Numbered from the stretch's first letter, positions 1-64,000 are shown. The stretch: DNA of 64,000 nucleotides from Armatimonadota bacterium (GCA_026003175.1 BPGT01000003.1:1-64000); one strand, 5' to 3'. Notes: a model not told the origin generated them from the letters alone. Translations and numbers: made by a program.

Positions 1-110
1 TGGCGAACTTGCGCACGCACCCGCTGACTGAGAACCGTATCTTGCGGGCGAAGAAGTTGATTGCGCAGTTGCCTGACAGACAATCTCCCGCGGCGGCGCC
101 GGGGCAATGA
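1..110 (+). CDS. C-terminal end of an M48-like metallopeptidase (partial)
   Basis: An open frame enters from the left edge and stops at TGA 108-110. The visible end contains LRTHPLTENRILRAKKLI, which resembles the THPxTExRI segment near the C-terminus of exported M48 (BepA/YfgC-like) metalloproteases, followed by a short Ala/Pro tail. The zinc motif lies outside the window, so the family call rests on this segment alone. The stop overlaps the ATG of the next gene (ATGA), so the two are probably translationally coupled. Confidence 0.5.
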   Translation, partial: ANLRTHPLTENRILRAKKLIAQLPDRQSPAAAPGQ

Positions 111-788
111 GGGTCACTGCTATTATCCCTGCCTATAACGAGGAGACTCGCCTGCCCCGTGTGTTAGAGGCGGTGCGCGCGGCGTCGCTGGTGGATGATA
201 TCGTGGTGGTCAGCGACGGCTCTCTGGACGGTACCTACGAAGTGGCTCGGCGATTCGATGGCGTGCGCGCGTTGCAACTTCCTCAGAATCTCGGCAAGGG
301 CGCAGCGATGCACGCAGGCGCGTGCCATACCGAGTCGCCGGTGATTGTGTTTCTGGATGCTGACCTGATTGGGCTAACTCCTGAGCATGTAGATAGCCTT
401 GTGGAACCGGTGCGCTGTGGTGATGCGGATATGACGCTTGGGGTGTTTCGTGGAGGCAGGCGCGCTACCGACCTTGCGCAGAAGCTGTTTCCCTTTGTGA
501 GCGGGCAAAGGGCTATCCGGCGGGAGCTGTTTCTAGAGGTTCCCAACGTACAGTTCGCCCGCTTTGGGGTGGAGACGCAAATCACGCGCTGGGCGGTACG
601 TCAGCGATGGCGAGTGCAATATGTACCTCTTTATGGGGTGACCCATCCGATGAAGGAGGAGAAGCTGGGGGCGGTTACGCGGCACGGTAGCTCGCCTGCG
701 CATGTATGCGGACATCGCCCGCATCCTGCTGGACGGACGCGCCCCCGCTCGGGCGACCAAACGGCTGTTTCGGATAAGGGATAAGTAG
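107..788 (+). CDS. Family 2 glycosyltransferase with an apparent frameshift near its 3' end
   Basis: GT-A fold transferase that would move a sugar from a nucleotide- or polyprenyl-linked donor. Visible features are PAYNEE near residue 9, the VVSDGSLDGT loop, a GKGAAMHAG stretch and the metal-binding DADL near residue 85, as in dolichyl-phosphate-mannose-synthase-like enzymes. From about base 666 the annotated frame becomes Arg/Pro/Gly-rich nonsense and stops at 784. The +1 frame instead gives TVARLRMYADIARILLDGR and a Lys/Arg-rich end, stopping at 788, which looks like the true C-terminus. The break coincides with a run of five G at about 667-671. It could be a real mutation or a one-base assembly error. 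Acceptor unknown. Confidence 0.75.
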
Positions 789-885
789 ATGGCTCCGTCT
801 GCTTGAGAGAAGTCCTCGACGGGAAGCGGCGGTGTGAGCAGTCTTTCTCAAGATGGCGGGTTGGTGACGTGGGCGCAAACTGGAG

Positions 886-908
886 GGCACAGGCGGGAAG
901 CCTGTGCC
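886..908. repeat. Short REP-like hairpin (ACAGGC/GCCTGT type)
   Basis: GGCACAGGC, a five-base GGGAA loop and GCCTGTGCC form a perfect 9-bp stem in the gap between two convergent genes. A related ACAGGC-N4-GCCTGT hairpin follows the stop of the gene ending at 36168. No T-tract follows, so it looks like a dispersed palindrome rather than an intrinsic terminator. Confidence 0.5.
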
Positions 909-930
909 TGCGTTCAGGGATACATGGTTG

Positions 931-1870
931 TTAGTTACTCCGTCCTCGCAGTCTACCCACCACCGGCAGCAGTCCTAACGCCACCAGTGTCATAGTTCCG
1001 GGTTCGGGGATTGCTGACGGCGTACCGATATGCTGGTTAATCCAGTTGACGTAGCTGGACACGCGCATGGAGCCAAGAAGGTCGCCGTATTTCGCGTTGG
1101 GTATCCCATCCCCGAGAGGCGAACCAATGTCCGCAAGGAAGGAGTGAACCCCTGCCAGATACCATTGGCTGCCATCCTGTACGAATACAGCGCCGCCGCT
1201 GTCTCCAGGCGCTCCCATTCCTTCCAACGGAAGGGGGGTAGCATTGCTGAACGGATAGAGGGAGTTCTTGCTCTCGTCAGGGCTATCGAAGTCGCTCAGC
1301 AAGATAGTGCCTGATAGGTTGACGGAAAAGCTTGTATCGAGGATGAGATCGATCTGGTTCTGCATGGCTCGCTTCGTGCCGTAGGGGTATGCACTACTGT
1401 CAAAGCCTGTGACGCCGTCGCCTCCGTAACCGAAGCCCACGGAGTAGCCTACTTTGGCGACTTCCGAGGTTCCTGTGTAAAGCAGAGCTGGCGCTACTCC
1501 GGGCACAATGGTGTTTAGCATTACGAGAGCGATGTCGTGAATAGGGGTGTTGGGGATATAGCCCGGGGTGGATGAACCAATTTAGCGCACTGTAGGTGGA
1601 TGAGCCGATGACAAACTGCACCGACGAAGCACCGTTAACCACGTGCGCTGCGGTCAACACCCACTGTCCGTTGCCGATTAAAGTACCCGAGCCAGCTCCT
1701 ACGCCAGCCGAGTATACTTTACCAACAGGGGCAAACTGCGGTTGGTTCGCCAGTGTTAGGTAAGCGGATCCTCCTACATCATCACGCCAGACGATAGCTG
1801 AAGCTCGGGGCGTCCATAGCAGAAACAGCAGCAAACTCAGCGGCAAGAGTTTCATCTTTGCGCCTCGCAT
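931..1870 (-). pseudogene. Trypsin-like serine protease with PEP-CTERM anchor, split by a frameshift
   Basis: Two overlapping minus-strand frames (1870-1400 and 1521-931) together make one S1-type protease of about 310 residues. The first carries a signal peptide (LLPLSLLLFLLWTPRASA) and the catalytic His in VLTAAHVVNG. The second carries the catalytic Ser in GDSGGAVF and ends in a PEP-CTERM tag: IPEPGT, a hydrophobic stretch and a basic RLRGR tail. Removing one G from the CCCGGGG run at about 1562-1568 restores YIPNTPIHDIALVML, which supplies the catalytic Asp. Start 1870 has AGGAGGTGT nine bases upstream. If intact it would be exported, sorted by an exosortase and retained at the surface. 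The break is either a real inactivation or a one-base sequence error. Confidence 0.8.
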
Positions 1871-2065
1871 GCGGCTTTACACCTCCTAAACATGTGTATC
1901 GGTCAAATGGTAGACCATTATAGATAGCTATGTCAATGAACATGTATACGTATTATTGCTGTTTTTCTATGTTGCTCTGAGCAAAAACAGGTTTTATCCG
2001 TAGGGGGCGAAACATATCCCGCCATTTTGGAATCGGCGGAAGCCTCGCCTGCTAATCAGAAAATG

Positions 2066-2094
2066 TTGACAAATGTCTACTTTTCTGCTGTACA
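2066..2094 (+). promoter_or_regulatory. Possible promoter of the phage-head operon
   Basis: A perfect -35 box TTGACA (2066-2071) lies 17 bp before TGTACA (2089-2094), a weak -10. A GACA-AA-TGTC palindrome overlaps the -35 box and could be an operator. The first gene begins at 2116 behind AAGGAGGTGA. Confidence 0.35.
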
Positions 2095-2115
2095 GGGTGG
2101 AAGGAGGTGATTCGA

Positions 2116-2889
2116 GTGGAAGTGGAGCGTGAGGCGAAGCTGTTCGAGGCGGGTTCCTACCCCGACAAGGGGTTAGAGGTCAGCGAAGAGCAGTTGCAGG
2201 CGCTGGTGGATCACTTCACTACTCCTGTTCCACTGATGCTGGAGCACCTGTCGCACGGGTGGCAGATTGGGCAATTGAAAAGGCTGTGGCGGCGGGGTAA
2301 GGAGCTGTTTGGAAGGCTAGCACTGTTGCCGGAGGCGGAGGCGTTGTTGAAACGGTTGGGCATTCGGGGTATCAGCGTGGCGGTGACGCCCGACGTGGGG
2401 CGCATTGTGGAGGTATCGGTGACGGCGACGCCGCGCGTGGCGGATGCGCGCCTGCTGAGTGTGGGCGCGGTGGCTTTTTCGGGCGAGATACTTTTGACGG
2501 AGGTGAGTGCATTGGAACAGGACATGGAAGCGTTGCGCCAGCGGGCAGAAGCAGCGGAGTTCGCCCTGCGCGAACGACAGGTGGAGGAGACTGTGCAGAG
2601 GTGGCTTCGGCAGGGGAAGCTGACGCCTGCAGTGCGCGAGATGGCGAAGACGTTGCTCTTGCAGGGCACGCAGGTAGTGACTTTCGCTGGGAGCAACGCG
2701 AGCGTAGCGGAGGTGTTTGCTCGTTTTGTGGAAGCGTTGCCGTCGATGGTGCGTTTTGGCGAGACCGCGCCTGCCGGTGAACAGGAGCATACCCTGAGTG
2801 CGGAGGAAGAGGCGTTCCTGCGCAAGCACTGGGGCGACCTATCCCCTGAGCAAATTGCCCGTTATCTGTCGGAAGGAAGGAGGCGATAG
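2116..2889 (+). CDS. Mu gpI-like phage head protease/scaffold protein
   Basis: 257 residues, first gene of the head operon. The N-terminal half reads like the Mu I protein/prohead protease family: PVPLMLEHLSHGWQIGQLK, an assessed distance-like segment (LFGRLALLPEAEALLK) and RGISVAVTPDVG, then an Ala/Glu-rich helical half from about residue 135 that fits a scaffold. In such phages the protease trims scaffold and capsid during prohead maturation. GTG 2116 is preferred over GTG 2107 because the perfect AAGGAGGTGA ribosome site at 2101-2110 would overlap the earlier start. The position immediately before a decoration protein and a gpT-like capsid supports the call. Catalytic residues cannot be assigned by eye. 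Confidence 0.65.
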   Translation: MEVEREAKLFEAGSYPDKGLEVSEEQLQALVDHFTTPVPLMLEHLSHGWQIGQLKRLWRRGKELFGRLALLPEAEALLKRLGIRGISVAVTPDVGRIVEVSVTATPRVADARLLSVGAVAFSGEILLTEVSALEQDMEALRQRAEAAEFALRERQVEETVQRWLRQGKLTPAVREMAKTLLLQGTQVVTFAGSNASVAEVFARFVEALPSMVRFGETAPAGEQEHTLSAEEEAFLRKHWGDLSPEQIARYLSEGRRR

Positions 2890-2892
2890 GAG

Positions 2893-3306
2893 ATGGCAGC
2901 GTTGACGAGCGCTTACGATCCACAAGACAAACCGGGCGAGCTGGTGAGCTACAAGGTGGGCGCGAACGTGGTGATTTACAAGGGTGCGCTGGTGAGCGTG
3001 CGCAGCGACGGTTACGCTTATCCGGCACGCAGCGGCACGAGCAGTGACGTGTTCGTAGGGGTAGCGTTTGAGGGAGTGGACAACACAGGCGGTGCAGCGG
3101 GCGCGAAGTCGGTGCGTGTTCGGAAGAGCGGCACCTATGTCTACAACGGCAGCGGCTTCACACAGGCGAGCGTGGGGCAAGCGATGTACGCAGCGGACGA
3201 CAACACGCTGACCACTACTTCTACCAACAACCAGCTGGTGGGCTACGTGGTGGAGGTGCTGTCGGCGACACAGGCGCGGGTTCGGATTGACAACGCAGTG
3301 CGATAG
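2893..3306 (+). CDS. DUF2190-like capsid decoration protein
   Basis: 137 residues, nearly all beta strand and small polar residues, with Val/Gly/Ser-rich repeats such as VVIYKGALVSV and VGVAFEGVDNTGGAAG. This is typical of the DUF2190 (RecA/RadA-like recombinase-labelled) family of capsid cement proteins, which sit between protease and capsid genes in Mu-type and lambda-type heads. It starts four bases after the previous stop behind GGAAGGAGGCGATAGGAG and ends just before the capsid gene, so the three are one translational unit. Confidence 0.7.
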   Translation: MAALTSAYDPQDKPGELVSYKVGANVVIYKGALVSVRSDGYAYPARSGTSSDVFVGVAFEGVDNTGGAAGAKSVRVRKSGTYVYNGSGFTQASVGQAMYAADDNTLTTTSTNNQLVGYVVEVLSATQARVRIDNAVR

Positions 3307-3317
3307 GAGGTGGAGTG

Positions 3318-4244
3318 ATGCCAGCGATTACGCGAAGCGAGATGGGCTACCTGCTGGAGGCGGGTTTGCGCGCGGACTTCTTTGAGGCGTATCGGCGGCA
3401 GGCAGAGTCGGCGATTTACCCGCAGATTGCGACGGTGATTCAGACCGAGCTACCTGCGCAGAAGTATGGGTGGCTGGGCAGTGTACCCACGATGCGCGAA
3501 TTTGTGGATGAACGGATGCCAAAGGGCTTGCGGGCTTATCGCTACACCATTCAGGACACGGTGTGGGAGAGCACCATAGCGGTGGAGCGACGCGCTCTGG
3601 AGGACGAGCAGATTGGAGCCATTCGGCTCAGAGTGCAGGATTTAGGGCGTGAGGCGGCGCGGCACAAGGACTACCTGGTGGTGAAAGCATTGCTGGACGG
3701 GTTCACTCAGGCGTGCTATGATGGGCAGCCGCTTTTCTCCAGTGCCCATTCGGAGGGCGAAAGCGGCACGCAAAATAACACGACGACTCAGCCGTTGAAC
3801 CCCGATAGCTTGCAGAACGCCATTTCCACCATGATGCTGTTCAAGGACGACCAGGGCGTGCCTCTGGGCATTCTGCCAGATACGTTGCTGGTAGGACCTA
3901 GCCTGCGCTGGACGGCGATGGAGCTGCTGGAGTCGCAGGTGGTGGTGGTCAAAGCGGGCACTGGCGACAATACGCCGTATCGCAATGTGCTACAAGGTGC
4001 GCTGAGGCTGGTAGTCAGTCCGTATATCACGGGCAATCAATGGTTTGTGCTGGATACCAGTCGGGCGGTGCGTGCGGTGATCCTGCAGGAACGGTCGGAC
4101 GTGCCAGTAGAGTTCTCGGCATTAGAGGACCCATCGGTGAGCGAGAGCGTGTTCCTGCGAGACGTGGTGTATTACGGCGCGCGAGCGCGCTACGGCGTGG
4201 GCTACGGTTTGTGGCAAACCGCTTACGGCAGTAACGCGAACTAA
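3318..4244 (+). CDS. Mu gpT-like major capsid protein
   Basis: 308 residues. It matches the gpT family pattern: a helical N-terminal arm (MGYLLEAGLRADFFEAYR), a YGWLGSVPTMREFVDE segment, a KGLRAYRYTIQDTVWE stretch preceding the central domain, the conserved HSEGESGTQNN loop after LFSS, and the C-terminal FLRDVVYYGARARYGVGYG. gpT-type capsids assume the HK97 fold and form icosahedral heads. Start 3318 is chosen because AGGAGG at 3305-3310 gives a seven-base spacer; GTG 3315 is less likely. The ending is intact, so the protein looks full length and under selection. Confidence 0.85.
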   Translation: MPAITRSEMGYLLEAGLRADFFEAYRRQAESAIYPQIATVIQTELPAQKYGWLGSVPTMREFVDERMPKGLRAYRYTIQDTVWESTIAVERRALEDEQIGAIRLRVQDLGREAARHKDYLVVKALLDGFTQACYDGQPLFSSAHSEGESGTQNNTTTQPLNPDSLQNAISTMMLFKDDQGVPLGILPDTLLVGPSLRWTAMELLESQVVVVKAGTGDNTPYRNVLQGALRLVVSPYITGNQWFVLDTSRAVRAVILQERSDVPVEFSALEDPSVSESVFLRDVVYYGARARYGVGYGLWQTAYGSNAN

Positions 4245-4292
4245 CCCCCTCACTCCCTGCCCCCCTCCCCACCGCGGTGGGAGGGGGCTATC
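4245..4292. repeat. GC-rich hairpin repeat between capsid and next gene
   Basis: CCCCCTCCC and GGGAGGGGG flank a CACCGCGGTG palindrome, forming a long, nearly perfect stem immediately after the capsid stop. The left arm is preceded by CCCCCTCACTCCCTG. It resembles the hairpin at 8873-8915 and the two hairpins inside the 186-bp MITEs. No T-tract follows; it could lower downstream expression relative to the capsid. Confidence 0.6.
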
Positions 4293-4311
4293 CATGATAA
4301 GGAGGCACACG

Positions 4312-4557
4312 ATGGACATTGGCGTGCAGGTTTTGACGCTGATTGGCGCGATGGTTTCGGCGCAGTGGGCATTTGCGCGACTGACGCTGCGCGCGCTGGA
4401 GCGCATCATTCAGGCACAGGAGCAGACGCTTCGGGAGCATCTGGTGCGACTGGAGCAGGCGGTGCGGGGCAACACCGAGGCGCTTCAGGCGCTCAAAGAG
4501 GCTCTTGCAGGTGTCAGGCTGAACGGCTCACGACGAGTGACGAACAGAAAGGAGTGA
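4312..4557 (+). CDS. Small protein with hydrophobic N-terminus and coiled coil
   Basis: 81 residues. An uncharged N-terminal segment (VQVLTLIGAMVSAQWAFA) is followed by a long amphipathic helix rich in Leu, Glu and Gln (residues about 20-65), and a basic tail. ATG 4312 has AAGGAGG at 4299-4305. Its place after the capsid gene would suit a holin-like or membrane-tethered phage protein, but the order of hydrophobic segment first and coiled coil second is not diagnostic. No family recognised. Confidence 0.6.
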   Translation: MDIGVQVLTLIGAMVSAQWAFARLTLRALERIIQAQEQTLREHLVRLEQAVRGNTEALQALKEALAGVRLNGSRRVTNRKE

Positions 4558-4563
4558 GGGAAG

Positions 4564-5622
4564 TTGCGTTTCACAGATACCATGGGGCGATGGCAGGCGG
4601 TACGAAGTGATATCCCCTTGCCCGTAGCGGGCGGACAGGTGCTTCAATGGCTGACCGATGACTTCAACGCCACGCTAGGGCAGTGGGATGTCGTTTCTGG
4701 CAGTCCACTAATCTCCAACAGCGAGCTGTATATCAATAGCGGTATCGTGTTACTCAGCAAGAAGTCGTTCCAGCCCCCGTGTCTGCTGGAAGTGGTGGAG
4801 ACGATGACTGCCCGTGCGTCTTCGGATAACTTCCGGTTCGGCTTCTATACCGATGACAGCAACCTGGTGGAGTATGGCGCAACCGGCACGAGTAGCAGCA
4901 ACATGGATATGCGCCTGAGTGCTGGTGGGGTGGCGAACGACCAGACTGCCGTGAACGTGAACGCAGTGAATAACAGCTACCGGTTGGCGACCATCTATGT
5001 GGGGCTGGGCGAAGTGGTCTGGGCGTATCGTGCAGTCAACAGCCTGACCACTCGCAACGAAGTGTATCGTTACATTGAGCATGGTATCCCCGACGGTCCG
5101 TTCCGCGTGCGTCTGGCGGGTTTAGCGGGCACGAGCACGTTGAAGGTACACCGCGTGACGGCGTATCAGCTGGCGGACATCATACCGCCCGGCGCGTTAG
5201 GACATCATGTGGACGCAATGGCTATCCCCGTTCGGTTGACGAACACACCGTTTGTGGGCACGCCGAGCAGTAGCAACCTGGGCAGTATCCAGAGCACAAC
5301 GGACACCTTCAGCGCGCTCGCAGCGGGTTCGGTCGGCACGGGAACAAGCAGGCAATACTACAACGAGCAGTGTCATATCCAGGCGCACTTTCAGGGTGAC
5401 CAGCCGTTCAGCGCGTGGCTGGAGTGCCAGATTGATGGCACGAACTGGCAGGTTATCTGGTATGGCACGAGTATCGATGCGACGGCGGATGCGGTGCTTC
5501 GGTACTATGCGCAGTCGCCCATCCTGCAGGTATACGGCAGCCGAAGTTTCCGGGTGAAGGTGAAGAACACGGGTGCGGCAGCGGGCACGTTCCGCGGCAC
5601 GATTGTCGCGACGCAGCTGTGA
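4564..5622 (+). CDS. Putative beta-sandwich structural protein of the head operon
   Basis: 352 residues from TTG 4564, seven bases after the previous gene. It is rich in Ser, Thr, Asn and aromatic residues with alternating strands. The first two thirds resemble a LamG/concanavalin-like sandwich (DDFNATLGQWDVVSG and the following strands). The last third (SAWLECQIDGTNWQVIWYG) resembles a small jelly-roll seen in phage appendage and glycan-binding modules. No Cys-rich or enzyme motif. The best guess is a surface fibre or decoration protein exposed on the particle. The family is not recognised; the phage-structural role is inferred from position and composition. Confidence 0.55.
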   Translation: MRFTDTMGRWQAVRSDIPLPVAGGQVLQWLTDDFNATLGQWDVVSGSPLISNSELYINSGIVLLSKKSFQPPCLLEVVETMTARASSDNFRFGFYTDDSNLVEYGATGTSSSNMDMRLSAGGVANDQTAVNVNAVNNSYRLATIYVGLGEVVWAYRAVNSLTTRNEVYRYIEHGIPDGPFRVRLAGLAGTSTLKVHRVTAYQLADIIPPGALGHHVDAMAIPVRLTNTPFVGTPSSSNLGSIQSTTDTFSALAAGSVGTGTSRQYYNEQCHIQAHFQGDQPFSAWLECQIDGTNWQVIWYGTSIDATADAVLRYYAQSPILQVYGSRSFRVKVKNTGAAAGTFRGTIVATQL

Positions 5623-5634
5623 TGGAGGCGTGCG

Positions 5635-5808
5635 ATGAAGAAGCTACTGAAGCCGTTCATCATCCGGTGGTTAGACGAGCGGGCGTTGCGGTTACCGTCA
5701 TCGGTTCGGCAGAAGCTGGCGGACAGGTTGAAGGTGGATGTGGCGGTCGTATTCGCCATTGAAGAAGCGGTTCGGGAGCACATTCTGCAACAGGTGGAGG
5801 AGTGGTGA
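5635..5808 (+). CDS. Small basic helical protein of the head operon
   Basis: 57 residues, start ATG 5635 and stop TGA 5806-5808, lying exactly between two operon genes with GATGGAGG upstream. It begins MKKLLKPFIIRWLDERALRL and continues as a predicted helix ending in an acidic segment (IEEAVREHILQQVEEW). The spacing (12 bases from the previous stop, two bases to the next start) and absence of any other reading frame support it being real. Function unknown. Confidence 0.6.
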   Translation: MKKLLKPFIIRWLDERALRLPSSVRQKLADRLKVDVAVVFAIEEAVREHILQQVEEW

Positions 5809-5810
5809 GC

Positions 5811-6014
5811 ATGCGTGCATACGTGAAGGCAACAGGTACGGCTATCACGCTGGTCAACATCGACACGGGTGAGAAGTTCAGTATCAATCCGACGGCTATC
5901 CAGAAGCTGTTCGGTGAAGAGTTGAAGGAAGGCGAGGTCTGGGAGTTCCGCTGCAGCAGGCTGGATGAGATTGCTGAGACCTTCCGCAAGTGGCAGGTCA
6001 TCTCGCAGGCGTAA
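5811..6014 (+). CDS. Small conserved-looking protein of the head operon
   Basis: 67 residues from ATG 5811, with GGAGG at 5796-5800. The sequence is a compact alpha/beta mix (MRAYVKATGTAITLVNIDTG, then EVWEFRCSRLDEIAETFRKW) with no signal peptide or membrane segment. It sits where adaptor or completion proteins lie in other head modules, but no family is recognised. Confidence 0.55.
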   Translation: MRAYVKATGTAITLVNIDTGEKFSINPTAIQKLFGEELKEGEVWEFRCSRLDEIAETFRKWQVISQA

Positions 6015-6027
6015 TGGAGAGAGGCAG

Positions 6028-6447
6028 ATGGCGGTCGTGGTCACACGAGAGGCGGTGAAGCGCACCGCGGCGATATCGTCCACCGCTTACGATGGTCAGA
6101 TCGATGCGCTGATTACCGACCTGGTTCCGGTGATAGAGTACACGCTGTCGTCGGACGCGCTGGCGGATAGCACACTGGAGCCGGTGCTCAGTCGGGGTGC
6201 GACGGAGATTATCGCGGGCGAGTTTCTGGCGCAGAGGTTGCGTGAAGAAGGGGCAACGGAGGCGTTCGAGGCGGGTGGTGTACGGGTGGGCGAAAGCCCT
6301 CAGTCACATGCCGATTTGGGTGACCCGTACGGGTTGATTCAGCGCGGGTGGGCGAGGCTCATGCCTTTCTTGAAGCCGGTGTATACGCAATCCACCACGC
6401 GCAATCGGCAGCGACAGGTTTCTGAGCAGACGATGTCTGGCTGGTAG
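6028..6447 (+). CDS. Head-tail connector-like adaptor protein
   Basis: 139 residues from ATG 6028. The N-terminal part, VTREAVKRTAAISSTAYDGQ followed by IDALITDLVPVIEYTL, is the usual opening of gp6-like (HK97) or gp36-like (Mu DUF1320) adaptor proteins, which form the ring beneath the portal. The rest is helical with a SRGATEIIAGEFLAQRL segment. It partly overlaps no other frame once the later start is used, and it is followed directly by another neck-type candidate. The fold class is likely; the precise family is uncertain. Confidence 0.55.
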   Translation: MAVVVTREAVKRTAAISSTAYDGQIDALITDLVPVIEYTLSSDALADSTLEPVLSRGATEIIAGEFLAQRLREEGATEAFEAGGVRVGESPQSHADLGDPYGLIQRGWARLMPFLKPVYTQSTTRNRQRQVSEQTMSGW

Positions 6448-6450
6448 GTG

Positions 6451-6765
6451 ATGAAGATGTCGGCGCGAGTGGAACGATTGAAGTCACTGGTGAAACGACA
6501 CGGCGAGGAGGTGGTGGTAAACGGCACGCGCACGGTGCGCATGGTGGTGTTTGTGGCAACGAGTGGACTGTTGCGCAGTCTGTTTACCGACAGCGACCTG
6601 CTGGGTTTCAGTCGTCCGATGTGGGCTGGGGTGGTGGCGGCAGATGAGACGCTGAACGAGGGCGACAGCATCTTCCGCGACGGAGTAAGCCACACGGTGC
6701 GGCGGGTGGTCACGCTGAAGGTAGGCAACGCCCCCGCGGTGAAGGTGGCGGTGTGGAGCCAGTGA
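6451..6765 (+). CDS. Putative head-closure/neck protein
   Basis: 104 residues from ATG 6451 (GTG 6448 is an alternative). After a basic helix (VERLKSLVKRHGEEVVVNG) it is all beta, ending DSIFRDGVSHTVRRVVTLKV. Size, order after an adaptor and the strand-rich second half match SPP1 gp16-like or Mu gp37-region stopper proteins. No tail gene follows, so what it would connect to is unclear. Its stop overlaps the start of the next small frame. Confidence 0.45.
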   Translation: MKMSARVERLKSLVKRHGEEVVVNGTRTVRMVVFVATSGLLRSLFTDSDLLGFSRPMWAGVVAADETLNEGDSIFRDGVSHTVRRVVTLKVGNAPAVKVAVWSQ

Positions 6766-6914
6766 CCACCCGCCAGCGCAACCTGTTAACAAGAAAGCAA
6801 GGTTTTGGGACCCTAACAAGCAAGATTGGGTGTACTATGACAGGGAAGAGGATGGCGTTCCTAGCAATGCTGGCGGGCTTGTTTTATCGGCAACAACCTG
6901 TGGTGGGAGGGTAG
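6762..6914 (+). CDS. Possible 50-residue peptide with a short hydrophobic segment
   Basis: A frame starting GTG 6762 overlaps the previous stop as GTGA and runs to TAG 6912-6914, three bases before the portal start. It ends MAFLAMLAGLFYRQQPVVGG, with a hydrophobic stretch too short for a classical membrane span. ATG 6837 is an alternative start giving 25 residues. The coupling geometry is the main support. Function unknown. Confidence 0.35.
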   Translation: MTTRQRNLLTRKQGFGTLTSKIGCTMTGKRMAFLAMLAGLFYRQQPVVGG

Positions 6915-6917
6915 CGT

Positions 6918-8012
6918 ATGGTGTTTTCGCCATTATGGCGTCGCGTGAGGCGGCGTGGGCTGGACAGGGAACAGGCGGTGGTGGACCCCATCGCCGCCTT
7001 GCGTTTTGGTGGTGCAGCGGATGCGGATGACCTGATGCGCACACGTGGGGAACGGGTGTATGAGGAAATGCTTACCGACGCGCAGGTGCAGGCGGCGTTG
7101 ACCACCAAGAAGTTTGGTGTGCTGGACGCGGAGTGGCAAGTCTTGCCGGGCGGTGAGGACGAGCCATCGCAACGGGCGGCGGATTTAGTGCGCTTTGCGC
7201 TGGGGCAGCTGCGCGGTTCGGTGATGCGTATCCTGTTGAACGCGCTGGATGCCTTAGCTCATGGCTACTCGGTGCAGGAGATAAACTATACGCTGTGCGA
7301 GCAGGAGTCGTGGCGGGGCGCAGTGATATGGCAGAGCATCAAGAGCAAGCCGCCGCGCCTGTTTCGGCTGGAGACAGACGAGTTTCGCAACCTGAAGGCG
7401 CTGTACCTGCGTGTGCCGGGCGGCGATGAGAAGCCGTTGCCCGCCGAGAAGTTCGTGGTGTACTCGTACAACAGCAGTTACGAATCACCCACCGGACGTA
7501 GTGACCTGCGTGCGGCGTACAAGCACTGGTGGGCGAAGGGGTTGTTGCTGAAGTTTTGGCTGTTGTCGCTGGAGAAGTTCGGTGCGCCGACGGTGAAGGG
7601 GGTGGTACCCCGCCACGTGCCCGAAGCGGAGCGGCGCGAGCTGCTGGAGGTATTGGACCGCATCCAGCAGGAGACAGCGGTGGTGCTGCCAGAGGATGTG
7701 CAGATCGAGATGTTGGAGGGCAAGTCGCCCGTGGGCGCAGCATATCTGCAGGCGGTACAGTTCCACAACAGGGAGATCGCGCGTGCGATATTGGGGCAGA
7801 CACTAGCGACCGACGAGGGGATGCGCACGGGGTCACTGGCGCTGGGCAAGGTACACTACCGCGTGATGCAGCTCTATTTCCGCGTCCTGCGCCGCGACCT
7901 TGCGGAGCAGGTGATGGAGGAGCAGTTGTTCCGTCGGCTGGTAGCGCTGAACTTCGCCGATGCGAAGACGCCGCGATTCGTGTGGGTGGAAAGGGACGTG
8001 GAGGGAGAGTAG
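6918..8012 (+). CDS. DUF935 (Mu gp29-like) portal protein
   Basis: 364 residues. It has the DUF935 signature layout: ERVYEEMLTDAQVQAALTTK near residue 40, a VLDAEWQVLPGG strand, HGYSVQEINYT, then PLPAEKFVVYSYNSSYESPT, GRSDLRAAYKHWWAK and an acidic C-terminal half with QFHNREIARAILGQTLATDE. Portals form the dodecameric ring through which DNA enters and leaves the head. The protein is somewhat shorter than Mu gp29 (about 510 residues), mainly at the C-terminus. It is the last gene of the operon; in most phages portal precedes protease and capsid. It appears intact. Confidence 0.8.
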   Translation: MVFSPLWRRVRRRGLDREQAVVDPIAALRFGGAADADDLMRTRGERVYEEMLTDAQVQAALTTKKFGVLDAEWQVLPGGEDEPSQRAADLVRFALGQLRGSVMRILLNALDALAHGYSVQEINYTLCEQESWRGAVIWQSIKSKPPRLFRLETDEFRNLKALYLRVPGGDEKPLPAEKFVVYSYNSSYESPTGRSDLRAAYKHWWAKGLLLKFWLLSLEKFGAPTVKGVVPRHVPEAERRELLEVLDRIQQETAVVLPEDVQIEMLEGKSPVGAAYLQAVQFHNREIARAILGQTLATDEGMRTGSLALGKVHYRVMQLYFRVLRRDLAEQVMEEQLFRRLVALNFADAKTPRFVWVERDVEGE

Positions 8013-8110
8013 TTCCACCCTATAGACTTCAGAATGACACGATTTTTGCCTTACTTTCCCCCGTTGCTTTGCCGTTTTTCGCCCAATCCCAGCAAAGTGC
8101 GCAATGGATA

Positions 8111-8125
8111 TGGCACTCCTCTTGC
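8111..8125 (+). promoter_or_regulatory. Sigma-54 (RpoN)-type promoter upstream of a PEP-CTERM gene
   Basis: TGGCAC (8111-8116), five bases, then TTGC (8122-8125) reproduces the -24/-12 spacing of the RpoN consensus TGGCACG-N4-TTGC. Transcription would begin near 8137, giving a leader of about 30 bases before the ATG at 8169 and its AAGGAGG at 8154-8160. Sigma-54 control by the PrsK/PrsR pair is known for PEP-CTERM genes in other bacteria. Confidence 0.6.
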
Positions 8126-8168
8126 CCTATATACAGGGTGCGAATGCTTTTTGAAGGAGGAGTGTCTG

Positions 8169-8867
8169 ATGAAGCGATGGGTTTTGAGCCTTGCGGTTGG
8201 GTTTGTACTTACCGCCAGCGCCAGCGCAGTTACCATCAGCCTGCACAGCTACGACAACAGCTTCACCGCTGACGCCATCATCGACGGCAGCACGTACTGG
8301 GTGTATATCGGCGCAGTGCGTCTGAACGTTGGGGGATACCCGCTGCCAAAAGAGGCGTGGTGTGTGGACCTCAAGCAGGCGGTAGCAAGCGGTTCTTGGG
8401 ATGCTGTGCAAAAGAGTACCACTGCTACTGCGCTGGATGATGGACGGCGCGCGGACTGGGCGATGGGTGCGTTGTGGAAGAACCGTCCGTCTGCATCAGA
8501 TGCACGTGGTCGCGCCGCTTTGCAACTAGCCATTTGGGAGGCTCTTTATGATGGCTTCGGAGCGAACCCGTTCAGCAGCGGACGCTTTCGCGTGGCGAAC
8601 GTGTTCAATGGCACAAACCGCAGCTCTATTGACGGTCTGACCCTTACGCTGGCGCAGAGCTATCTGCAGGCATGGAACGGTCTGGGCGTTCTCAACGGTG
8701 TGCTGTACGACGCGCCTTTGCCTGGCGCAGGCAAACGCTCGCAGGATTTCATCCTGACGCCGGAGGGGGGATTTACCCCTCTATCGGTGCCTGAAGCTGG
8801 CACTCTCTCGCTGATGGTTGCTGGTCTGACTGGCGTTGCCGGTCGGCTCAGACGATACGGCAGGTAA
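8169..8867 (+). CDS. Exported PEP-CTERM domain protein
   Basis: 232 residues. A signal peptide (WVLSLAVGFVLTASASA) is followed by a soluble domain of about 180 residues without recognisable enzyme motifs, and a C-terminal PEP-CTERM sorting tag: VPEAGT, a hydrophobic segment (LSLMVAGLTGVAG) and basic RLRRYGR. Such proteins are processed by exosortase and usually become part of the extracellular matrix. The central domain (ALQLAIWEALYDGFG) resembles the Cys-poor thioester-like domains common in PEP-CTERM proteins, but this is uncertain. ATG 8169 is chosen for its AAGGAGG eight bases upstream. It follows the phage portal gene but appears to have its own promoter. Confidence 0.8.
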   Translation: MKRWVLSLAVGFVLTASASAVTISLHSYDNSFTADAIIDGSTYWVYIGAVRLNVGGYPLPKEAWCVDLKQAVASGSWDAVQKSTTATALDDGRRADWAMGALWKNRPSASDARGRAALQLAIWEALYDGFGANPFSSGRFRVANVFNGTNRSSIDGLTLTLAQSYLQAWNGLGVLNGVLYDAPLPGAGKRSQDFILTPEGGFTPLSVPEAGTLSLMVAGLTGVAGRLRRYGR

Positions 8868-8872
8868 GTTGC

Positions 8873-8915
8873 CCTCACCCCTTTCCCCTCTCCCAAGCCG
8901 TTGGGAGAGGGGAGG
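8873..8915. repeat. CCCTCACCCC-type hairpin repeat
   Basis: CCCTCACCCC is followed by CCCCTCTCCCAA and TTGGGAGAGGGG around a GCCG loop, a perfect 12-bp stem between two convergent genes. It could act as a bidirectional terminator but has no T-tract. The CCCTCACCCC flank and stem sequence match the hairpin modules inside the 186-bp MITEs read in reverse. Confidence 0.6.
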
Positions 8916-8928
8916 ACCACTGGCGATC

Positions 8929-9906
8929 CTACAGCGTACGTGAAGCCGGGTGGTATCGCTTCCACACGCGGAAGCCGATTTTGCCGTAAAAGTCCACCAG
9001 GTCTGTCCAGTCAATCGCCATGCGCTGTGCGCCCTGTAGCTTGACATACTCCACACCCTTGCAAAGCAGAGCCAGACCTAATCCCTTTCCGCGTGTGCTT
9101 TCCGCCAGACCGATAGGTCCCAATCCCCCGTACGCCTCGCCCAGCAGCTTGCGCCAGTAGATAGAGGGCCCGATGCGCTTGGAGCCACGATGGAAGGTAT
9201 GGCAGAAGCCTGCTACCTCGTTCCCGTGTGTGAGGATGAGGATGTCGCGCGGCGCTGGCTCGACCTCCAGCCGCTTTGCCGTCTCGTAGTACCACCTGCC
9301 GGGGAACTCCTTTTGCAGGAAGCGCAACAGGGCAGGTATGTCATCCGATGTGCAGGAACGGATGGTGTACTCTTCGCGCAGGTTGTGCAGGTTCTGCTCT
9401 ACCTCGGCGGGCACGCGATAGTCCGCGAGGTCGCGTACCAGGTCTACCGCGACATGCTCGCTGATGGTGAATCCCACTTCCTGCAAGAGCTGCTGATGGA
9501 GCGTTTGCTCGGCGGGAACACCGGGGAAAAAGTGGGCAGGGTCGGAGCCGTAGCTGACGCGCTTCCTACCCTGTGCCTTCAGCCAGTCCATCGCCTTGTG
9601 CAATAGCTGACGTGCCGCTTGCAACCCTTCTTCGGCAGGTAGGAAAGCCAGTGCGCCGATCCACCCCTGATCGGGCATCATGCCTGCCGAACCCAGCGGT
9701 TCTTTACACACTTTCGCGTGTGTATACGCCAGCAGGTTCCCTCCGCTGTCCTCCGCTACCCACACCGCCTCCGGGTCGAAATGAGCGTCCCGCAGCACGT
9801 TCTGTTTAAACAGAGCGGAATCCAGCGGGAACTGTTCCCCCATGCACCGGTTCCACAGTTCCAAAACCGCAGGTTCGTCTCCTGCGCGCAAAAGGCGTAT
9901 CTGCAT
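8929..9906 (-). CDS. Tandem GNAT acetyltransferase
   Basis: 325 residues containing two GNAT folds. The first (1-155) begins IRLLRAGDEPAVLELWNRCM and has a degenerate acetyl-CoA loop. The second (about 180-325) begins YTIRSCTSDDIPALLRFL and keeps the canonical loop STRGKGLGLALL with a following helix and FYGKIGFRVWKRY. Double-GNAT proteins of this layout typically use only one site. Substrate unknown. Four bases separate it from the upstream gene, so the two probably share a transcript. Confidence 0.75.
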   Translation of the reverse strand: MQIRLLRAGDEPAVLELWNRCMGEQFPLDSALFKQNVLRDAHFDPEAVWVAEDSGGNLLAYTHAKVCKEPLGSAGMMPDQGWIGALAFLPAEEGLQAARQLLHKAMDWLKAQGRKRVSYGSDPAHFFPGVPAEQTLHQQLLQEVGFTISEHVAVDLVRDLADYRVPAEVEQNLHNLREEYTIRSCTSDDIPALLRFLQKEFPGRWYYETAKRLEVEPAPRDILILTHGNEVAGFCHTFHRGSKRIGPSIYWRKLLGEAYGGLGPIGLAESTRGKGLGLALLCKGVEYVKLQGAQRMAIDWTDLVDFYGKIGFRVWKRYHPASRTL

Positions 9907-9908
9907 CT

Positions 9909-10475
9909 TCAGTGTCCCGCTCTCTGCCCGTATTTATCTATTTGCGTGCGTAGATGGGCGTCATAGCGAGCCACGATCTCGCGCGTCAGGATAATACGCC
10001 CCAATAAGTCACCCTCATCGCTATCGATTACCTGCATCACGTGCGCTGGTGCGAACAGCTTCTCGAAGGGGTCATCCTGCGGGTTGCCGTCTCCTTCGGA
10101 GATAGCCTGTCGGATGAAGGGAGCCATAGCACGGCGCACAGGAGCGTAGTGTTTTACCATCCATGCTCGCACCTGCTGGTACTGTTCGTCACAGCCATCG
10201 TGCACGGTATCACGTGCTGCCCAGCACAACACGTCTATCAGTTGTTCGTACTGTTCGTAGAAAGCAAGAAACTGCTCGCGCTGTCGCCGGTACTGCGCCA
10301 ATGGGTCTGTACGTTCCAGAACCCAGTGTGCTACCAGCGACATCCCGTCCTGTACCCATGCGCTGAGCGTCTTCGCCGCGCGAACTGCCCAGAGATAACA
10401 GCGTCGGATGAGATAATAGCGTGACCACTGCGCGCGCAGCCACCGAACCTCAGCGCTTTCTTGCGAACGATGCAT
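9909..10475 (-). CDS. Conserved-type hypothetical protein, all helical
   Basis: 188 residues from ATG at 10475, chosen for GGAGG upstream in the complement (the longer frame to 10556 has no good site). It is rich in Trp, Tyr, Arg and Gln with predicted long helices (YRRQREQFLAFYEQYEQLID) and an Asp-rich C-terminal part (VIDSDEGDLLGRIILTREIV). No signal peptide. I do not recognise a family. It directly precedes the GNAT gene in the same direction. Confidence 0.6.
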   Translation of the reverse strand: MHRSQESAEVRWLRAQWSRYYLIRRCYLWAVRAAKTLSAWVQDGMSLVAHWVLERTDPLAQYRRQREQFLAFYEQYEQLIDVLCWAARDTVHDGCDEQYQQVRAWMVKHYAPVRRAMAPFIRQAISEGDGNPQDDPFEKLFAPAHVMQVIDSDEGDLLGRIILTREIVARYDAHLRTQIDKYGQRAGH

Positions 10476-10529
10476 GGTCGCCTCCTCTCCGTTTTTCATT
10501 GTGCAGTGTAACAAGCGGCAAACCGTCGT

Positions 10530-10554
10530 GGCTCGGCGGGAGCCTCCCCTCCAC
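10530..10554 (+). repeat. Dispersed GGCTCGGCGGGAGCC repeat
   Basis: GGCTCGGCGGGAGCCTCCCC followed by TCCAC lies between two minus-strand genes. Very similar sequence occurs at 30591-30614 (opposite orientation), at 41351-41378, and partially at 17122-17145 and 57972-57990. The core GGCTCGGCGGGAGCC is an imperfect palindrome. Confidence 0.55.
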
Positions 10555-10570
10555 ATTGGGACGGTTCCGA

Positions 10571-10897
10571 CTATTCGCTCGTTGCACTGCGCTGCACGAA
10601 ATTGAGCCTCAAATCAGTAAGCAGACGCTCCAGATCGCGGCGCTGCGAGTCCGTGATATGCGGTTTGAGCACTTCTGCGAGCGCCGCCACGCAATCGATG
10701 GCGATTTTCGCCTGCGGCAGGTCCGCGTGCAATTCCCCTGAAACAGGGTCTTTCCATAGCCCCATTTTAATCCACGCCTGAGCCTGTAGTTCCTCGATCG
10801 TCCACAGCGCAACGGTTACCACGTCCACAGGTTGTTGTTGAAATTGCTCTTCTTGCTGCGTGGTTTGTTGAGATTGAGACTGCTGTTGTTCCTCCAT
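10571..10897 (-). CDS. DUF1844 family protein
   Basis: 108 residues. After a Gln-rich N-terminal tail (MEEQQQSQSQQ) the domain shows the DUF1844 pattern: an AWIKMGLWKDPVSGEL segment, DLPQAKIAIDCVAALAEVLK, then DLERLLTDLRLNFV at the end. The family is small, cytosolic and of unknown function. ATG 10897 has AGGTGCC upstream in the complement; a longer frame to 10921 is possible. It lies downstream of and close to the GH78 gene but reads in the same direction only after a gap of 59 bases. Confidence 0.75.
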   Translation of the reverse strand: MEEQQQSQSQQTTQQEEQFQQQPVDVVTVALWTIEELQAQAWIKMGLWKDPVSGELHADLPQAKIAIDCVAALAEVLKPHITDSQRRDLERLLTDLRLNFVQRSATSE

Positions 10898-10956
10898 AAC
10901 GGCACCTCCCAGCAGTGTCACCGATTATATCACACCTTCGGCGCGGTGGCAACTGT

Positions 10957-13900
10957 TCATCTGTCTGCCTGTAGCTTAAAGTGATAGTCGCCGGAGCCAA
11001 GCTCTACCACCATCCAGTCACCCTCGTCGCGTGCGCTTTTCACACCGGGTACTCTAGACACGAACGCACCGTTTCGCCATACCCTGCCCTCCGCTTCCGT
11101 CAAGGCGGGGTTTGATATGCCCAGTTTGGGGATGTATACTGTCGCCGAGCTGTTAGCAGGCACGATAACGCTGAGCAGGAAGGCATCAGCGCGCTTTTCC
11201 CAGCGTACTGCAACCCTGCCGCGAACAGTGTCTACGGACGCTTGAACCCAGTGCAGGTCGCCTATGGGGTGTGGGCGCACGGTGAAATGTTCCCAGTCGC
11301 CCCGCGAGGCATCAGGCTGCGTACCTGCTAGAGCCTCATAGAACCACCCGCTGACCAGTCCGAAGGCGGGATGATTATGCGAGTTCATGCCAGGTCCGAC
11401 CTCGTACTTCCACAGCTCCCAGATTGTGGTTGCTCCCATACGCACCATATAGCCCCAGCTGGGGTAGGTATCCTGCGAGGCGACCAGATAGGCGATATCG
11501 GCGCGTCCGTACATGGTGAGCGTGTCCAGCAGGTAGCGTGTACCGATGAAGCCCGTGCTGAGGTGTCCTTTGTGGTTCACGGTGATGTCGCGCACCACGT
11601 TGTCCAGTACCTTTTGCTGATGCTCTTTGGGCACGATACCCAGGTAGAGCGGAAAGATGTTGGAAAACTGGCTGCCGTTGCCGTACTGAGCGCTTTGTGC
11701 GTTCCAGAAGCGTTTATTAAAGGCTTCGGCGATGCGTTCGCAAAGTTCACGGTATTGCCTCTCATCGGCGCGTTTGCCCAGCACGCGTGCGATGTCCGCC
11801 AGCACCTTCACGCTCAGGTAGTACGTGCCGGTGGAGATAAGGTCTTTAGGCGTCTCCACCACTGCCACCCAGTCGCCGTAGTTGTTGCGGGTGAGGATGC
11901 AGCTCTCCCCCGCCTCACGGCGTAGCATCTCCACGTAGCGCTTCATGCCTTCGTAATGCTCTTCCAGCAGGTGCTTTGCACCTGTGTGGCGGTACATGTC
12001 CCATGCGATAAAGAGATATGCGCCTGCCCACTGCGGGTCGCCCGGGTTGGTTCCCCATACGTGGGGCACGGTGTCGGGGATACGTCCATCCTCGCCCTGT
12101 GCGTCGGCGATGTCGCGCAGGAACTTCACGTAGGCGGACTCGGCGGTGAAGTTGTACAAGCCCATGTTGGCGGTCATCTGGGCGTCGCCCATCCAGCCCT
12201 GTCGCTCATCGCGCTGGGGGCAGTCGGTGGGGATGCTATGCCAGTTGGTACGATAACCCCACTGCGCGTTGCGTTGAATCTGGTTGAGCAGCTCGTTCGA
12301 GCTCTCAAATTGTCCTCGTTGCACGAAGGAGGTGTGTACCACCCTTCCTTCGATATCCTCCGGCTTCAGGGTGCCTGGGTAGCCTTCCACCTGCACATAG
12401 CGAAAACCATGGTAGGTGAAGCGCGGCTCGTACACCTCTACTCCTTCGCCTTTGAGGATGTAGGTGTCGGTGGCTTTAGCAGAGCGCAGGTTCTGCTGGT
12501 TCACCAATCCGTTTTCGAACAGTACTTCGGCGTGTTTGAGAGTGACCACAGTTCCCGCATTGCCCTTCACCTTCAGGCGACACCAGCCGGAGAAGTTCTG
12601 CCCGAAGTCTACCACAAACACGCCAGGGCGCGGCTCTGAAATCCATCTGGGTTTGAGGGTTTGTGTGACCTTGATGGGCGGCATCATCTGTGCCGAGAGC
12701 GTCACGCCCGGCAGCTCGCTCGTCAGCACCGGTTGCCACTCTCCCCGCTTTGAGGCAAAGCCGGGTTCACACCAGCCGGGTTGTTCCAGGCGGGCGTCAT
12801 ATCTCTCGCCATGATACAGGCTGTTGTCCAGAATGGGGCTTTTTGCCCAGCGCCACTCGCCGTCGGTGGTAACAATCTGCTCCCTGCCGTCGGTGTATTC
12901 GATATGCATCTGCAACAGCAGGTGTGGCTTGCCCTTCCACCAGCCGTTACCCAACAGTGCGCCCACGCAGTTATCGCCCCGGCGGAGCAGGTGGGTTATG
13001 TCGTAGGTGCTGTAATAGATGCGCTTGTGGAAATTCGTGTAGGGCGGGTCTAGCACACGGTCGCCCACTTTCTGCCCGTTGAGGCAGAGTTCGTAGTAGC
13101 CCAGACCAGTGACGTAAGCGCGGGCACGTTTGACCCTGCCTTCCACACGGAACTCCCGCCTCAGCATGGGGGCATAGGTATCGGAGGGACGCGATTCGCG
13201 CACGCCATCGGTGAGCATCGCCCGGCTCCAGTCGTTCTCCTCGATGCTGTCCATGTTCCAGCCGTCGGTGGTTACCGTGGCGTAAAGGGCGAGGTTTTCC
13301 CCTGCTTCATTCAGCACCTCTAGCTCCGCCAACGCTGCCAGCGGGCGCGTGTCGGCGGGATGGTGTAGTTTTGTCATGACCAGTCGCACATAGCGCGCCT
13401 TCTGGTTTCCTACGTCGATAGGGAACGGTTTTGTGCCCGGATTAGGCACATCGGCTTGCGTGTAGTCGGCAAGGACGCGCGGATGGGTGAAGTCTGGGTC
13501 ATCGCTGGCTTCGACACGGAAGCGTACCGGAAAGCCGAAGCCGGGCTCATCACGCACCCAGTTATGCGGGCGGGCGGGGTAAAGCACTACCCGCCGGAAC
13601 TCCACTGACCGGCGCAGGTCTAACTGCACCCATTTGGTCACATTCATGCTATCCGCAAACTGTGAGTGCCAGCCGTTTCCACCTCCTCGCGGCACGGCAA
13701 TCCAGTTCGCCTGCCACTCGCTTGGGTGTAGCAGAGCGGTTTCGAAGGTGGCAGGTTGGCTGTACGCGCTCGTGACGCCGTGATGGTCCCATATCCGCAC
13801 GCGCCAGTAGTAGGTAGTTCGGCTTTGCAACGGTTTTCCCTCATAGCGGACGTGCAGGCTTTGCGAGGAAGTCACCTTGCCGCTATCCCACAGATCAGCC

Positions 13901-14142
13901 TTGCCGTCGCGAAGCAGTTCGGGTTTGCTGGCAACCTGAATCTGGTATGCGCTCTGGCTGGCATCGCGCTCCTGGTGTTGCATCTGCCATGAAAAGTGTG
14001 GCTGAGGGGTGTCTATCCCCAGCGGGTTTTCCAGCCACTCGGTGAGCAGATGCGAGACACTAAGGCGGCGCTTCGACTCGCTCGGTAGCGCAAACACCAA
14101 CAAAAGCACAAGAACAAATAGCCAGTCCGTTCGCAACTTCAC
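10957..14142 (-). CDS. GH78 alpha-L-rhamnosidase, exported
   Basis: 1061 residues. It hydrolyses terminal alpha-L-rhamnose from plant or microbial polysaccharides and glycosides. Layout: signal peptide (WLFVLVLLLVFALPSES); Fn3-like N-domain (residues about 25-130); an inserted F5/8-type C-like sandwich (about 150-290, with WVQLDLRRSVEFRRVVLY); the GH78 N-terminal and beta domains (RVLDPPYTNFHKRIYYSTYD); the (alpha/alpha)6 catalytic domain with TDCPQRDERQGWMGDAQ holding the general acid region, and TTIWELWKYEVGPGMNSHNH near the second carboxylate; and a C-terminal beta domain. Start GTG 14142 is chosen for AAGGAGG upstream; an open frame continues to 14316 but lacks a site. Standalone; no rhamnose catabolic genes nearby. 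Confidence 0.88.
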   Translation of the reverse strand: MKLRTDWLFVLVLLLVFALPSESKRRLSVSHLLTEWLENPLGIDTPQPHFSWQMQHQERDASQSAYQIQVASKPELLRDGKADLWDSGKVTSSQSLHVRYEGKPLQSRTTYYWRVRIWDHHGVTSAYSQPATFETALLHPSEWQANWIAVPRGGGNGWHSQFADSMNVTKWVQLDLRRSVEFRRVVLYPARPHNWVRDEPGFGFPVRFRVEASDDPDFTHPRVLADYTQADVPNPGTKPFPIDVGNQKARYVRLVMTKLHHPADTRPLAALAELEVLNEAGENLALYATVTTDGWNMDSIEENDWSRAMLTDGVRESRPSDTYAPMLRREFRVEGRVKRARAYVTGLGYYELCLNGQKVGDRVLDPPYTNFHKRIYYSTYDITHLLRRGDNCVGALLGNGWWKGKPHLLLQMHIEYTDGREQIVTTDGEWRWAKSPILDNSLYHGERYDARLEQPGWCEPGFASKRGEWQPVLTSELPGVTLSAQMMPPIKVTQTLKPRWISEPRPGVFVVDFGQNFSGWCRLKVKGNAGTVVTLKHAEVLFENGLVNQQNLRSAKATDTYILKGEGVEVYEPRFTYHGFRYVQVEGYPGTLKPEDIEGRVVHTSFVQRGQFESSNELLNQIQRNAQWGYRTNWHSIPTDCPQRDERQGWMGDAQMTANMGLYNFTAESAYVKFLRDIADAQGEDGRIPDTVPHVWGTNPGDPQWAGAYLFIAWDMYRHTGAKHLLEEHYEGMKRYVEMLRREAGESCILTRNNYGDWVAVVETPKDLISTGTYYLSVKVLADIARVLGKRADERQYRELCERIAEAFNKRFWNAQSAQYGNGSQFSNIFPLYLGIVPKEHQQKVLDNVVRDITVNHKGHLSTGFIGTRYLLDTLTMYGRADIAYLVASQDTYPSWGYMVRMGATTIWELWKYEVGPGMNSHNHPAFGLVSGWFYEALAGTQPDASRGDWEHFTVRPHPIGDLHWVQASVDTVRGRVAVRWEKRADAFLLSVIVPANSSATVYIPKLGISNPALTEAEGRVWRNGAFVSRVPGVKSARDEGDWMVVELGSGDYHFKLQADR

Positions 14143-14188
14143 CCTTTCCTCCTTGCCTGGTGTTGATATGGCTATTCGCTCCTGCCGG

Positions 14189-14938
14189 TTATGTTCCTGC
14201 AACCTCTTGTTCAAGTGCGAGGATGGTTTGCAACTGGCGGGCGTTATCAGGAGCGTAGCCGTTGGTGTCGTTGTTGAAGTACACGAACACCTGCTGTACC
14301 TTCTGCAGCAGCTCACGGATATGTGTGGCGAGGTCGTGCAGCTCCTCCGTGCTGTAGCAATAGTCGTATGCCTGCGTTACCCCGTGCAGGCGCACGTACG
14401 CAAACGGGGCGGTCACCGTCCAGTTTACCGGATAACGAGGGTAGCTGATGGTGCAATGCGCCACCCCCAGCGCGCGGAGCATGTCGTACACCTCGTCGCA
14501 TTCCCACGATGCGTGGCGAAACTCCACCGCCAAGCGCACGTCCTCGGGGAACAAACGGAGAAACCCTTCCAGCAACGGCACATCCCTGTGCAGACCGGGG
14601 GGCAATTGCACCAGAATCACCCCCAGTTTTTCCTCCAGCAGCCTCAGCCGCTCCATCCATCGCTGTACGATTGTGTGACAGTCGTGCAGGCGTTGCACAT
14701 GCGTTGCCTGTCTCGAAAATTTGGCGGCGAACACAAAGTCCTCCGGCGTACGCCGATGCCAGCCGAGCACCATGTTCTCGAAGGGCAGACGGTAAAAACT
14801 GCTGTTAATCTCGACGGTAGGAAATGCTCGTGCATAGAAGGCAAGCCACCCTTCGCGTTCCAGCTCCGGTGGATAGAAGATACCCTGCCAGTGATCGTAG
14901 CTCCAGCCGGAAGTGCCGATAAGCACACGCTGCGTCAT
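14189..14938 (-). CDS. DUF72 family protein
   Basis: 249 residues with the DUF72 TIM-barrel pattern: IGTSGWSYDHWQGIFYPP at the N-terminus, a FPTVEINSSFYRLP strand, FVFAAKFSRQATHVQRL, LAVEFRHASW, AYVRLHGVTQAYDYCYS and VFVYFNNDTNGYAPDNARQL at the end. The family is widespread and biochemically uncharacterised. ATG 14938 has GGAGGTGGC upstream. It ends 46 bases before the rhamnosidase start, possibly co-transcribed with it. Confidence 0.85.
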   Translation of the reverse strand: MTQRVLIGTSGWSYDHWQGIFYPPELEREGWLAFYARAFPTVEINSSFYRLPFENMVLGWHRRTPEDFVFAAKFSRQATHVQRLHDCHTIVQRWMERLRLLEEKLGVILVQLPPGLHRDVPLLEGFLRLFPEDVRLAVEFRHASWECDEVYDMLRALGVAHCTISYPRYPVNWTVTAPFAYVRLHGVTQAYDYCYSTEELHDLATHIRELLQKVQQVFVYFNNDTNGYAPDNARQLQTILALEQEVAGT

Positions 14939-15030
14939 GCGAAGCCACCTCCTGTACACGGTATCCTCTTGACGATTCGCCCTCAGCTCCGATATAGTCC
15001 TTGTGGAGAATGCCGGAAGGAGGTGAAGGC

Positions 15031-15609
15031 TTGAGCGACAAAGCAACCCGTCCAGCTCTGTTTTTAGACCGCGACGGTGTGATTAACGCCGACCCGGTGG
15101 AGTTTGTCACCAAACCGGAGGAGTTGCAGCTGCTGCCCTCCTCGGCGGAAGCGATAGCGCGTTTCAACGCGCTGGGCGTGCCTGTGATTGTCTGCTCGAA
15201 TCAATCGGGGGTAGCGAAGGGGCTGTACTCCCTGCAGACGCTGGAACGCATCAGCCAGCGGCTTCAGGAGATGTTGCGTGAGTACGGAGCACGCATCGAC
15301 GCCTTTTACTACTGTCCACACGATGACGCGGACGGCTGTGATTGCCGCAAGCCCAAGCCGGGGCTACTGCTGCGGGCGGCGAGGGAGCACGCTATCGCGC
15401 TGGAGAAATCGGTGTTCGTGGGCGATTCGTGGAGGGACATCATTGCAGGGCGTTCGGCAGGTGTGAAAACCGTGCTGGTGCTGAGCGGACATGTGAAGCC
15501 AGAGATGCTCGATTCCCCCGAGGTGAGAAGCCACCCACCTGACCACATTGCTCCGGACCTTAAAGGGGCAACAGAGTGGATTCTACACCAGCTGGACGGA
15601 GCCGGATAG
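15031..15609 (+). CDS. gmhB: HAD phosphatase, GmhB-like (heptose bisphosphate 7-phosphatase)
   Basis: 192 residues. HAD motif I is FLDRDGVINAD; motif II VIVCSNQSG; motif III and IV lie in KPKPG and FVGDSWRDI. The Cys/His cluster YYCPHDDADGCDCRKPKPG is the zinc loop typical of GmhB and of the histidinol-phosphatase part of HisB. In heptose synthesis it removes the 7-phosphate of D,D-heptose 1,7-bisphosphate. TTG 15031 is taken as start because AAGGAGGTGAAGG precedes it; no ATG fits. No other heptose gene is nearby, so a broader sugar-phosphate role is possible. Confidence 0.75.
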   Translation: MSDKATRPALFLDRDGVINADPVEFVTKPEELQLLPSSAEAIARFNALGVPVIVCSNQSGVAKGLYSLQTLERISQRLQEMLREYGARIDAFYYCPHDDADGCDCRKPKPGLLLRAAREHAIALEKSVFVGDSWRDIIAGRSAGVKTVLVLSGHVKPEMLDSPEVRSHPPDHIAPDLKGATEWILHQLDGAG

Positions 15610-15614
15610 GATAT

Positions 15615-17096
15615 ATGACTACCTCTGGCGCGTGCTGGCTCCTCATGCTTACTCTGTCGGCAATGCTATGCATCGATAGGGCGCTAACTGCGCCCTCTTC
15701 CACGCAGGAGGATGCGTGGCGACTGCTGGCGCGTCGTGTAGAGGCTCAGCAGTTCCGCCATTTTATTGCAGAAGGGGATGCGGAGGTGCAGTGGGGTGTC
15801 CGGTGCGTGCGGGCACAGCGTATCGAGGGCGATATGGAAAGCGGCTGGGTTACAGCCACGGGCGATGTGTTCTTCTCGGATGAACGGGGAACGCTACGCG
15901 CTTCGCAGATGCGCTTTAATTTAAAAACGCGCGAGGGCGACCTGTCCGAGGTACACGGTGAGATAGAGGGCGTCTTCATCACCGCGGGGTCGTTGCGCTC
16001 CGATGGTAGTACACTGACCATGCAAGATGTCACCCTAACCACCTGCGACAAGCAGCCCCCGGAGTTCCTCCTATCTGCACGTAGCCTTAGCTTGAGTCCT
16101 GCTCTGCGGTTGCGAGCCAACCATGTGTCGCTGTCGGCGTGGGGGCATCGGTGGGCCACTATGCCATATCTAAGCCGGCGAATTGGCAGGCGCGAGCCAG
16201 GCGAGCCGTTATTGCCGCAGGTAGGCTACTCGCGTCGACGGGGGCTGATGGTATACTATGGCGACCTGTTGCCGCAGAGGTGGGGGCAAGTGCGCTATGG
16301 GTTGCGAGTGTTCACCCGGCACGATCCGGAGATACGGGTGGACCTGCTGAGCAGGCTGGACCGTGTCGGTGACCAGGAACCCCTGCGCCACCTGGAACCC
16401 ACCGAGCGGCCCGGCGTGTCTTTTCTGGAGACTATCGGCACTCACGATTGGCGCACATCACTGGGTAAGGAGGCAAAGCAAGGCGCGTTCCTCTCGATGC
16501 GAGTGAACTCGCCGGTGGAGAACCTGCAACGCACCGACCTCTACCTGCGCGGCGCGGAACTGGGTTACCAGACCGTTCGGTCCTTGGGCGGTGGACTGCT
16601 GGAGACGGAGTGGCGGTTAGGACGGTTGCGGGAAAGTCCCACTCTGGTCACAGCCAACCATGCTGTTGCTCTGGTACGCTGGCAATCCCGGACGCTGGAG
16701 GTTGGCGGGCAGATTGGCGCGGATGTGGTTCTGGAGGCGAGAGCGGGGGCATACTCTGGCTCTGAGACATACAGCTGGGTGCGGGCGCAGTGGGGTATCT
16801 ACTGGGACGGTGGAGATAGTTTGCAAGCAGGGGCGGGATTATCGCTCGCTGCCACGGGCGGCTATAGCCCGTTTGCGTTCGACCAGCTGGAAACGCGGAA
16901 GGAAGCACGTTTCCGCCTGAGCCTGGGCGGGCGCTGGGGTGTAGATGTTTTGGGGATGTGGGATATCGAGCACCATCGCTGGCGCGATTGGCAGGTTGCC
17001 TTAGCGCTACCCGCGCACTGCGTGCAGCCGCGCATTCTGTGGAGCTATCAACAGCGCCAGCTGCAGGTGCAATTGAGCCTGGTGAGCCAACGGTAG
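15615..17096 (+). CDS. LptD/OstA-like outer-membrane protein
   Basis: 493 residues, starting six bases after the phosphatase. A hydrophobic N-terminus (GACWLLMLTLSAMLCIDRALT) is followed by an OstA-type beta-jellyroll (about 40-160) with RAQRIEGDMESGWVTATGD and LRASQMRFNLKTREGDLSEV, then a long strand-rich region of alternating aromatic residues that should form a barrel. LptD proteins insert lipopolysaccharide or related lipids into the outer leaflet. It is shorter than E. coli LptD (about 780) and lacks the obvious Cys pairs, so substrate and partner are uncertain. With the heptose-type phosphatase it suggests an outer-membrane glycolipid pathway. Confidence 0.7.
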   Translation: MTTSGACWLLMLTLSAMLCIDRALTAPSSTQEDAWRLLARRVEAQQFRHFIAEGDAEVQWGVRCVRAQRIEGDMESGWVTATGDVFFSDERGTLRASQMRFNLKTREGDLSEVHGEIEGVFITAGSLRSDGSTLTMQDVTLTTCDKQPPEFLLSARSLSLSPALRLRANHVSLSAWGHRWATMPYLSRRIGRREPGEPLLPQVGYSRRRGLMVYYGDLLPQRWGQVRYGLRVFTRHDPEIRVDLLSRLDRVGDQEPLRHLEPTERPGVSFLETIGTHDWRTSLGKEAKQGAFLSMRVNSPVENLQRTDLYLRGAELGYQTVRSLGGGLLETEWRLGRLRESPTLVTANHAVALVRWQSRTLEVGGQIGADVVLEARAGAYSGSETYSWVRAQWGIYWDGGDSLQAGAGLSLAATGGYSPFAFDQLETRKEARFRLSLGGRWGVDVLGMWDIEHHRWRDWQVALALPAHCVQPRILWSYQQRQLQVQLSLVSQR

Positions 17097-17198
17097 TTTG
17101 TCAAGTATCCTTCTGGGAATGGTGAGGCGCCTGCCGAGCCGCTTGCCTGCGCTGGGGCAAGGCAGAATGCTGGCAAACAGGTCTGACAGTCTACCGTT

Positions 17199-18308
17199 CT
17201 ACGCTGCCTTTCTTAGCGGTTCCTCAGTCGGTATCAGGGAGACGACACCATCCGGCATGTTCGTTCTGGAGGTTGTTTGAAGGTTCTGTGTAACCGTTTC
17301 CCACACGCTTGCAGGGATGCTGAGAAATGTCTTAACCACCTGGGGGTCAAACTGTGTGCCAGCGCACCTCTCCAGCTCGGCACACGCCTCATCCAGAGAG
17401 AGCGCCTTGCGATAGGGGCGGTCGGAGGTCATGGCGTCCAGGGTATCTGCCACGGCGAAGATGCGTGCTCCAAGCGGTATATCTTCGCCGCGTAGCCCCT
17501 GCGGATAGCCACTGCCATCCCATTGCTCGTGGTGACACAACACGATGTCGCGTGCCGCGTTCTGTAAGGAGCGCACCTTCATACACATCCGGTAGCCGAT
17601 AACGGGGTGCTGGCGCATCACCTGCCACTCGCCGGCGTTGAGCGGTCCGTTTTTGAAAAGGATAGCATCGGGGATGCCGATTTTGCCCACATCGTGCAGC
17701 AACGCCCCGCGCTCGATATCAGGATGCTTCTCGTGGGGAACACCCATCGCTTCGGCAAGTATCATGGTGTAGGTTGTGACGCGCTCACAGTGCCCTTCTA
17801 TCTCTCGTTCTCGTGTTTCAAGTGCGCTCAGCAGCGCCTCCAGCATATCAGAGTACGCTTCGTTCAATTTGCAGAGGTAGCGTTTCTGTTCCTCCATCCA
17901 AATTTGGTGGCGGCGGAGGTTGCGCTCTACCACGATGGGCAGTTCATGCGAGCGCCATGGTTTGGTGATGAAATCGCTGGCTCCGCTATCTATCGCCTCG
18001 CGCAGCACCTCCAGAGAATCATCCCCTGTCATGATGACGACAGGGATGTTGGGGTACTGCTGGCGCACCCACCTGGCCAGCGTTTTGCCGCCCATCCCCG
18101 GCATGTGCAGGTCGGATAAGCACAGGTTCACACGTTGTTGTTCCAGTATATGCAAAGCCTCTTGAGCGCTGTGAGCGCTACAAACGGCGTAGCCATAGGA
18201 GCGCAAGGTGCGTTCAATAGCCTCAACTACCAGCGGTTCGTCATCTACGACCAGTATACGGGCTTGGGGCGACATCGTATTATTCATTGCAGTATCCAGA
18301 TAGCCCAT
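17199..18308 (-). CDS. Response regulator with HD-GYP phosphodiesterase domain
   Basis: 369 residues. Residues about 16-135 are a receiver domain (ILVVDDEPLVVEAIERTL, phosphoacceptor Asp in LCLSDLHMPGMGG, Lys in FITKPW). A short helix leads to an HD-GYP domain with HCERVTTYTMILAEAMG, the metal pair in LLHDVGKIGIPD, HHEQWDGSGYPQGL and ARIFAVADTLDAMTSDRPYR. These enzymes degrade cyclic di-GMP when phosphorylated. No histidine kinase is adjacent. The start is uncertain: three in-frame ATG codons lie within the first 15 residues and none has a clear ribosome site. Confidence 0.88.
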   Translation of the reverse strand: MGYLDTAMNNTMSPQARILVVDDEPLVVEAIERTLRSYGYAVCSAHSAQEALHILEQQRVNLCLSDLHMPGMGGKTLARWVRQQYPNIPVVIMTGDDSLEVLREAIDSGASDFITKPWRSHELPIVVERNLRRHQIWMEEQKRYLCKLNEAYSDMLEALLSALETREREIEGHCERVTTYTMILAEAMGVPHEKHPDIERGALLHDVGKIGIPDAILFKNGPLNAGEWQVMRQHPVIGYRMCMKVRSLQNAARDIVLCHHEQWDGSGYPQGLRGEDIPLGARIFAVADTLDAMTSDRPYRKALSLDEACAELERCAGTQFDPQVVKTFLSIPASVWETVTQNLQTTSRTNMPDGVVSLIPTEEPLRKAA

Positions 18309-18361
18309 GTTGTAAACGGTTACGCACGACCTTTTGCATTATCGGTAAAGGGACAATCGTT

Positions 18362-18706
18362 TTACAGGGCACTGCCAAATCGCTCCACATATTCTCGTAA
18401 CATTACGAGGCACCGCTGCAAGCAGTAGCGCGTAATCGCCTGTAGGTCAAAACGGCCGTCCAGCGCCGCTTCGCGGATGTTCTGGGGAACCACGTCCAGA
18501 TAGGGCAGGTTTGCAGGAAGAGGGACAAGCACACGCTCGGGCATTTTGAGCAAGCGCACCTGGCTCTCAAAATGCGGAAACCACTGTACAGCGACCTCCA
18601 TCAGCCACTGGCTGCCGTCGGTAGCGGTATAGAACTCCTGGTGAGTAACGGAAGCAGGGAGATTGTCCTGTGTTCCCCCCACTTGCGTGTTTACTTCGTT
18701 AGCCAT
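18362..18706 (-). CDS. Hypothetical protein coupled to sdhB
   Basis: 114 residues whose ATG overlaps the last 16 bases of sdhB, so it is probably translated from the sdh transcript. No signal peptide or membrane segment. It has an N-terminal polar part and a central EFYTATDGSQWLMEVAVQWF strand region, ending in a helix with Cys (ITRYCLQRCLVMLREYVERF). No known SDH assembly motif (SdhE has RGxxE) is visible. Function unknown; association with complex II is inferred only from coupling. Confidence 0.6.
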   Translation of the reverse strand: MANEVNTQVGGTQDNLPASVTHQEFYTATDGSQWLMEVAVQWFPHFESQVRLLKMPERVLVPLPANLPYLDVVPQNIREAALDGRFDLQAITRYCLQRCLVMLREYVERFGSAL

Positions 18707-19461
18707 TTGCGCAGCCGGTTGATGGTGATGTCGCGGTTGAGCTCGGCGATGGCGCGGGTCAAAGGAATCTCTTTCGGACAGACCCGCACGCAGTTTTGCG
18801 CGTTGCCACAGCCGGTTATCCCGTCCGGTCCTGCCAGCACGTCGAAGCGTTCGTCTTCCAGTGTTGCCCCCACGGGGTGCAGGTTAAAGAGTTTCACCTG
18901 TCCCAGTGCAGCAGGTCCGATGAAGTTGGAGTGAGCGTTCACGTTGGGACAGGCTTCCAGACAGCATCCACAGGTCATACACCGTGCGAACTCGTATCGC
19001 AGCTCGCGGATGCTATCGGGAATGCGCGGACCGGGTCCCAGGTCGTGCGTACCATCGATAGGCACCCACGCGCGGATGCGCTTGAGCGTTTCGAACATCT
19101 CGCTGCGGTCTACGATGAGGTCGCGCACGACGGGGAATTTGCTCATGGGCTCGAGGGTGATTTCGAGGTGCTCACCAGCACGTTTGCCCACTTCGTCCAC
19201 CAGCGCAGAGCACGCCTGGCGTACTCTGCCGTTAATCACCATCGTACAGGTGCCGCACACCTCCTCCAGGCAGGCAGCTTCCCATGCGGGGGCGGTGGTC
19301 GGTTTGCCCTGACGGTTCACCGGGTTGCGCTGAATCTGCATCAGGCAGAAGATGACGTTCATGCGCGGCTTGTATGGCACCTCGAACTCTTCCCAGTAAG
19401 GCGCGCTCTGCGGGTTCGCCTGTCGTTTTATCTTCATTATCACGCTCTGGATGCCGTCCAT
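18691..19461 (-). CDS. sdhB: Succinate dehydrogenase/fumarate reductase iron-sulfur subunit
   Basis: 256 residues carrying the three centres of complex II: the plant-type [2Fe-2S] ligands in ACLEEVCGTCTMVING, the [4Fe-4S] set in CMTCGCCLEACPNVNAH and the [3Fe-4S] set with the CGNAQNCVRVCPKEIPL segment. It passes electrons from the SdhA flavin toward haem and quinone. It starts three bases after sdhA stops. The long insertion pattern matches the Bacillus/epsilon-type (b558) enzymes rather than the mitochondrial type. Confidence 0.92.
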   Translation of the reverse strand: MDGIQSVIMKIKRQANPQSAPYWEEFEVPYKPRMNVIFCLMQIQRNPVNRQGKPTTAPAWEAACLEEVCGTCTMVINGRVRQACSALVDEVGKRAGEHLEITLEPMSKFPVVRDLIVDRSEMFETLKRIRAWVPIDGTHDLGPGPRIPDSIRELRYEFARCMTCGCCLEACPNVNAHSNFIGPAALGQVKLFNLHPVGATLEDERFDVLAGPDGITGCGNAQNCVRVCPKEIPLTRAIAELNRDITINRLRKWLTK

Positions 19462-19464
19462 ACG

Positions 19465-21354
19465 CTACTCTCCCTTATCGTCTTTTGCGCCAACAAGTTC
19501 GGCAGGTTGGGCTGCGGTGGTCAGTGTTGCTTTCTTGTCCACGTCGTACTTGCGGATGCGCGGCGGAATCAGCGAGGTATCCACTGGTTCATAGAAGATG
19601 CGTGGTCCATCCGGCGTGTAGCTCGCCATCGTGGTCTTGAGCCACTCCGCGTCGTTGCGTTCAGGATACTCGGGTTTGTAGTGGGCGCCCCGGCTCTCGT
19701 TGCGCAACAGGGCACCGCGCGTAATCACCTGCGCCAGTATCAGCATATTGCGCAGCGCGCGAGTAAACGGCACAATCTGATTCGTCCACAGTGATGAGTC
19801 GTTGATGTTGATACGCTTCCACCGCTCCATCAGTTCCAGAATCTTCTCCTCCGTTTTCTGGAGCCTGTCGTTGTAGCGCACTACGGTGACGTTATCGGTC
19901 ATCCATTCGCCCAGCTCCTGGTGCAGTTTGTATGGGTTCTCGTCGCCGGTCATCTTCAGCAGCTGTTGATAGTCCTGCTCATGGCGTTGGCGTTCGCTTT
20001 CATATAGCGATGCCGGCAGGCTATTAGCAGAGTTCTGCAGCCCCTGCACATAGCGCACCACTGCATTACCTGCCACCTCGCCTCCGAAGAGGCACGCCAA
20101 CAGCGCGTTCGCGCCGAGCCGGTTTGCGCCGTGATACTGATACTCGCACTCGCCCGCCGCGTACAGCCCGGGGATATTGGTCATCTGATTACGCGTGCTC
20201 TCGGGATGAAGGAAGCCGTCGGGGGTGCGTTCGTAGTCCACCCACAGTCCGCCCATCGAGTAGTGCACCGCCGGGAACACCCGCATCGGTACTTCGCGCG
20301 GGTCATCGCCCACGAACTTGGTGTAGATTTCGAGGATGCCCAGCAGTTTGCGCTCTATCAGGTCACGGGGCAGGTGCGTGATGTCCAGATACACCTCGTT
20401 ACGTCCCATGATACCGCGTTTCTGGGTAACGCACACCTCGAATATCTCACGGGTGGCGATGTCGCGCGGCACCAGGTTACCGTATGCGGGATACTTCTCC
20501 TCCAGGAAGTACCAGCGGTCGCTTTCGGGAATTTCGCGAGGCGGCCGTGGGTCGTAGGGGTCTTTGGGTACCCACACACGTCCACCCTCGCCACGAATCG
20601 CCTCCGACATCAGGCGCAGCTTATCTTCGCCCGGGATAGCGGTTGGGTGTACCTGGATAAACTCACCGTTCGCATAGTACGCTCCCTGCTGGTAGCAGAT
20701 ACTCGCTGCAGAGCCGGTGTTGATGATGGAGTTGGTGGATTTACCGAAGAGGTACCCCGGTCCGCCTGTTGCCATCACCACTGCATCGGCACGGAAGGCG
20801 CGAATCTCCATCGTGTGCAGGTTCTGCGCCACGATACCTCGACACCTACCCTCCTCATCGCGCACGATGCCCAGAAACTCCCAGCCTTCGTATTTGTTGA
20901 CCAGCCCCTCTACCTCGAAGCGACGTACCTGCTCGTCCAGCGCGTACAGCAGCTGCTGACCGGTGGTGGAACCGGCGAACGCGGTGCGATGATGCTTGGT
21001 GCCACCGAAGCGACGGAAGTCCAGAAAGCCTTCCGGTGTGCGGTTGAAGGGCACGCCCATGCGGTCAAGCAGATAGATGATGCCGGGAGCGCGGTAGCAC
21101 ATGCTTTTCACGGGTGGTTGGTGCGCAAGGAAGTCACCTCCATAGATGGTATCGTCGAAGTGCTCGTCGGGGCTATCGCCCTCGCCTTTGGTGTTTACTG
21201 CGCCGTTAATGCCTCCCTGTGCGCACACCGAGTGACTACGCTTTACCGGAACCAGCGAAAACAGGTCTACCGGCAGCCCCTGCTCGGCGATTTTGATGAC
21301 CGTCATCAGTCCGGCAAGCCCGCCGCCGACGACGATTGCGCGTTGCTTTGCCAT
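19465..21354 (-). CDS. sdhA: Succinate dehydrogenase/fumarate reductase flavoprotein subunit
   Basis: 629 residues. The FAD-binding GGGLAGLMTVIKIAEQG opens the protein; HSVCAQGGINGAVNTKGEGD holds the covalent flavin His region; the substrate loop includes HPTAIPGEDKLRLMSEAIRG with GEGGRVWVP, and HYSMGGLWVDYE and GECEYQYHGANRLGANALL follow. It oxidises succinate to fumarate in the TCA cycle on the cytoplasmic face. The length and C-terminal extension fit the type with a single b558 membrane subunit. Middle gene of sdhCAB. Confidence 0.93.
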   Translation of the reverse strand: MAKQRAIVVGGGLAGLMTVIKIAEQGLPVDLFSLVPVKRSHSVCAQGGINGAVNTKGEGDSPDEHFDDTIYGGDFLAHQPPVKSMCYRAPGIIYLLDRMGVPFNRTPEGFLDFRRFGGTKHHRTAFAGSTTGQQLLYALDEQVRRFEVEGLVNKYEGWEFLGIVRDEEGRCRGIVAQNLHTMEIRAFRADAVVMATGGPGYLFGKSTNSIINTGSAASICYQQGAYYANGEFIQVHPTAIPGEDKLRLMSEAIRGEGGRVWVPKDPYDPRPPREIPESDRWYFLEEKYPAYGNLVPRDIATREIFEVCVTQKRGIMGRNEVYLDITHLPRDLIERKLLGILEIYTKFVGDDPREVPMRVFPAVHYSMGGLWVDYERTPDGFLHPESTRNQMTNIPGLYAAGECEYQYHGANRLGANALLACLFGGEVAGNAVVRYVQGLQNSANSLPASLYESERQRHEQDYQQLLKMTGDENPYKLHQELGEWMTDNVTVVRYNDRLQKTEEKILELMERWKRININDSSLWTNQIVPFTRALRNMLILAQVITRGALLRNESRGAHYKPEYPERNDAEWLKTTMASYTPDGPRIFYEPVDTSLIPPRIRKYDVDKKATLTTAAQPAELVGAKDDKGE

Positions 21355-21375
21355 CGTATATCACCTCTTCATCTC

Positions 21376-22026
21376 CTAGCGAAATGCGAACAGCGCTGAC
21401 CACCCCAGCGCGGTCAACGCCACGAAAATGACCGCACACACCTTCGCGCACCCTTGTTGCGCCCGCTCGCTGACGGTGATGCCCCAGCGAATGCAGAAGT
21501 TCCAGATGCCGTTAGACAGGTGAAAGGTTGCGGAGGTGATCCCCAGCAGGTAAAACGCCACTACCCAGGGATTCCCGAAATACTGTACCATGCCGTCGTA
21601 GTGGATATTGGTGCCATACAGCCGGTGGCTGATGGTGGTGCCCCACACGTGTACCGCGATGTAGAGGACGAGGATAATACCTGTGATGCGTTGCCACAGG
21701 TACATCCAGTTGCGCCAGTAGCCATATCGCCCCACGTTCACTTGCCCGTGTGCGGTAATCACCAGCCCGTACAGCGCGTGGAACAAAATGGGAATGAAGA
21801 TGAACCCCCATTCCAGGATATGTAGTAGGTGGCGGGGCATCGTCTCGTTGAAGAAATCAATCACTGCGTTGTAGTGCGCAGGGCTAGCAAGCGCGAAGGA
21901 GTTGAGCGTGAGATGCTGAACCAGAAAAATGCCCACAGGCACAATACCAGACAACGAATGCAGCCTGTGCAGGATGTGATTATCGGCTGCGATGAGCGAC
22001 CTGCGATGCGCTGTTGCGATAGCCAT
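21376..22026 (-). CDS. sdhC: Succinate dehydrogenase cytochrome b558 membrane subunit
   Basis: 216 residues with five hydrophobic spans and the His residues expected to bind two haems: HRLHSLSGIVPVGIFLVQHL in helix 1, HILEWGFIFIPILFHALYG in helix 2, ITGIILVLYIAVHVWGT in helix 3 and FYLLGITSATFHLSNGIWNF in helix 4. This is the single-subunit anchor of the Bacillus-type enzyme. ATG 22026 is preferred over the upstream GTG because GAGGGA lies at suitable distance. First gene of the operon behind a good promoter. Confidence 0.9.
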   Translation of the reverse strand: MAIATAHRRSLIAADNHILHRLHSLSGIVPVGIFLVQHLTLNSFALASPAHYNAVIDFFNETMPRHLLHILEWGFIFIPILFHALYGLVITAHGQVNVGRYGYWRNWMYLWQRITGIILVLYIAVHVWGTTISHRLYGTNIHYDGMVQYFGNPWVVAFYLLGITSATFHLSNGIWNFCIRWGITVSERAQQGCAKVCAVIFVALTALGWSALFAFR

Positions 22027-22067
22027 GCTTTCCCTCACCGGTAAGGTTGCGTGCTTGAAGCACTTCC

Positions 22068-22097
22068 ATTATACATCGAGTATTTAAGAGCACGCAA
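22068..22097 (-). promoter_or_regulatory. Sigma-70-type promoter of sdhCAB
   Basis: In the complement, TTGCGT (22097-22092), an 18-bp spacer and a perfect TATAAT (22073-22068) stand about 40 bases before the sdhC start. Confidence 0.6.
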
Positions 22098-22163
22098 ATA
22101 TTGCTCGCCGAAAAGTAACGATTAGGGTACAATCTGAGCATGGGCGGGTTCGTTTTCTCGTCA

Positions 22164-22214
22164 TTGGGAAGCGAAGAATCCCAAAGATGCTTTGCTGTGT
22201 TCAGCGTGACACAA
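22164..22214. repeat. Dispersed bacterial repeat, GTCATT...CAGCGTGAC type
   Basis: GTCATTGGGAAGCGAAGAAT, CCCAAAGATGCTTTGCTGTG and TTCAGCGTGACAC follow in order. This is a degenerate copy of the common intergenic repeat GTCATTCTGAGC...GCTCAGCATGAC, whose two ends pair. It fills part of the 231-base gap between divergent sdhC and ispH. Confidence 0.5.
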
Positions 22215-22257
22215 AGGACGGTAATAGAGTAAACAGAGAGCAGAGGGAAAGCACGCA

Positions 22258-23202
22258 ATGGAACGTATCGTTCTGGCTTCGCCGCGCGGGTTTTGTGCTG
22301 GCGTGTCTTATGCAATAGAAGTGCTTGACTTAGCCATTAAAGCGTACGGCACGCCGCTGTATATGCGCCATGCCATCGTGCACAACGAACACGTGGTGCG
22401 TTCGTTCGAGCGGCGCGGGGTTATCTTTGTAGAAGAGGTGTCGGAAATCCCGCCGGGCTCAACGGTTGTTTTCAGCGCGCATGGCGTGTCGCCGAAGGTA
22501 CGTCAGGAAGCAGCGGAGCGCCACCTGCGTGTCATCGACGCCACTTGCCCGCTGGTGTCCAAAGTGCATCGGGAGGTGCAGCGCTTTGCCGCACAGGGCT
22601 ACCATATCATCTACATCGGACATGCAGGACACGTGGAGGCGATGGGTACGATGGGACATGCGCCCGGACAAATCACGCTGGTGCAGACGGTAGAAGATGC
22701 CGAGCGGGTGCAGGTGCCGGATGGCAAGCTCGCCGTCGCCACACAGACTACCCTGAGTTTGTACGAGGTAGAGCGTATCATGGCGATACTCAAGCGTCGC
22801 TTCCCGCACCTCGAAACGCCCCCCAAAGAAGACATATGCTACGCTACCACCAACCGCCAGAATGCGGTGAGGGAGTTGGCGAAAGTATGCGACCTGATAC
22901 TGGTCATCGGCAGTCGCTCTAGCAGTAACTCCAACCGCCTGCGTGAGGTGGCGCAAGAGGCTGGCGTACCTGCTTACCTGTTGCTGGAGCCCGAAGAGGT
23001 TCTTCCTGAATGGCGCACCAAATACCGCTCGGTAGGTGTTACCAGCGGCGCATCCACACCGGAGAGCTCGGTGGAGGCAATTATCGGCGAGCTGTTGAAG
23101 GGACAGGAACATGTTCCCGTGCAGACGCTGGAGACAGCCCGGGAAGACATTGCCTTTATCCCTCCCCGCACGCTCATCGCCAGTGCGTCTGCAACGGGAT
23201 AG
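22258..23202 (+). CDS. ispH: 4-hydroxy-3-methylbut-2-enyl diphosphate reductase
   Basis: 314 residues. Last step of the MEP isoprenoid pathway, making IPP and DMAPP with a [4Fe-4S] cluster. The three cluster cysteines lie in ASPRGFCAGV, IDATCPLVSKVH and DICYATTNRQ. Substrate-contact motifs HNEHVV, FSAHGVSP and VTSGASTPE are all present, as is the family's SRSSSNSNRL. Length is typical. Monocistronic in this window. Confidence 0.95.
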   Translation: MERIVLASPRGFCAGVSYAIEVLDLAIKAYGTPLYMRHAIVHNEHVVRSFERRGVIFVEEVSEIPPGSTVVFSAHGVSPKVRQEAAERHLRVIDATCPLVSKVHREVQRFAAQGYHIIYIGHAGHVEAMGTMGHAPGQITLVQTVEDAERVQVPDGKLAVATQTTLSLYEVERIMAILKRRFPHLETPPKEDICYATTNRQNAVRELAKVCDLILVIGSRSSSNSNRLREVAQEAGVPAYLLLEPEEVLPEWRTKYRSVGVTSGASTPESSVEAIIGELLKGQEHVPVQTLETAREDIAFIPPRTLIASASATG

Positions 23203-23231
23203 AGAAGATGCCCTCGTTACATCGCTCGCTT

Positions 23232-23423
23232 CTACTCCCTCTTTTTCTCCCCCGGCGCCTGAACGATAACCGGTCCCACGCCCTGGTACTGCTTGTGGGT
23301 ACCGTCACAGAAGGGGAACTTGCTGGACTTGAAGCACCGGCACAGCGCAACCCGCTCGCCGGGTTCCAGTTCCACCACCGTGCGGGGTCGTCCCTCAATC
23401 TCTTCCGTAGAGTGCTTCGCCAT
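23232..23423 (-). CDS. CDGSH iron-sulfur domain protein
   Basis: 63 residues containing CRCFKSSKFPFCDGTH, an exact CxC-x2-S-x3-P-x-CDGTH motif that binds a [2Fe-2S] cluster through three Cys and one His (mitoNEET-type). Bacterial single-domain versions are small cytosolic redox or cluster-transfer proteins. ATG 23423 has AAGGAGC upstream; the frame continues to 23441 without a better start. Confidence 0.88.
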   Translation of the reverse strand: MAKHSTEEIEGRPRTVVELEPGERVALCRCFKSSKFPFCDGTHKQYQGVGPVIVQAPGEKKRE

Positions 23424-23496
23424 AGCTGTGCTCCTTCTCAACCGAAATAACTGTTTTTGTTTACGCCCTTTGTGCTTCTCTCTCCTGCTTCAGCGG

Positions 23497-23526
23497 TTGC
23501 GCGAGGGGTTACCAATGTGATATACT
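23497..23526 (+). promoter_or_regulatory. Promoter of the nusA-infB operon
   Basis: TTGCGC (23497-23502), an 18-bp spacer and TATACT (23521-23526). Transcription would start near 23533 and produce a leader of about 120 bases that contains the hairpin at 23592-23619. Confidence 0.5.
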
Positions 23527-23591
23527 TAATATCGGTTGGGGGTATGATGAGCAGGTAGGGCGGCATAAGGGGGTAGCAATAATCTCGAAAG

Positions 23592-23619
23592 AGAGTGGGC
23601 AGGCTCGCCCACTCTTTTT
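23592..23619 (+). terminator. Intrinsic terminator/attenuator in the nusA leader
   Basis: AGAGTGGGC, a six-base loop AGGCTC and GCCCACTCT form a perfect 9-bp stem followed directly by TTTT. It sits 38 bases upstream of the nusA start and downstream of the operon promoter, so it works as a leader terminator. Equivalent AGAGTGGG hairpins precede rimP-nusA in many bacteria, and NusA autoregulation through such a leader terminator is known in B. subtilis. Confidence 0.75.
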
Positions 23620-23656
23620 CTTACCCTGACGAGAGATAATCGGATAGAGGGCAGCC

Positions 23657-24736
23657 ATGAGCAGCGAATTTATTGAAATACTGCGTGCGCTGGAGCGCGA
23701 GAGGGACATCCCGCTGGCGGTGCTGTGGGAGGCACTGGAGACCGCTTTGACCAACGCCTACAAGAAGCACTGTGGCGCGGTCGGCGATGTACGCCTTCGC
23801 CTCGATTCCAGTAAGGCAGGCGTTCGTTTGTTCTGTGAGCGTACTGTGGCGGAAGAGGTGGAGAACCCGCATACTCAGATTACGCTGGAGGAAGCGCGAA
23901 AGTTCAAGCCGGATGCGGAGATTGGAGATATCGTCTCCGTGCCGGTGGACCTGGAGGATTTCGGGCGTATCGCTGCGCAGACCGCCAAGCAGGTAATTGT
24001 GCAGCGCATCCGCGAAGCGGAGCGGGAGCAGATATACCAGGAGTTCCAGGAGCGTGTGGGAGAGATACTCTCCGGCTTCGTGCAGCGCAGAGAAGGTCCG
24101 AACGTGATTATCGATCTCGACCGAGTGGAAGCCATCCTGCCGCCAGAGGAACAGGTTCCGAACGAGCCGTATCGCCCGCATGACCGCCTGCGCGTGTACC
24201 TACTGCGTGTGGAGCGCACCACCAAGGCGCCGCGTATCATCGTGTCGCGCAGTCATCCTAGCCTTATTCGTCGCCTGTTCGAGCTGGAGGTGCCTGAGGT
24301 GCGCGAGGGGAGCGTGGTCATTAAGGCGGTGGCACGAGAGCCGGGAGCACGCTCCAAAATCGCGGTGTGGGCAAAGGAGCCCAACATCGACCCAGTGGGC
24401 AGCTGTGTGGGGCTTCGCGGCACCCGGGTGCAGGCGGTAGTGAACGAGCTGTACGATGAAAAGATAGATATCATCCGCTGGTATCCTGAGCCGGCACAGT
24501 TCATCGCGGAGGCACTTAGCCCGGCGAGGGTTTCGAGAGTGCATCTGAACGAGAAAGAGAAGAGTGCGCTGGTCATCGTGCCCGACGACCAGCTCTCGCT
24601 AGCGATTGGCAAAGCGGGACAGAACGTGCGGCTGGCAGCGCGTTTGACCGGCTGGAAGATAGACATTCGCAGCGAATCGCAGATTGCGCAGGACGCGCTA
24701 ACAACAGGCAAAGAGGAAAAGGAAAGCGCATCCTGA
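23657..24736 (+). CDS. nusA: Transcription termination/antitermination protein NusA
   Basis: 359 residues: N-terminal RNA polymerase-binding domain (FIEILRALERERDIPLAVLW), S1 domain (about 130-200, with GEILSGFVQRREGPNVIIDL), then two KH domains (about 205-345) with VGSCVGLRGTRVQAVVNEL and LAIGKAGQNVRLAARLTGWK. It lacks the acidic repeats of proteobacterial NusA, like the Gram-positive form. First gene of the translation operon; rimP, which usually precedes nusA, is absent here. Confidence 0.93.
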   Translation: MSSEFIEILRALERERDIPLAVLWEALETALTNAYKKHCGAVGDVRLRLDSSKAGVRLFCERTVAEEVENPHTQITLEEARKFKPDAEIGDIVSVPVDLEDFGRIAAQTAKQVIVQRIREAEREQIYQEFQERVGEILSGFVQRREGPNVIIDLDRVEAILPPEEQVPNEPYRPHDRLRVYLLRVERTTKAPRIIVSRSHPSLIRRLFELEVPEVREGSVVIKAVAREPGARSKIAVWAKEPNIDPVGSCVGLRGTRVQAVVNELYDEKIDIIRWYPEPAQFIAEALSPARVSRVHLNEKEKSALVIVPDDQLSLAIGKAGQNVRLAARLTGWKIDIRSESQIAQDALTTGKEEKESAS

Positions 24737-24762
24737 GGAGGAAAACAGTTCTGGAGTTGGCA

Positions 24763-25056
24763 ATGCCTGCACGCAAACATTCGCCGATACGCACGTGTGT
24801 AGCGTGTCGAACCGCCGCGCCGAAGAGGGGATTGATGCGTGTCGTGCGCACTCCTGAGGGTAATGTGGTGGTGGACCCGACGGGCAAAAAGGCAGGGCGT
24901 GGGGCTTACGTTTGCCCAAACGTATCCTGCGTGCAGGCGGCGTTGAAGATGAAGAAGCTGGAGCGGTCGCTGAAGGTGCCGTTGCCAGCGGACATTGTGC
25001 AGCAGTTGTTGCAGATGGCTGCGCAGGCAGAAGAGGAGGAGGTGACTCGCTCGTGA
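24763..25056 (+). CDS. ylxR: YlxR family RNA-binding protein
   Basis: 97 residues with RTCVACR, KRGLMRVVRTPEGNVVVDPT, GRGAYVCPN and a basic C-terminal part, the DUF448/YlxR pattern. Family members lie between nusA and infB and in some species bind RNA or act as a nucleoid-associated regulator. ATG 24763 is taken as start with GGAG at 24753; TTG 24757 is possible. Its stop overlaps the infB start (GTGA). Confidence 0.85.
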   Translation: MPARKHSPIRTCVACRTAAPKRGLMRVVRTPEGNVVVDPTGKKAGRGAYVCPNVSCVQAALKMKKLERSLKVPLPADIVQQLLQMAAQAEEEEVTRS

Positions 25057-27017
25057 ATCGCATTCGTGTTGGGGATTTAGCCAAAGACCTGCAAATGAGT
25101 GTTGCCGAGCTGCTCAGTACGCTTACCGATCTGGGAGTGGAGGTGCAGAGTGCCGACAGCCTGATAGACATCTCCACCGCACAGGCGGTGCGTGAAGTGC
25201 TCGACAAAGGGCACCCTGTGGTGGAATTGCCGCCCACCATGACCGTGCGCGAGCTGGCACAGGCGCTGGGCGTACAGTCCACACAGGTGCAGCAAAAGCT
25301 GATGAAGGTAGGCGTGCTGGCGGGGCTGAACCAGCAGCTCTCCGCCGACCAGATCGAGCGAGTCGCCTATGAACTGGGCTACAGCGTCCGCTGGACGGAA
25401 GCGAAAGAACCGGAGGTGCCCGAAAGCGCACGCCCCCGTACCGCATCTACCGGTGGACCGCAACCCCGCCCACCGGTGGTTACCATCCTAGGACACGTAG
25501 ACCACGGCAAAACCACCCTGCTGGATGCCATTCGGCGCACGAACGTGGCGGAGGGAGAATACGGCGGCATTACCCAGCATATCGGCGCGTATCAGGTGGA
25601 GGTAGAACACGCGGGCGAGAAGGCGAAAATTACCTTCTTGGATACCCCGGGACATGAAGCCTTCACCGCCATGCGAGCACGGGGCGCACAGGTCACCGAC
25701 ATTGCAGTGCTGGTAGTTGCTGCTGATGATGGTGTGATGCCCCAAACCATAGAAGCGCTGAATCACGCTAAAGCAGCCAATGTGCCCATTATTGTCGCCA
25801 TCAATAAGATAGACAAGCCCGAAGCCAACCCCGACCGCGTGAAACAACAGCTGGCAGAACTAGGCGTGGTGCCGGAAGAGTGGGGCGGCGACACTATTTT
25901 CGTACCCGTGTCCGCGAAACAGCGTATTGGGCTGGGTGATTTGCTGGAAGCCATCTTGCTGGTCGCGGAGGTGCAGGAGCTCAAAGCCGACCCCAATGCC
26001 CCTGCGCAGGGAGTGGTTATCGAATCCAAGCTGGACAGAGGTAGAGGTCCCGTCGCCACCATCATTGTCCAGCAGGGAACCTTCAAACAGGGTGACGCGG
26101 TGGTTGCCGGGGAAGCGTATGGCAAAATTAAAGCGTTGCTAGATGACAGGGGCAATCGCGTGCTCAAAGCCACACCCGCTATGCCGGTGGAGGTCATCGG
26201 CTTATCGTCGGTGCCCAACGCAGGCGAGAAAATGGAGGTGGTGAAAGACGAGCGCACCGCCAGGCAAATCGCCATGGAGCGCGAACAACGTCACCGCCAG
26301 GAGAAGCTCGCCAGCCAGCGCGCCCGCGTGACCATGAAAGACCTCAACAGGCTGATTAGAGAGGGCGAAATCAAGGAGCTGCTGGTGGTGCTGAAAGCGG
26401 ACGTGCATGGCTCGGTGGAGGCGGTGCGCAGTTCGCTGGAGCGACTAGAACACCCCGAAGTACGCCTGCGTGTGCTGCACGCAGCGGTGGGCAACATCAC
26501 CGAGTCCGACATCATGCTGGCGTCGGCATCTAACGCGCTGGTCATCGGCTTTAACGTGCGTGTGGAGCCCGAAGCACAACACGCCGCCGAGCAGGAGCGT
26601 GTGGAGGTGCGCACCTACCGCATTATCTACGAGCTGGTAGAGGACATCAAAGCAGCGATGCTGGGTATGCTCCAGCCGGTCGTCGAGGAGTTCTCGTTGG
26701 GCAAGGCAGAGGTGCGCGCAGTGTTCAACCTGCCGCGCGGCACAGTCGCCGGATGCTACGTCACCGAGGGCAAGATAGTGCGCAACGCCGAGGCTCGTGT
26801 GTGGCGTAAGAAGGAATTGTTATACACCGGCAAAATCGCCTCTCTGCGCCATCTGAAAGAGGACGTTCGCGAAATCGCTCAGGGCTACGAGTGCGGTATC
26901 ATGGTGGATGGCTTCTCGGACTTCGCAGAGGGTGACGTTATCGAGTGCTTCGAGAAACGAGAAGTATCTCGCGCCGGACACACGATTACCCAGCGAAGCA
27001 CGGCAGCGGTCTCTTAA
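25053..27017 (+). CDS. infB: Translation initiation factor IF-2
   Basis: 654 residues, GTG start overlapping the ylxR stop. Two short IF2-N winged helices ([19 protein letters not shown] and [20 protein letters not shown]), then the GTPase core with [20 protein letters not shown] and [11 protein letters not shown], domain II, domain III and the fMet-tRNA-binding C-terminal beta barrel ending [10 protein letters not shown]. The linker before the G domain is short, so this is the compact form. It places initiator tRNA on the 30S subunit. A longer upstream frame in the ylxR gene is not coding. Confidence 0.95.
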
Positions 27018-27025
27018 CAGATAGC

Positions 27026-27060
27026 GTCATTGCGAGCCGTGAAGCGGCGAAGCAATCTCC
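27026..27060. repeat. GTCATTGCGAG...AAGCAATCTC dispersed repeat
   Basis: GTCATTGCGAGCCGTGAAGC followed by GGCGAAGCAATCTCC lies in the 120-base gap between infB and the next gene. It is the well-known bacterial intergenic repeat in which ATTGC and GCAAT arms pair around GAG...CG. The rest of the gap contains no recognisable feature besides a ribosome site. Confidence 0.55.
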
Positions 27061-27137
27061 AGTAGAGCGAGGGGAGGATGACGCCCCTTCGCCATGACAC
27101 AGAAGCAAGATTTTGATAAATAGACACAGGTGGTACG

Positions 27138-27419
27138 ATGGTCGTCGGTGTGTTGATGGTAGAGTTGCACCTTTACGAGGCGAACTCTCTCAAAGAGAAA
27201 CGCCACGTGGTGCGCAGCACCCTGGACACTCTGCGCAACAAATTCAACCTCTCTGCTGCCGAGGTGGACCATCTGGACGAGTGGCAGCAGGCAACGCTGG
27301 GCTTCTCCTGTGTGGGTAACGACAAACAGCACGTAAACAGCGTGCTGAGCAAAGCGCTGGACTTTTTATACGCCGACCCCCGCATCGAGGTGGTGGCAGT
27401 CAATATGGAGCTATGGTGA
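27138..27419 (+). CDS. ylxP: DUF503 (YlxP-like) protein
   Basis: 93 residues with MVVGVLMVELHLYEANSLKE, KRHVVRSTLDTLRNKFNLSA, then a ferredoxin-like beta-alpha fold ending VVAVNMELW. DUF503 proteins accompany infB and rbfA in most operons and are thought to assist ribosome assembly. It stops three bases before rbfA. Confidence 0.85.
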   Translation: MVVGVLMVELHLYEANSLKEKRHVVRSTLDTLRNKFNLSAAEVDHLDEWQQATLGFSCVGNDKQHVNSVLSKALDFLYADPRIEVVAVNMELW

Positions 27420-27422
27420 AAA

Positions 27423-27767
27423 ATGAGCAGTAACCGGGTATCCAGGATAGAGAGCTTGCTGGTCACTGAAATCAGTGACATCGTACGCAATGAGTTGAAG
27501 GACCCACGCCTGGCGGGCGTAACTATCACGCAGGCAAGGGTATCTCGCGATCTGAGCCACGCCAAGGTGTACGTGAGCGCACTGGGTGGCACAGAAGCGC
27601 GGGATAAGGCGCTGGAAGTGCTGCGCAACCTTGCCGGGCGTATTCGGGGCGAATTTGGGCGCCGCGCGCACCTGCGCGTTGTGCCGGAAATCCACTTCGA
27701 ACCGGACGAGGGCATCGAGGCAGGGATGCGCGTACACGAACTGCTGCGTCAACTGGAACAAGAATGA
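27423..27767 (+). CDS. rbfA: Ribosome-binding factor A
   Basis: 114 residues in the typical KH-type fold: RVSRIESLLVTEISDIVRNE, LKDPRLAGVTITQARVSRDL and SHAKVYVSALG, then the RLRGEFGRRAHLR-like RIRGEFGRRAHLRVVPEIHF segment. It matures the 16S 5' end of the small subunit and matters in cold. The stop overlaps the next ATG. Confidence 0.92.
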   Translation: MSSNRVSRIESLLVTEISDIVRNELKDPRLAGVTITQARVSRDLSHAKVYVSALGGTEARDKALEVLRNLAGRIRGEFGRRAHLRVVPEIHFEPDEGIEAGMRVHELLRQLEQE

Positions 27768-28759
27768 TCCGCCGCCATCTACAACAGGTTGCTCAGGTGC
27801 TACGGGAGGCAAAGAGCGTGGTTCTTGCTTGCCACCTCAATCCCGACGGCGACACGCTGGGGTGTGCGCTGGCTCTACAGGCGGCGCTGGAGGGGATGGG
27901 CAAGCGAGTGGTTACCCTGAGCAGTGACGGCGTGCCGGAGATATATCGCTTTCTGCCCGGCTCCGAGAAGGTTCTTACTTCCACCGAACAGCGCGGCTTC
28001 GACGTGGCGGTGGTATGCGATACCGGCATGCCAGAGCGCATCGGGAAGGCAAAGGATGCAGTGTTCTCGGCGCGGATCGTCGTAGATATCGACCACCATA
28101 TCACCGAAGGCGCGTTCGGCGACATCCGCATCCAGCAGCCGAAAGCCGCCGCCACCGCCGAAATCGTCTACCGTCTGCTGAAGGTCATGGACGCGCCCGT
28201 TACTCCTGCCATCGCCACCTGCCTGCTCACCGGCATCATCACTGATACCGGTCTCTATCGCTATATGAACGTCTCACCTGCCACCCTCCGCCTGAGTGCG
28301 ACCCTGATGGAGGCGGGAGCATCACCGGCGCAGATTGCAGAAGAGGTTTTTGAACGACGCTCCTTGCCCAGCATCAAGCTGCTGGGACGCGCCCTCGAGC
28401 ACATCCGGCAAGAAGAAGGCGGAAGATTGGTGTGGTCCTACCTGAGCCACGAGGACTTCACCGAGCTGGGAGCTACCGACGAAGATACCGAGGGCATTAT
28501 CACCCAGCTGCGGGCGGTGCGCGATAGCGTGGTGCTGGCGCTTTTGCGGGAGGTGAAGCCCGGGCGCGTGCGTGTGAGCGTGCGCAGTCGTGACGAGCGC
28601 ATTGATATGGCAAAGCTGGCGGAAAAGTTCGGCGGAGGCGGTCACCGCATGGCAGCTGGGTTCTGGGTAGAGGGCAACATTGCCGAGGCGAAAGAGAAGG
28701 TGATAGGGGCGTTACGGGAATGGATGCATTGCTCAACCTCTACAAGCCGGCGGGCATGA
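27764..28759 (+). CDS. nrnA: DHH-family oligoribonuclease/pAp phosphatase
   Basis: 331 residues. DHH motifs: ACHLNPDGDTLGCALAL (metal binding), VCDTGMPERIG, and VDIDHHITEGAFGDI. The C-terminal DHHA1 domain ends KFGGGGHRMAAGFWV. NrnA degrades short RNA oligonucleotides and dephosphorylates 3'-phosphoadenosine 5'-phosphate. It is a standard neighbour of rbfA and truB outside the proteobacteria. Starts with an ATGA overlap and its last 40 bases overlap truB. Confidence 0.9.
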   Translation: MIRRHLQQVAQVLREAKSVVLACHLNPDGDTLGCALALQAALEGMGKRVVTLSSDGVPEIYRFLPGSEKVLTSTEQRGFDVAVVCDTGMPERIGKAKDAVFSARIVVDIDHHITEGAFGDIRIQQPKAAATAEIVYRLLKVMDAPVTPAIATCLLTGIITDTGLYRYMNVSPATLRLSATLMEAGASPAQIAEEVFERRSLPSIKLLGRALEHIRQEEGGRLVWSYLSHEDFTELGATDEDTEGIITQLRAVRDSVVLALLREVKPGRVRVSVRSRDERIDMAKLAEKFGGGGHRMAAGFWVEGNIAEAKEKVIGALREWMHCSTSTSRRA

Positions 28760-29658
28760 CTTCGCGCGAGGCGGTGGATGCCGTGCGCCGCTTGCTGGGC
28801 GTGCGGAAGGCGGGACATACCGGCACATTGGACCCCGGCGCGGAAGGGGTGTTGCTCATCTGCCTGGGTAAAGCCACCCGGCTAAACGAATTTCTGCAGT
28901 GGCTGCCCAAGATCTATCGAGCCACCATGGTGCTGGGTATGCAGACCAACACGCAGGATGCAGAGGGCGCAGTGATTGCCAGCACCGACGCCAGTGCCAT
29001 CACGCGCGAAATGGTGGAAGCGGTGTTGCCTCGTTTCACCGGCGAAATCGAGCAGATTCCCCCGATGCACTCTGCTGTCCACCACGGGGGCAGGCGTTTG
29101 TACGATCTCGCCCGCGAAGGGAAGGTGGTAACCCGAGAGGCTCGTAAAGTGTTCGTTCACCGGTTGCAACTGCTGCGTTTCTCGCCCGGCGAACATCCGG
29201 AGGCGGATATCGAGGTAGAGTGCTCTACCGGAACCTATATTCGCACTCTTTGTGCGGACATCGGTGATGCGCTGGGGGTGGGGGGATACATGAAATCGCT
29301 GGTACGTACGGCAATCGGTCCCTTCCTCGCCGAGGATGCGGTCACCCTGCAACAGCTGGAAACAGGCGATGCGTCAGATTGTCTCATCTCGATGGCGCGG
29401 GCGGTAGAGGGCATTCTTCCCGTCTGGAAGCCCCATCCCCGCATATTGCGCCTGTTTCGGCTGGGCAGATTCGTAAAGCCCAAGCCCTTCCCTCCTGTGC
29501 CCCTGCCGGAAGACAAGCCACCATATATTGCCGTGCTGGATGCAGCAGGCGAGCTGTTCGCCATCGTCACCGTACGCCGGGATGAGATATGGCCCGATAA
29601 AGTATTCGGCGAGCGCATCCTCTACCGCCCTCGCAGTGTAGAGGAGGATTTGGGGTGA
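28720..29658 (+). CDS. truB: tRNA pseudouridine-55 synthase
   Basis: 312 residues. The catalytic Asp lies in HTGTLDPGAEGVLLICLGKA, with KPAGMTSREAVDAVRRLLG before it, and later LARFTGEIEQIPPM-like (PRFTGEIEQIPPMHSAVHHG) and VECSTGTYIRTLCADIG. It makes the T-loop pseudouridine of tRNA. A C-terminal extension after about residue 240 (RLFRLGRFVKPKPFPPVP) replaces or follows the PUA-like domain. Overlaps nrnA and shares four bases with ribF. Confidence 0.93.
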   Translation: MDALLNLYKPAGMTSREAVDAVRRLLGVRKAGHTGTLDPGAEGVLLICLGKATRLNEFLQWLPKIYRATMVLGMQTNTQDAEGAVIASTDASAITREMVEAVLPRFTGEIEQIPPMHSAVHHGGRRLYDLAREGKVVTREARKVFVHRLQLLRFSPGEHPEADIEVECSTGTYIRTLCADIGDALGVGGYMKSLVRTAIGPFLAEDAVTLQQLETGDASDCLISMARAVEGILPVWKPHPRILRLFRLGRFVKPKPFPPVPLPEDKPPYIAVLDAAGELFAIVTVRRDEIWPDKVFGERILYRPRSVEEDLG

Positions 29659-30578
29659 GCGGCTCGGAACCGCGTTCGCTGGGCCTGCGCGCCAGCGTGG
29701 TGACCATCGGCTCCTTCGATGGGGTGCACCGTGGGCATCAGGCGATTATCCGCGTTGCCCTCCGGCGTGCGAAGGAACTGGGCATCCCAGCCGTTGCCGT
29801 CACCTTTGACCGCCACCCCCAAGAAGCCATTCAACCCGAAAACGCGCCATCCTGTCTCACCACGCTGACCAGCCGGGTACGCCTGCTTCTGGAAACCGGG
29901 TTGCAGGACGTGCTGGTGTTACGCTTCGACCATCAATTTGCCACACTGCATCCCGAAGCGTTCTTGCATTCGGTGTTGCAAAGGCGTCTGAACGCGCGCT
30001 GGATTGTGGTGGGCAAGGACTTCCGCTTCGGGCATCGGCGGATGGGCAGTGTGGATTATTTACGTGAGGTGCAGGCGCGTTTCGGTTTTGAGGTGGAGGC
30101 TGTACCGGACGTGCTCTATCGCGGCGAGCGCATCAGCAGCAGTCGAATCCGCCAGACACTGCTGGACGGTGAAGTGCAGGAGGCATCTGCCATGCTGGGC
30201 AGGGCGTACGTGCTGGAGGGTGTGGTGGTGCGCGGACAGCAGCTGGGAAGGAGATTGGGCTACCCGACGGTAAACCTGAGCCTGCTCGCATCTCAGCTGG
30301 TGCCGGGGGACGGAATCTATGCGGGGAAGCTGCTACACCCACGCACGAGCAACGTTTACACAGCGGCAATCAGCGTGGGCGTACGCCCTACCGTGGACGG
30401 CACAAAGCGTACCATTGAAGCGTACCTGCTGGGCTTCTCAGGCAGTCTGTATGGTGAGGAGGTGCATCTTGCCTTCTTCTATCGTCTGCGGGACGAGCAG
30501 AGGTTCGAATCCCTGCACGCGCTGAAGGAACAGATGGACAGAGACGTGCAGCAGGTAGCGGAACTGATGGGGCAGTAG
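29655..30578 (+). CDS. ribF: Riboflavin kinase/FAD synthetase
   Basis: 307 residues. N-terminal nucleotidyltransferase domain with TIGSFDGVHRGHQAIIRVAL, GKDFRFGHRRMG and SSSRIRQTLLDGEVQEA. C-terminal flavokinase domain with GRRLGYPTVNLSLLASQLVP, DGIYAGKLL and the YGEEVHLAFFYRLRDEQRFE ending. It converts riboflavin to FMN and then FAD. GTG start overlaps truB; last gene of the translation operon. Confidence 0.93.
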   Translation: MSGSEPRSLGLRASVVTIGSFDGVHRGHQAIIRVALRRAKELGIPAVAVTFDRHPQEAIQPENAPSCLTTLTSRVRLLLETGLQDVLVLRFDHQFATLHPEAFLHSVLQRRLNARWIVVGKDFRFGHRRMGSVDYLREVQARFGFEVEAVPDVLYRGERISSSRIRQTLLDGEVQEASAMLGRAYVLEGVVVRGQQLGRRLGYPTVNLSLLASQLVPGDGIYAGKLLHPRTSNVYTAAISVGVRPTVDGTKRTIEAYLLGFSGSLYGEEVHLAFFYRLRDEQRFESLHALKEQMDRDVQQVAELMGQ

Positions 30579-30590
30579 TACCACCATGTA

Positions 30591-30614
30591 GAGGGCGAGG
30601 CTCCTGCCGAGCCG
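30591..30614 (-). repeat. Dispersed GGCTCGGCGGGAGCC repeat, inverted copy
   Basis: GAGGGCGAGGCTCCTGCCGA followed by GCCG is the reverse complement of the copy at 41351-41378 with one change. It lies between ribF and the TPR gene. Confidence 0.55.
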
Positions 30615-30655
30615 TCTGCAATCCATCAAAATGTCGGGGAGAGGTGGAAATAAGG

Positions 30656-33166
30656 ATGCGACCGGTTATCGCTGTTTTACTATACATGCTTCTCGTTTCG
30701 CTGGCTTGGGGGCAAACACAAAAGCCCCCAACTGCGCCTCCGCAGCTCTCCGAGAAGGACAAAAAGATTATCGCCCTGTTTGAACGGGCGGTATCACTAC
30801 AGCGGGCAGGCAAGGCGAAGGAAGCCATCGCGACGTATCGGGAGCTGCTCAAGCTGCAGCCTAATACGCCGATGGCGCGTTTCAATTTAGGTGAGATTTA
30901 CATGGCGCAGGGCGATTTCAAATCTGCCGAGCAGCAATTCCGGCAGGTGGTGAAAGCTGTGCCCCAGCTGCCGGAAGGTTACTTCCGCCTCGCTACCGCG
31001 CTTGCGCAGCAGAAGAAGTGGCGCGAGGCAACGCAGATGGCGCAAAAAGGGGTGCAAATCGCCCCCAAAAGCGCGGAAGGGCACTTCGTGCTGGGCGTGA
31101 TTTACCTCTCTCAGAAACGCTTCGCCGAAGCGGAAAAAAGCCTTCTGCGCAGCGCTCAGCTGAACTCCAAAGCCACCAACACACAGTTCAATCTGGCGTA
31201 TGTGTACCTGCAGATGCGCCAGCCGCATAAGGCGATAACCATCCTGAAGAAGATTACCGAGCAAGAACCCAAAAACCCCGCAGCGTGGGCGGGGCTAGGG
31301 ATGGCGAGTGAGATGGCGGGCGACTTGCCTCAAGCGCGAGATGCCTACCGCCGTGCCCTTTCCCTACAACGCCAAAATGAAGACCTGACCCTGCGCCTGG
31401 CGATGGTGCTGGGGCGCATGAACCAGCATCAGGAGGCATTGCAGCTACTGGAGCGGCTGGTAAAAGCGCATCCTGACGACGCCGGGCTGTGGTTTGCCAT
31501 TGGGCAGGCACACTACAACATGCAGCAGTATCGCGAGGCGGAAATCGCCTTCCGTAAGGTGTTGCAGTCGCAGCCCAAGAACGTCGCCGCGCAGGCAAAC
31601 CTGGCGCTGTGCCTGCTGAACCAGAACCAGCTGGACAACGCCAAACGCGAGTACGAGAAGCTGCGCCAGATGCGCCCACAGGACACCAACGCGCTGATGG
31701 GATTGGCGTACATCGCCGAAACGCAAGGGCGCTGGGACGATGCCCTGAAAGAGTACGAGCAGTGGCAAAAGCAGGAGCCAAACAACCCCGAGCCGTTGCT
31801 GCGCAGCGCCCGCGTGTGGCTACAACGCGATAAGATTCCGCAGGCGCTCAGCGTGCTAGAGAAGGCGGAACGACAGTTCCCCAACAACACGGGCGTGCTG
31901 ATGCAGGTAGCGGATGTGCTGGCTCAGGCGAACCAGTACGAAGAGGCGCTCAAGCGGTACCAGCGTATTCTGAAAATCTCCCCTAAACATCTGGGCGCAC
32001 TGAACGGAGCCGGGCTGATGTGCGCTCGCCTGAAGCGCAGTAAAGATGCACTAGGCTACTACCGCCAGGTGCTGGATATTCAACCCGACAACTCGCAGGT
32101 GCTGTTCTTCATCGCTGACCTGTACGAACAGGACAAGGACTATGCTGGTCTGGCGGCGGAGATGCGCCGGGTAGTGCAGAGGAACCCCAAGAACACTGTA
32201 GCGTGGTGGCGGTTATCCATCGCTCTGGAGCGACAAAACAAGATAGATGATGCGCTTGCTGCACTGCGAGAGATCGAGAAGCTAACCCCCAACGATATGT
32301 TCTATCTGGTCAACATCCCACGTCTGCTGGACAATCAGGGCAAAACCGAGGAGGCGGCGAAAGAGTACCGCAAGCTAATTGTCCGTCAGCGCAAGGAGCC
32401 GCGCCTTTACGGGATGCTTGCCGCCCTGTACAAAAAACACAACCGCCCCGACGAAGCGATCGCGGTGTACCAGGAGGGAATCAAAGAGCTGCCCAAAGAC
32501 ACTTACCTGCGCACCCTGCTGGCGCGTACTTATGAAGAGCAGCAGAAATGGGAAGAAGCGAAGCAGGTGTACACACAGATTCTGCAGGTTGCGCCCACCG
32601 AACCCGGTGCATTCAGCGGCTTGCAACGATGTCTGGCGCAGCTGAAGCAGGAAGAGCGGTTCCCCGCTCTGGTCGTGCCTATTATCGAGCGCGATGGCTC
32701 TAATGAGGCGGCAGTACGTGCCCTCGCGAACTTCTACCGCGACCGAGGCAAACCTGCCGAGGGAATACCGGTTCTGGTTTCCCTGACGCAACAGCACCCG
32801 AAGCAGAAAGGGATATGGCTCGCGCTGGCGCAGCTGCAGCAGGAAGCAGGCCAAGACGAGGACGCCTTAAAGAGCTACGAGCAGGTGTTGCAGATAGACG
32901 GTACCGACCTGCAGGCGTTGCGCAGTATCGCGCAGATACACGAGAAGCGCAATGAACCGCTGAAAGCCGCTGGCATCTATGAACGCATTCTGGCGGGCTA
33001 TCCACAGGACATCCCTACCCGCCTGCGCCTGGCGGGAATGTACGAGCAGGCCGGACAAAAAGAGAAAGCCATCGAACAATATCGCGAGGTGCTCAAGCGC
33101 GACGCGAACAACACCGTCGCGAAGGAAAGCCTGCAGAGGCTGGGCGCATCTTCTGTGGGTGGATAG
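30656..33166 (+). CDS. Exported protein made of about twenty TPR repeats
   Basis: 836 residues. A signal peptide (PVIAVLLYMLLVSLAWGQ) and a short Pro-rich linker precede continuous 34-residue TPR units from about residue 40 to the end, recognisable by recurring A-x3-Y/F and P-x-N/D positions (for example QEPKNPAAWAGLGMASEMAG). No catalytic domain. Such scaffolds assemble envelope complexes or serve in pilus and exopolysaccharide secretion. ATG 30656 follows GAGAGGTGG; an upstream GTG is in frame. No operon partner is evident; the next gene is convergent. Confidence 0.85.
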   Translation: MRPVIAVLLYMLLVSLAWGQTQKPPTAPPQLSEKDKKIIALFERAVSLQRAGKAKEAIATYRELLKLQPNTPMARFNLGEIYMAQGDFKSAEQQFRQVVKAVPQLPEGYFRLATALAQQKKWREATQMAQKGVQIAPKSAEGHFVLGVIYLSQKRFAEAEKSLLRSAQLNSKATNTQFNLAYVYLQMRQPHKAITILKKITEQEPKNPAAWAGLGMASEMAGDLPQARDAYRRALSLQRQNEDLTLRLAMVLGRMNQHQEALQLLERLVKAHPDDAGLWFAIGQAHYNMQQYREAEIAFRKVLQSQPKNVAAQANLALCLLNQNQLDNAKREYEKLRQMRPQDTNALMGLAYIAETQGRWDDALKEYEQWQKQEPNNPEPLLRSARVWLQRDKIPQALSVLEKAERQFPNNTGVLMQVADVLAQANQYEEALKRYQRILKISPKHLGALNGAGLMCARLKRSKDALGYYRQVLDIQPDNSQVLFFIADLYEQDKDYAGLAAEMRRVVQRNPKNTVAWWRLSIALERQNKIDDALAALREIEKLTPNDMFYLVNIPRLLDNQGKTEEAAKEYRKLIVRQRKEPRLYGMLAALYKKHNRPDEAIAVYQEGIKELPKDTYLRTLLARTYEEQQKWEEAKQVYTQILQVAPTEPGAFSGLQRCLAQLKQEERFPALVVPIIERDGSNEAAVRALANFYRDRGKPAEGIPVLVSLTQQHPKQKGIWLALAQLQQEAGQDEDALKSYEQVLQIDGTDLQALRSIAQIHEKRNEPLKAAGIYERILAGYPQDIPTRLRLAGMYEQAGQKEKAIEQYREVLKRDANNTVAKESLQRLGASSVGG

Positions 33167-33410
33167 TAATCTGCTATTTGCAACAGAGCCAACCGAGCCT
33201 CTGTGCGCTCCCCGCGTGCTGGGTGGTTCGTTGTCGCTGTGGAATCAGCATGACACAAAAGGGTTGAAGTTGCCCTGGCGTTCGCAAATCGCGGGCAACA
33301 GGGAACCAAACCTGCTGACACAGGCTATCAACCTCCGGTGGAGACTTTGCCCTTGTTGCCCGCCACTTCCAGTCGCCGGATGATTGACAATGTTGGGGAT
33401 TGGCAGACCG

Positions 33411-34529
33411 CTAAAAACTCAGCGAACGCGACACCTGCAAGGGGAACTTCTGCGCAACGGCGATGTTGATGCCGAATATTGCACCGCCTATTGCCCAGCC
33501 GTTCTTCGTGCCGTAGCCGGCGCGTATCGCCAGACCGCCCGTCAGTTTTTTCTCCGCACCGAAACGCAGTTCGCGCTTGCCGGTGTTGTTGGTGATGTCC
33601 ACCCAGTCGGCGACGTAGGTAATGCCCAGCGCGCCTTCCATCGCCACGCCCATGTGGACAGCACGCTTAATTGGCTTCACTGTGCTCTGGAGCGCGCCTG
33701 GCATCTGTAGCGTGTTCGGCGCGGTGAAGGGGAACTCGATGTTCGGCTCGATAAAGTTCTCCACCACCAGCGCGTAGGAGAGAGGCAGTTCCCTGTTGGG
33801 CTTCCAGATGATACCCACGTCTACGGCTGTACCGCGCTTATCCAGATAGTCCGCCGTGCCCAGCTCCACCGCCCGGCTACCTGCGTTTCCCGAGGAGAGG
33901 TCGTTCTGGTCGGCGAAGTAGTGGGTGTAAAACACGCGCAGGAAACGCACCCTTGCGCCGATGGCTATCTCGCTCTCAGAGTCTCCCGCTGACAGGCGCG
34001 TGCCCACAGTGACATCTGGCAGGCTGAAGGAGACCATGCCGTAGATGTCACCCTGTGCTCCGGTGAGGTCGTTACTCTCACCGCGCGCCCAGCGCTGTAG
34101 TTGGGCGTTGGGATAGAGACGGAAGTCGCCCACTGCCCCCGCAGTGACTGCGATGCCGTTGAATACCAGCCCAAAGTCGGCGTTGAGCACCGCCTGCACC
34201 TTCTCCTTCTCGCCGAAGGTGCGGACGATACGTGCGGCGTCGGCAAGGTCTACCACCCCTTTCTGCCCGATGGTCACGGTATCGCTAATCTGGCGCAGGG
34301 TAGCGCCTTCCGTGTCCATGTTCAGGTTGCTCAAGCCAAACTGCACCCCGCGCACGTACGCCACCGCTGCCGGGTTCAAGTACATCTGTTGCGCGGGATT
34401 GCGCATCAGTGCAATGCCCGCACCCGCCATACCCCGGCTCGGCGAGCCGAAGAGAGAGATTTCATCGGCGTACGTGCCAGTAGCCATTACCGCCAGCAAC
34501 ACAACAACCTGTAAGGTTCGTTTGCTCAT
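33411..34529 (-). CDS. Putative outer-membrane beta-barrel protein (TraF/FadL-like)
   Basis: 372 residues. Signal peptide (RTLQVVVLLAVMATGTYA), then SLFGSPSRGMAGAGIALM and NPAQQMYLNPAAVAYVRG, the opening of the TraF/OmpP1-like family in which the chain begins with a hatch followed by a long barrel of amphipathic strands. It ends in a terminal strand with aromatic Phe (KFPLQVSRSLSF), as outer-membrane barrels do. Substrate unknown. It lies 11 bases downstream of the lipoprotein gene, so the two form an operon. The 244 bases between this gene and the TPR gene hold only a GCGGGCAACA...TGTTGCCCGC inverted repeat. Confidence 0.7.
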   Translation of the reverse strand: MSKRTLQVVVLLAVMATGTYADEISLFGSPSRGMAGAGIALMRNPAQQMYLNPAAVAYVRGVQFGLSNLNMDTEGATLRQISDTVTIGQKGVVDLADAARIVRTFGEKEKVQAVLNADFGLVFNGIAVTAGAVGDFRLYPNAQLQRWARGESNDLTGAQGDIYGMVSFSLPDVTVGTRLSAGDSESEIAIGARVRFLRVFYTHYFADQNDLSSGNAGSRAVELGTADYLDKRGTAVDVGIIWKPNRELPLSYALVVENFIEPNIEFPFTAPNTLQMPGALQSTVKPIKRAVHMGVAMEGALGITYVADWVDITNNTGKRELRFGAEKKLTGGLAIRAGYGTKNGWAIGGAIFGINIAVAQKFPLQVSRSLSF

Positions 34530-34540
34530 AGCACATCCTC

Positions 34541-35191
34541 CTAAAGCTCCAGAGTACCGGTTCCCAGACCGGTCGTGAGCAGAATCCGTGTGCCATCCGG
34601 CAAGCCCGGTTCGCTGGTCACATCCGTTGTGAGAGTGACCTCGACAGTGTTGCCGCCTCCCTGCGTGACGATTCTCGCCAGCGTGTTCAGGTCACCCGAT
34701 TCCACCGTAGCGCCCAGACAGGGGTCCGCCCCTGCTCCCTGCACCGTGACCGTGTAGTTGTTGCCGGCAGCGTGCGTGAGGACAACAGTGCCGGTGACAG
34801 AGACGTCAAAGGTCACCTGTGCCTGATTGTCGGAAAAGGTAGCGTTGAGGTGGAAGTTGTTCAGGGTGATCGTGTCGGGCAGGGATGTGCCGTCGGGAAC
34901 CTGCACCTGCGCCGATTGGATCCGCTGGCAAATGATAAACCGGCGCACGTTGCCGATGGTGACGTCACTACTGGTGTTGGAGAAAGAGCCGGTATAGCTG
35001 GCGGATGCCTGTTTGGTTACCGCGCCTCCGTTGCGTGACTGGGGCGAGGAGCCAATGAGCAGCTCCATCGTCTCGCCCTCTGAACGTCCGAGCGGGTTGG
35101 AGATTGGCAGGCGTCCTTCCTCCTTCAGCCCTGCGCCGCAGCCCGCCAGCAACGGCGCAATCAGCAGTAGCAGCCAGATGCGTCTTGACAT
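34541..35191 (-). CDS. Exported lipoprotein
   Basis: 216 residues. Lipobox LLAGC follows a short hydrophobic signal (RRIWLLLLIAP), so Cys22 or so would be lipidated. The rest is a Ser/Thr/Val-rich beta structure with two further Cys (RRFIICQRIQ and DPCLGATVES). No family recognised. ATG 35191 has a perfect AAAGGAGGTG upstream; the frame continues to 35242 but the later start fits the signal peptide. Upstream partner of the barrel protein. Confidence 0.7.
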   Translation of the reverse strand: MSRRIWLLLLIAPLLAGCGAGLKEEGRLPISNPLGRSEGETMELLIGSSPQSRNGGAVTKQASASYTGSFSNTSSDVTIGNVRRFIICQRIQSAQVQVPDGTSLPDTITLNNFHLNATFSDNQAQVTFDVSVTGTVVLTHAAGNNYTVTVQGAGADPCLGATVESGDLNTLARIVTQGGGNTVEVTLTTDVTSEPGLPDGTRILLTTGLGTGTLEL

Positions 35192-35301
35192 GTCTGTGAG
35201 AACACCTCCTTTGGAGAATTCGATTCTGTTCATTTTTCGCACTCTGTTGTCTGTCCACCTGCTGCGGTGAATCTATCCAGAGCACCAGCTCCTCTACTAT
35301 T

Positions 35302-36168
35302 ATGGCGTTTCCTCCTTCAAAGCAAGAGGAGCCCCGGGCGATTTTGCGTGCAATCAGCGACGATGGTGGAAAATCCACCACAAAGCAGTGTATAATCATC
35401 CATGATGTTTCCCAGAACGCTTCACAGGCGAGCGGTGGCTATCCTGAGGCGGTATTGCGCTCCGAACCGCGCCACAGGACAGACTGGCTTCTCTCGTACG
35501 TGGATGCCCTGCTGGCACGAGATGTGCGAGAGATCGCAGATATCGAACGGTTGACGGAAGTGCCCCGCCTCCTGCAACTGCTTGCTGCTCAGGCGTGTCA
35601 GACGCTGAACGTAGCCAATCTCTCGCGAGAGACCGGGATTCCCCCGAGCACACTGCAGCGCTATCTGGCTTTGCTGGAGACGTTGTTTCTGCTGGTGCGC
35701 ATACCTGCCTGGTACACCAGCCCTGGCAAGCGGTTGCTGAAGTCGCCGAAGATACTGCTCAACGATACCGGGCTTGCCTGCGCCCTGCTGGGGGGCGATG
35801 AGGAGCGCCTGGCAAACGACCCTCTGATGCAAGGAAGATTGGTGGAAAACTTCGTGGGAATGGAACTGCTCAAGCAAATTGGGTTCGGCAGCCGTCGCCT
35901 GCGATTGCACCACTTCCGAACCGACCGGGGAGAAGAGGTGGATTTTGTCATTGAGGACTCGCAGAGTGCACTGGTGGGCATAGAGGTGAAATCCGGTGCA
36001 ACGGTGCATTCCGAGCACTTTAAGAGGCTTCGCAGCCTGCAGAAGCTGGCGGGCAACCGTTTCGTGTGTGGTATCGTATTATACAGGGGTGAACACACCC
36101 TGCCATTCGGTGAGGGACTGTGGGCACAGCCCATCTCCGCACTGTGGACGGTTGTCAGCACAGGCTGA
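35302..36168 (+). pseudogene. C-terminal remnant of an AAA ATPase with DUF4143 domain
   Basis: From about base 35430 the frame reads ASGGYPEAVLRSEPRHRTDW, then LLARDVREIADIERL, ETGIPPSTLQRYLALLETLF, the KSPKILLNDTGLACALLG motif and a C-terminal DUF4143 part with REEVDFVI-like GEEVDFVIEDSQSALVGIEV. In intact members an N-terminal P-loop ATPase of about 200 residues precedes GGYPE. Here no Walker motif is present upstream, only a short non-matching stretch, so the gene has lost its 5' half. An inverted repeat TGGTGGA-AAA-TCCACCA and a TATAAT (35391) lie just upstream. Probably non-functional. Confidence 0.7.
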
Positions 36169-36175
36169 AGCCTGT
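36160..36175. repeat. ACAGGC-TGAA-GCCTGT hairpin
   Basis: A six-base stem with a four-base loop straddling the stop of the DUF4143 remnant; related to the hairpin at 886-908. Confidence 0.35.
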
Positions 36176-36242
36176 AGCTACAAACAGCGGCTCGAACAGA
36201 GCCCTTGCCAATCCAGAGAATGAGATTCAGAGGAGGTATCAC

Positions 36243-37010
36243 TTGCAGGAAGAGCAACAGAAACAGGGTCCAACCTTTCGGGAACGGTTGTGGGTCATAG
36301 GCATTGCGCTGGCAGTGTTGGCGGTGCTGGTGCCGGGCTATTTAGACCTGCGCCGACGCTCGCTGAACGCCAGCTGTTTGAGCAATATGCGGGAAATGTC
36401 CAGCGCGCTGCGTACCTATATGCTGGACTGGGACGAAACCCTGCCTCTGGCATACTACCGCGATAAGCAGCGGGACAACAAGCTGGTCACCTGGCCCATG
36501 CTCATCGGCGGATATCTGGACGCCAAACGTTTTTACTGTCCGGCGGACCCCGCGAAGCAGGAGCCACCGTACATAGACCCCGACTCGGACGAGAAGCGGC
36601 ACGTCTCGTACGGCTTCTTTCTGCCTGCTTCCGGAGTGCGCCCGAGCAGGCTGCCTGCCAGCGGCTCGCAACTGGCGGTCATTGCCGATAGCGCACCTGA
36701 TGGATTGAACACGCATCCCTTGCCTGATATTCCCGCCGAGCAACAGGCGCTGTTCATCGGCTTTGATACACCGGACAACCGAAGCGACAAGGATGCCCGT
36801 TATGTGCAGAGGCTGGCTGTGTTTTCACGCAACGGCAAGTGGGAAGACTATCGCGATCTGCGCACCCGACATGGCAGCACAATCAACATGCTGTTCGCAG
36901 ACGGTCACGTGGGCGAAGTGCCTGCCAGTGTGATAGCCGTGCAGCGCGATACTGAAGGCAAAGTGCTCTCCCCGTGGAGCGCATATCTGCCGCAGTCGGA
37001 GGTGTACTGA
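36243..37010 (+). CDS. DUF1559-like pseudopilin-type protein
   Basis: 255 residues. An N-terminal membrane segment (ERLWVIGIALAVLAVLVPGY) is followed by RRSLNASCLSNMREMSSALR, the region that follows the pilin helix in DUF1559 and type II secretion G-like proteins. It ends with FADGHVGEVP, the H-X9-DG-type motif. The classic GFTLxE prepilin cleavage site is missing from the N-terminus, so it may be a divergent, uncleaved member. Start TTG 36243 has AGGAGGTATC upstream. One base separates it from the kinase gene. Confidence 0.7.
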   Translation: MQEEQQKQGPTFRERLWVIGIALAVLAVLVPGYLDLRRRSLNASCLSNMREMSSALRTYMLDWDETLPLAYYRDKQRDNKLVTWPMLIGGYLDAKRFYCPADPAKQEPPYIDPDSDEKRHVSYGFFLPASGVRPSRLPASGSQLAVIADSAPDGLNTHPLPDIPAEQQALFIGFDTPDNRSDKDARYVQRLAVFSRNGKWEDYRDLRTRHGSTINMLFADGHVGEVPASVIAVQRDTEGKVLSPWSAYLPQSEVY

Positions 37011-37011
37011 G

Positions 37012-37905
37012 GTGCTGGTCGCAGGGTTAGACGGTGGAGGAACCAAGACCGAAGGGGTCGTCCTGGACGAAGCAGGCGAGGTGGTGGCTTCGGCACGAAG
37101 CGGCGGCACCAATCTCAATTTCGTGCCGTTAGAAGAGTGTGAGCGGTCGGTGCTGGAGGTACTTTCGCGCCTTGCGGAGGTGGTAGACCGTGCGCAGGTG
37201 GTTCGGGTATACTCTACCTTTATCCCCGATCTGCCTACTATTCGCACCGAAATGCAAGCGGTTTTCCCCAACGCACTCTGGCAGCCTCAGGCGGAGCACC
37301 GGGCGGTGCTGGCGGCGGGTGGTGTGCTGAAGCCATACGGCATCGGCGTAGTCGCAGGCACAGGGTCCAGTACGGTGGGTTGGCGTGGAGAGGAAAAATA
37401 CGCCTCTGTCGGCGGTTGGGGGATGTTGCTAGGGGATGAAGGCAGCGCAACCGACATCGCGATACACGCGCTGCGCGCGGTGATTCACGCCTCTGACGGA
37501 CGTGGAGAACCAACAAGCTTGCGCGAGGAGATGTTGGACTATTTCGAGCTGAAGCACTTGTGGGAAATCACTCACCGCGTGTACCGTGACAACCTGCCTC
37601 GTCACATATTGGCGGGCTTTGCGGTGCGGGTGAGCCGAGCAGCCAATGCGGGTGACCGGGTGGCTCAGCGTATCCTCCGCGAGGCAGGGGAGACGCTGGG
37701 CAGCGATGTGCTAGTGGTGGCACGGAAGTTGTTTACTCCCGATGAGACCTTTCCGGTGGTGCTGGGTGGCGGGGTATTTCGGGCAGGCGAGTGGGTAATC
37801 GCCCCTCTGCGCGAGCGGGTGCTGGCGGAGTACCCTAAAGCGCAAGTCATCCTGCCTGATGTGTCGCCGGCAGTCGGGCTGGCACGCCTGGCGCTGAAAG
37901 ATTAG
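37012..37905 (+). CDS. BadF/NagK-type sugar kinase
   Basis: 297 residues of the BadF/BadG/BcrA/BcrD ATPase superfamily, which includes N-acetylglucosamine kinases. Phosphate 1 motif LDGGGTKTEGVVLDEAGEV near the start; VVAGTGSSTVGWRGEEKYAS with GGWGMLLGDEGSATDIA in the middle; phosphate/adenosine motif PVVLGGGVFRAG near residue 250. It probably phosphorylates an amino sugar. GTG 37012 begins one base after the preceding stop. No transporter or hydrolase partner adjoins it. Confidence 0.82.
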   Translation: MLVAGLDGGGTKTEGVVLDEAGEVVASARSGGTNLNFVPLEECERSVLEVLSRLAEVVDRAQVVRVYSTFIPDLPTIRTEMQAVFPNALWQPQAEHRAVLAAGGVLKPYGIGVVAGTGSSTVGWRGEEKYASVGGWGMLLGDEGSATDIAIHALRAVIHASDGRGEPTSLREEMLDYFELKHLWEITHRVYRDNLPRHILAGFAVRVSRAANAGDRVAQRILREAGETLGSDVLVVARKLFTPDETFPVVLGGGVFRAGEWVIAPLRERVLAEYPKAQVILPDVSPAVGLARLALKD

Positions 37906-37955
37906 ATTACTGAGGCACCTGCGCAAAGATTGTAGATAGTACTACTGGGGAGTCG

Positions 37956-38606
37956 TCACTCACATGGCCAGACCTCCGCTCCGTGTAAGCCGGGGTCAGT
38001 GTCCAGCACCTCTTTTGGGATAGGGCGAATGTCGGTATACAGGTACCAGGGATGCCTCATCTTTCCTTGCTCCGCACCGTTCCTGAAACAGAGTGTCTCA
38101 GCATACCTGCGCGATACAGAGCCGTCCAGCCGTAAACGCAGTACTTCCCCAACAATATCCAGATCTGCTTCAGATAACTGTCCATTCGGAAGGCGTTTTC
38201 CATGCAGAACGCAAACGGCTATTCCATGATTAGGATCAGCTTGCTGCATTAACAGCCGATATTTTTCAGTGAAGGGACGGTAGTAATAGTAGCTGGTTTC
38301 GATCCAGCGGTCGCCCTTGTCTGACCCCCACCACGCTGCACCATGTTTGTAGGTATCCGCCGGACAGCGCAGGATGCGTCGGTCGCGGATATAGGGCAAC
38401 AGCAATGCCTGGAATTTGGCAGTCTCGCCGTAGTCCTCGCGATACAGCGAGAAGGCTACGTGAAACTGCCGCAGGTTGCTGGTGCATACCGGCTCATACG
38501 ACTTCTTGCGCGCTTGCTGGAACACGGGCAACAGCAACGCCACCAGCAGGGCAATAATCGCCACCACAACCAGTATCTCCAGCAGGGTGAAACCTCTTCG
38601 GAACAT
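37956..38606 (-). CDS. Prepilin-type N-terminal methylation domain protein
   Basis: 216 residues. RRGFTLLEILVVVAIIALLV is a canonical type IV prepilin leader and helix, with cleavage before Phe. The soluble part keeps CTSNLRQFHVAFSLYREDY and RDRRILRCPADTYKHG, as in the type II secretion G-like proteins of this phylum. No H-X9-DG end is obvious. ATG 38606 has GGGAGGTAAG upstream. Last gene of a minus-strand cluster with the membrane protein, Cys-rich protein and HTH regulator. Confidence 0.85.
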   Translation of the reverse strand: MFRRGFTLLEILVVVAIIALLVALLLPVFQQARKKSYEPVCTSNLRQFHVAFSLYREDYGETAKFQALLLPYIRDRRILRCPADTYKHGAAWWGSDKGDRWIETSYYYYRPFTEKYRLLMQQADPNHGIAVCVLHGKRLPNGQLSEADLDIVGEVLRLRLDGSVSRRYAETLCFRNGAEQGKMRHPWYLYTDIRPIPKEVLDTDPGLHGAEVWPCE

Positions 38607-38611
38607 CGGTC

Positions 38612-39127
38612 TTACCTCCCGTAGTGAAGAAAATCGTGAACAGGCCGGGAAAAGCGATTGAGCCATATGGGCATGCCCAACACTAGCAATGATGCTACAC
38701 ACAGTTCCAGCATAAGATTAACCACGTTGACCGTGCCAAACCGCCAGTCGTCAGGTAGGCGCGTCAGTGTAATGATGAGACCCAAAAACCAGCCCCGGTG
38801 CACCAGCAACGCAAACAAGCATAGAGGTAAAGCAAATTGCCTCGTGTATCTGCTTCGATGCCTTGCCAACCCCGCCGTAACCACTCCAGCTGCGCTTCCC
38901 CATACGATATATGGTATCCAGAGCCCAGGATAAAACAACAGAGATCCCGGAGATATAAAGGAGATATCTTCAGGCACACGGGACAACCACAAGATCTCAC
39001 TAATAGCTCTCTCGGTGAGAGGTGCCAACACTACCGTAACAACAACCGCCAGCGCCGACATAAGCAGGCCAACCAGCGCCGCAGCCATCATTTCATCCCG
39101 AATGTACCCGTTGTGCATATTAGCCAT
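38612..39127 (-). CDS. Four-span membrane protein of unknown function
   Basis: 171 residues with hydrophobic segments AAALVGLLMSALAVVVTVVL, WIPYIVWGSAAGVVTAGLA, LPLCLFALLVHRGWFLGLII and VVNLMLELCVASLLVLGMPI. No enzyme or transporter motif. Five bases separate it from the pseudopilin, so the two are co-transcribed. Possibly an inner-membrane partner for the pseudopilin or the Cys-rich protein. Confidence 0.7.
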   Translation of the reverse strand: MANMHNGYIRDEMMAAALVGLLMSALAVVVTVVLAPLTERAISEILWLSRVPEDISFISPGSLLFYPGLWIPYIVWGSAAGVVTAGLARHRSRYTRQFALPLCLFALLVHRGWFLGLIITLTRLPDDWRFGTVNVVNLMLELCVASLLVLGMPIWLNRFSRPVHDFLHYGR

Positions 39128-39190
39128 TTTTACATTACCTCACATGCAGACTTGGGCAAGAGGGGTGCAGCTGCACCCCTCGATCCTGAT

Positions 39191-39727
39191 CTAATTACAG
39201 TTGACCGGCGGTTCTACACAGGGAGGGAGTGGACAAGGCGCATCGTTGCCTTGACAAGTGGGAGTAGGTATCAGACTCGACCAGCATCCTGCCGGCGTCC
39301 ATGGACAACACCTCACCACGTAACAGTCCCCGCAGTTCCACCGGTATTTAGAACGTTTGTACTTTTTGTAGCCACCTTGGTTGTAACAGGAGTCCGGCCA
39401 GGATACGCGTTCTGTCCTTTCTTGCGTCAAAACCGGTGCTGAGGTGCACTCTTCCCACAAGTCGATGCACGTTTTGATAAGGGGGTGAAGTTTGGAGGGG
39501 GTGAAAAGGAGATACGGCTTAGCAAAAACAGCAGGCAGGACACTGCGGACACCCTCTCCAAAAGAGCCACTACCCCCACAGCCGCAGCCGCTATTCAGCA
39601 GCAGACTCGCCGGATCCGTCCCCCCCCCCGCGTGCACGCCCAGCGCGGCGAGAGTGTGGGGCAGAGCGAACACGTTTGCCACGAACAGACCCGCTGCCGT
39701 CCAGACCAGAAACCTCCTTAAGCGCAT
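39191..39727 (-). CDS. Cysteine-rich secreted protein of unknown function
   Basis: 178 residues. Signal peptide (LRRFLVWTAAGLFVANVFA) then a Gly-rich stretch with SGCGCGGSGSFGEG, and a C-terminal third dense in Cys, Tyr, Lys and Pro: SCYNQGGYKKYKRSKYRWNC, GDCYVVRCCPWTPAGCW and PCPLPPCVEPPVNC. Fourteen Cys occur after the signal, an even number, so several disulfides are likely. ATG 39727 has GGAGGAGATAC upstream. It resembles no family I can name. It lies between a regulator and a membrane protein in one operon, so it may be a secreted structural or signalling protein. Confidence 0.65.
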   Translation of the reverse strand: MRLRRFLVWTAAGLFVANVFALPHTLAALGVHAGGGTDPASLLLNSGCGCGGSGSFGEGVRSVLPAVFAKPYLLFTPSKLHPLIKTCIDLWEECTSAPVLTQERTERVSWPDSCYNQGGYKKYKRSKYRWNCGDCYVVRCCPWTPAGCWSSLIPTPTCQGNDAPCPLPPCVEPPVNCN

Positions 39728-40046
39728 TTTGTATCTCCTCCTCTCGGTGTGATGCGGAAGCCTTCACTCCCGAAAGACTTCCATATATATTACCGTCGCG
39801 ACAGGGCGGTTTGGTTGGGTCATAACCGTAGTATTTCACAAATTTTTTGCGCAACTCCGCCAGATACCCCTGCACCGTGCCCGGCGACAGCGACATCTGC
39901 TCCGCTATCTGGGCACAGGTGTATCCCTGCAAGCGTAACTGCAGCACCTCACGCAGACGCTCAGGCAGGTTGTTTGCAAAACGTTCGGCATCCAGTTCGT
40001 CTACCGCCAGCGCCTCTACGCAGGTTTCCGCATCGCACTTCAGCAC
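39591..40046 (-). CDS. HTH regulator (sigma-70 region 4/LuxR-type), interrupted at its 5' side
   Basis: The first 75 residues contain LPERLREVLQLRLQGYTCAQ and IAEQMSLSPGTVQGYLAELR, a sigma-70 region 4 or LuxR-type helix-turn-helix. The GTG at 40046 lies only 15 bases from a MITE, and the frame is open from the MITE border. An equivalent open frame resumes beyond the MITE and IS at about 41380-41246, so the native N-terminus was probably cut off. After about residue 85 the frame is low in complexity and overlaps the next gene by 137 bases, so the true end is probably near 39750 and a frameshift is possible. It may encode no active protein now. Confidence 0.5.
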   Translation of the reverse strand: MLKCDAETCVEALAVDELDAERFANNLPERLREVLQLRLQGYTCAQIAEQMSLSPGTVQGYLAELRKKFVKYYGYDPTKPPCRDGNIYGSLSGVKASASHREEEIQNALKEVSGLDGSGSVRGKRVRSAPHSRRAGRARGGGDGSGESAAE

Positions 40047-40061
40047 GCACCGCGTGTTCGG

Positions 40062-40247
40062 GAGGGTGTTCGAAATTGCTGGTTGAATGGATAGATAACC
40101 TAACCCCCTTGCCCCCTTCCCTGCAAGGGAAGGGGGAACGCCCCTCTCCTCGTAGGAGAGAGGACGGGGGTGAGGTAAGGCAGGGATAGCAAGAACGCCT
40201 CTCTCCTTGCGCTACAACCAACTTCTCAACAATTCTCGAACACCCTC
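40062..40247. mobile_element. 186-bp MITE, copy 1
   Basis: Ends are GAGGGTGTTCGA and TCGAACACCCTC, a perfect 12-bp inverted repeat. Inside are two perfect hairpins, CCCCCTTCCCTGCAAGGGAA with GGGGG and CCCCTCTCCT with its complement. Near-identical copies lie at 44436-44621 and 49381-49566. This copy differs by one base in the second hairpin. Exactly nine bases (40248-40256) separate it from the IS, and no perfect target duplication flanks this copy. Confidence 0.9.
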
Positions 40248-40256
40248 TCGAGCTCT

Positions 40257-41245
40257 GAGGGTGTTCAAAAAATCGGTTAGTATCGGGTATACCGATTCCA
40301 TGAAACGACGATACCTACCACAAAGCAGACTCACTACCCTGTCGGTGAAGGTCATCTTCACCATCGTCCAACGCTTCTGCCAAATCCATCCTCTGCCCCC
40401 ACGCCGCGGGCGACCCTACAAATACCCCGAAGCGCTCATCCTCACCCTCCTCTTGCTGGGAGTGCGCGAAAACGCCTCCTACCGACGCCTACTGTTCGCC
40501 CTCGCCCCAGAACTGCTGCCCGACCAACCCCTGCCTGTTGCAGCATCTTGCAGACGAACGCCTGCACCAACTGCTCACTTGGCTTGCCCAGCAGGGCATC
40601 GCGTCAGAGACACCGACCCGTGAAACGCCGTGTGTGTTTGTGGATGGCACGGGCGTGGGGTATGCCTCACCGTTTTTGGCGCAGTATTTGCGTGGGGCAC
40701 AGGTACGTCAGCAGCGGTCGCATGTGAAGGTGGTGGCGTTGGGGTGTTGGCAGGGGGGTCGGGTGTGGGTGATGGGGTTATCGTGTGGGGGGGCATATGC
40801 GGATGAGGGGCGTCTGTTGTGGGAGTGGGTGGAGCGTCATGGGCTTGGTGGTTTGTCGTGTGGCACTTTATTAGTTGGGGACGGGTTGTATGGTTATCGG
40901 GCGCAGTTATTGGTTGCGTTGGAGCGTGCGGGTTGGTTGCCTGTGGCAGTGGTTCGGGATGGCGTGTGGCAGCAGGTGCGTGCGGATGCGCGGTTGCGTG
41001 CGCGTGCACGTGCGCAGACATATGGTTGGGCGTTGCGGGAGCGTTATCGGATAGAGCAGGTGTTTGGTAGTGTGAAGGGAGCTTATGGGAGTGTGTGGCG
41101 AGCGCGTTCGTGGGTGGTTGCACGGGTGTGGGTGTGGGGCATGTTTGTGTTGTGGAACATGGTGGGTGTGGTGCAGGTGGCTGGTAGCGGTTGTTTTGTG
41201 TGTTGGTGGTGGGTGTGGGGTCTATGCGATTTTTCGAACACCCTC
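40257..41245 (+). mobile_element. Insertion sequence with MITE-matching terminal repeats (989 bp)
   Basis: Left end GAGGGTGTTCAAAAAATCG and right end, in the complement, GAGGGTGTTCGAAAAATCG form a 19-bp inverted repeat with one mismatch. Inside is a DDE transposase of the IS4/IS5 superfamily, so the element belongs to a family with 9-bp duplications of the IS903 kind. Its first ten terminal bases are identical to those of the 186-bp MITEs. The transposase frame is broken, so this copy is probably not autonomous. Confidence 0.85.
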
Positions 41246-41260
41246 ATGTGTTCGGGGTGA
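40300..41260 (+). pseudogene. DDE transposase (IS4/IS5 superfamily), frameshifted
   Basis: The N-terminal part (ATG 40300) reads RRGRPYKYPEALILTLLLLG and RENASYRRLLFALAPELL, an HTH-like transposase opening. At about 40535-40555 coding shifts to the +1 frame, where it continues LADERLHQLLTWLAQQG and carries the catalytic Asp in CVFVDGTGVGY, the second Asp in LLVGDGLYGYR and Glu in RYRIEQVFGSVK. The shift direction is +1, not the -1 slip used by many ISs, and a few residues seem lost at the joint. The second frame has no stop inside the element and ends at TGA 41258-41260 in the flank. Probably dead. Confidence 0.75.
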
Positions 41261-41350
41261 GGGTATCCGAAAAAAGCTTTCGTCGCCTCTGTTTCTCGGA
41301 CGGTCGCAGGCGCTTCTTCGGAGGAACGCGCTCTGTCGCGCCCGCAATGG

Positions 41351-41378
41351 ACGGCTCGGCGGGAGCCTCGCCCTCCAC
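41351..41378 (+). repeat. Dispersed GGCTCGGCGGGAGCC repeat
   Basis: ACGGCTCGGCGGGAGCCTCG followed by CCCTCCAC, then a second small stem CCCTCC-ACAAG-GGGAGGG. Same family as 10530-10554 and 30591-30614. Confidence 0.55.
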
Positions 41379-41451
41379 AAGGGGAGGGCAAGAATCAAGA
41401 ATCATGCTTGACAGGCTACCAGGAAGGTGGCTTTGGGTGAGGAAGTTCCCC

Positions 41452-42681
41452 CTACTCGTACCGCAGTGCCTCTATCGGGTTCAACCGCGAGGCGCGCCAT
41501 GCGGGGTAGATTCCGAAGAAGATGCCCACCGCCGCCGAGAAGAGGAAGCCTGCTGCTGCCGCCCACAGAGGCAGGTGGGTGGTTAACCCTTCGCCGCCGA
41601 ACAGCTTCGCCTGCCGCGTGCCCCAGCCGATGAGTACGCTGGTGCCCCATCCGAACAGGATTCCGATAACGCCTCCCACTCCAGAAAGAGTCATCGATTC
41701 GATAAGGAATTGCAGCAGGATGTCGCGGTTGCGTGCGCCCACTGCTTTGCGGATGCCGATTTCGCGCGTGCGCTCGGCGACGGTGACCAGCATGATGTTC
41801 ATGATGCCGATGCCGCCTACCAGCAGCGATAACCCCGCAATCGCGCCCACTACCAGCCCGAAAATGCTCAGCACGCGCCCGATGGAGGAAAGCAGCCGCT
41901 CCTGACTGTCCACACGAAAGTAGGGCTGGTTGTCGTGACGGCGCATGAGCAGTTGCCAGATTTCGTCCATCGTTTCGGTGGTGCGTTCTGGTTCGCGCGG
42001 CTGTGCAAAGATAACCGACACCAGGTCTATGCCCACGAACCGCTTCTGCAGGGAAGTGATAGGCACAAACACCCTCTTATCCCAGTCCTCACCGAAGGTT
42101 CTGCCTTTGGGGGCGAGCACGCCCACCACCGTCGCGGAGACGCCCGCAATCTCTATACTCTCGCCAATCGGGTCGCGGTCGCCGAACAACCTTTTTTGTA
42201 CCTCTTTGCCCAGCACGCACACTTTCGCCCAGCTGTCCAGGTCTTCCTGGGTGATAAACCTTCCCTGCTCTACTTGCAGGTTATGCAGATACAGATACTC
42301 CGGCTGGCAGCCGTCCACGGTGGCATCCATCTCCTCCGCGCCGTAACGTATCTTCTGGTTGCCCACGTTGAACTCCGCGCTCACCATCTTCACGCTGGGG
42401 CACTCCTGCAGAATCGCCTGCGCGTCCTCCATGCGCAGTCCCTCAATACTGCCGGGCGTTTCCCCGCGCTTACGCAGGGAGGGGTCGTACACGACGATGA
42501 TAAGGCTGGAGCCCAGACGGCGAAACTCTTCCACAACTTTTGAACGCGCCCCCTCCACCAGCGACACCATCAGGATCACCGCTGCGACGCCGATGATGAC
42601 ACCCAGCATGGTCAGCAGTGAGCGCAGTTTGTGTCGGCGCAGGTTCGCTAGCGCGGTGAGAAAGGAGTCTATCAGGCTCAC
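41452..42681 (-). CDS. MacB/FtsX-type ABC transporter permease
   Basis: 409 residues with the MacB-like layout: an N-terminal span in NLRRHKLRSLLTMLGVIIGV, a periplasmic domain of about 210 residues, then three spans including LSLLVGGIGIMNIMLVTVAE, RTREIGIRKAVGARNRDIL and a C-terminal IYPAWRASRLNPIEALRYE. Such permeases work mechanically with an adaptor and a separate ATPase to export lipoproteins, peptides or antibiotics. Its start overlaps the adaptor stop. No ATPase gene follows in the window; the next feature is a repeat region. Confidence 0.88.
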   Translation of the reverse strand: MSLIDSFLTALANLRRHKLRSLLTMLGVIIGVAAVILMVSLVEGARSKVVEEFRRLGSSLIIVVYDPSLRKRGETPGSIEGLRMEDAQAILQECPSVKMVSAEFNVGNQKIRYGAEEMDATVDGCQPEYLYLHNLQVEQGRFITQEDLDSWAKVCVLGKEVQKRLFGDRDPIGESIEIAGVSATVVGVLAPKGRTFGEDWDKRVFVPITSLQKRFVGIDLVSVIFAQPREPERTTETMDEIWQLLMRRHDNQPYFRVDSQERLLSSIGRVLSIFGLVVGAIAGLSLLVGGIGIMNIMLVTVAERTREIGIRKAVGARNRDILLQFLIESMTLSGVGGVIGILFGWGTSVLIGWGTRQAKLFGGEGLTTHLPLWAAAAGFLFSAAVGIFFGIYPAWRASRLNPIEALRYE

Positions 42682-44405
42682 TGTTGGCGTTCCTCCCTGT
42701 TCTCTTCGCTGGATGCGCCGATGTTCACCTCGAACTGCTGGCGCTTGGGACCGGTGAACGGCTGAGGACGCACCTTCTCGCCCTCTTTCAGCCCTTCCAC
42801 AATCTCCACGAAGGCATCACCGCGCAATCCGGTTTTCACGGTGCGGGTCTCGTTCTTGTCCACTGTCTTCCCGTTGACCACCTCGCGATGCACCACGCTC
42901 ACCCGGGCGGTGCTGGCGTCCACGAACTGCAACGCCTCTTTGGGCAGGCGTAGCACATTGTGCCTGCGCTCCACGATGATTCGGCACTTCGCGCTCATGC
43001 CGGGCTTCATGCGTGGATCGGGTTTTTCAATCTCCACCTCTACAGGGAACTTGATGACCGCTCCGCCGGGTGCGCCCTGCTGAGCCACCGCCGAAGCGGG
43101 AGCTACCTTGCGCACCCTGCCTTCGAACACCTCGTCGCGCAGGGCATCCAGCCGAATCTCTACCCTCTGCCCCACCTTCACCTTGCCGATGTCCACTTCG
43201 TTCACCTGCAGCTTGATGCGCATGCGCGATAGGTCGGCGATTTGCACCAATGGCATCCCTGAGGAGAAGGTGGCAACGCCTGAGGTGACCAGCTCGCCCG
43301 ATTCGATATATCGCTGGGTGACCACGCCACTCATCGGGGCGCGGATGATGGTGTCTGCCAGTCTGGTGCGTGCCTCTTTCAGCGCGCTTTGCAGCTGCTC
43401 GACCGAAGCCTGTGCCTGCTGCACCTCTTTCTCACGCATGGGCATCTGCACACGGTTGGCTTCCGCCAGCTTCAACCTCATGCGGGCATCTTCCAGCGCG
43501 GCACGTGCGGCTTCTACCTCTTTCTGGCGCAGTTCGTCGCGCTTCGCCTGGGCGCGTGCCTGTTCTAAAGCAGCTTTTGCCTGTTTCACCCGCGACTCGG
43601 CGTCCGCCCGTTGCAGGCGCAGCTGCTCCTCTAACGTCTGCAAGCGTTGCTCTGCCTGTTGCAGGCGTGCCTCGGCAGCGGTGAGCTGCGTGGCGGCAAG
43701 GTCTACCTCGCGCTGGGAGACAAACCCCTTTGCCAGCAGCTGCTTCTGTCGCTCCAGCTGGCGTCTGGCATCATCGCGCTGGGCGCGCGCCTCGTCCACT
43801 GCCGCCTGCGCATCGGTGCGCAACTGCGGATGGGTAACTTTCAGGAGCAGGTTCAGGTTATCCACCGCCGCCTGATAGCTGGCTTCCGCTTGCTCCAATG
43901 CCGCCTGTGTCACCTCAGGTTGAGTCTGTGCTTCACGCAATGCCTGCTCGTAGCGTATCTCGGCGGTGCGCACAGCGTTGCGCGCTTGCTCAATCTGAGC
44001 AGCGGTATCGGTGGGCTGGTAGGTGCTGAGCAGCTTTGCCTGTTCAAGCCGGGCGATGGCGGCACGCAACTGTGCTTCCGTCTGGCGCAAGCTGGCTTCT
44101 ACCTCTACGGGGTCGATGCGGGCGATGAGTTGTCCTTCGCGCACGACGTCGCCCGCCTCCACGTTCAGGCTGAGGATGCGCCCGGCGATTTTGCTTTTCA
44201 CTTCCACCTTGCGCAGCGGCTCTAGCACGCCCGACTCGGCGACGATGATTTCTACATCGCCGCGAGAGACCTCTACCAGACGGGGTGGCGGTTTGGGCTT
44301 ATTCAGCCAGCGATAGCCCCACCAGCCGGCAGCCCCCAGCAAGACCAAAAACGGCAAACATCCAAACAAAAGCAATTTCGCTCTGCGTCGCAAAAAGGCT
44401 CTCAC
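42678..44405 (-). CDS. MacA/HlyD-type periplasmic adaptor protein
   Basis: 575 residues. N-terminal membrane anchor (LLLFGCLPFLVLLGAAGWWG), split lipoyl domain (VEIIVAESGVLEPLRKVEVK and later APMSGVVTQRYIESGELV), and an exceptionally long coiled-coil hairpin (residues about 105-345) rich in Ala, Gln, Glu and Arg. Beta-barrel and membrane-proximal domains follow (RIKLQVNEVDIGKVKVGQRV). It bridges the inner-membrane permease to an outer-membrane channel. The hairpin is much longer than in MacA (about 90 residues), suggesting a wide envelope. MITE copy 2 lies 31 bases upstream of its start. Confidence 0.88.
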   Translation of the reverse strand: MRAFLRRRAKLLLFGCLPFLVLLGAAGWWGYRWLNKPKPPPRLVEVSRGDVEIIVAESGVLEPLRKVEVKSKIAGRILSLNVEAGDVVREGQLIARIDPVEVEASLRQTEAQLRAAIARLEQAKLLSTYQPTDTAAQIEQARNAVRTAEIRYEQALREAQTQPEVTQAALEQAEASYQAAVDNLNLLLKVTHPQLRTDAQAAVDEARAQRDDARRQLERQKQLLAKGFVSQREVDLAATQLTAAEARLQQAEQRLQTLEEQLRLQRADAESRVKQAKAALEQARAQAKRDELRQKEVEAARAALEDARMRLKLAEANRVQMPMREKEVQQAQASVEQLQSALKEARTRLADTIIRAPMSGVVTQRYIESGELVTSGVATFSSGMPLVQIADLSRMRIKLQVNEVDIGKVKVGQRVEIRLDALRDEVFEGRVRKVAPASAVAQQGAPGGAVIKFPVEVEIEKPDPRMKPGMSAKCRIIVERRHNVLRLPKEALQFVDASTARVSVVHREVVNGKTVDKNETRTVKTGLRGDAFVEIVEGLKEGEKVRPQPFTGPKRQQFEVNIGASSEENREERQQ

Positions 44406-44435
44406 GCTTCCCTCCTCGAAAAGTCTGCTTGCAAC

Positions 44436-44621
44436 GAGGGTGTTCGAAATTGCTGGTTGAATGGATAGATAACCTAACCCCCTTGCCCCCTTCCCTGCAA
44501 GGGAAGGGGGAACGCCCCTCTCCTCGTAGGAGAGGGGACGGGGGTGAGGTAAGGCAGGGATAGCAAGAACGCCTCTCTCCTTGCGCTACAACCAACTTCT
44601 CAACAATTCTCGAACACCCTC
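44436..44621. mobile_element. 186-bp MITE, copy 2, with 9-bp target duplication
   Basis: Same ends and internal hairpins as the copies at 40062 and 49381. It is flanked by perfect direct repeats GCTTGCAAC at 44427-44435 and 44622-44630. It sits just upstream of the adaptor gene and may influence its transcription. The 231 bases to its right (44631-44861) hold no recognisable gene. Confidence 0.95.
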
Positions 44622-44861
44622 GCTTGCAACCCTCTTTATATGACCGATTTGGACGAGCGAAGTTTCATCGGCGTTCGCCGGTCTTACATGATTGGTGCGC
44701 CGCCCGATGGGTGAGCGGCAAGTGTTACGTGCCCATAGAGGTTGCCCGAAGGGTCATTGGCTTGCCTGTGCGCCACAAGGGGGCGAGTAGTGATTGGCAA
44801 AGCAGCCGCAGCGGAGAGCACCTGTTGCCGAGAGGCGCTTCATTGCATCCCTGCGGGTAGC

Positions 44862-46043
44862 TTATCGCTGTTTGATCAACCACCACAGCCATCCCGCCAT
44901 GCCGCACTGCGTCACCAGCTGGGCATAGCCCGCTCCCGGCAGACCATATGGAAGCCACCACCACAGGCAAAAGGCGAGGCATATCAGCCCCCCTGCTGCC
45001 ACCATGCTCACCCATGCCGTTCGCTGACGCACCAGCAACACCGCATTCCCCCACGCCACCACCGACGCCGGAACCAGACACCACGCCAGCACCCGTAGGG
45101 CGTCGGAGGCGGGAGCATATTCTGCCCCATACAACAGGCTGATCCAGAACTTTGCTCCACCGCTCAGCGCCGCTGCCAGCAGCACCGCAACCGTCAGCAT
45201 CCACCCAAGCACTCGCATACCTATCCGACTCGCCCCTTCACCCTGCGAGGCAGTGACGGGAACCATCGCCAGCGCCATGGAGCCTGCCACCAGATTGCTT
45301 GCCCACAGCAGGGTGCTGGCACTGCCGTACCAGCCCACGCTCTGCGACCCGTAACGCATCCCGACGGCAAGGATGTCCAGCCGCATGATAAGTCCATGAC
45401 AGACATCAGCGATAGCCAGCGGCGCGCCGAGAGCAAGTAGCAGTTTGCACACACGCCAGCGTACCTGTGCCCGTGGGAGAGGAAGTTTGTACAGGTAGAC
45501 GACCAGCGCGAGTGCACCGCCAGTCAGTACACCGAGCAAAGCCCCTATCAAACCGAACCAAAACGCCCCTGCCGCTGCCAGCAACACGGTGGCAACACGC
45601 TCCACAACCACCGCCCGCGTCTCGACGTGCGCCTGAAGCCGTGCTCGAGCCACTCCCGCCAGCAACTGATGCACGCAGGCGATCGCCCAGTACGCCCCTG
45701 CCAGCGCGAGAGCTGTTCTCTGCCGAGTACCGTGATATATCCATCCCGCCCCCCAGACGGCAGCTCCCCACAGCAGGATACCCTGCACCATTCGCAGACC
45801 GATGGCTGTACCTAAAACGGTGGATGAACGAGGACGATGTGCAGCATGTCGCATCATCAACGAGGAGATACCCATATCGGCAAGGGGAGCCAGCGAACCT
45901 GCAGCCGCCATCACCTGCGTGAAATCTCCATAGGAAGCAGGGGCAAGCAGCCGTGCCAGCAACACGTTGTTCAGTAGTCCCAGCACGCGGGCAGCGAACT
46001 GGGAACCGAGCATCCACCGAGTGGTAAACCACCAGCTCTTCAC
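44862..46043 (-). CDS. Oligosaccharide flippase (Wzx/MOP family)
   Basis: 393 residues with about twelve hydrophobic spans and the MOP opening AARVLGLLNNVLLARLLAPA followed by YGDFTQVMAAAGSLAPLADM and GISSLMMRHAA. It would turn lipid-linked sugar repeat units to the periplasmic face. A Wzx-type role fits its partners RmlA and a Wzc-like kinase. Start overlaps the rmlA stop by four bases. It ends the operon. Confidence 0.85.
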   Translation of the reverse strand: MKSWWFTTRWMLGSQFAARVLGLLNNVLLARLLAPASYGDFTQVMAAAGSLAPLADMGISSLMMRHAAHRPRSSTVLGTAIGLRMVQGILLWGAAVWGAGWIYHGTRQRTALALAGAYWAIACVHQLLAGVARARLQAHVETRAVVVERVATVLLAAAGAFWFGLIGALLGVLTGGALALVVYLYKLPLPRAQVRWRVCKLLLALGAPLAIADVCHGLIMRLDILAVGMRYGSQSVGWYGSASTLLWASNLVAGSMALAMVPVTASQGEGASRIGMRVLGWMLTVAVLLAAALSGGAKFWISLLYGAEYAPASDALRVLAWCLVPASVVAWGNAVLLVRQRTAWVSMVAAGGLICLAFCLWWWLPYGLPGAGYAQLVTQCGMAGWLWWLIKQR

Positions 46044-47104
46044 AGCAGATTGACCTGACTGTTGTCTCCCAGCATCAGCCGCACGGCACGCGGCTTGCCC
46101 TCGTCACGACAGACGGTAACGTTACGTCCTAACAGGCTATCCTCCATCCGCGAGCCCACATTCAGGATACGACAGCCCTCCAGAATCACGCTATGCTCTA
46201 TCTCGCTGGCGACGATGTGCACTCCGTCAGCAATAGAGGTAAAGGGACCGATGTAAGCGTTCTCTATCAGACAGTTTGCGCCGATGATCACGGGTCCCCG
46301 AACCACACTGCGCACCACGCGCGTACCCTCGCCAATGGATACCCGCCCATGCAGGCGCGATGCGGTATCCACTTCGGCGCGGATGTCGCGAACGATGTCC
46401 TCCAGCAGGATGCGGTTCGCCTCCAGGATGGCATCGAGGTTGCCTGTATCCTTCCACCACCCGCTGATGATATGCGAGCGCACCTGATAGCCGTGGTCGA
46501 TGAGATACTGGATGGCGTCGGTGATTTCCAGTTCTCCTCGCGCTGAGGGATGGATGGCGTTCACCGCCTCGAAGATATGTCTATCGAACATATACACACC
46601 CACCAGCGCGAGGTCGGAAGGAGGCTGTTTGGGCTTTTCGATGAGGCGTACCACCCGGTCTCCCTCCAGCACTGCCACACCAAACTCCTGCGGGTTGGGC
46701 ACGTGCGCCAGTAGAATCTGTGCGTTGGGACGCATCTGCTCGAACTCGCGCACGAAGGGGGTGATGCCCTCTTTGACAAGGTTGTCGCCCAGATACATCA
46801 CAAACGGTTCGTTGCCCAGAAAATCCTGCGCTATTTTAACCGCATGTGCCAGCCCAAGAGGCTCCGGCTGGTGAATGTAGGTCACACGGATACCCCACCG
46901 ACTGCCGTCGCCCACCGCCTGCATAATCTCCTCGCGCGTATCGCCCACGATGATGCCCACATCGGTAATGCCGGCATCACGTATCGCCTCGATGCCGTAG
47001 AAGAGCACTGGCTTGTTAGCGATGGGGATAAGCTGCTTTGCGCCGGTGTAAGTAATGGGACGCAGGCGAGTACCTTTGCCGCCGCTGAGTATCAGCCCTT
47101 TCAC
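46040..47104 (-). CDS. rmlA: Glucose-1-phosphate thymidylyltransferase, long RmlA type
   Basis: 354 residues. Nucleotidyltransferase domain with KGLILSGGKGTRLRPITYTG, KQLIPIANKPVLFYGIEAI, MYLGDNLVKEG and a GVYMFDRHIFEAV segment; a C-terminal left-handed beta helix (about 245-354) with hexapeptide repeats (RVVRSVVRGPVIIGANCLIE). This is the long form usually placed in sugar-nucleotide pathways of exopolysaccharides and antibiotics. It makes dTDP-glucose, the precursor of dTDP-rhamnose. Overlaps both neighbours by four bases; rmlBCD are not in the window. Confidence 0.9.
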   Translation of the reverse strand: MKGLILSGGKGTRLRPITYTGAKQLIPIANKPVLFYGIEAIRDAGITDVGIIVGDTREEIMQAVGDGSRWGIRVTYIHQPEPLGLAHAVKIAQDFLGNEPFVMYLGDNLVKEGITPFVREFEQMRPNAQILLAHVPNPQEFGVAVLEGDRVVRLIEKPKQPPSDLALVGVYMFDRHIFEAVNAIHPSARGELEITDAIQYLIDHGYQVRSHIISGWWKDTGNLDAILEANRILLEDIVRDIRAEVDTASRLHGRVSIGEGTRVVRSVVRGPVIIGANCLIENAYIGPFTSIADGVHIVASEIEHSVILEGCRILNVGSRMEDSLLGRNVTVCRDEGKPRAVRLMLGDNSQVNLL

Positions 47105-49311
47105 GAGCGATGCCTCCTTACAGAGGGATAGTAAGGTCCGTAGCTGTTGGTAGTTGAGACAGGTACTTTGTTCGCTACGATACCTATAAATCTTGCTTCC
47201 GGCAAACTATGGATGGTCTCCACAGCGTGAAGAGCTGCATCGCGCAAAGTGGCTCCTGGCTGCAGCACCATCAGGATAGCCTCGCTGTAGAGCGCCAGCA
47301 CGCGCGCGTCGGCGAACATCCCCACAGGCGGAACATCCATGATAAGCAGGTCGTATCGTTCCCTCAATTGCGCCAATAACTCCTCCATCCTTGCGTTCTC
47401 CAGCAGCTCAGTGGGGTTCGGAGGCACATCACCCGCCGGTAACAGCCAGAGATTATCTACGCTGGTGTGGCGAAGGCATTCCTCCAGATTGCTCTCTCCC
47501 AAAAGGACGTTGGTCAGTCCGGGCGACAGCGGTATGCCCTCAAAGCGATGTTGCATGGGCAGGCGCAGGTCGGCGTCTATCAGAACCACACGTTTGCTGG
47601 ACTGCGCTATGCTGACTGCCAAATGACGGGATACAAAAGTTTTTCCATCGCCTTGTAAAGGAGAAGTGACCATGAGAGTACGGGGAGGGCGACCTTGTGA
47701 CGCTAGGCGGAGGGTAGCGCGCAGGTTGCGAAACGCTTCTACCGCGTCTGGTTGATTCAGCATGGGGGAATCTGCTCCGTCGCGTACTGCGGGAATGCTA
47801 CCGAGCAAGGGTGTGTTGAGCCATTCTGCAGCCTGCTGAGCCGAGGGCAGGCGACGGTCTATCTGTTCCAGCAGCAGCGCGAAGCCGATGGCAAGCAGTA
47901 CTCCCAGTATCGTGCCCATCAGCATGTTCAGGAGGCGCCGCGGCTTGACGCGCTTGCCGGGCAGTTGCGCCAGCTCCACCACGCGCGCGTTGCCCAGCTT
48001 CACTGCCTGCGTGAGTTCCGCCTCCTGCAAGCGCTCTATCAGGAAGAGATAACGTTTTTCCAGTGCCTGTCGCTGGCGCAGAAGCTGGGTGAGCTGCTTC
48101 TCCAGTGCCGGTACCTCCAGTAACTGTTGGCGGATGCTATCCAGAGTCTGTTGCAGTGCACTCATCTGTGCCTCCTGTCCCACAATGTCTGCGGAGAGCA
48201 GCGCAACGTTTTTGTATAACTCCTGATAGACAGGGTTAGGCACACGTTGCACGCTCTCAATGCGGGCGGCTTCCTGTCGGAGTCGCTCACGCAATGCCTC
48301 AACGCGGGCGACGGCAGATTGCACGCGGGGATGTTCCTCAGTGAATTGTGCCTGCAACGCCAGCAAATCTGCTTCAGCAGTCACCAGCTGCTTTTTGATT
48401 TCCTGTACCGTCGGGTTTTCATAGATGGTGGGCGATACCAGCGTAGAGGGTTCCTGTCCAAGCCTCTGACGTGTGGCGGCAAGGCGCGTGCGCAGGTCTG
48501 TCAAGCGCAGATTACCCTGCCATTGCCGGTTGCTCAGCTCCACCATCTGCTGCATCAACGCACGTATCTGCTCGCTTGCATCCAGAAACACCTTATTTCG
48601 CTTGAAGGATGCCAGTTTCTCGTCTGCCTCAGCTAATTGCTGCTTCACCCCACCCGGTGCTTCCAGTTGATTGCGGATGAAGCGGACAGTGTTTCGTGCT
48701 TCTTCCTTGCGCAGCCTTTCGTTTTGCCACACCATGGCTATCGCCGCCGCGTTCGCCGCATCCTGGGCACGGCGAGGCGAGCGTGCTTCCGCAAACAACT
48801 CGATCAAGCCAGTGTCTTCTATTAAACGCGCCCGGATGTCCTGTTCAAAATCCTCCTCTTCTTTGGGCACATCGGCACTGCGCCTCTCTATCTGTGCTGC
48901 TCGCGACAGGATACATCCTTCCACATCGGGCGAGTCGGTGGTCTTGCAAAGAATGTGTTCAAATAGCAGTCTTATATTTTCTGTTGTCTTATATTCAGAC
49001 AATTTGATGCCCTCTTTTTCAGCAATAATAACTGTTGAATCCACCAGCGCCCTGTAGGGGTAGGTATCCAGCATCTCCGCCTGTTCCTGGGGGATGGTGC
49101 GTGTAAAACCGGCACCAAATACATCGGTACGCAATACAAAACCAGAGGGTTGCTCAATCTGCACGACAGCTCTCGCCCGATATACAGGGCTCGCGGTGAA
49201 GGTGACAATAGCAGTGCCCAGCAGCACCAGCGCGAAGCACGCAACGGCGTACACACGCCGTCGTCGCAGGATATCCGTTAATTGACCCAGCACGTTGCGC
49301 TCGCGATGCAC
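47101..49311 (-). CDS. Wzc-like polysaccharide copolymerase and BY-kinase
   Basis: 736 residues. Wzz domain with a first span VYAVACFALVLLGTAIVTF, a periplasmic coiled-coil region (about 150-450), a second span LLNMLMGTILGVLLAIGFAL, then a cytoplasmic tyrosine kinase domain with Walker A SPLQGDGKTFVSRHLAVSI, Walker A' VVLIDADLRLP, and Walker B LLIMDVPPVG. The C-terminus ends with a Tyr cluster (NSYGPYYPS), the autophosphorylation tail. It controls chain length and export of exopolysaccharide. First gene of the wzc-rmlA-wzx operon; it has a TTGACT-TACACT promoter immediately upstream. Confidence 0.9.
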   Translation of the reverse strand: MHRERNVLGQLTDILRRRRVYAVACFALVLLGTAIVTFTASPVYRARAVVQIEQPSGFVLRTDVFGAGFTRTIPQEQAEMLDTYPYRALVDSTVIIAEKEGIKLSEYKTTENIRLLFEHILCKTTDSPDVEGCILSRAAQIERRSADVPKEEEDFEQDIRARLIEDTGLIELFAEARSPRRAQDAANAAAIAMVWQNERLRKEEARNTVRFIRNQLEAPGGVKQQLAEADEKLASFKRNKVFLDASEQIRALMQQMVELSNRQWQGNLRLTDLRTRLAATRQRLGQEPSTLVSPTIYENPTVQEIKKQLVTAEADLLALQAQFTEEHPRVQSAVARVEALRERLRQEAARIESVQRVPNPVYQELYKNVALLSADIVGQEAQMSALQQTLDSIRQQLLEVPALEKQLTQLLRQRQALEKRYLFLIERLQEAELTQAVKLGNARVVELAQLPGKRVKPRRLLNMLMGTILGVLLAIGFALLLEQIDRRLPSAQQAAEWLNTPLLGSIPAVRDGADSPMLNQPDAVEAFRNLRATLRLASQGRPPRTLMVTSPLQGDGKTFVSRHLAVSIAQSSKRVVLIDADLRLPMQHRFEGIPLSPGLTNVLLGESNLEECLRHTSVDNLWLLPAGDVPPNPTELLENARMEELLAQLRERYDLLIMDVPPVGMFADARVLALYSEAILMVLQPGATLRDAALHAVETIHSLPEARFIGIVANKVPVSTTNSYGPYYPSVRRHRS

Positions 49312-49343
49312 AGAGCGATGTGACCTCCTGAGCGATTGCTTTC

Positions 49344-49372
49344 AGTGTAACAATATGCAAAGCAAAAGTCAA
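49344..49372 (-). promoter_or_regulatory. Promoter of the wzc-rmlA-wzx operon
   Basis: In the complement, TTGACT (49372-49367), a 17-bp spacer and TACACT (49349-49344) stand 33 bases before the wzc start. The target duplication of MITE copy 3 begins at the first base of this -35 box. Confidence 0.55.
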
Positions 49373-49380
49373 TTAGAGCA

Positions 49381-49566
49381 GAGGGTGTTCGAAATTGCTG
49401 GTTGAATGGATAGATAACCTAACCCCCTTGCCCCCTTCCCTGCAAGGGAAGGGGGAACGCCCCTCTCCTCGCAGGAGAGGGGACGGGGGTGAGGTAAGGC
49501 AGGGATAGCAAGAACGCCTCTCTCCTTGCGCTACAACCAACTTCTCAACAATTCTCGAACACCCTC
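49381..49566. mobile_element. 186-bp MITE, copy 3, with 9-bp target duplication
   Basis: Identical in ends and hairpins to the other copies, with one base change (CGC for CGT in the second loop). Flanked by perfect direct repeats ATTAGAGCA at 49372-49380 and 49567-49575. It lies between the divergent wzc and parA genes, directly against the wzc promoter. Confidence 0.95.
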
Positions 49567-49626
49567 ATTAGAGCAGGAATCGGCGCGGGTTGCGTTGAAG
49601 CCCAAAGGCAAGGAGGCGGTGCACTG

Positions 49627-50403
49627 ATGGGCACTGTATATGCCGTTGTCAACCAGAAAGGTGGGGTGGGAAAGACCACTACGGTGGTCAACGTCGCCGC
49701 TGCGATCGCACTGGCTGGGCAGCAAGTGCTTTTGGTAGATGTGGACCCGCAGGGCAACGCCACAAGTGGGGTGGGGATAGAGAAGGGCAAGCTTGCCAGC
49801 AGTATCTATCAGGTGCTGGTTGATGATTTACCCATAGAGGAAGTTGTTTTGCGCACAGCAGTGCAGGGTTTGGATGTTGTACCGTCTACGCTTGACCTAG
49901 CGGGGGCGGAGATTGAGCTGATGACCCGAATCAGCCGCGAACACGTATTGCAGAACGCCATAGAACCGCTACGCAAAAAATACGACTACATTTTTATTGA
50001 TACACCCCCCTCGCTTGGGTTACTGACGGTAAACTGTCTGACAGCATGTGACAAGGCGATTGTGCCCATCCAGTGCGAGTACTACGCGCTGGAAGGGATT
50101 ACGCAGCTGATGCGCACGGTAGACCTGGTACGTCGTCGTTTGAACCCTGGGTTACAGATAGCACATGTGTTGTTGACCATGAAGGACCCACGTTTGCGAT
50201 TGGCTCAGCAGGTCGAGGACGAGGTAAGAGCCTTTTTCGGGGAAATCGTTTCGGCGGTGGTCATACCCCGCAATGTACGGTTAAGCGAGGCACCGAGCTT
50301 TGGGATGCCTGTGGTGCTCTATGACCCGAAATCGCGTGGTGCAGAGGCGTATCGGCAGTTCGCTTTGGAGGTGATGAAGCATGACTCGCAGGGGGCTGGG
50401 TAA
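49627..50403 (+). CDS. parA: Chromosome-partitioning ATPase ParA
   Basis: 258 residues, short chromosomal (Soj) type without an N-terminal HTH. Deviant Walker A VVNQKGGVGKTTTVVNVAAA, Walker A' VLLVDVDPQGNATSG, Walker B YIFIDTPPSLGLLT and IPRNVRLSEAPSFG. It forms ATP-dependent DNA-bound dimers that move ParB-parS complexes. Start ATG 49627 has AAGGAGG at 49610-49616. The gene ends within parB by a 23-base overlap. MITE copy 3 occupies its upstream region. Confidence 0.95.
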   Translation: MGTVYAVVNQKGGVGKTTTVVNVAAAIALAGQQVLLVDVDPQGNATSGVGIEKGKLASSIYQVLVDDLPIEEVVLRTAVQGLDVVPSTLDLAGAEIELMTRISREHVLQNAIEPLRKKYDYIFIDTPPSLGLLTVNCLTACDKAIVPIQCEYYALEGITQLMRTVDLVRRRLNPGLQIAHVLLTMKDPRLRLAQQVEDEVRAFFGEIVSAVVIPRNVRLSEAPSFGMPVVLYDPKSRGAEAYRQFALEVMKHDSQGAG

Positions 50404-51232
50404 AGGACTATCCGCGCTTATTTCAGCAACGGAAGAGGCAAGCGAAGGAGTAACGGAGATTCCTCTCTCCGCGATTGTGCCGAATCCGGATCAACCACGT
50501 CGGGGGTTGGATGAGGCGGGTATTGAGGACCTTGCTGCATCCATTCGGGAACATGGTGTGCTTCAGCCAGTTATCGTTCAACCGTTACCTAATGGCAGAT
50601 ACCAGCTGATAGCAGGAGAGAGGCGTTGGCGGGCGGCGCGCGTGGCAGGACTTTCCTCGGTTCCTGCAATCGTGCGTCAGGTCAGCGACGAGGAGCGACT
50701 GGAGCTGGCTCTTGTGGAAAACGTACAGCGTGAGGACATCAATGCGGTAGATGAGGCGATAGCGTATCGCACTTTGATAGAGCGGTTTGGAATGACGCAG
50801 GAGGAGGTAGCACAGAAGGTAGGGAAAAGCCGCGCAGCGATTGCAAACACCCTTCGACTACTCACGTTGGATGCGGAGATACTGGACGGATTAATGCAAG
50901 GGAAAATCTCGGAGGGACATGCTCGCGCATTGCTGATGGCGCCTGAGGGAACGAGACTGGAGATATATCACCGTGCGGTGCGAGCGGGCTGGAGCGTACG
51001 AGAAACAGAGCGTGCGGCTCGCGCTGCGAACCAGCAACAATCTCTCGCTACCCCCTCTGTTTCACGTGAAACACCCGCCCCAGACCCTCACATTCTTGCT
51101 ATGGAGGACAGATTGCGCAATGCCCTCGCTACGCGAGTGCAAATACGGCACTCCAACGGTAGAGGCACTATTGAAATCCACTTCTACGACCTCGAAGACC
51201 TCTCACGCATTATCGAAACCATCGTTCGATAG
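50381..51232 (+). CDS. parB: Chromosome-partitioning protein ParB
   Basis: 283 residues. Opens RRGLGKGLSALI as chromosomal ParB (Spo0J) does. The CTPase/sulfiredoxin-like N-domain has IPLSAIVPNPDQPRRGLDEA and the GERRWRAARVAG box; the HTH part has FGMTQEEVAQKVGKSRAAIA. The C-terminal dimerisation domain ends TIEIHFYDLEDLSRIIETI. It binds parS, one copy of which lies inside this gene. Overlaps parA. Confidence 0.95.
   Translation: MTRRGLGKGLSALISATEEASEGVTEIPLSAIVPNPDQPRRGLDEAGIEDLAASIREHGVLQPVIVQPLPNGRYQLIAGERRWRAARVAGLSSVPAIVRQVSDEERLELALVENVQREDINAVDEAIAYRTLIERFGMTQEEVAQKVGKSRAAIANTLRLLTLDAEILDGLMQGKISEGHARALLMAPEGTRLEIYHRAVRAGWSVRETERAARAANQQQSLATPSVSRETPAPDPHILAMEDRLRNALATRVQIRHSNGRGTIEIHFYDLEDLSRIIETIVR
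51058..51073. promoter_or_regulatory. parS centromere site
   Basis: TGTTTCACGTGAAACA, a perfect 16-bp palindrome matching the bacterial chromosomal parS consensus. It lies within the linker of parB (codons for SVSRET), a place where parS is found in several phyla. Confidence 0.93.
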
Positions 51233-51515
51233 AGACGGCCTTATGGGGGGCTATAGCGAACTATGGGCGGAACAGATGTTCATGTTGTTTCTTGTCCTCC
51301 CGAAAGGCTGCTGGCTCGGTCAGCGGTCCTTGTGAGGCGTCTCTCTTGGCGCAGCATGGGTGCTTTTCATCGCGCCCGCTTTTGAACTGGTGGATAACGG
51401 TATTCCTGCGCAGCTTGCGCCGGCATCTGTGTAAGTGCAATAATATGTAAGTATTCTTATTACAAGATGATGACCAGAATGGCGACGCGATTTGGCTGAG
51501 GAGGAATGCTCCCCT
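51233..51515. other. Intergenic region between convergent parB and fhs
   Basis: 283 bases without a convincing gene. A short plus-strand open stretch around 51340-51435 reads AAWVLFIAPAFELVDNG then stops, perhaps the decayed end of a membrane protein gene. No terminator with a T-tract is seen. Confidence 0.4.
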
Positions 51516-53183
51516 TCACCAGGACATGCCGGTAACGTGTCCGCACTCATCTATGTCCATATGCCTGGCAGCCGGTTCAGCGGGTAAGCCCGGCATGGTC
51601 ATCATCTCTCCGCACAAAACACGAACGAAACCCGCTCCCGAAGCCAGTTGTGCATCTGTAATCGGCAGGGTGAAGCCACGCGGAGCGCCTTTCAGGTTCG
51701 GGTCGTGCGACAGCGAGAACTGCGTCTTGGCAAAACAGATGGGCAAATTGCGGAACCCCCACTTCTCGAACCGCTTCAACTGGGAACGTACACCCGCTTC
51801 GTAATGCACCTCGCTCGCGCCATACACCTGTTGGGCAATGGTCTCTATCTTTTGCGTCAATGGAGCGTCAGCAGGATACAGCGGTTGAAATCGGCTTTTG
51901 TTGTGCCTGCAGAGGTCACGTACTATCTCTGCGAGGGCAATGCCTCCTTCTGAGCCGTACACAAAGCTCTGCGATACCGCTACTCCATCTGCCCCTGCGG
52001 CAACCGCCAGCCTGCCCAGCAATTCTAACTCTGCCTCCGTATCGGTGGGGAAGCGATTGATAGCCACCACTACAGGAACCCCCAAACGATGCACGATGTC
52101 AATATGTGCTTTGAGGTTGTGCGCACCTTGCTCGAGCGCGTCCAGATTCTCTTCGTCCAGTTCGGCTGGGAGCGGCTTGCCTGAAACCACCTTGAACTTG
52201 CCACTATGCATCTTCAGAGCACGCACGGTTGCCACCAGTACGGCGACGTCAGGTGATTTACCCAGAACGGGTGACACGATATGACAGAACTTCTCAAAGC
52301 CAAGGTCCGTGCCAAAACCGGCCTCGGTCACCACATAATCGCTGGTCTGGAGGGCAATCCTATCCGCGAGTACGGAATTGCACCCTGTGGCGAGATTGCC
52401 GAACGGTCCTGCGTGCACAAGCAGAGGTGTTCCCTCCAGCGTCTGCACGAGGTTTGGCATAAGCGATTCACGCAATAGCACCGTCATTGCGCCTGCTGCA
52501 CCGATATCTTCTGCCGTGATGGGGGTGGCGTCGCGTGTAACGCCTACTATCAGCTGCCCCAGTCGCCTGCGCAGGTCCCGCAGGCTGGTGCTTAGCGCGA
52601 GCACCGCCATAATCTCGGAAGCGGCGGTAATCTCGAAGCCTGTTTCGCGCGGCACACCATTGGATTTTCCGCCAAGACCGGTAATCACTTTGCGCAAGGA
52701 GCGGTCCGGCACGTCCAGTACACGATTCCACCATACGCCATGCACATCAAAGCCCTTAGCGTTGCCGTGGTGAATGTGTGCCTCTATCATGGCAGCTAGC
52801 AGGTTATGCGCCGCTGTCACCGCGTGGATGTCGCCGGTGAAGTGGAGGTTAATGTCATCCGCCGGATACGCTTGCGCTTTGCCCCCGCCTGTACCCCCTC
52901 CTTTGACCCCAAAGACGGGACCCAAGGAGGGCTCTCGGATACATACAGTCGCTCGTTCTCCAACACGGCGCAGGGCGTCGCCAAGCCCAATAGTGGTAAC
53001 GGTTTTGCCTTCACCTGCAGGCGTAGGGGTAATAGCGGTAACCACAATCAGCTTCCCCTGTGGACGGGATGCAAGTCTTTCCAGAGCAATCAAATGTATC
53101 TTGGCTTTGTATTCGCCATATAGTGTCAGCTCCTCATCGAGCAGTCCCATGTGCTTCGCCACATCGCGAATGGGTAACGGCAT
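51516..53183 (-). CDS. fhs: Formate-tetrahydrofolate ligase
   Basis: 555 residues, full length. ATP-binding loop in TAITPTPAGEGKTVTTIGLG, EPSLGPVFGVKGGGTGGG, HFTGDIHAVTAAHNLLAAMI and VWWNRVLDVPDRSLRKVITG, then VATVRALKMHSGKFKVVSGK, all conserved in the family. It makes 10-formyl-THF from formate and ATP, feeding purine synthesis or a one-carbon pathway. No partner folate gene (folD, glyA) is adjacent. Confidence 0.95.
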   Translation of the reverse strand: MPLPIRDVAKHMGLLDEELTLYGEYKAKIHLIALERLASRPQGKLIVVTAITPTPAGEGKTVTTIGLGDALRRVGERATVCIREPSLGPVFGVKGGGTGGGKAQAYPADDINLHFTGDIHAVTAAHNLLAAMIEAHIHHGNAKGFDVHGVWWNRVLDVPDRSLRKVITGLGGKSNGVPRETGFEITAASEIMAVLALSTSLRDLRRRLGQLIVGVTRDATPITAEDIGAAGAMTVLLRESLMPNLVQTLEGTPLLVHAGPFGNLATGCNSVLADRIALQTSDYVVTEAGFGTDLGFEKFCHIVSPVLGKSPDVAVLVATVRALKMHSGKFKVVSGKPLPAELDEENLDALEQGAHNLKAHIDIVHRLGVPVVVAINRFPTDTEAELELLGRLAVAAGADGVAVSQSFVYGSEGGIALAEIVRDLCRHNKSRFQPLYPADAPLTQKIETIAQQVYGASEVHYEAGVRSQLKRFEKWGFRNLPICFAKTQFSLSHDPNLKGAPRGFTLPITDAQLASGAGFVRVLCGEMMTMPGLPAEPAARHMDIDECGHVTGMSW

Positions 53184-53242
53184 GTTGACCTCCTCTTTGC
53201 GGTGAATGCCTCCAGTAACTTCACCGTATCGCAGGTGGTTTC

Positions 53243-53620
53243 CTACTTGCTCGATGAGGGTGGTTCTGGATCACTATCTGGTGTTGGAAAACTCAGACTA
53301 TGATAGCCTGCACCACAGCACTCTGGGCAAAACAGTATTAGAAAGCGTCCCGGGCGTTCGGAGTGTGGAAAGCGGATGACACCGGGCAGAGTATAGTCTA
53401 CGGGAGGCTGCAGGAGCGCCAGTTCAATATGCGGGTGCAGCGCACACAGGTACCGTACCTCCACCGGCTGTTGCTGCTGCAGGGTCCGGCGGCGATACAG
53501 CGTCTTTGTGCGCCAGCGGTGCCCGTTTGGAAGTAGATACACCTGATGGATGCGTGTCCAGCGGAATACCTGCCGGCGCAGCTCTCGTCGCGAGATGGGT
53601 TCCTCGGGTTGTTCTCTCAT
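53243..53620 (-). CDS. Hypothetical protein with a C-terminal Cys pair
   Basis: 125 residues, no signal peptide. Arg/Gln-rich N-terminal half (RRELRRQVFRWTRIHQVYLL) and a C-terminal FPHSERPGRFLILFCPECCG segment with three Cys that could bind metal. It lies 59 bases upstream of fhs in the same direction, so it could share a transcript. No family recognised. Confidence 0.5.
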   Translation of the reverse strand: MREQPEEPISRRELRRQVFRWTRIHQVYLLPNGHRWRTKTLYRRRTLQQQQPVEVRYLCALHPHIELALLQPPVDYTLPGVIRFPHSERPGRFLILFCPECCGAGYHSLSFPTPDSDPEPPSSSK

Positions 53621-53712
53621 GCATTCCTCCCGATAAGCATATTCGGCAACTATAGCTGTTGCCTTGAGGAGCCTTCCACATGAAAAATTCTGCAGAAAAC
53701 TTTCTCAAATCA

Positions 53713-53733
53713 CTTGACAACGATACACTCAAG
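53713..53733. promoter_or_regulatory. HAIR-like HspR operator upstream of dnaK
   Basis: CTTGACA-N7-ACTCAAG matches 12 of 14 positions of the HAIR inverted repeat CTTGAGT-N7-ACTCAAG to which HspR binds. It coincides with the -35 box and spacer of the dnaK promoter. HspR is encoded by the last gene of the same operon, as in actinobacteria, giving autoregulation. Confidence 0.75.
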
Positions 53734-53742
53734 TGGTATAAT
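53714..53742 (+). promoter_or_regulatory. Sigma-70 promoter of the dnaK operon
   Basis: TTGACA (53714-53719), a 17-bp spacer and TATAAT (53737-53742) are both perfect consensus boxes; transcription would begin near 53749, about 55 bases before the dnaK start. So strong a promoter fits control by a repressor. Confidence 0.85.
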
Positions 53743-53804
53743 AATGCACGGAAAAGCGAGAGAGAACATCCTGAAAGAAGCACTTATCAGAGCGGAGGAC
53801 AGAT

Positions 53805-55634
53805 ATGGGAAAGACAGTAGGAATTGACTTGGGCACAACCAACTCGGTGGTAGCGGTCATGGAAGGCGGCGAGCCGGTAGTGATCCCGAACGCCGAAGGG
53901 AGCCGCCTCACGCCGTCGGTGGTGGCGTTCACCAAGACCGGCGAACGGCTGGTGGGTGCCGCCGCCAAGCGACAGGCGATTATCAACCCGGACCGCACCA
54001 TTGTGTCTATCAAACGCAAGATGGGTACGCGCGAGCGCATCCGCATTGACGATAAGGAGTACACGCCGGAGGAAATCTCGGCGATGATTCTGCAGAAACT
54101 GAAGGCGGATGCCGAGGCGTACCTGGGCGAGAAGGTAGAGGCTGCGGTAATCACCGTGCCGGCTTACTTCAATGACGCGCAGCGCACCGCTACGAAAAAC
54201 GCTGGTGAAATCGCCGGACTGAAGGTGCTGCGCATCATCAACGAGCCGACAGCCGCAGCGCTCGCTTATGGACTGGACAAGAAGTCCAACGAGACCATCC
54301 TGGTGTTTGACCTGGGTGGCGGTACGTTCGACGTGTCTATCCTGGAGGTGGGCGATGGCGTGTTCGAGGTGAAAGCCACCTCGGGCGATACGCATCTGGG
54401 TGGCGATGACTTCGACATGCGCATCGTCAACTGGGCGGCGGATGAGTTCAAGAAGGAGACGGGCATCGACCTGCGCAAGGACCCGCAGGCGTTGCAGCGA
54501 CTGCGCGAAGCGGCGGAGAAGGCAAAGATCGAGCTCTCCAGCATGGTGGAGACCGAGATTAACCTGCCCTTCATCACCGCCGACGCCGAGGGTCCAAAGC
54601 ACTTGCTATACAAGCTCACTCGCGCTAAGTTCGAGGAGCTCACCGCCGACCTGGTGGAGCGGCTGAAGGGACCGTTCTATCAGGCACTGTCGGACGCCAA
54701 GCTGGATGTGAAGGACATCGACGAGGTCATTCTCGTCGGTGGCGCGACGCGCATGCCCTGCGTGCAGGAGCTGGTGCGCAAGCTCGCCGGTAAGGAGCCG
54801 AACAAGGGGGTCAACCCCGACGAGGTGGTCGCTATCGGCGCAGCCATTCAGGCGGGCGTGCTCGGCGGCGAGGTGAAGGACGTGGTGTTGCTGGACGTGA
54901 CGCCGCTGTCGCTCGGTATCGAGACCTTAGGCGGCGTGTTCACCAAGCTCATTGAGCGCAACACCACCATCCCGACGCGCAAGAGCGAAATCTTCACCAC
55001 CGCTGCCGACGGGCAGACCGAAGTGGAAATTCACGTGCTGCAGGGCGAGCGCGAGATGGCGCGCGACAACAAGACGCTGGGGCGGTTCCATCTGACCGGC
55101 ATACCGCCTGCGCCGCGTGGGGTGCCCAAGATTGAGGTCACCTTCGACATCGACGCCAACGGCATCCTGCACGTGTCGGCGAAGGACCTGGGCACCGGCA
55201 AGCAGCAGGCGATCACCATCACCGGCTCCAGCAACCTAACGCGCGAGGAGATTGACCGCATGATCAAGGAAGCACAGGCGCACGCGGAAGAAGACCGCCG
55301 ACGCCGCGAGGAAGCCGAAGTGCGCAACCAGGCGGACTCGCTGGCATACCAAACCGAGCGCATGTTGCGCGACCTTGGCGACCGTGTGCCGTCCGACGAG
55401 AAACTGCGCATCGAGCAGGCAATCTCCGACCTGCGCGACGCCATCAATAAGAACGACATCAGCCTCATCCGGCAGCGGATGGAAGCGTTGCAACAGGAGT
55501 CGTACCAGCTGTCGCAGAGGCTGTATGAACAGGCGTCGCAGACATACGCCGGAACCGGCGCGCAGACCAGTGGCAGTAGCTCCGGCTCGTCCGGCAACGG
55601 CGAGGTCATCGACGCCGAATTCAAGTCCGAGTAA
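53805..55634 (+). CDS. dnaK: Chaperone protein DnaK (Hsp70)
   Basis: 609 residues. Nucleotide-binding domain with [40 protein letters not shown] and [20 protein letters not shown], and a [20 protein letters not shown] segment. Substrate-binding domain with [20 protein letters not shown] and the helical lid, then a Ser/Gly-rich linker and an acidic tail ([10 protein letters not shown]). Length and order are typical of bacteria. Ribosome site GCGGAGGA is nine bases upstream. grpE, usually next, is absent from this operon. Confidence 0.96.
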
Positions 55635-55643
55635 CGGCAAAAA

Positions 55644-55667
55644 CTGCCCGCGGCTACCCGCGGGCAG
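55644..55667 (+). terminator. Strong hairpin after dnaK without a T-tract
   Basis: CTGCCCGCGG, a CTAC loop and CCGCGGGCAG form a perfect 10-bp stem ten bases after the dnaK stop. Without a T-run it more likely stabilises the dnaK message or lowers downstream expression than terminates. Confidence 0.5.
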
Positions 55668-55713
55668 ACCAAATAGCACCAAAACACTTCAATGACGAAG
55701 GAGGTGACCGACG

Positions 55714-56169
55714 ATGGCATTGGTGCGCTGGGAGGACCCTGTGGACATGCTGAATCGCTTCGAGCGCGAGATGAACCAGTTGATGAATCAGTTCTTCGGT
55801 AACGCGGTTGCGCGCCGCACCGAGCCGACGCTGCCTCGTGTGTGGGCGCCCGCTGTGGACGTGCGTGAGGACGACAACGAAATCACTATCAACATGGAAC
55901 TGCCCGGCGTGAAGCCCGAGGAGGTGGAGATCGAGCTGACGGGCGACACGCTGTGCGTGAAGGGCGAGCGCAAGTTCCAGGATGAGGAGCGTCGCAAGGA
56001 TTACGTGCGCATTGAGCGGGCTTACGGTACGTTCCAGCGCTCGTTCACGCTCGGCACACCTATCGATGCCGAGAAGGTGACAGCGCACTATAAGGACGGC
56101 GTGTTGACCATCACCCTGCCCAAAGCGGAGCAGGTGCGTCCGAAGAAGGTACAGGTGAAGGCTGGGTAA
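55714..56169 (+). CDS. Hsp20/alpha-crystallin small heat-shock protein
   Basis: 151 residues. An N-terminal helix ([20 protein letters not shown]), then the alpha-crystallin domain beginning [20 protein letters not shown] and [20 protein letters not shown], with [20 protein letters not shown], and a short C-terminal tail. It holds unfolding proteins in oligomers for refolding by DnaK. Placed between dnaK and dnaJ, where grpE is usual. Confidence 0.92.
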
Positions 56170-56196
56170 TCCCCGCCCTCACCGCTGAAGGCAGGA

Positions 56197-56230
56197 GGGG
56201 CAGGGCGGAACAGGCTGCCCTGCCCCTTTT
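56197..56230 (+). terminator. Intrinsic terminator between hsp20 and dnaJ
   Basis: GGGGCAGGGC, a ten-base loop and GCCCTGCCCC followed by TTTT. It should lower read-through into dnaJ and hspR, setting less chaperone cofactor and repressor than DnaK and Hsp20. Confidence 0.75.
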
Positions 56231-56262
56231 GATAAACCCATCGTGAAGGTGGCGAGGCAACG

Positions 56263-57297
56263 ATGAACTTCCAATACAAGGATTATTACGCCATACTCGG
56301 TGTGCCACGCAACGCCACCGAAAAGGAGATTAAGCAGGCATATCGCCGACTGGCTCGGAAGTATCACCCGGACGTGAACCCGGGCGACAAGAGCGCCGAA
56401 GAGAAGTTCAAGGAGATTAGCGAGGCGTACGAGGTGCTCTCCGACCCGGAGAAGCGGGCGAAGTACGACCAGTACGGCGAGATGTGGAAATACTACAGCG
56501 AGCAGCAGCAACAGCCTGGCGGTTTCTCTGGCGGTGGCGGGTGGCAGGACCTGCGTGACTTCGGTTTCGGGGGGCTAGGCGACCTGTTCGCCACGCTGTT
56601 CGGCGACGCCTTCGGGCGTGGGCGCACCGCCGAAACCGATTTCGGTTCCGTGTTCGATGCCTCGCTGGACGTGGAATACCCAATAGAGGTCTCGCTGGAA
56701 GAGGCTTATCATGGCACAACCAAGAACCTGTCCGTGAGCTTGCAGGATACCTGCCAGCAGTGCGGTGGCACGGGCGCCTCGCGCACACGTAGCGGTTACT
56801 TTACGCTCGGTCAGGTTTGCTCCGCCTGTCATGGCAGGGGAACTGTGCCACGCAATAAACGGCTGGAGGTGCGTATTCCCGCCGGTGTGCAGGACGGTTC
56901 AAAGATCCGCCTGGCTGGCGAAGGACTGACCGGACGCGGTGGACAGCGTGGCGACCTGTACCTGATTGTGCGTATGCGCCCGCACCCCACCTTCGAGCGG
57001 AAGGGGGATGACCTGTATGTGGATGTGGACGTGCCCTATACCACTGCCGCCCTGGGCGGCGAGGTGCGCGTGCCTACTCTCAAAGGCAGCGTGACCATGA
57101 AAGTACCCGCTGGTACGCAGAGCGGGCAGGTATTCCGGTTAGCCGGTCAGGGAATGCCGCGCTTGAAAGGCGGTGGCTACGGCGACCTGTATGCGCGGGT
57201 ACGCATTACGGTGCCGCGCACGTTGACCGCTCGCGAGCGCGAGCTGCTTCAGCAGCTGGCGCAACTGCACGGTACAGCAACGGCTACCCGTGTCTAA
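56263..57297 (+). CDS. dnaJ: DnaJ-type co-chaperone with a reduced zinc-binding region
   Basis: 344 residues. J domain with [20 protein letters not shown] (the HPD that stimulates DnaK), a Gly/Phe-rich linker ([20 protein letters not shown]), then two CxxCxGxG motifs only (CQQCGGTG and CSACHGRG) where full DnaJ has four, and C-terminal substrate domains ([20 protein letters not shown]). One zinc site instead of two places it between DnaJ and CbpA. Overlap and spacing to the next gene are close; part of the dnaK operon. Confidence 0.88.
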
Positions 57298-57321
57298 TCT
57301 ATGTCAAGGGGGGATGTGAAC

Positions 57322-57699
57322 ATGGCAGAAGGCACTCGCGACAAGTACGAACCGGTCTATCTGATTAGCGTAGCGGCGAGGCTCTGCGATATGCACCCGC
57401 AGACGCTGCGCATGTACGAGCGTATGGGCTTAATACGTCCTAAGCGCATTAACCAGAAGAACCGTCTGTATTCCGAGGCGGACATCGAAAGGCTGCGCCA
57501 GATTCAGCGTCTGACGCGCGATCTGGGAGTGAACCTCGCCGGCGTGGAGATTATTCTGGACCTGCTGGACAAAGTGGAAAGGCTCCAGCAGGAGATAGAG
57601 ACGCTGCATGCCCAGATGGAGCGGATGGTACAGGAGCGGGTGGAACAGGTTCTCGCCGAGCGACAGACGTTGCCAGCCCGGGTCGTGCGCGAGCTGTGA
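57322..57699 (+). CDS. hspR: HspR-type MerR family repressor
   Basis: 125 residues. The MerR winged helix reads [20 protein letters not shown] and [20 protein letters not shown] with [20 protein letters not shown], characteristic of HspR; a coiled coil follows ([20 protein letters not shown]). HspR binds HAIR repeats with DnaK as co-repressor, and a HAIR-like site lies at 53713. ATG 57322 is chosen because AAGGGGGGA precedes it; ATG 57301 is in frame but lacks a site. Confidence 0.9.
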
Positions 57700-57703
57700 G
57701 CTT

Positions 57704-57967
57704 TTATCCCCCCTGCATGATGCCCAGCCACCGCAAGGCATCTTGTAGCGAGGGACGTTCCCAGAGCCAGCGTACAGGTATTCTGAACCCTTTGAGTACT
57801 TCGCTATCGTACACTCCATCTGAATCCTCGTATCTGCGCTCGTAGCGTCCGTCCTTTGCCAGCACGAAAAAGTCCACGCGGCGGGAATCGGGGTCCACAG
57901 CCCAGTACTCGCGAATGCCTTCCAGCTCGTACTCGGCGAACTTCTCTCCTCTGTCTCGAAACTGTGA
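57704..57967 (-). pseudogene. C-terminal remnant of a Uma2-family endonuclease
   Basis: In the complement the frame reads FRDRGEKFAEYELEGIREYW, AVDPDSRRVDFFVLAKDGRY and then a tail ending in a Trp-rich helix. This is the second half of the Uma2/DUF820 fold, which normally follows a PD-(D/E)xK core of about 100 residues. The 5' side runs into the dispersed GAGGGCGAGGCTCC repeat at 57972-57990, so the N-terminus has been lost. No start with a ribosome site. Confidence 0.7.
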
Positions 57968-57971
57968 GCGG

Positions 57972-57990
57972 ATGGAGGGCGAGGCTCCTA
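57972..57990 (-). repeat. Partial GGCTCGGCGGGAGCC dispersed repeat
   Basis: ATGGAGGGCGAGGCTCCTA matches the left half of the copy at 30591-30614. It marks the broken end of the Uma2 remnant. Confidence 0.4.
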
Positions 57991-58117
57991 AAGAACCTTC
58001 TCCTTCCCGCCTGCGGGGAGGCAGGGTGGGTCTGTGTGTTTCAGCTCACCGGGAGGTTCGCCCTCCAGAGTAGCGAAGCAAAGATTCACGTTTGACAAAC
58101 TGATGAGGAGGAACCCA

Positions 58118-58948
58118 ATGCGAGCCTTTTGTGAAACGCTAGGTGTGCATGCCGAACTTCCAGAGCATCCCCAGCGCATAGTCTGTCTGGCTTCTTCTCT
58201 CACCGAGACCATTTTCGAGATGGGATGTGGGCACCGGGTGGCGGGCATCTCCGCGTACTGTTCCCGATATATTCCCCCCAACGACCTGCCCGTGGTAGGA
58301 GACTATCTGCGCGTGGACGAAACGCTACTCCAGCAAATCAATCCCGACCTGATACTGCTCACCACCGGCATCCAGCGCGCGCTCGGTATCAAGCTGGCGC
58401 AGGCAGGCTATCCAGTGTACGCCCTGCCATTACCCAGCTGCATCAGCGGAGTGATGGAAAACCTGAACCTGCTGGGCGGTCTGTTGAACGAGGTGGAAAC
58501 CGCTCGCCGCTTGCGTCAGCGGTGGGAGCAACAATTTCAGACTCTGTACCTGTCCGCTCCGATGCGCCGTCCGCGTGTCTATATCGAACTGTGGTTTGGG
58601 AAGCACGTGCGCACGGTGGGGGCGCTCAGCTTCATCCACGACCTGGTGGAAGCGGCAGGAGGAGACAACATCTTCGGGCGAGACCGCCGCGCCTACTTCT
58701 TGCCTGACCTGGAGCAGGTAGAATCGCTAAGACCCGATGTGCTTCTTTTCCACACCGAACCCGACTATCCCGTAAATGTGTCATCTCTGATCGAGGAGCG
58801 CGGCTGGCACCGCTGGAACCCCGCACCTTATGTGGTGGAGGGCACGGTACAGAAGGGGCAAAACATCATCCACGAGGGACCATCCATGATGGAGACGGCG
58901 ACGTGGCTGCAGGCGCACTTCCATTTTTGGGCAAAGCACTCCGCATAG
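58118..58948 (+). CDS. BtuF/FhuD-like cobalamin or siderophore-binding protein
   Basis: 276 residues with the helical-backbone binding fold: RIVCLASSLTETIFEMGCGH, VGDYLRVDETLLQQINPDLI and GGLLNEVETARRLRQRWEQ. It ends WLQAHFHFWAKHS. No signal peptide is visible with start ATG 58118, whose GAGGAGGAA is well placed, so it may be a cytosolic binder or have lost its leader. Corrinoid or haem chelates are likely ligands. No ABC transporter gene adjoins it. Confidence 0.8.
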   Translation: MRAFCETLGVHAELPEHPQRIVCLASSLTETIFEMGCGHRVAGISAYCSRYIPPNDLPVVGDYLRVDETLLQQINPDLILLTTGIQRALGIKLAQAGYPVYALPLPSCISGVMENLNLLGGLLNEVETARRLRQRWEQQFQTLYLSAPMRRPRVYIELWFGKHVRTVGALSFIHDLVEAAGGDNIFGRDRRAYFLPDLEQVESLRPDVLLFHTEPDYPVNVSSLIEERGWHRWNPAPYVVEGTVQKGQNIIHEGPSMMETATWLQAHFHFWAKHSA

Positions 58949-58955
58949 GCGCGGC

Positions 58956-59639
58956 TCAGCTTTGCTCCACTTCGGAACGAGAAGGTTTGCTCAACGGCTC
59001 CACGACCACTCCATCGGGGCGCACCTCCGCTACGCGCACAGGGGTGTGTGCCGGCAGGAACTCCTGCTCGGTCAACACGCGCAGGTTAACCCCGTCGATC
59101 TGCGCCAATCCGCCCGGAGTAAGGTCGGTCACCGTTATCCCTTCCGCGCCGAGCAGCTCACGTTGAGCCTCCCGGCTGGCAGGCATCGCGATTTGCATCC
59201 GACGCTGCATCTCGCGCCATAGGTGACTCTTGGGCAGGTAGAGGAAAAAGACCACCATGCTCATCAGGGTGAGAATAGAGGAGACTACCAGCGCAAACAG
59301 GGGGTGTGACTGTATGGTAATAGCCTCGCGCATACCCGCGAAGATGCACAGGAAGCCGAGCAGCGCGAAGATGCCTCGCCCGGGCAGGATATGTGTCTCC
59401 ACGATCACCAGCGCCGCTCCCAGCGCAAACACCACCATACCCCACCAGTGCGAGCCGCTCCACAAGTGCGCCACGAAAACCGATCCTAAGAACAGCACGC
59501 CAACCGTGCCCACCCACGACCATACCGGTCGGGTAAGGAACTCCGTCACCAGAAACGCCAGCCCGATAAAAGTGAACAGCACGGTGGCGTACGGCGTTTG
59601 CAGCCACTGCACGAAACCTTCGATGCTCACCGCCATCAC
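58956..59639 (-). CDS. NfeD-like membrane protein
   Basis: 227 residues. Four hydrophobic spans (for example TVLFTFIGLAFLVTEFLTRP and MVVFALGAALVIVETHILPG with a GRGIFALLGFLCIFAGM follow-up) then a C-terminal OB-fold domain (GITVTDLTPGGLAQIDGVNL and PVRVAEVRPDGVVVEPL). NfeD proteins partner with stomatin-type proteins or ClpP-like proteases in membrane quality control. It overlaps the anti-sigma gene by four bases and probably belongs to the same transcript. Confidence 0.82.
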   Translation of the reverse strand: MMAVSIEGFVQWLQTPYATVLFTFIGLAFLVTEFLTRPVWSWVGTVGVLFLGSVFVAHLWSGSHWWGMVVFALGAALVIVETHILPGRGIFALLGFLCIFAGMREAITIQSHPLFALVVSSILTLMSMVVFFLYLPKSHLWREMQRRMQIAMPASREAQRELLGAEGITVTDLTPGGLAQIDGVNLRVLTEQEFLPAHTPVRVAEVRPDGVVVEPLSKPSRSEVEQS

Positions 59640-60037
59640 CCCTGTACGGAGCGACCGTAAGCCGGGCGCTCAGGCTCCACGATGTAGCGCGATAGCGTGA
59701 TAGTCAGCTGATACGTTACCACCTGCAGGAACAGGATGATGCCGTAGCAGACCTGCGATACCAGACGGCTCCACTGGCGGCGCAACCGCTGGGGAAAAGG
59801 CAGCCGTTGCTCGGCGATGATCTGGGCAAGCATTGGCTGGAACTCCCGCCACAGATCGATTCTGGGTTCCGGCGCTTCCAGTTGCCTGCAAAACTCCACG
59901 AACCGGCGCAGCTCCTGATACTCCCAGGAGCAAGCCTCACAAGCGTACAGGTGATGCTGCACCTGTTCCCGCTCTGCCTGGCTCAGCTGCTCGTCAATCA
60001 GCGCGCTCAGTCGTTCCTGTACCTCTTCGCAACGCAT
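59636..60037 (-). CDS. Zinc-finger anti-sigma factor (membrane)
   Basis: 133 residues. The N-terminal ZAS domain has QHHLYACEACSWEYQELRRF, the H-x3-C-x2-C zinc motif that holds an ECF sigma. A membrane span near residue 95-112 (VCYGIILFLQVVTYQLTITL) and a short outer tail follow. It would release its sigma on envelope stress. It starts two bases after the sigma stop. Confidence 0.82.
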   Translation of the reverse strand: MRCEEVQERLSALIDEQLSQAEREQVQHHLYACEACSWEYQELRRFVEFCRQLEAPEPRIDLWREFQPMLAQIIAEQRLPFPQRLRRQWSRLVSQVCYGIILFLQVVTYQLTITLSRYIVEPERPAYGRSVQG

Positions 60038-60039
60038 GG

Positions 60040-60687
60040 TTACTCACCTACCCCCTGATAGTACGCTCGATAATAAGGTTCAAAAAGACGTTTGAAAGCC
60101 AATCGGGCACGATGTAAGCGCGACTTCACGTTTGCAATGGTCAAACCAGTAACATGACTGATTTCCTCATAGGAGAGCTGCTCGAAATCGCGCAATACCA
60201 GCATCGTGCGATAGTCCTCCGGCAGACGTGCCAGAACCTCACGCACTTTGCGCTGTAGTTCCTCGCGTTCCACGTGAGCTTGTAAATCCTCGTCCGATAC
60301 CGGCTCGTAACCGCCGTTTTCACGCTCCGCCATCTCTTCCAGCGAGTCGGTCCTCTCTCGCTTCATATCACGCAGGCGGTTACAACACAGGTTATGCGCG
60401 ATACGCAGTAGCCACGCGCGGAAGCTGCTGTCCCCGCGGAAGGAGCGGATGTTTTTGAACGCCCGAATGAACACCTCCTGCGTCAGGTCATGCGCTTCCT
60501 CGCCGGGCACCATCCGGTACACCACGCTGTACACTAACCTCACGTACTTCTGGTACAGCTTCTCGAAGGCGGACGAGTCGCCATCGCTGCATCGGCGTAC
60601 CAGCAAGATGTCTTCGTCCAGTGGTGCAAGCATGTTGAACGTAATCTCTTGTGTTGCCTCCGTGGGCGTGCCAGCTGTCAGAACCAT
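60040..60687 (-). CDS. ECF RNA polymerase sigma factor
   Basis: 215 residues. Region 2 with FEKLYQKYVRLVYSVVYRMV and DLTQEVFIRAFKNIRSFRGD, then a linker rich in Glu, and region 4 with LPEDYRTMLVLRDFEQLSYE and EISHVTGLTIANVKSRLHRA. RpoE-like. ATG 60687 has GGAAGGTGA upstream. Encoded just before its probable anti-sigma. Confidence 0.9.
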   Translation of the reverse strand: MVLTAGTPTEATQEITFNMLAPLDEDILLVRRCSDGDSSAFEKLYQKYVRLVYSVVYRMVPGEEAHDLTQEVFIRAFKNIRSFRGDSSFRAWLLRIAHNLCCNRLRDMKRERTDSLEEMAERENGGYEPVSDEDLQAHVEREELQRKVREVLARLPEDYRTMLVLRDFEQLSYEEISHVTGLTIANVKSRLHRARLAFKRLFEPYYRAYYQGVGE

Positions 60688-60743
60688 TCGTCACCTTCCC
60701 TTGCCAAACGTCGAGGAAGGCGCGAGAGTGCGCCTTCCACTTG

Positions 60744-61670
60744 TTACCGTCCGGGCGCAGGTGGACCGGGAGGTGGCCCTCCCATCATCTGCTGGAACAT
60801 CTGCATCCCCTGCTCCATCAGCATCCTTCGCTCTTCAGGGGACATGTTCATGAACATGCGCAGCCCCTCTTGCATCATCTGCATCCGCAGTGATGGGTCC
60901 ATATTCATGAACATCTGGATGCCCATGCGCATTGCCCTCTGGCGCTCCTCCGGCGTCATCTGCATGAACAACTGCATTCTCTGCTGTTCCAGCGCCAGGA
61001 AGTCCTCTGCGCGTGTTTGTCCCTGCCTACCACGCTGCCCCGCTTGCTGGGCAACCATCGGCTGCTGGTAGAACACCACATACACCGGGCGCGTCTTGAA
61101 CGCCGGAACCATCTGGTCCAGCTGCTGCTCGAAGTCCGGCGATACGGTCACGTTGCGCACGAATGAGGTGATTCGGTTGCCGGTCGCATCCGCCACAATC
61201 AACCCCTGCGCTTCAAGGTTGATGACGGAGCGCACCCAATTGATCAGCGTCTCAGAAGCGGGTAGCTCCATATCTGCGCGCAGGTACACCTTGCGCCAGA
61301 TAACGCCGGGTATCTGCTTCACCACCGCATCCAGCGCAGCCGGTGCATCCTTCGCCTGCGCAGGCGGTGTCACACGCCTCTGCAACAGCGGGTCCACCAC
61401 CACCTGCAGTCGAAACCGCTGGGCGATGTCCGCCAGAACCTGCCTCACGTCACTGCCGGTCTGTCGCGCCTGCTGGGGCAACTGCTGTGGAGGCGGTGCG
61501 GCAGGCGGACCAAGGTCAGTGGGCGGCGGTGGTGGCATTACCGGCTCCGACGGCACATCCACAGGCGGCTCCGGCGGCGGCGAAGGCTCGCCGGGCTCAG
61601 GTTGTGCCCAAAGCGGGACGACAGCGCAAGTACATAACGCCACTAAAGCTGCGATCGTTTTCCAACGCAT
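60744..61670 (-). CDS. Exported secretin/TonB short-domain protein with Met-rich C-terminus
   Basis: 308 residues. Signal peptide (TIAALVALCTCAVVPLWAQ), a Pro-rich stretch (residues about 25-65), then a domain resembling the STN/secretin short domain (DVRQVLADIAQRFRLQVVVD with WRKVYLRADMELPASETLI). From about residue 215 a Met-rich tandem region reads QMTPEERQRAMRMGIQMFMN, MDPSLRMQMMQEGLRMFMN and MSPEERRMLMEQGMQMFQQM. ATG 61670 has AGGAGGTCG upstream. It lies just ahead of the sigma gene in the same direction, so it may be its signal or target. Confidence 0.65.
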   Translation of the reverse strand: MRWKTIAALVALCTCAVVPLWAQPEPGEPSPPPEPPVDVPSEPVMPPPPPTDLGPPAAPPPQQLPQQARQTGSDVRQVLADIAQRFRLQVVVDPLLQRRVTPPAQAKDAPAALDAVVKQIPGVIWRKVYLRADMELPASETLINWVRSVINLEAQGLIVADATGNRITSFVRNVTVSPDFEQQLDQMVPAFKTRPVYVVFYQQPMVAQQAGQRGRQGQTRAEDFLALEQQRMQLFMQMTPEERQRAMRMGIQMFMNMDPSLRMQMMQEGLRMFMNMSPEERRMLMEQGMQMFQQMMGGPPPGPPAPGR

Positions 61671-61882
61671 CTCCAAACGACCTCCTCGTTTCCCTCGTTT
61701 TTTATTAGACACCGCTTGTGCACGAAAAGTTGCGCTTATTGAATAATGATGGAATCTTTCGCCACCTTCTTCACTACGTACTATTGTACCCCACCGATTG
61801 CTACAGGTGCAGGAACGGCTCCGGCTGTGAGAGAATCCGAACGGGTGACCTGTCCGCTGAAGAAATCAGGAGGAACTGTGTT

Positions 61883-63922
61883 ATGCCCAGAGCGATTACT
61901 ATCGACGACCTGTTTGCGCTTCGACTGGTCAGCGATGCGCAGATTTCGCCCGACGGCGAGCGCATCGTGTGCGTGGTGAAGAGTGCCGATCGTGAGAAGA
62001 ACAAATATTTCAGCCACCTGTACTTGTGCGACCTGCGCACGCGCGAGGTGCGCCAGTTCACCTGCGGCGAGGTCGCCGACAGCCAGCCACGCTGGTCACC
62101 CGACGGCAAGACCATCGCCTTCGTCAGCAACCGCCAGAAACCCAGGTCACAGATATTTCTAATACCAGCCAACGGCGGCGAAGCGCGCGCGCTCACCTCG
62201 CTGGAAGAGGGGAGTATCGGCGAGATTGCCTGGTCGCCAGACGGTTCCATGATTGCATTTACCTTCCGCCTGATGCCCGAACAGTGGCGCGAACAGACGG
62301 TGAAAGAGCGCAAAGAGAAGGGCTTTTCCACCCCACCCCGCATCATCACGCGCCCGTTCTACCGACTGGACGGAGCAGGCTACTTTGACGGCGAGTACTA
62401 CCAAGTGTGGGTGACGGATGCCCGCACCGGTGAAGCAAAACAGCTGACGAATGAGGTCACATCCTGCGGCAGTCTGAGCTGGTCTCCGGACGGCAGCAAA
62501 ATCGCCTTCGTGTGCAATCGTAGCGAAGACCCCGACCTGAATCCCAACCTGGAGGAAATCTGGCTGGTTCCTGCCGAAGGCGGCGAGTTGCAGCGGGTAG
62601 AAGCCCCTAAGGGACCCAAAAACAGCCTTGCCTTCTCACCCGACGGCGCACGTATCGCCTACATCGGGCATACGAAGGTGGATGACATCTGGGGTGTCAC
62701 CAACGACCACCTGTGGGTAGCCGACTTGAACAACGGCACCGCGCGAGACATCATGGAGAACTTTGACCGCTCGCTGGGTAACCTGACGCTCAGCGATATG
62801 CGTGACGTGGGCGGTGGAAGTCGTCCGGTATGGACACCCGATGGCAAGCAGATTCTGTTCCTTGCCAGCGATAGAGGCAGCACAGTGCTTTACAGCATCT
62901 CCGCGGAGGGGGGCGAACCTGTTGCCCTGCGCGGAGAGCGTGCGGACATCACAGGGTTCTCCCTGAGCTCAGATGGTGAACGTATCGCCTGGTGTGAGGG
63001 TACAGCTACGCAGCTGCATGAGGTGTTCGTCGGTTCGCTGGAGAACGGAGCGGTACAGCACACTGATACCGTCACCAGCTTCAACGCCGACTGGCTGGCG
63101 GAGGTGCAGATACAGACTCCCGAGGAATTCACCTGCCTCTCACCCGATGGCAACGAGGTACACGGCTGGGTTTTGCATCCACCCGACTTTGACCCTGCGA
63201 AGAAGTATCCCCTGATACTGGAGATTCACGGCGGACCGCACGCACAATACGGTTGGGTGTTCTTCCACGAGTTCCAGCTGCTGGCAGCACAGGGTTATGT
63301 AGTAGTGTACACCAACCCACGCGGAAGCAAAGGCTACGGTGAGGCGCACACCGCCGCTATCAAGGGTGCATGGGGCGGTCCCGACTACACAGACCTAATG
63401 GCGGCGGTGGACGCCGTGCTAAAGCGCGGCTATATCGACGAGACACGCATGGGGGTGATGGGCGGTTCCTACGGCGGCTACATGACCAACTGGGTAGTGT
63501 CACATACCGACCGCTTCCGCGCCGCCATTACCGACCGCAGCGTGGTGAACCTGCACAGCATGGCGGGAACATGCGACTTCCCCTTACTACCCGGAGGCGA
63601 TTACTTCCGGGGCAACGCGTGGGCGGAGCCGGAGCATCTGTGGGAACACTCGCCGCTGAAGTACGCGGGCAATATCAACACCCCGCTGCTCATCATCCAT
63701 AGCGAAGGCGACCTGCGCTGCCCTATCGAGCAGGCAGAGCAACTGTTCGCCGCATTAAAGGTGCAGAAGAAGGAGGCGGTACTGGTGCGCTACCCGTTGG
63801 AAACCAGTCATGGGTTGTCGCGTTCTGGTCCGCCCGACCTGCGCGTGCACCGATTGCAACAGATTGTGGACTGGTGGCAGAAGCACCTTGGGACAGGAGA
63901 GACAATTCGCCCAGCGAATTAG
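61883..63922 (+). CDS. S9 family prolyl oligopeptidase-type peptidase
   Basis: 679 residues. The N-terminal beta-propeller (residues about 20-410) is marked by WSPDGKTIAFVSNR-type blades repeated many times (RWSPDGKTIAFVS, AWSPDGSMIAFTF, SWSPDGSKIAFVC). The C-terminal alpha/beta hydrolase has the nucleophile in GVMGGSYGGYMTNWVVSH, the acid in HSEGDLRCPIEQAE and the His in SHGLSRSGPPDL. It cleaves short peptides, like acylaminoacyl peptidases. No signal peptide, so cytosolic. ATG 61883 has AGGAGGA upstream; the open frame extends farther without a site. Confidence 0.92.
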   Translation: MPRAITIDDLFALRLVSDAQISPDGERIVCVVKSADREKNKYFSHLYLCDLRTREVRQFTCGEVADSQPRWSPDGKTIAFVSNRQKPRSQIFLIPANGGEARALTSLEEGSIGEIAWSPDGSMIAFTFRLMPEQWREQTVKERKEKGFSTPPRIITRPFYRLDGAGYFDGEYYQVWVTDARTGEAKQLTNEVTSCGSLSWSPDGSKIAFVCNRSEDPDLNPNLEEIWLVPAEGGELQRVEAPKGPKNSLAFSPDGARIAYIGHTKVDDIWGVTNDHLWVADLNNGTARDIMENFDRSLGNLTLSDMRDVGGGSRPVWTPDGKQILFLASDRGSTVLYSISAEGGEPVALRGERADITGFSLSSDGERIAWCEGTATQLHEVFVGSLENGAVQHTDTVTSFNADWLAEVQIQTPEEFTCLSPDGNEVHGWVLHPPDFDPAKKYPLILEIHGGPHAQYGWVFFHEFQLLAAQGYVVVYTNPRGSKGYGEAHTAAIKGAWGGPDYTDLMAAVDAVLKRGYIDETRMGVMGGSYGGYMTNWVVSHTDRFRAAITDRSVVNLHSMAGTCDFPLLPGGDYFRGNAWAEPEHLWEHSPLKYAGNINTPLLIIHSEGDLRCPIEQAEQLFAALKVQKKEAVLVRYPLETSHGLSRSGPPDLRVHRLQQIVDWWQKHLGTGETIRPAN

Positions 63923-63954
63923 ACAACAGGAAATACCGAAAGGAGGTGACATCC

Positions 63955-64000
63955 GTGCGCATACGGCAAACGGTAGCCTGTTTGTTGGCGGCGATGCTCT
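63955..64000 (+). CDS. Start of an exported protein (partial)
   Basis: GTG 63955 follows AAAGGAGGTGAC and opens MRIRQTVACLLAAML, the beginning of a signal peptide. The rest lies outside the window. It begins 32 bases after the S9 peptidase and probably shares its transcript. Confidence 0.5.
   Translation, partial: MRIRQTVACLLAAML

Follow-up and report, generated by a model that had tools for sequence, protein, structure and literature searches.

A dispersed set of phage-type head and terminase genes in Armatimonadota: a candidate gene-transfer-agent-like element

Main finding

The block of phage head genes described here is probably one part of a dispersed, domesticated and host-controlled gene set for a DNA-packaging capsid, a candidate element of the gene transfer agent (GTA) kind. 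It lies near the start of the window, by which we mean the whole stretch analysed, bases 1-64000 of contig C3 in a 4.1-Mb, seven-contig Armatimonadota genome. That the block might encode a domesticated particle, GTA-like or used for cargo, had been proposed in the initial annotation, and on genomic comparison the GTA-like form of this idea is now strongly favoured by vertical inheritance, purifying selection, dispersal over several loci, a large terminase (TerL) gene elsewhere in the genome and a promoter-like element shared between loci. If real, a GTA-like set would be new for the phylum Armatimonadota, for which our literature search found no GTA.

The head block and its flanks

Between 2116 and 8012 on the plus strand, ORF reading and profile searches gave intact, open genes from a protease/scaffold through to a DUF935 portal (Table 1). 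All of the genes first named were present and open, with profile matches for protease, decoration, capsid and portal (PF10123, PF09956, PF10124 and PF06074, respectively), and the protease start originally read at 2116 is indeed the most likely one because a ribosome site (AAGGAGGTGA) lies at 2101-2110. The C-terminal part of the protease matches PF10123 (E = 1e-5), and phrog_976, a head maturation protease family, is matched at 5e-13. Its His47 and Ser90 (numbered from 2107) are invariant in 45 genomes; going by the families concerned, these residues, and the Walker and Asp residues of TerL described below, would be the catalytic ones. The portal is 80-93% identical among same-genus genomes, without stops.

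Table 1. Features of the head block and its upstream element (window coordinates)
Feature	Position	Strand	Remarks
Promoter-like element GTTGACAAATGTCTACTTTTCTGCTGTACAGG	2065..2096	+	upstream of protease
Head maturation protease/scaffold	2116..2889	+	ORF open from 2107
Capsid decoration (cement) protein	2893..3306	+	PF09956; phrog_1731, 3e-28
gpT-type major capsid protein	3315..4244	+	PF10124, 1.3e-65; conserved start MPAITR at 3318
s87, small protein	4312..4557	+	ORF open from 4294; conserved in genus
u352, beta-rich 352-aa protein between capsid and adaptor	4564..5622	+	
s57, 57-aa small ORF	5635..5808	+	also detected in HR16
s70, 67-aa small ORF	5811..6014	+	present here in most same-genus loci
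ada, head-tail adaptor-like protein	6028..6447	+	
Head closure/stopper protein, 105 aa	6448..6765	+	likely start 6457
DUF935/Mu-type portal	6918..8012	+	PF06074, 1.2e-70

The genes between capsid and portal are less readily named. We infer that s87, with an apparent N-terminal hydrophobic segment, a coiled coil and a match to phrog_462 (E = 0.0014), is XhlA/holin-like at most. The u352 protein had no family match above noise in profile searches and is fast-evolving yet constrained (dN/dS 0.14-0.21); it is a possible head fibre. Foldseek matches of u352 to lectin- or jelly-roll-like proteins were distrusted, the fold model being poor (pLDDT 55). Homologues of ada adjoin the stopper in 42 ORFs of our 46-genome map, and a siphophage genome on contig C6 of a same-genus relative (G006; see Comparison with known systems) has a weak head-tail adaptor match (phrog_40) at the equivalent position; ada itself matched no PDB sequence. 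For the 105-aa protein, of which nine sequences were aligned, an AF2 model (pLDDT 92) had as Foldseek neighbours the stoppers or head-closure proteins of T1, lambda, Pam3, R4C and SPP1 (gp16), with E-values of ~0.01-0.2 that are suggestive rather than strong for a predicted phage stopper.

Host-type genes stand on either side of the block, as had been noted from the start. The left flank measures just 2.1 kb because the window begins at base 1 of contig C3. A public same-genus relative, HR16 (L012), carries the block at the same locus with longer flanks, and shares with the window the glycosyltransferase gene on the left and the PEP-CTERM, GNAT, 215-aa and rhamnosidase genes on the right; a contig-end artefact was rejected on this ground, and the same block at the same locus, which the initial annotation had proposed to look for, was found in other relatives as well. 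Terminase, tail, integrase, repressor and lysis genes were not seen among the ORFs at 1-14,000 of the window, and Mu-like prophage features (transposase A/B, repressor, tail, ends) were found neither there nor in the left 8.8 kb of HR16. Since those 8.8 kb, 5' of the HR16 protease, hold no head-gene homologues and their ORFs look host-type, a prophage hidden past the contig end is unlikely, and the Mu-like prophage just outside the block that would have changed the first reading did not come to light in that flank. Left of the block, a trypsin-like PEP-CTERM protein is spread over two overlapping minus-strand ORFs (931-1521 and 1400-1870, together 931-1870), which suggests a frameshift or an assembly error.

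The tight coupling first described for these genes holds in the window, where 152 bp (6766-6917) separate stopper and portal, but not in relatives, where host genes for a HAF-repeat/dockerin protein, an iron-ABC ATPase and others take up 3-7 kb at this point. The intervening genes are missing here, and neither the HAF-repeat/dockerin nor the iron-ABC ATPase gene had a match anywhere in the window.

A terminase gene on another contig

The block had been described as isolated from packaging genes, which is right for the locus but not for the genome. A search for a large terminase elsewhere, with PF03237, gave a single match in the source genome, at ~140.3 kb on contig C6, and at least one match in every one of the genus's 10 genomes. 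This TerL gene (G000:C6:140230-141564) is intact, encodes 444 aa and matches PF17289 (3e-11) and phrog_2 (9e-45). It is solitary on C6, with a methyltransferase gene on one side and a sugar-transport gene on the other; the methyltransferase, an AMIN amidase and other genes adjoin TerL in relatives too. Walker A (CGRRWGK), Walker B (DE) and the candidate nuclease residues Asp 262, 317, 403 and 404 are at least 95% conserved across 47 genomes. Most genomes of the genus hold one TerL copy (G006 adds terminases from real prophages, and the G008 gene is in two contig-end pieces), and TerL and capsid are both kept in 10/10. No small terminase subunit (TerS) gene was seen at the C3 or the C6 locus of the source genome.

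These results bear on another early suggestion, that the block is a satellite using the terminase of another element. As a mobile satellite (PICI or P4-like) relying on a helper phage for both terminase and tail, it would have head genes and no tails, as seen here, and G006 does harbour a real siphophage with homologous head genes. We nonetheless abandon the satellite as extremely improbable: TerL is a conserved, host-encoded chromosomal gene in all 10 genomes, no mobility genes were seen, the locus is fixed between the same host flanks in same-genus relatives, the set is dispersed over several loci, and its gene trees are congruent with host families (see below).

A promoter-like element shared by the two loci

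The head block and TerL loci, unlinked as they are, share a genome-unique promoter-like element. The form GTTGACAAATGTCT...TACAGG precedes the protease in nine same-genus loci, and GTTGAC-N19/20-TACAG precedes TerL in eight; each half of the element is conserved within its own alignment. In the 4.1-Mb genome, GTTGAC-N20-TACAGG has two exact matches, C3:2065-2096 and C6:140182-140213, the former ending 19 bases before the protease start codon and the latter 16 bases before that of TerL. Roughly 0.5 exact matches would be expected from base composition, a comparison that is descriptive only because the pattern was picked after viewing both alignments.

The first 17 bases of the element (2065-2081) form an operator-like imperfect palindrome, which recurs before the protease in many genomes of family f16 and in one of f17, and was not found before TerL. 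In the source genome this palindrome (GTTGACANNTGTCTACT) has one exact match, and four at up to two mismatches against seven for a reversed control. We rejected it as a general stress or LexA-type site, the match counts showing no large regulon; the literature held nothing relevant on LexA motifs in Armatimonadetes.

Distribution and arrangement across the phylum

Among 291 Armatimonadota genomes searched, TerL was found in 144, the capsid in 124 and a PF06074 portal in 144, although this portal model also picks up unrelated prophages. Strong matches placed TerL and capsid together in 104 genomes and neither in 153 (odds ratio 57), and all three genes in 99, figures tallied by hand from lists of strong matches with kinship among genomes ignored and with many of the assemblies being fragmented MAGs. 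Among the record titles for related capsid loci are HR15, HR16, Fimbriimonadales, Chthonomonas and other Armatimonadota. Searches of 50,697 phage records and of IMG/VR gave no phage close to the capsid: it is at most 37% identical to the best phage matches listed from those records, all 214 matches fall below 60%, and the nearest full-length IMG/VR match is 38% identical.

The genes for TerL, portal, protease, decoration, capsid, adaptor and stopper recur across families, mostly in single copy and, in the 46 genomes mapped, in several arrangements. Families f31-f35 have a single cluster (TerS-TerL-portal-protease-decoration-capsid-adaptor-stopper), often interrupted by unrelated genes such as an aquaporin (PF00230) between TerL and portal. 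Families f15 and f16 usually have two loci, TerL with portal and protease to stopper, 16 kb to 1.03 Mb apart or on separate contigs; the two are adjacent in G127, and in G151 TerL and portal are 7.7 kb apart. TerL, portal and capsid block are mostly separate in f17, and in f1, the source genus, TerL stands alone and the portal follows host genes in relatives, the genes missing from the window. The loci are thus on C3 and C6 in the source genome, 150 kb apart in G006 and 1.03 Mb apart in G144; at separations of 150 kb to 1 Mb, such loci would hardly fit into one head.

The set is dispensable, since about half of f16 is without it (TerL and capsid in 42 of 85 genomes, neither in 28) and in some relatives the capsid gene (G223 and G234) or TerL (G090, G119 and G237) is split or has stops. 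A strong TerL match unaccompanied by capsid or portal occurs in 13 genomes. One diverged TerL (32-36% identity) is present in eight f16 genomes (G128, G130, G160, G161, G163, G164, G166 and G167) that gave no capsid or portal match, and in such genomes the rest of the set has either been lost or diverged past detection. Capsid homologues (42-45% identity) unaccompanied by a strong TerL match occur in five f9 genomes (G054, G055, G057, G059 and G060); these may be related prophages or a further variant of the set.

Inheritance and selection

The set has descended vertically across families and is kept intact, under purifying selection. Each of the three gene trees (TerL, capsid, portal), built by a quick method from 46 genomes, required nine label changes, the minimum for 10 family labels, against a mean of ~25.7 for shuffled labels (0/200 as low as nine); host relationships here are taxonomy family labels rather than a rebuilt phylogeny. 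The three genes are unlinked in many genomes. The f1 head locus and the f16 TerL-portal locus each have the same host flanks in different genomes; at the latter, genes read from sequence as peptidyl-prolyl isomerase or ribosomal protein L28 recur across genera.

The comparison of substitution rates that the initial annotation had called for, made here by NG86 between genes of the source genome and those of same-genus relatives, pointed to purifying selection on both capsid (dN/dS 0.04-0.08) and portal (0.06-0.17). Values were 0.04-0.12 for decoration, 0.07-0.16 for protease, 0.10-0.18 for TerL, 0.08-0.17 for adaptor, 0.16-0.30 for stopper and 0.12-0.42 for s70, and 0.07-0.14 for the host GNAT, rhamnosidase and methyltransferase genes. 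The dN/dS of the set is similar to or lower than that of flanking host genes, with capsid and decoration its most constrained members. No stop codons were flagged in the genes compared within the genus and, with TerL and capsid retained throughout, frequent decay in close relatives, the outcome that would have spoken against domestication, was not observed.

A decaying prophage, its head genes left over after deletion of the rest, would account for head and packaging genes remaining alone, without tail, integrase or replication genes, and for the stops in a few relatives. Such a remnant should show dN/dS near 1 and frequent frameshifts, the opposite of the core values of 0.04-0.18 and of the stop-free genes of the genus, and it fits poorly with the same locus genus-wide and the same set under ten host-family labels; we consider it very improbable.

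Tail and lysis genes, and how a particle might work

The tail families that we searched had no match in the source genome. Within the genus, sheath PF04984 was absent from 10/10 genomes, and the tape-measure family phrog_973 matched the G006 siphophage and none of the other nine genomes; the tail models PF10145 and PF13550 also gave no match, nulls that carry little weight because both miss the real G006 siphophage as well. Past the stopper, six f31-f35 clusters (G217, G227, G228, G232, G241 and G244) showed no recognisable tail genes and ran on into small, lysis-type or host genes. Tail absence is therefore likely rather than proven, as strongly diverged tail genes could escape the models used. 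Sheath proteins of ~620 aa do occur in some f35 and f16 genomes (G241:C4, G244:C67, G234:C160, G144:C1:2577168 and others), where their genes stand away from the head clusters; these are perhaps contractile injection systems.

A tailed GTA with an unrecognised tail module elsewhere in the genome is a sub-case overlapping our preferred explanation. The known GTAs have tails, tail proteins evolve rapidly and two of our models missed even the genus's own siphophage, whereas the six clusters, the missing sheath and a tape-measure family that detects the siphophage but is absent from the other nine genomes all speak against it; we regard it as plausible, if short of probable. We entertain, tentatively, a tailless GTA: a head-plus-terminase particle, vertically inherited in much of the phylum, its split loci tied together by the shared element, that would deliver DNA tail-free.

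On the GTA-like reading, the capsid, scaffold/protease, decoration and portal proteins would assemble a prohead upon induction, TerL would load host DNA into it, and the filled head would be closed by adaptor and stopper. Several f31-f35 clusters continue with small proteins, of which some look membrane-bound, and with a peptidoglycan hydrolase (Amidase_3, VanY-type or M23) that matches phage endolysin families; in these single-cluster families, the adjacent endolysin and small holin-like proteins might lyse the cell and free the particles. Sister cells would then receive DNA from the particles, perhaps with no conventional tail involved and with u352 as a possible head fibre.

Alternatively, the capsid may have been domesticated for another use, such as phage interference, protein or metabolite cargo, or programmed lysis. 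In favour of such a use, apparent tail loss leaves ordinary DNA delivery unexplained and the strongest constraint falls on capsid and decoration, but the parts for packaging and retaining DNA (the ATPase and nuclease residues of TerL, the portal, adaptor and stopper) have been kept and co-occur with the capsid, which makes this alternative rather unlikely. Apparent tail loss combined with a kept terminase, portal and stopper would pose the question of how DNA enters a recipient cell, or whether the particle has some other role. With few conserved genes and a clear promoter-like element, the GTA-like reading is testable in cultured relatives and, if true, an independently domesticated set spanning many host families would offer a further case in which to ask why cells retain them.

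Comparison with known systems

Descriptions of GTAs cover few lineages: alphaproteobacteria, a spirochaete, a sulfate-reducing deltaproteobacterium and a methanogen (PMC9662315). According to a recent review (PMC11841831), a GTA particle is a tailed capsid filled with DNA, so that a tailless GTA would depart from the described type; our literature search returned nothing relevant on tailless GTAs. Kogay et al. 2022 (PMC9662315) define a GTA by six criteria: caudovirion-like particles built from proteins of caudoviricete descent, packaging of mostly random host DNA, an endogenised genome often spread over several loci, heads too small to take all of that genome, mainly vertical descent together with the hosts, and delivery of the packaged DNA to other cells. 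Viewed against these criteria, the set is fully endogenised over multiple loci, as in the source genome, G006 and G144, and is mostly vertically inherited, co-diversifying with its hosts in three gene trees compared with family labels; a caudoviricete ancestry applies to TerL, portal, protease, capsid, decoration and stopper, tail genes not being found. As this amounts to two criteria plus protein ancestry for a set seen as genes, we file it as GTA-like rather than as a proven GTA.

The Rhodobacter capsulatus GTA (Rhodogtaviriformidae; PMC9662315) resembles the set in consisting of endogenised phage head and packaging genes in several loci, vertically inherited and under selection. Unlike that GTA, the set has a head lineage of Mu gpT/DUF935 type, belongs to another phylum, has its core head genes themselves in distant loci with tail genes not found, and is only predicted to package and transfer DNA. 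The Brachyspira GTA (Brachygtaviriformidae), whose genome is likely dispersed over several loci (PMC9662315), comes from a spirochaete host and is likened here by its published description.

Among phages, the siphophage of G006 (L064, L185, L186) occupies a ~44-kb contig, additional to the domesticated set in that genome, and is probably a circular genome because its capsid gene spans both contig ends. It has homologous portal (31% identity), protease, decoration and capsid (about 50%) genes in the order TerL-portal-protease-decoration-capsid, followed by adaptor and closure proteins, like the set; it differs from the set in carrying tail-region genes, among them one for a tape-measure protein. 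Finally, phage Mu and Mu-like prophages differ in having the transposase, repressor and tail region that the set's locus lacks, and share with it the gpT capsid, DUF935 portal and gpI-type protease families.
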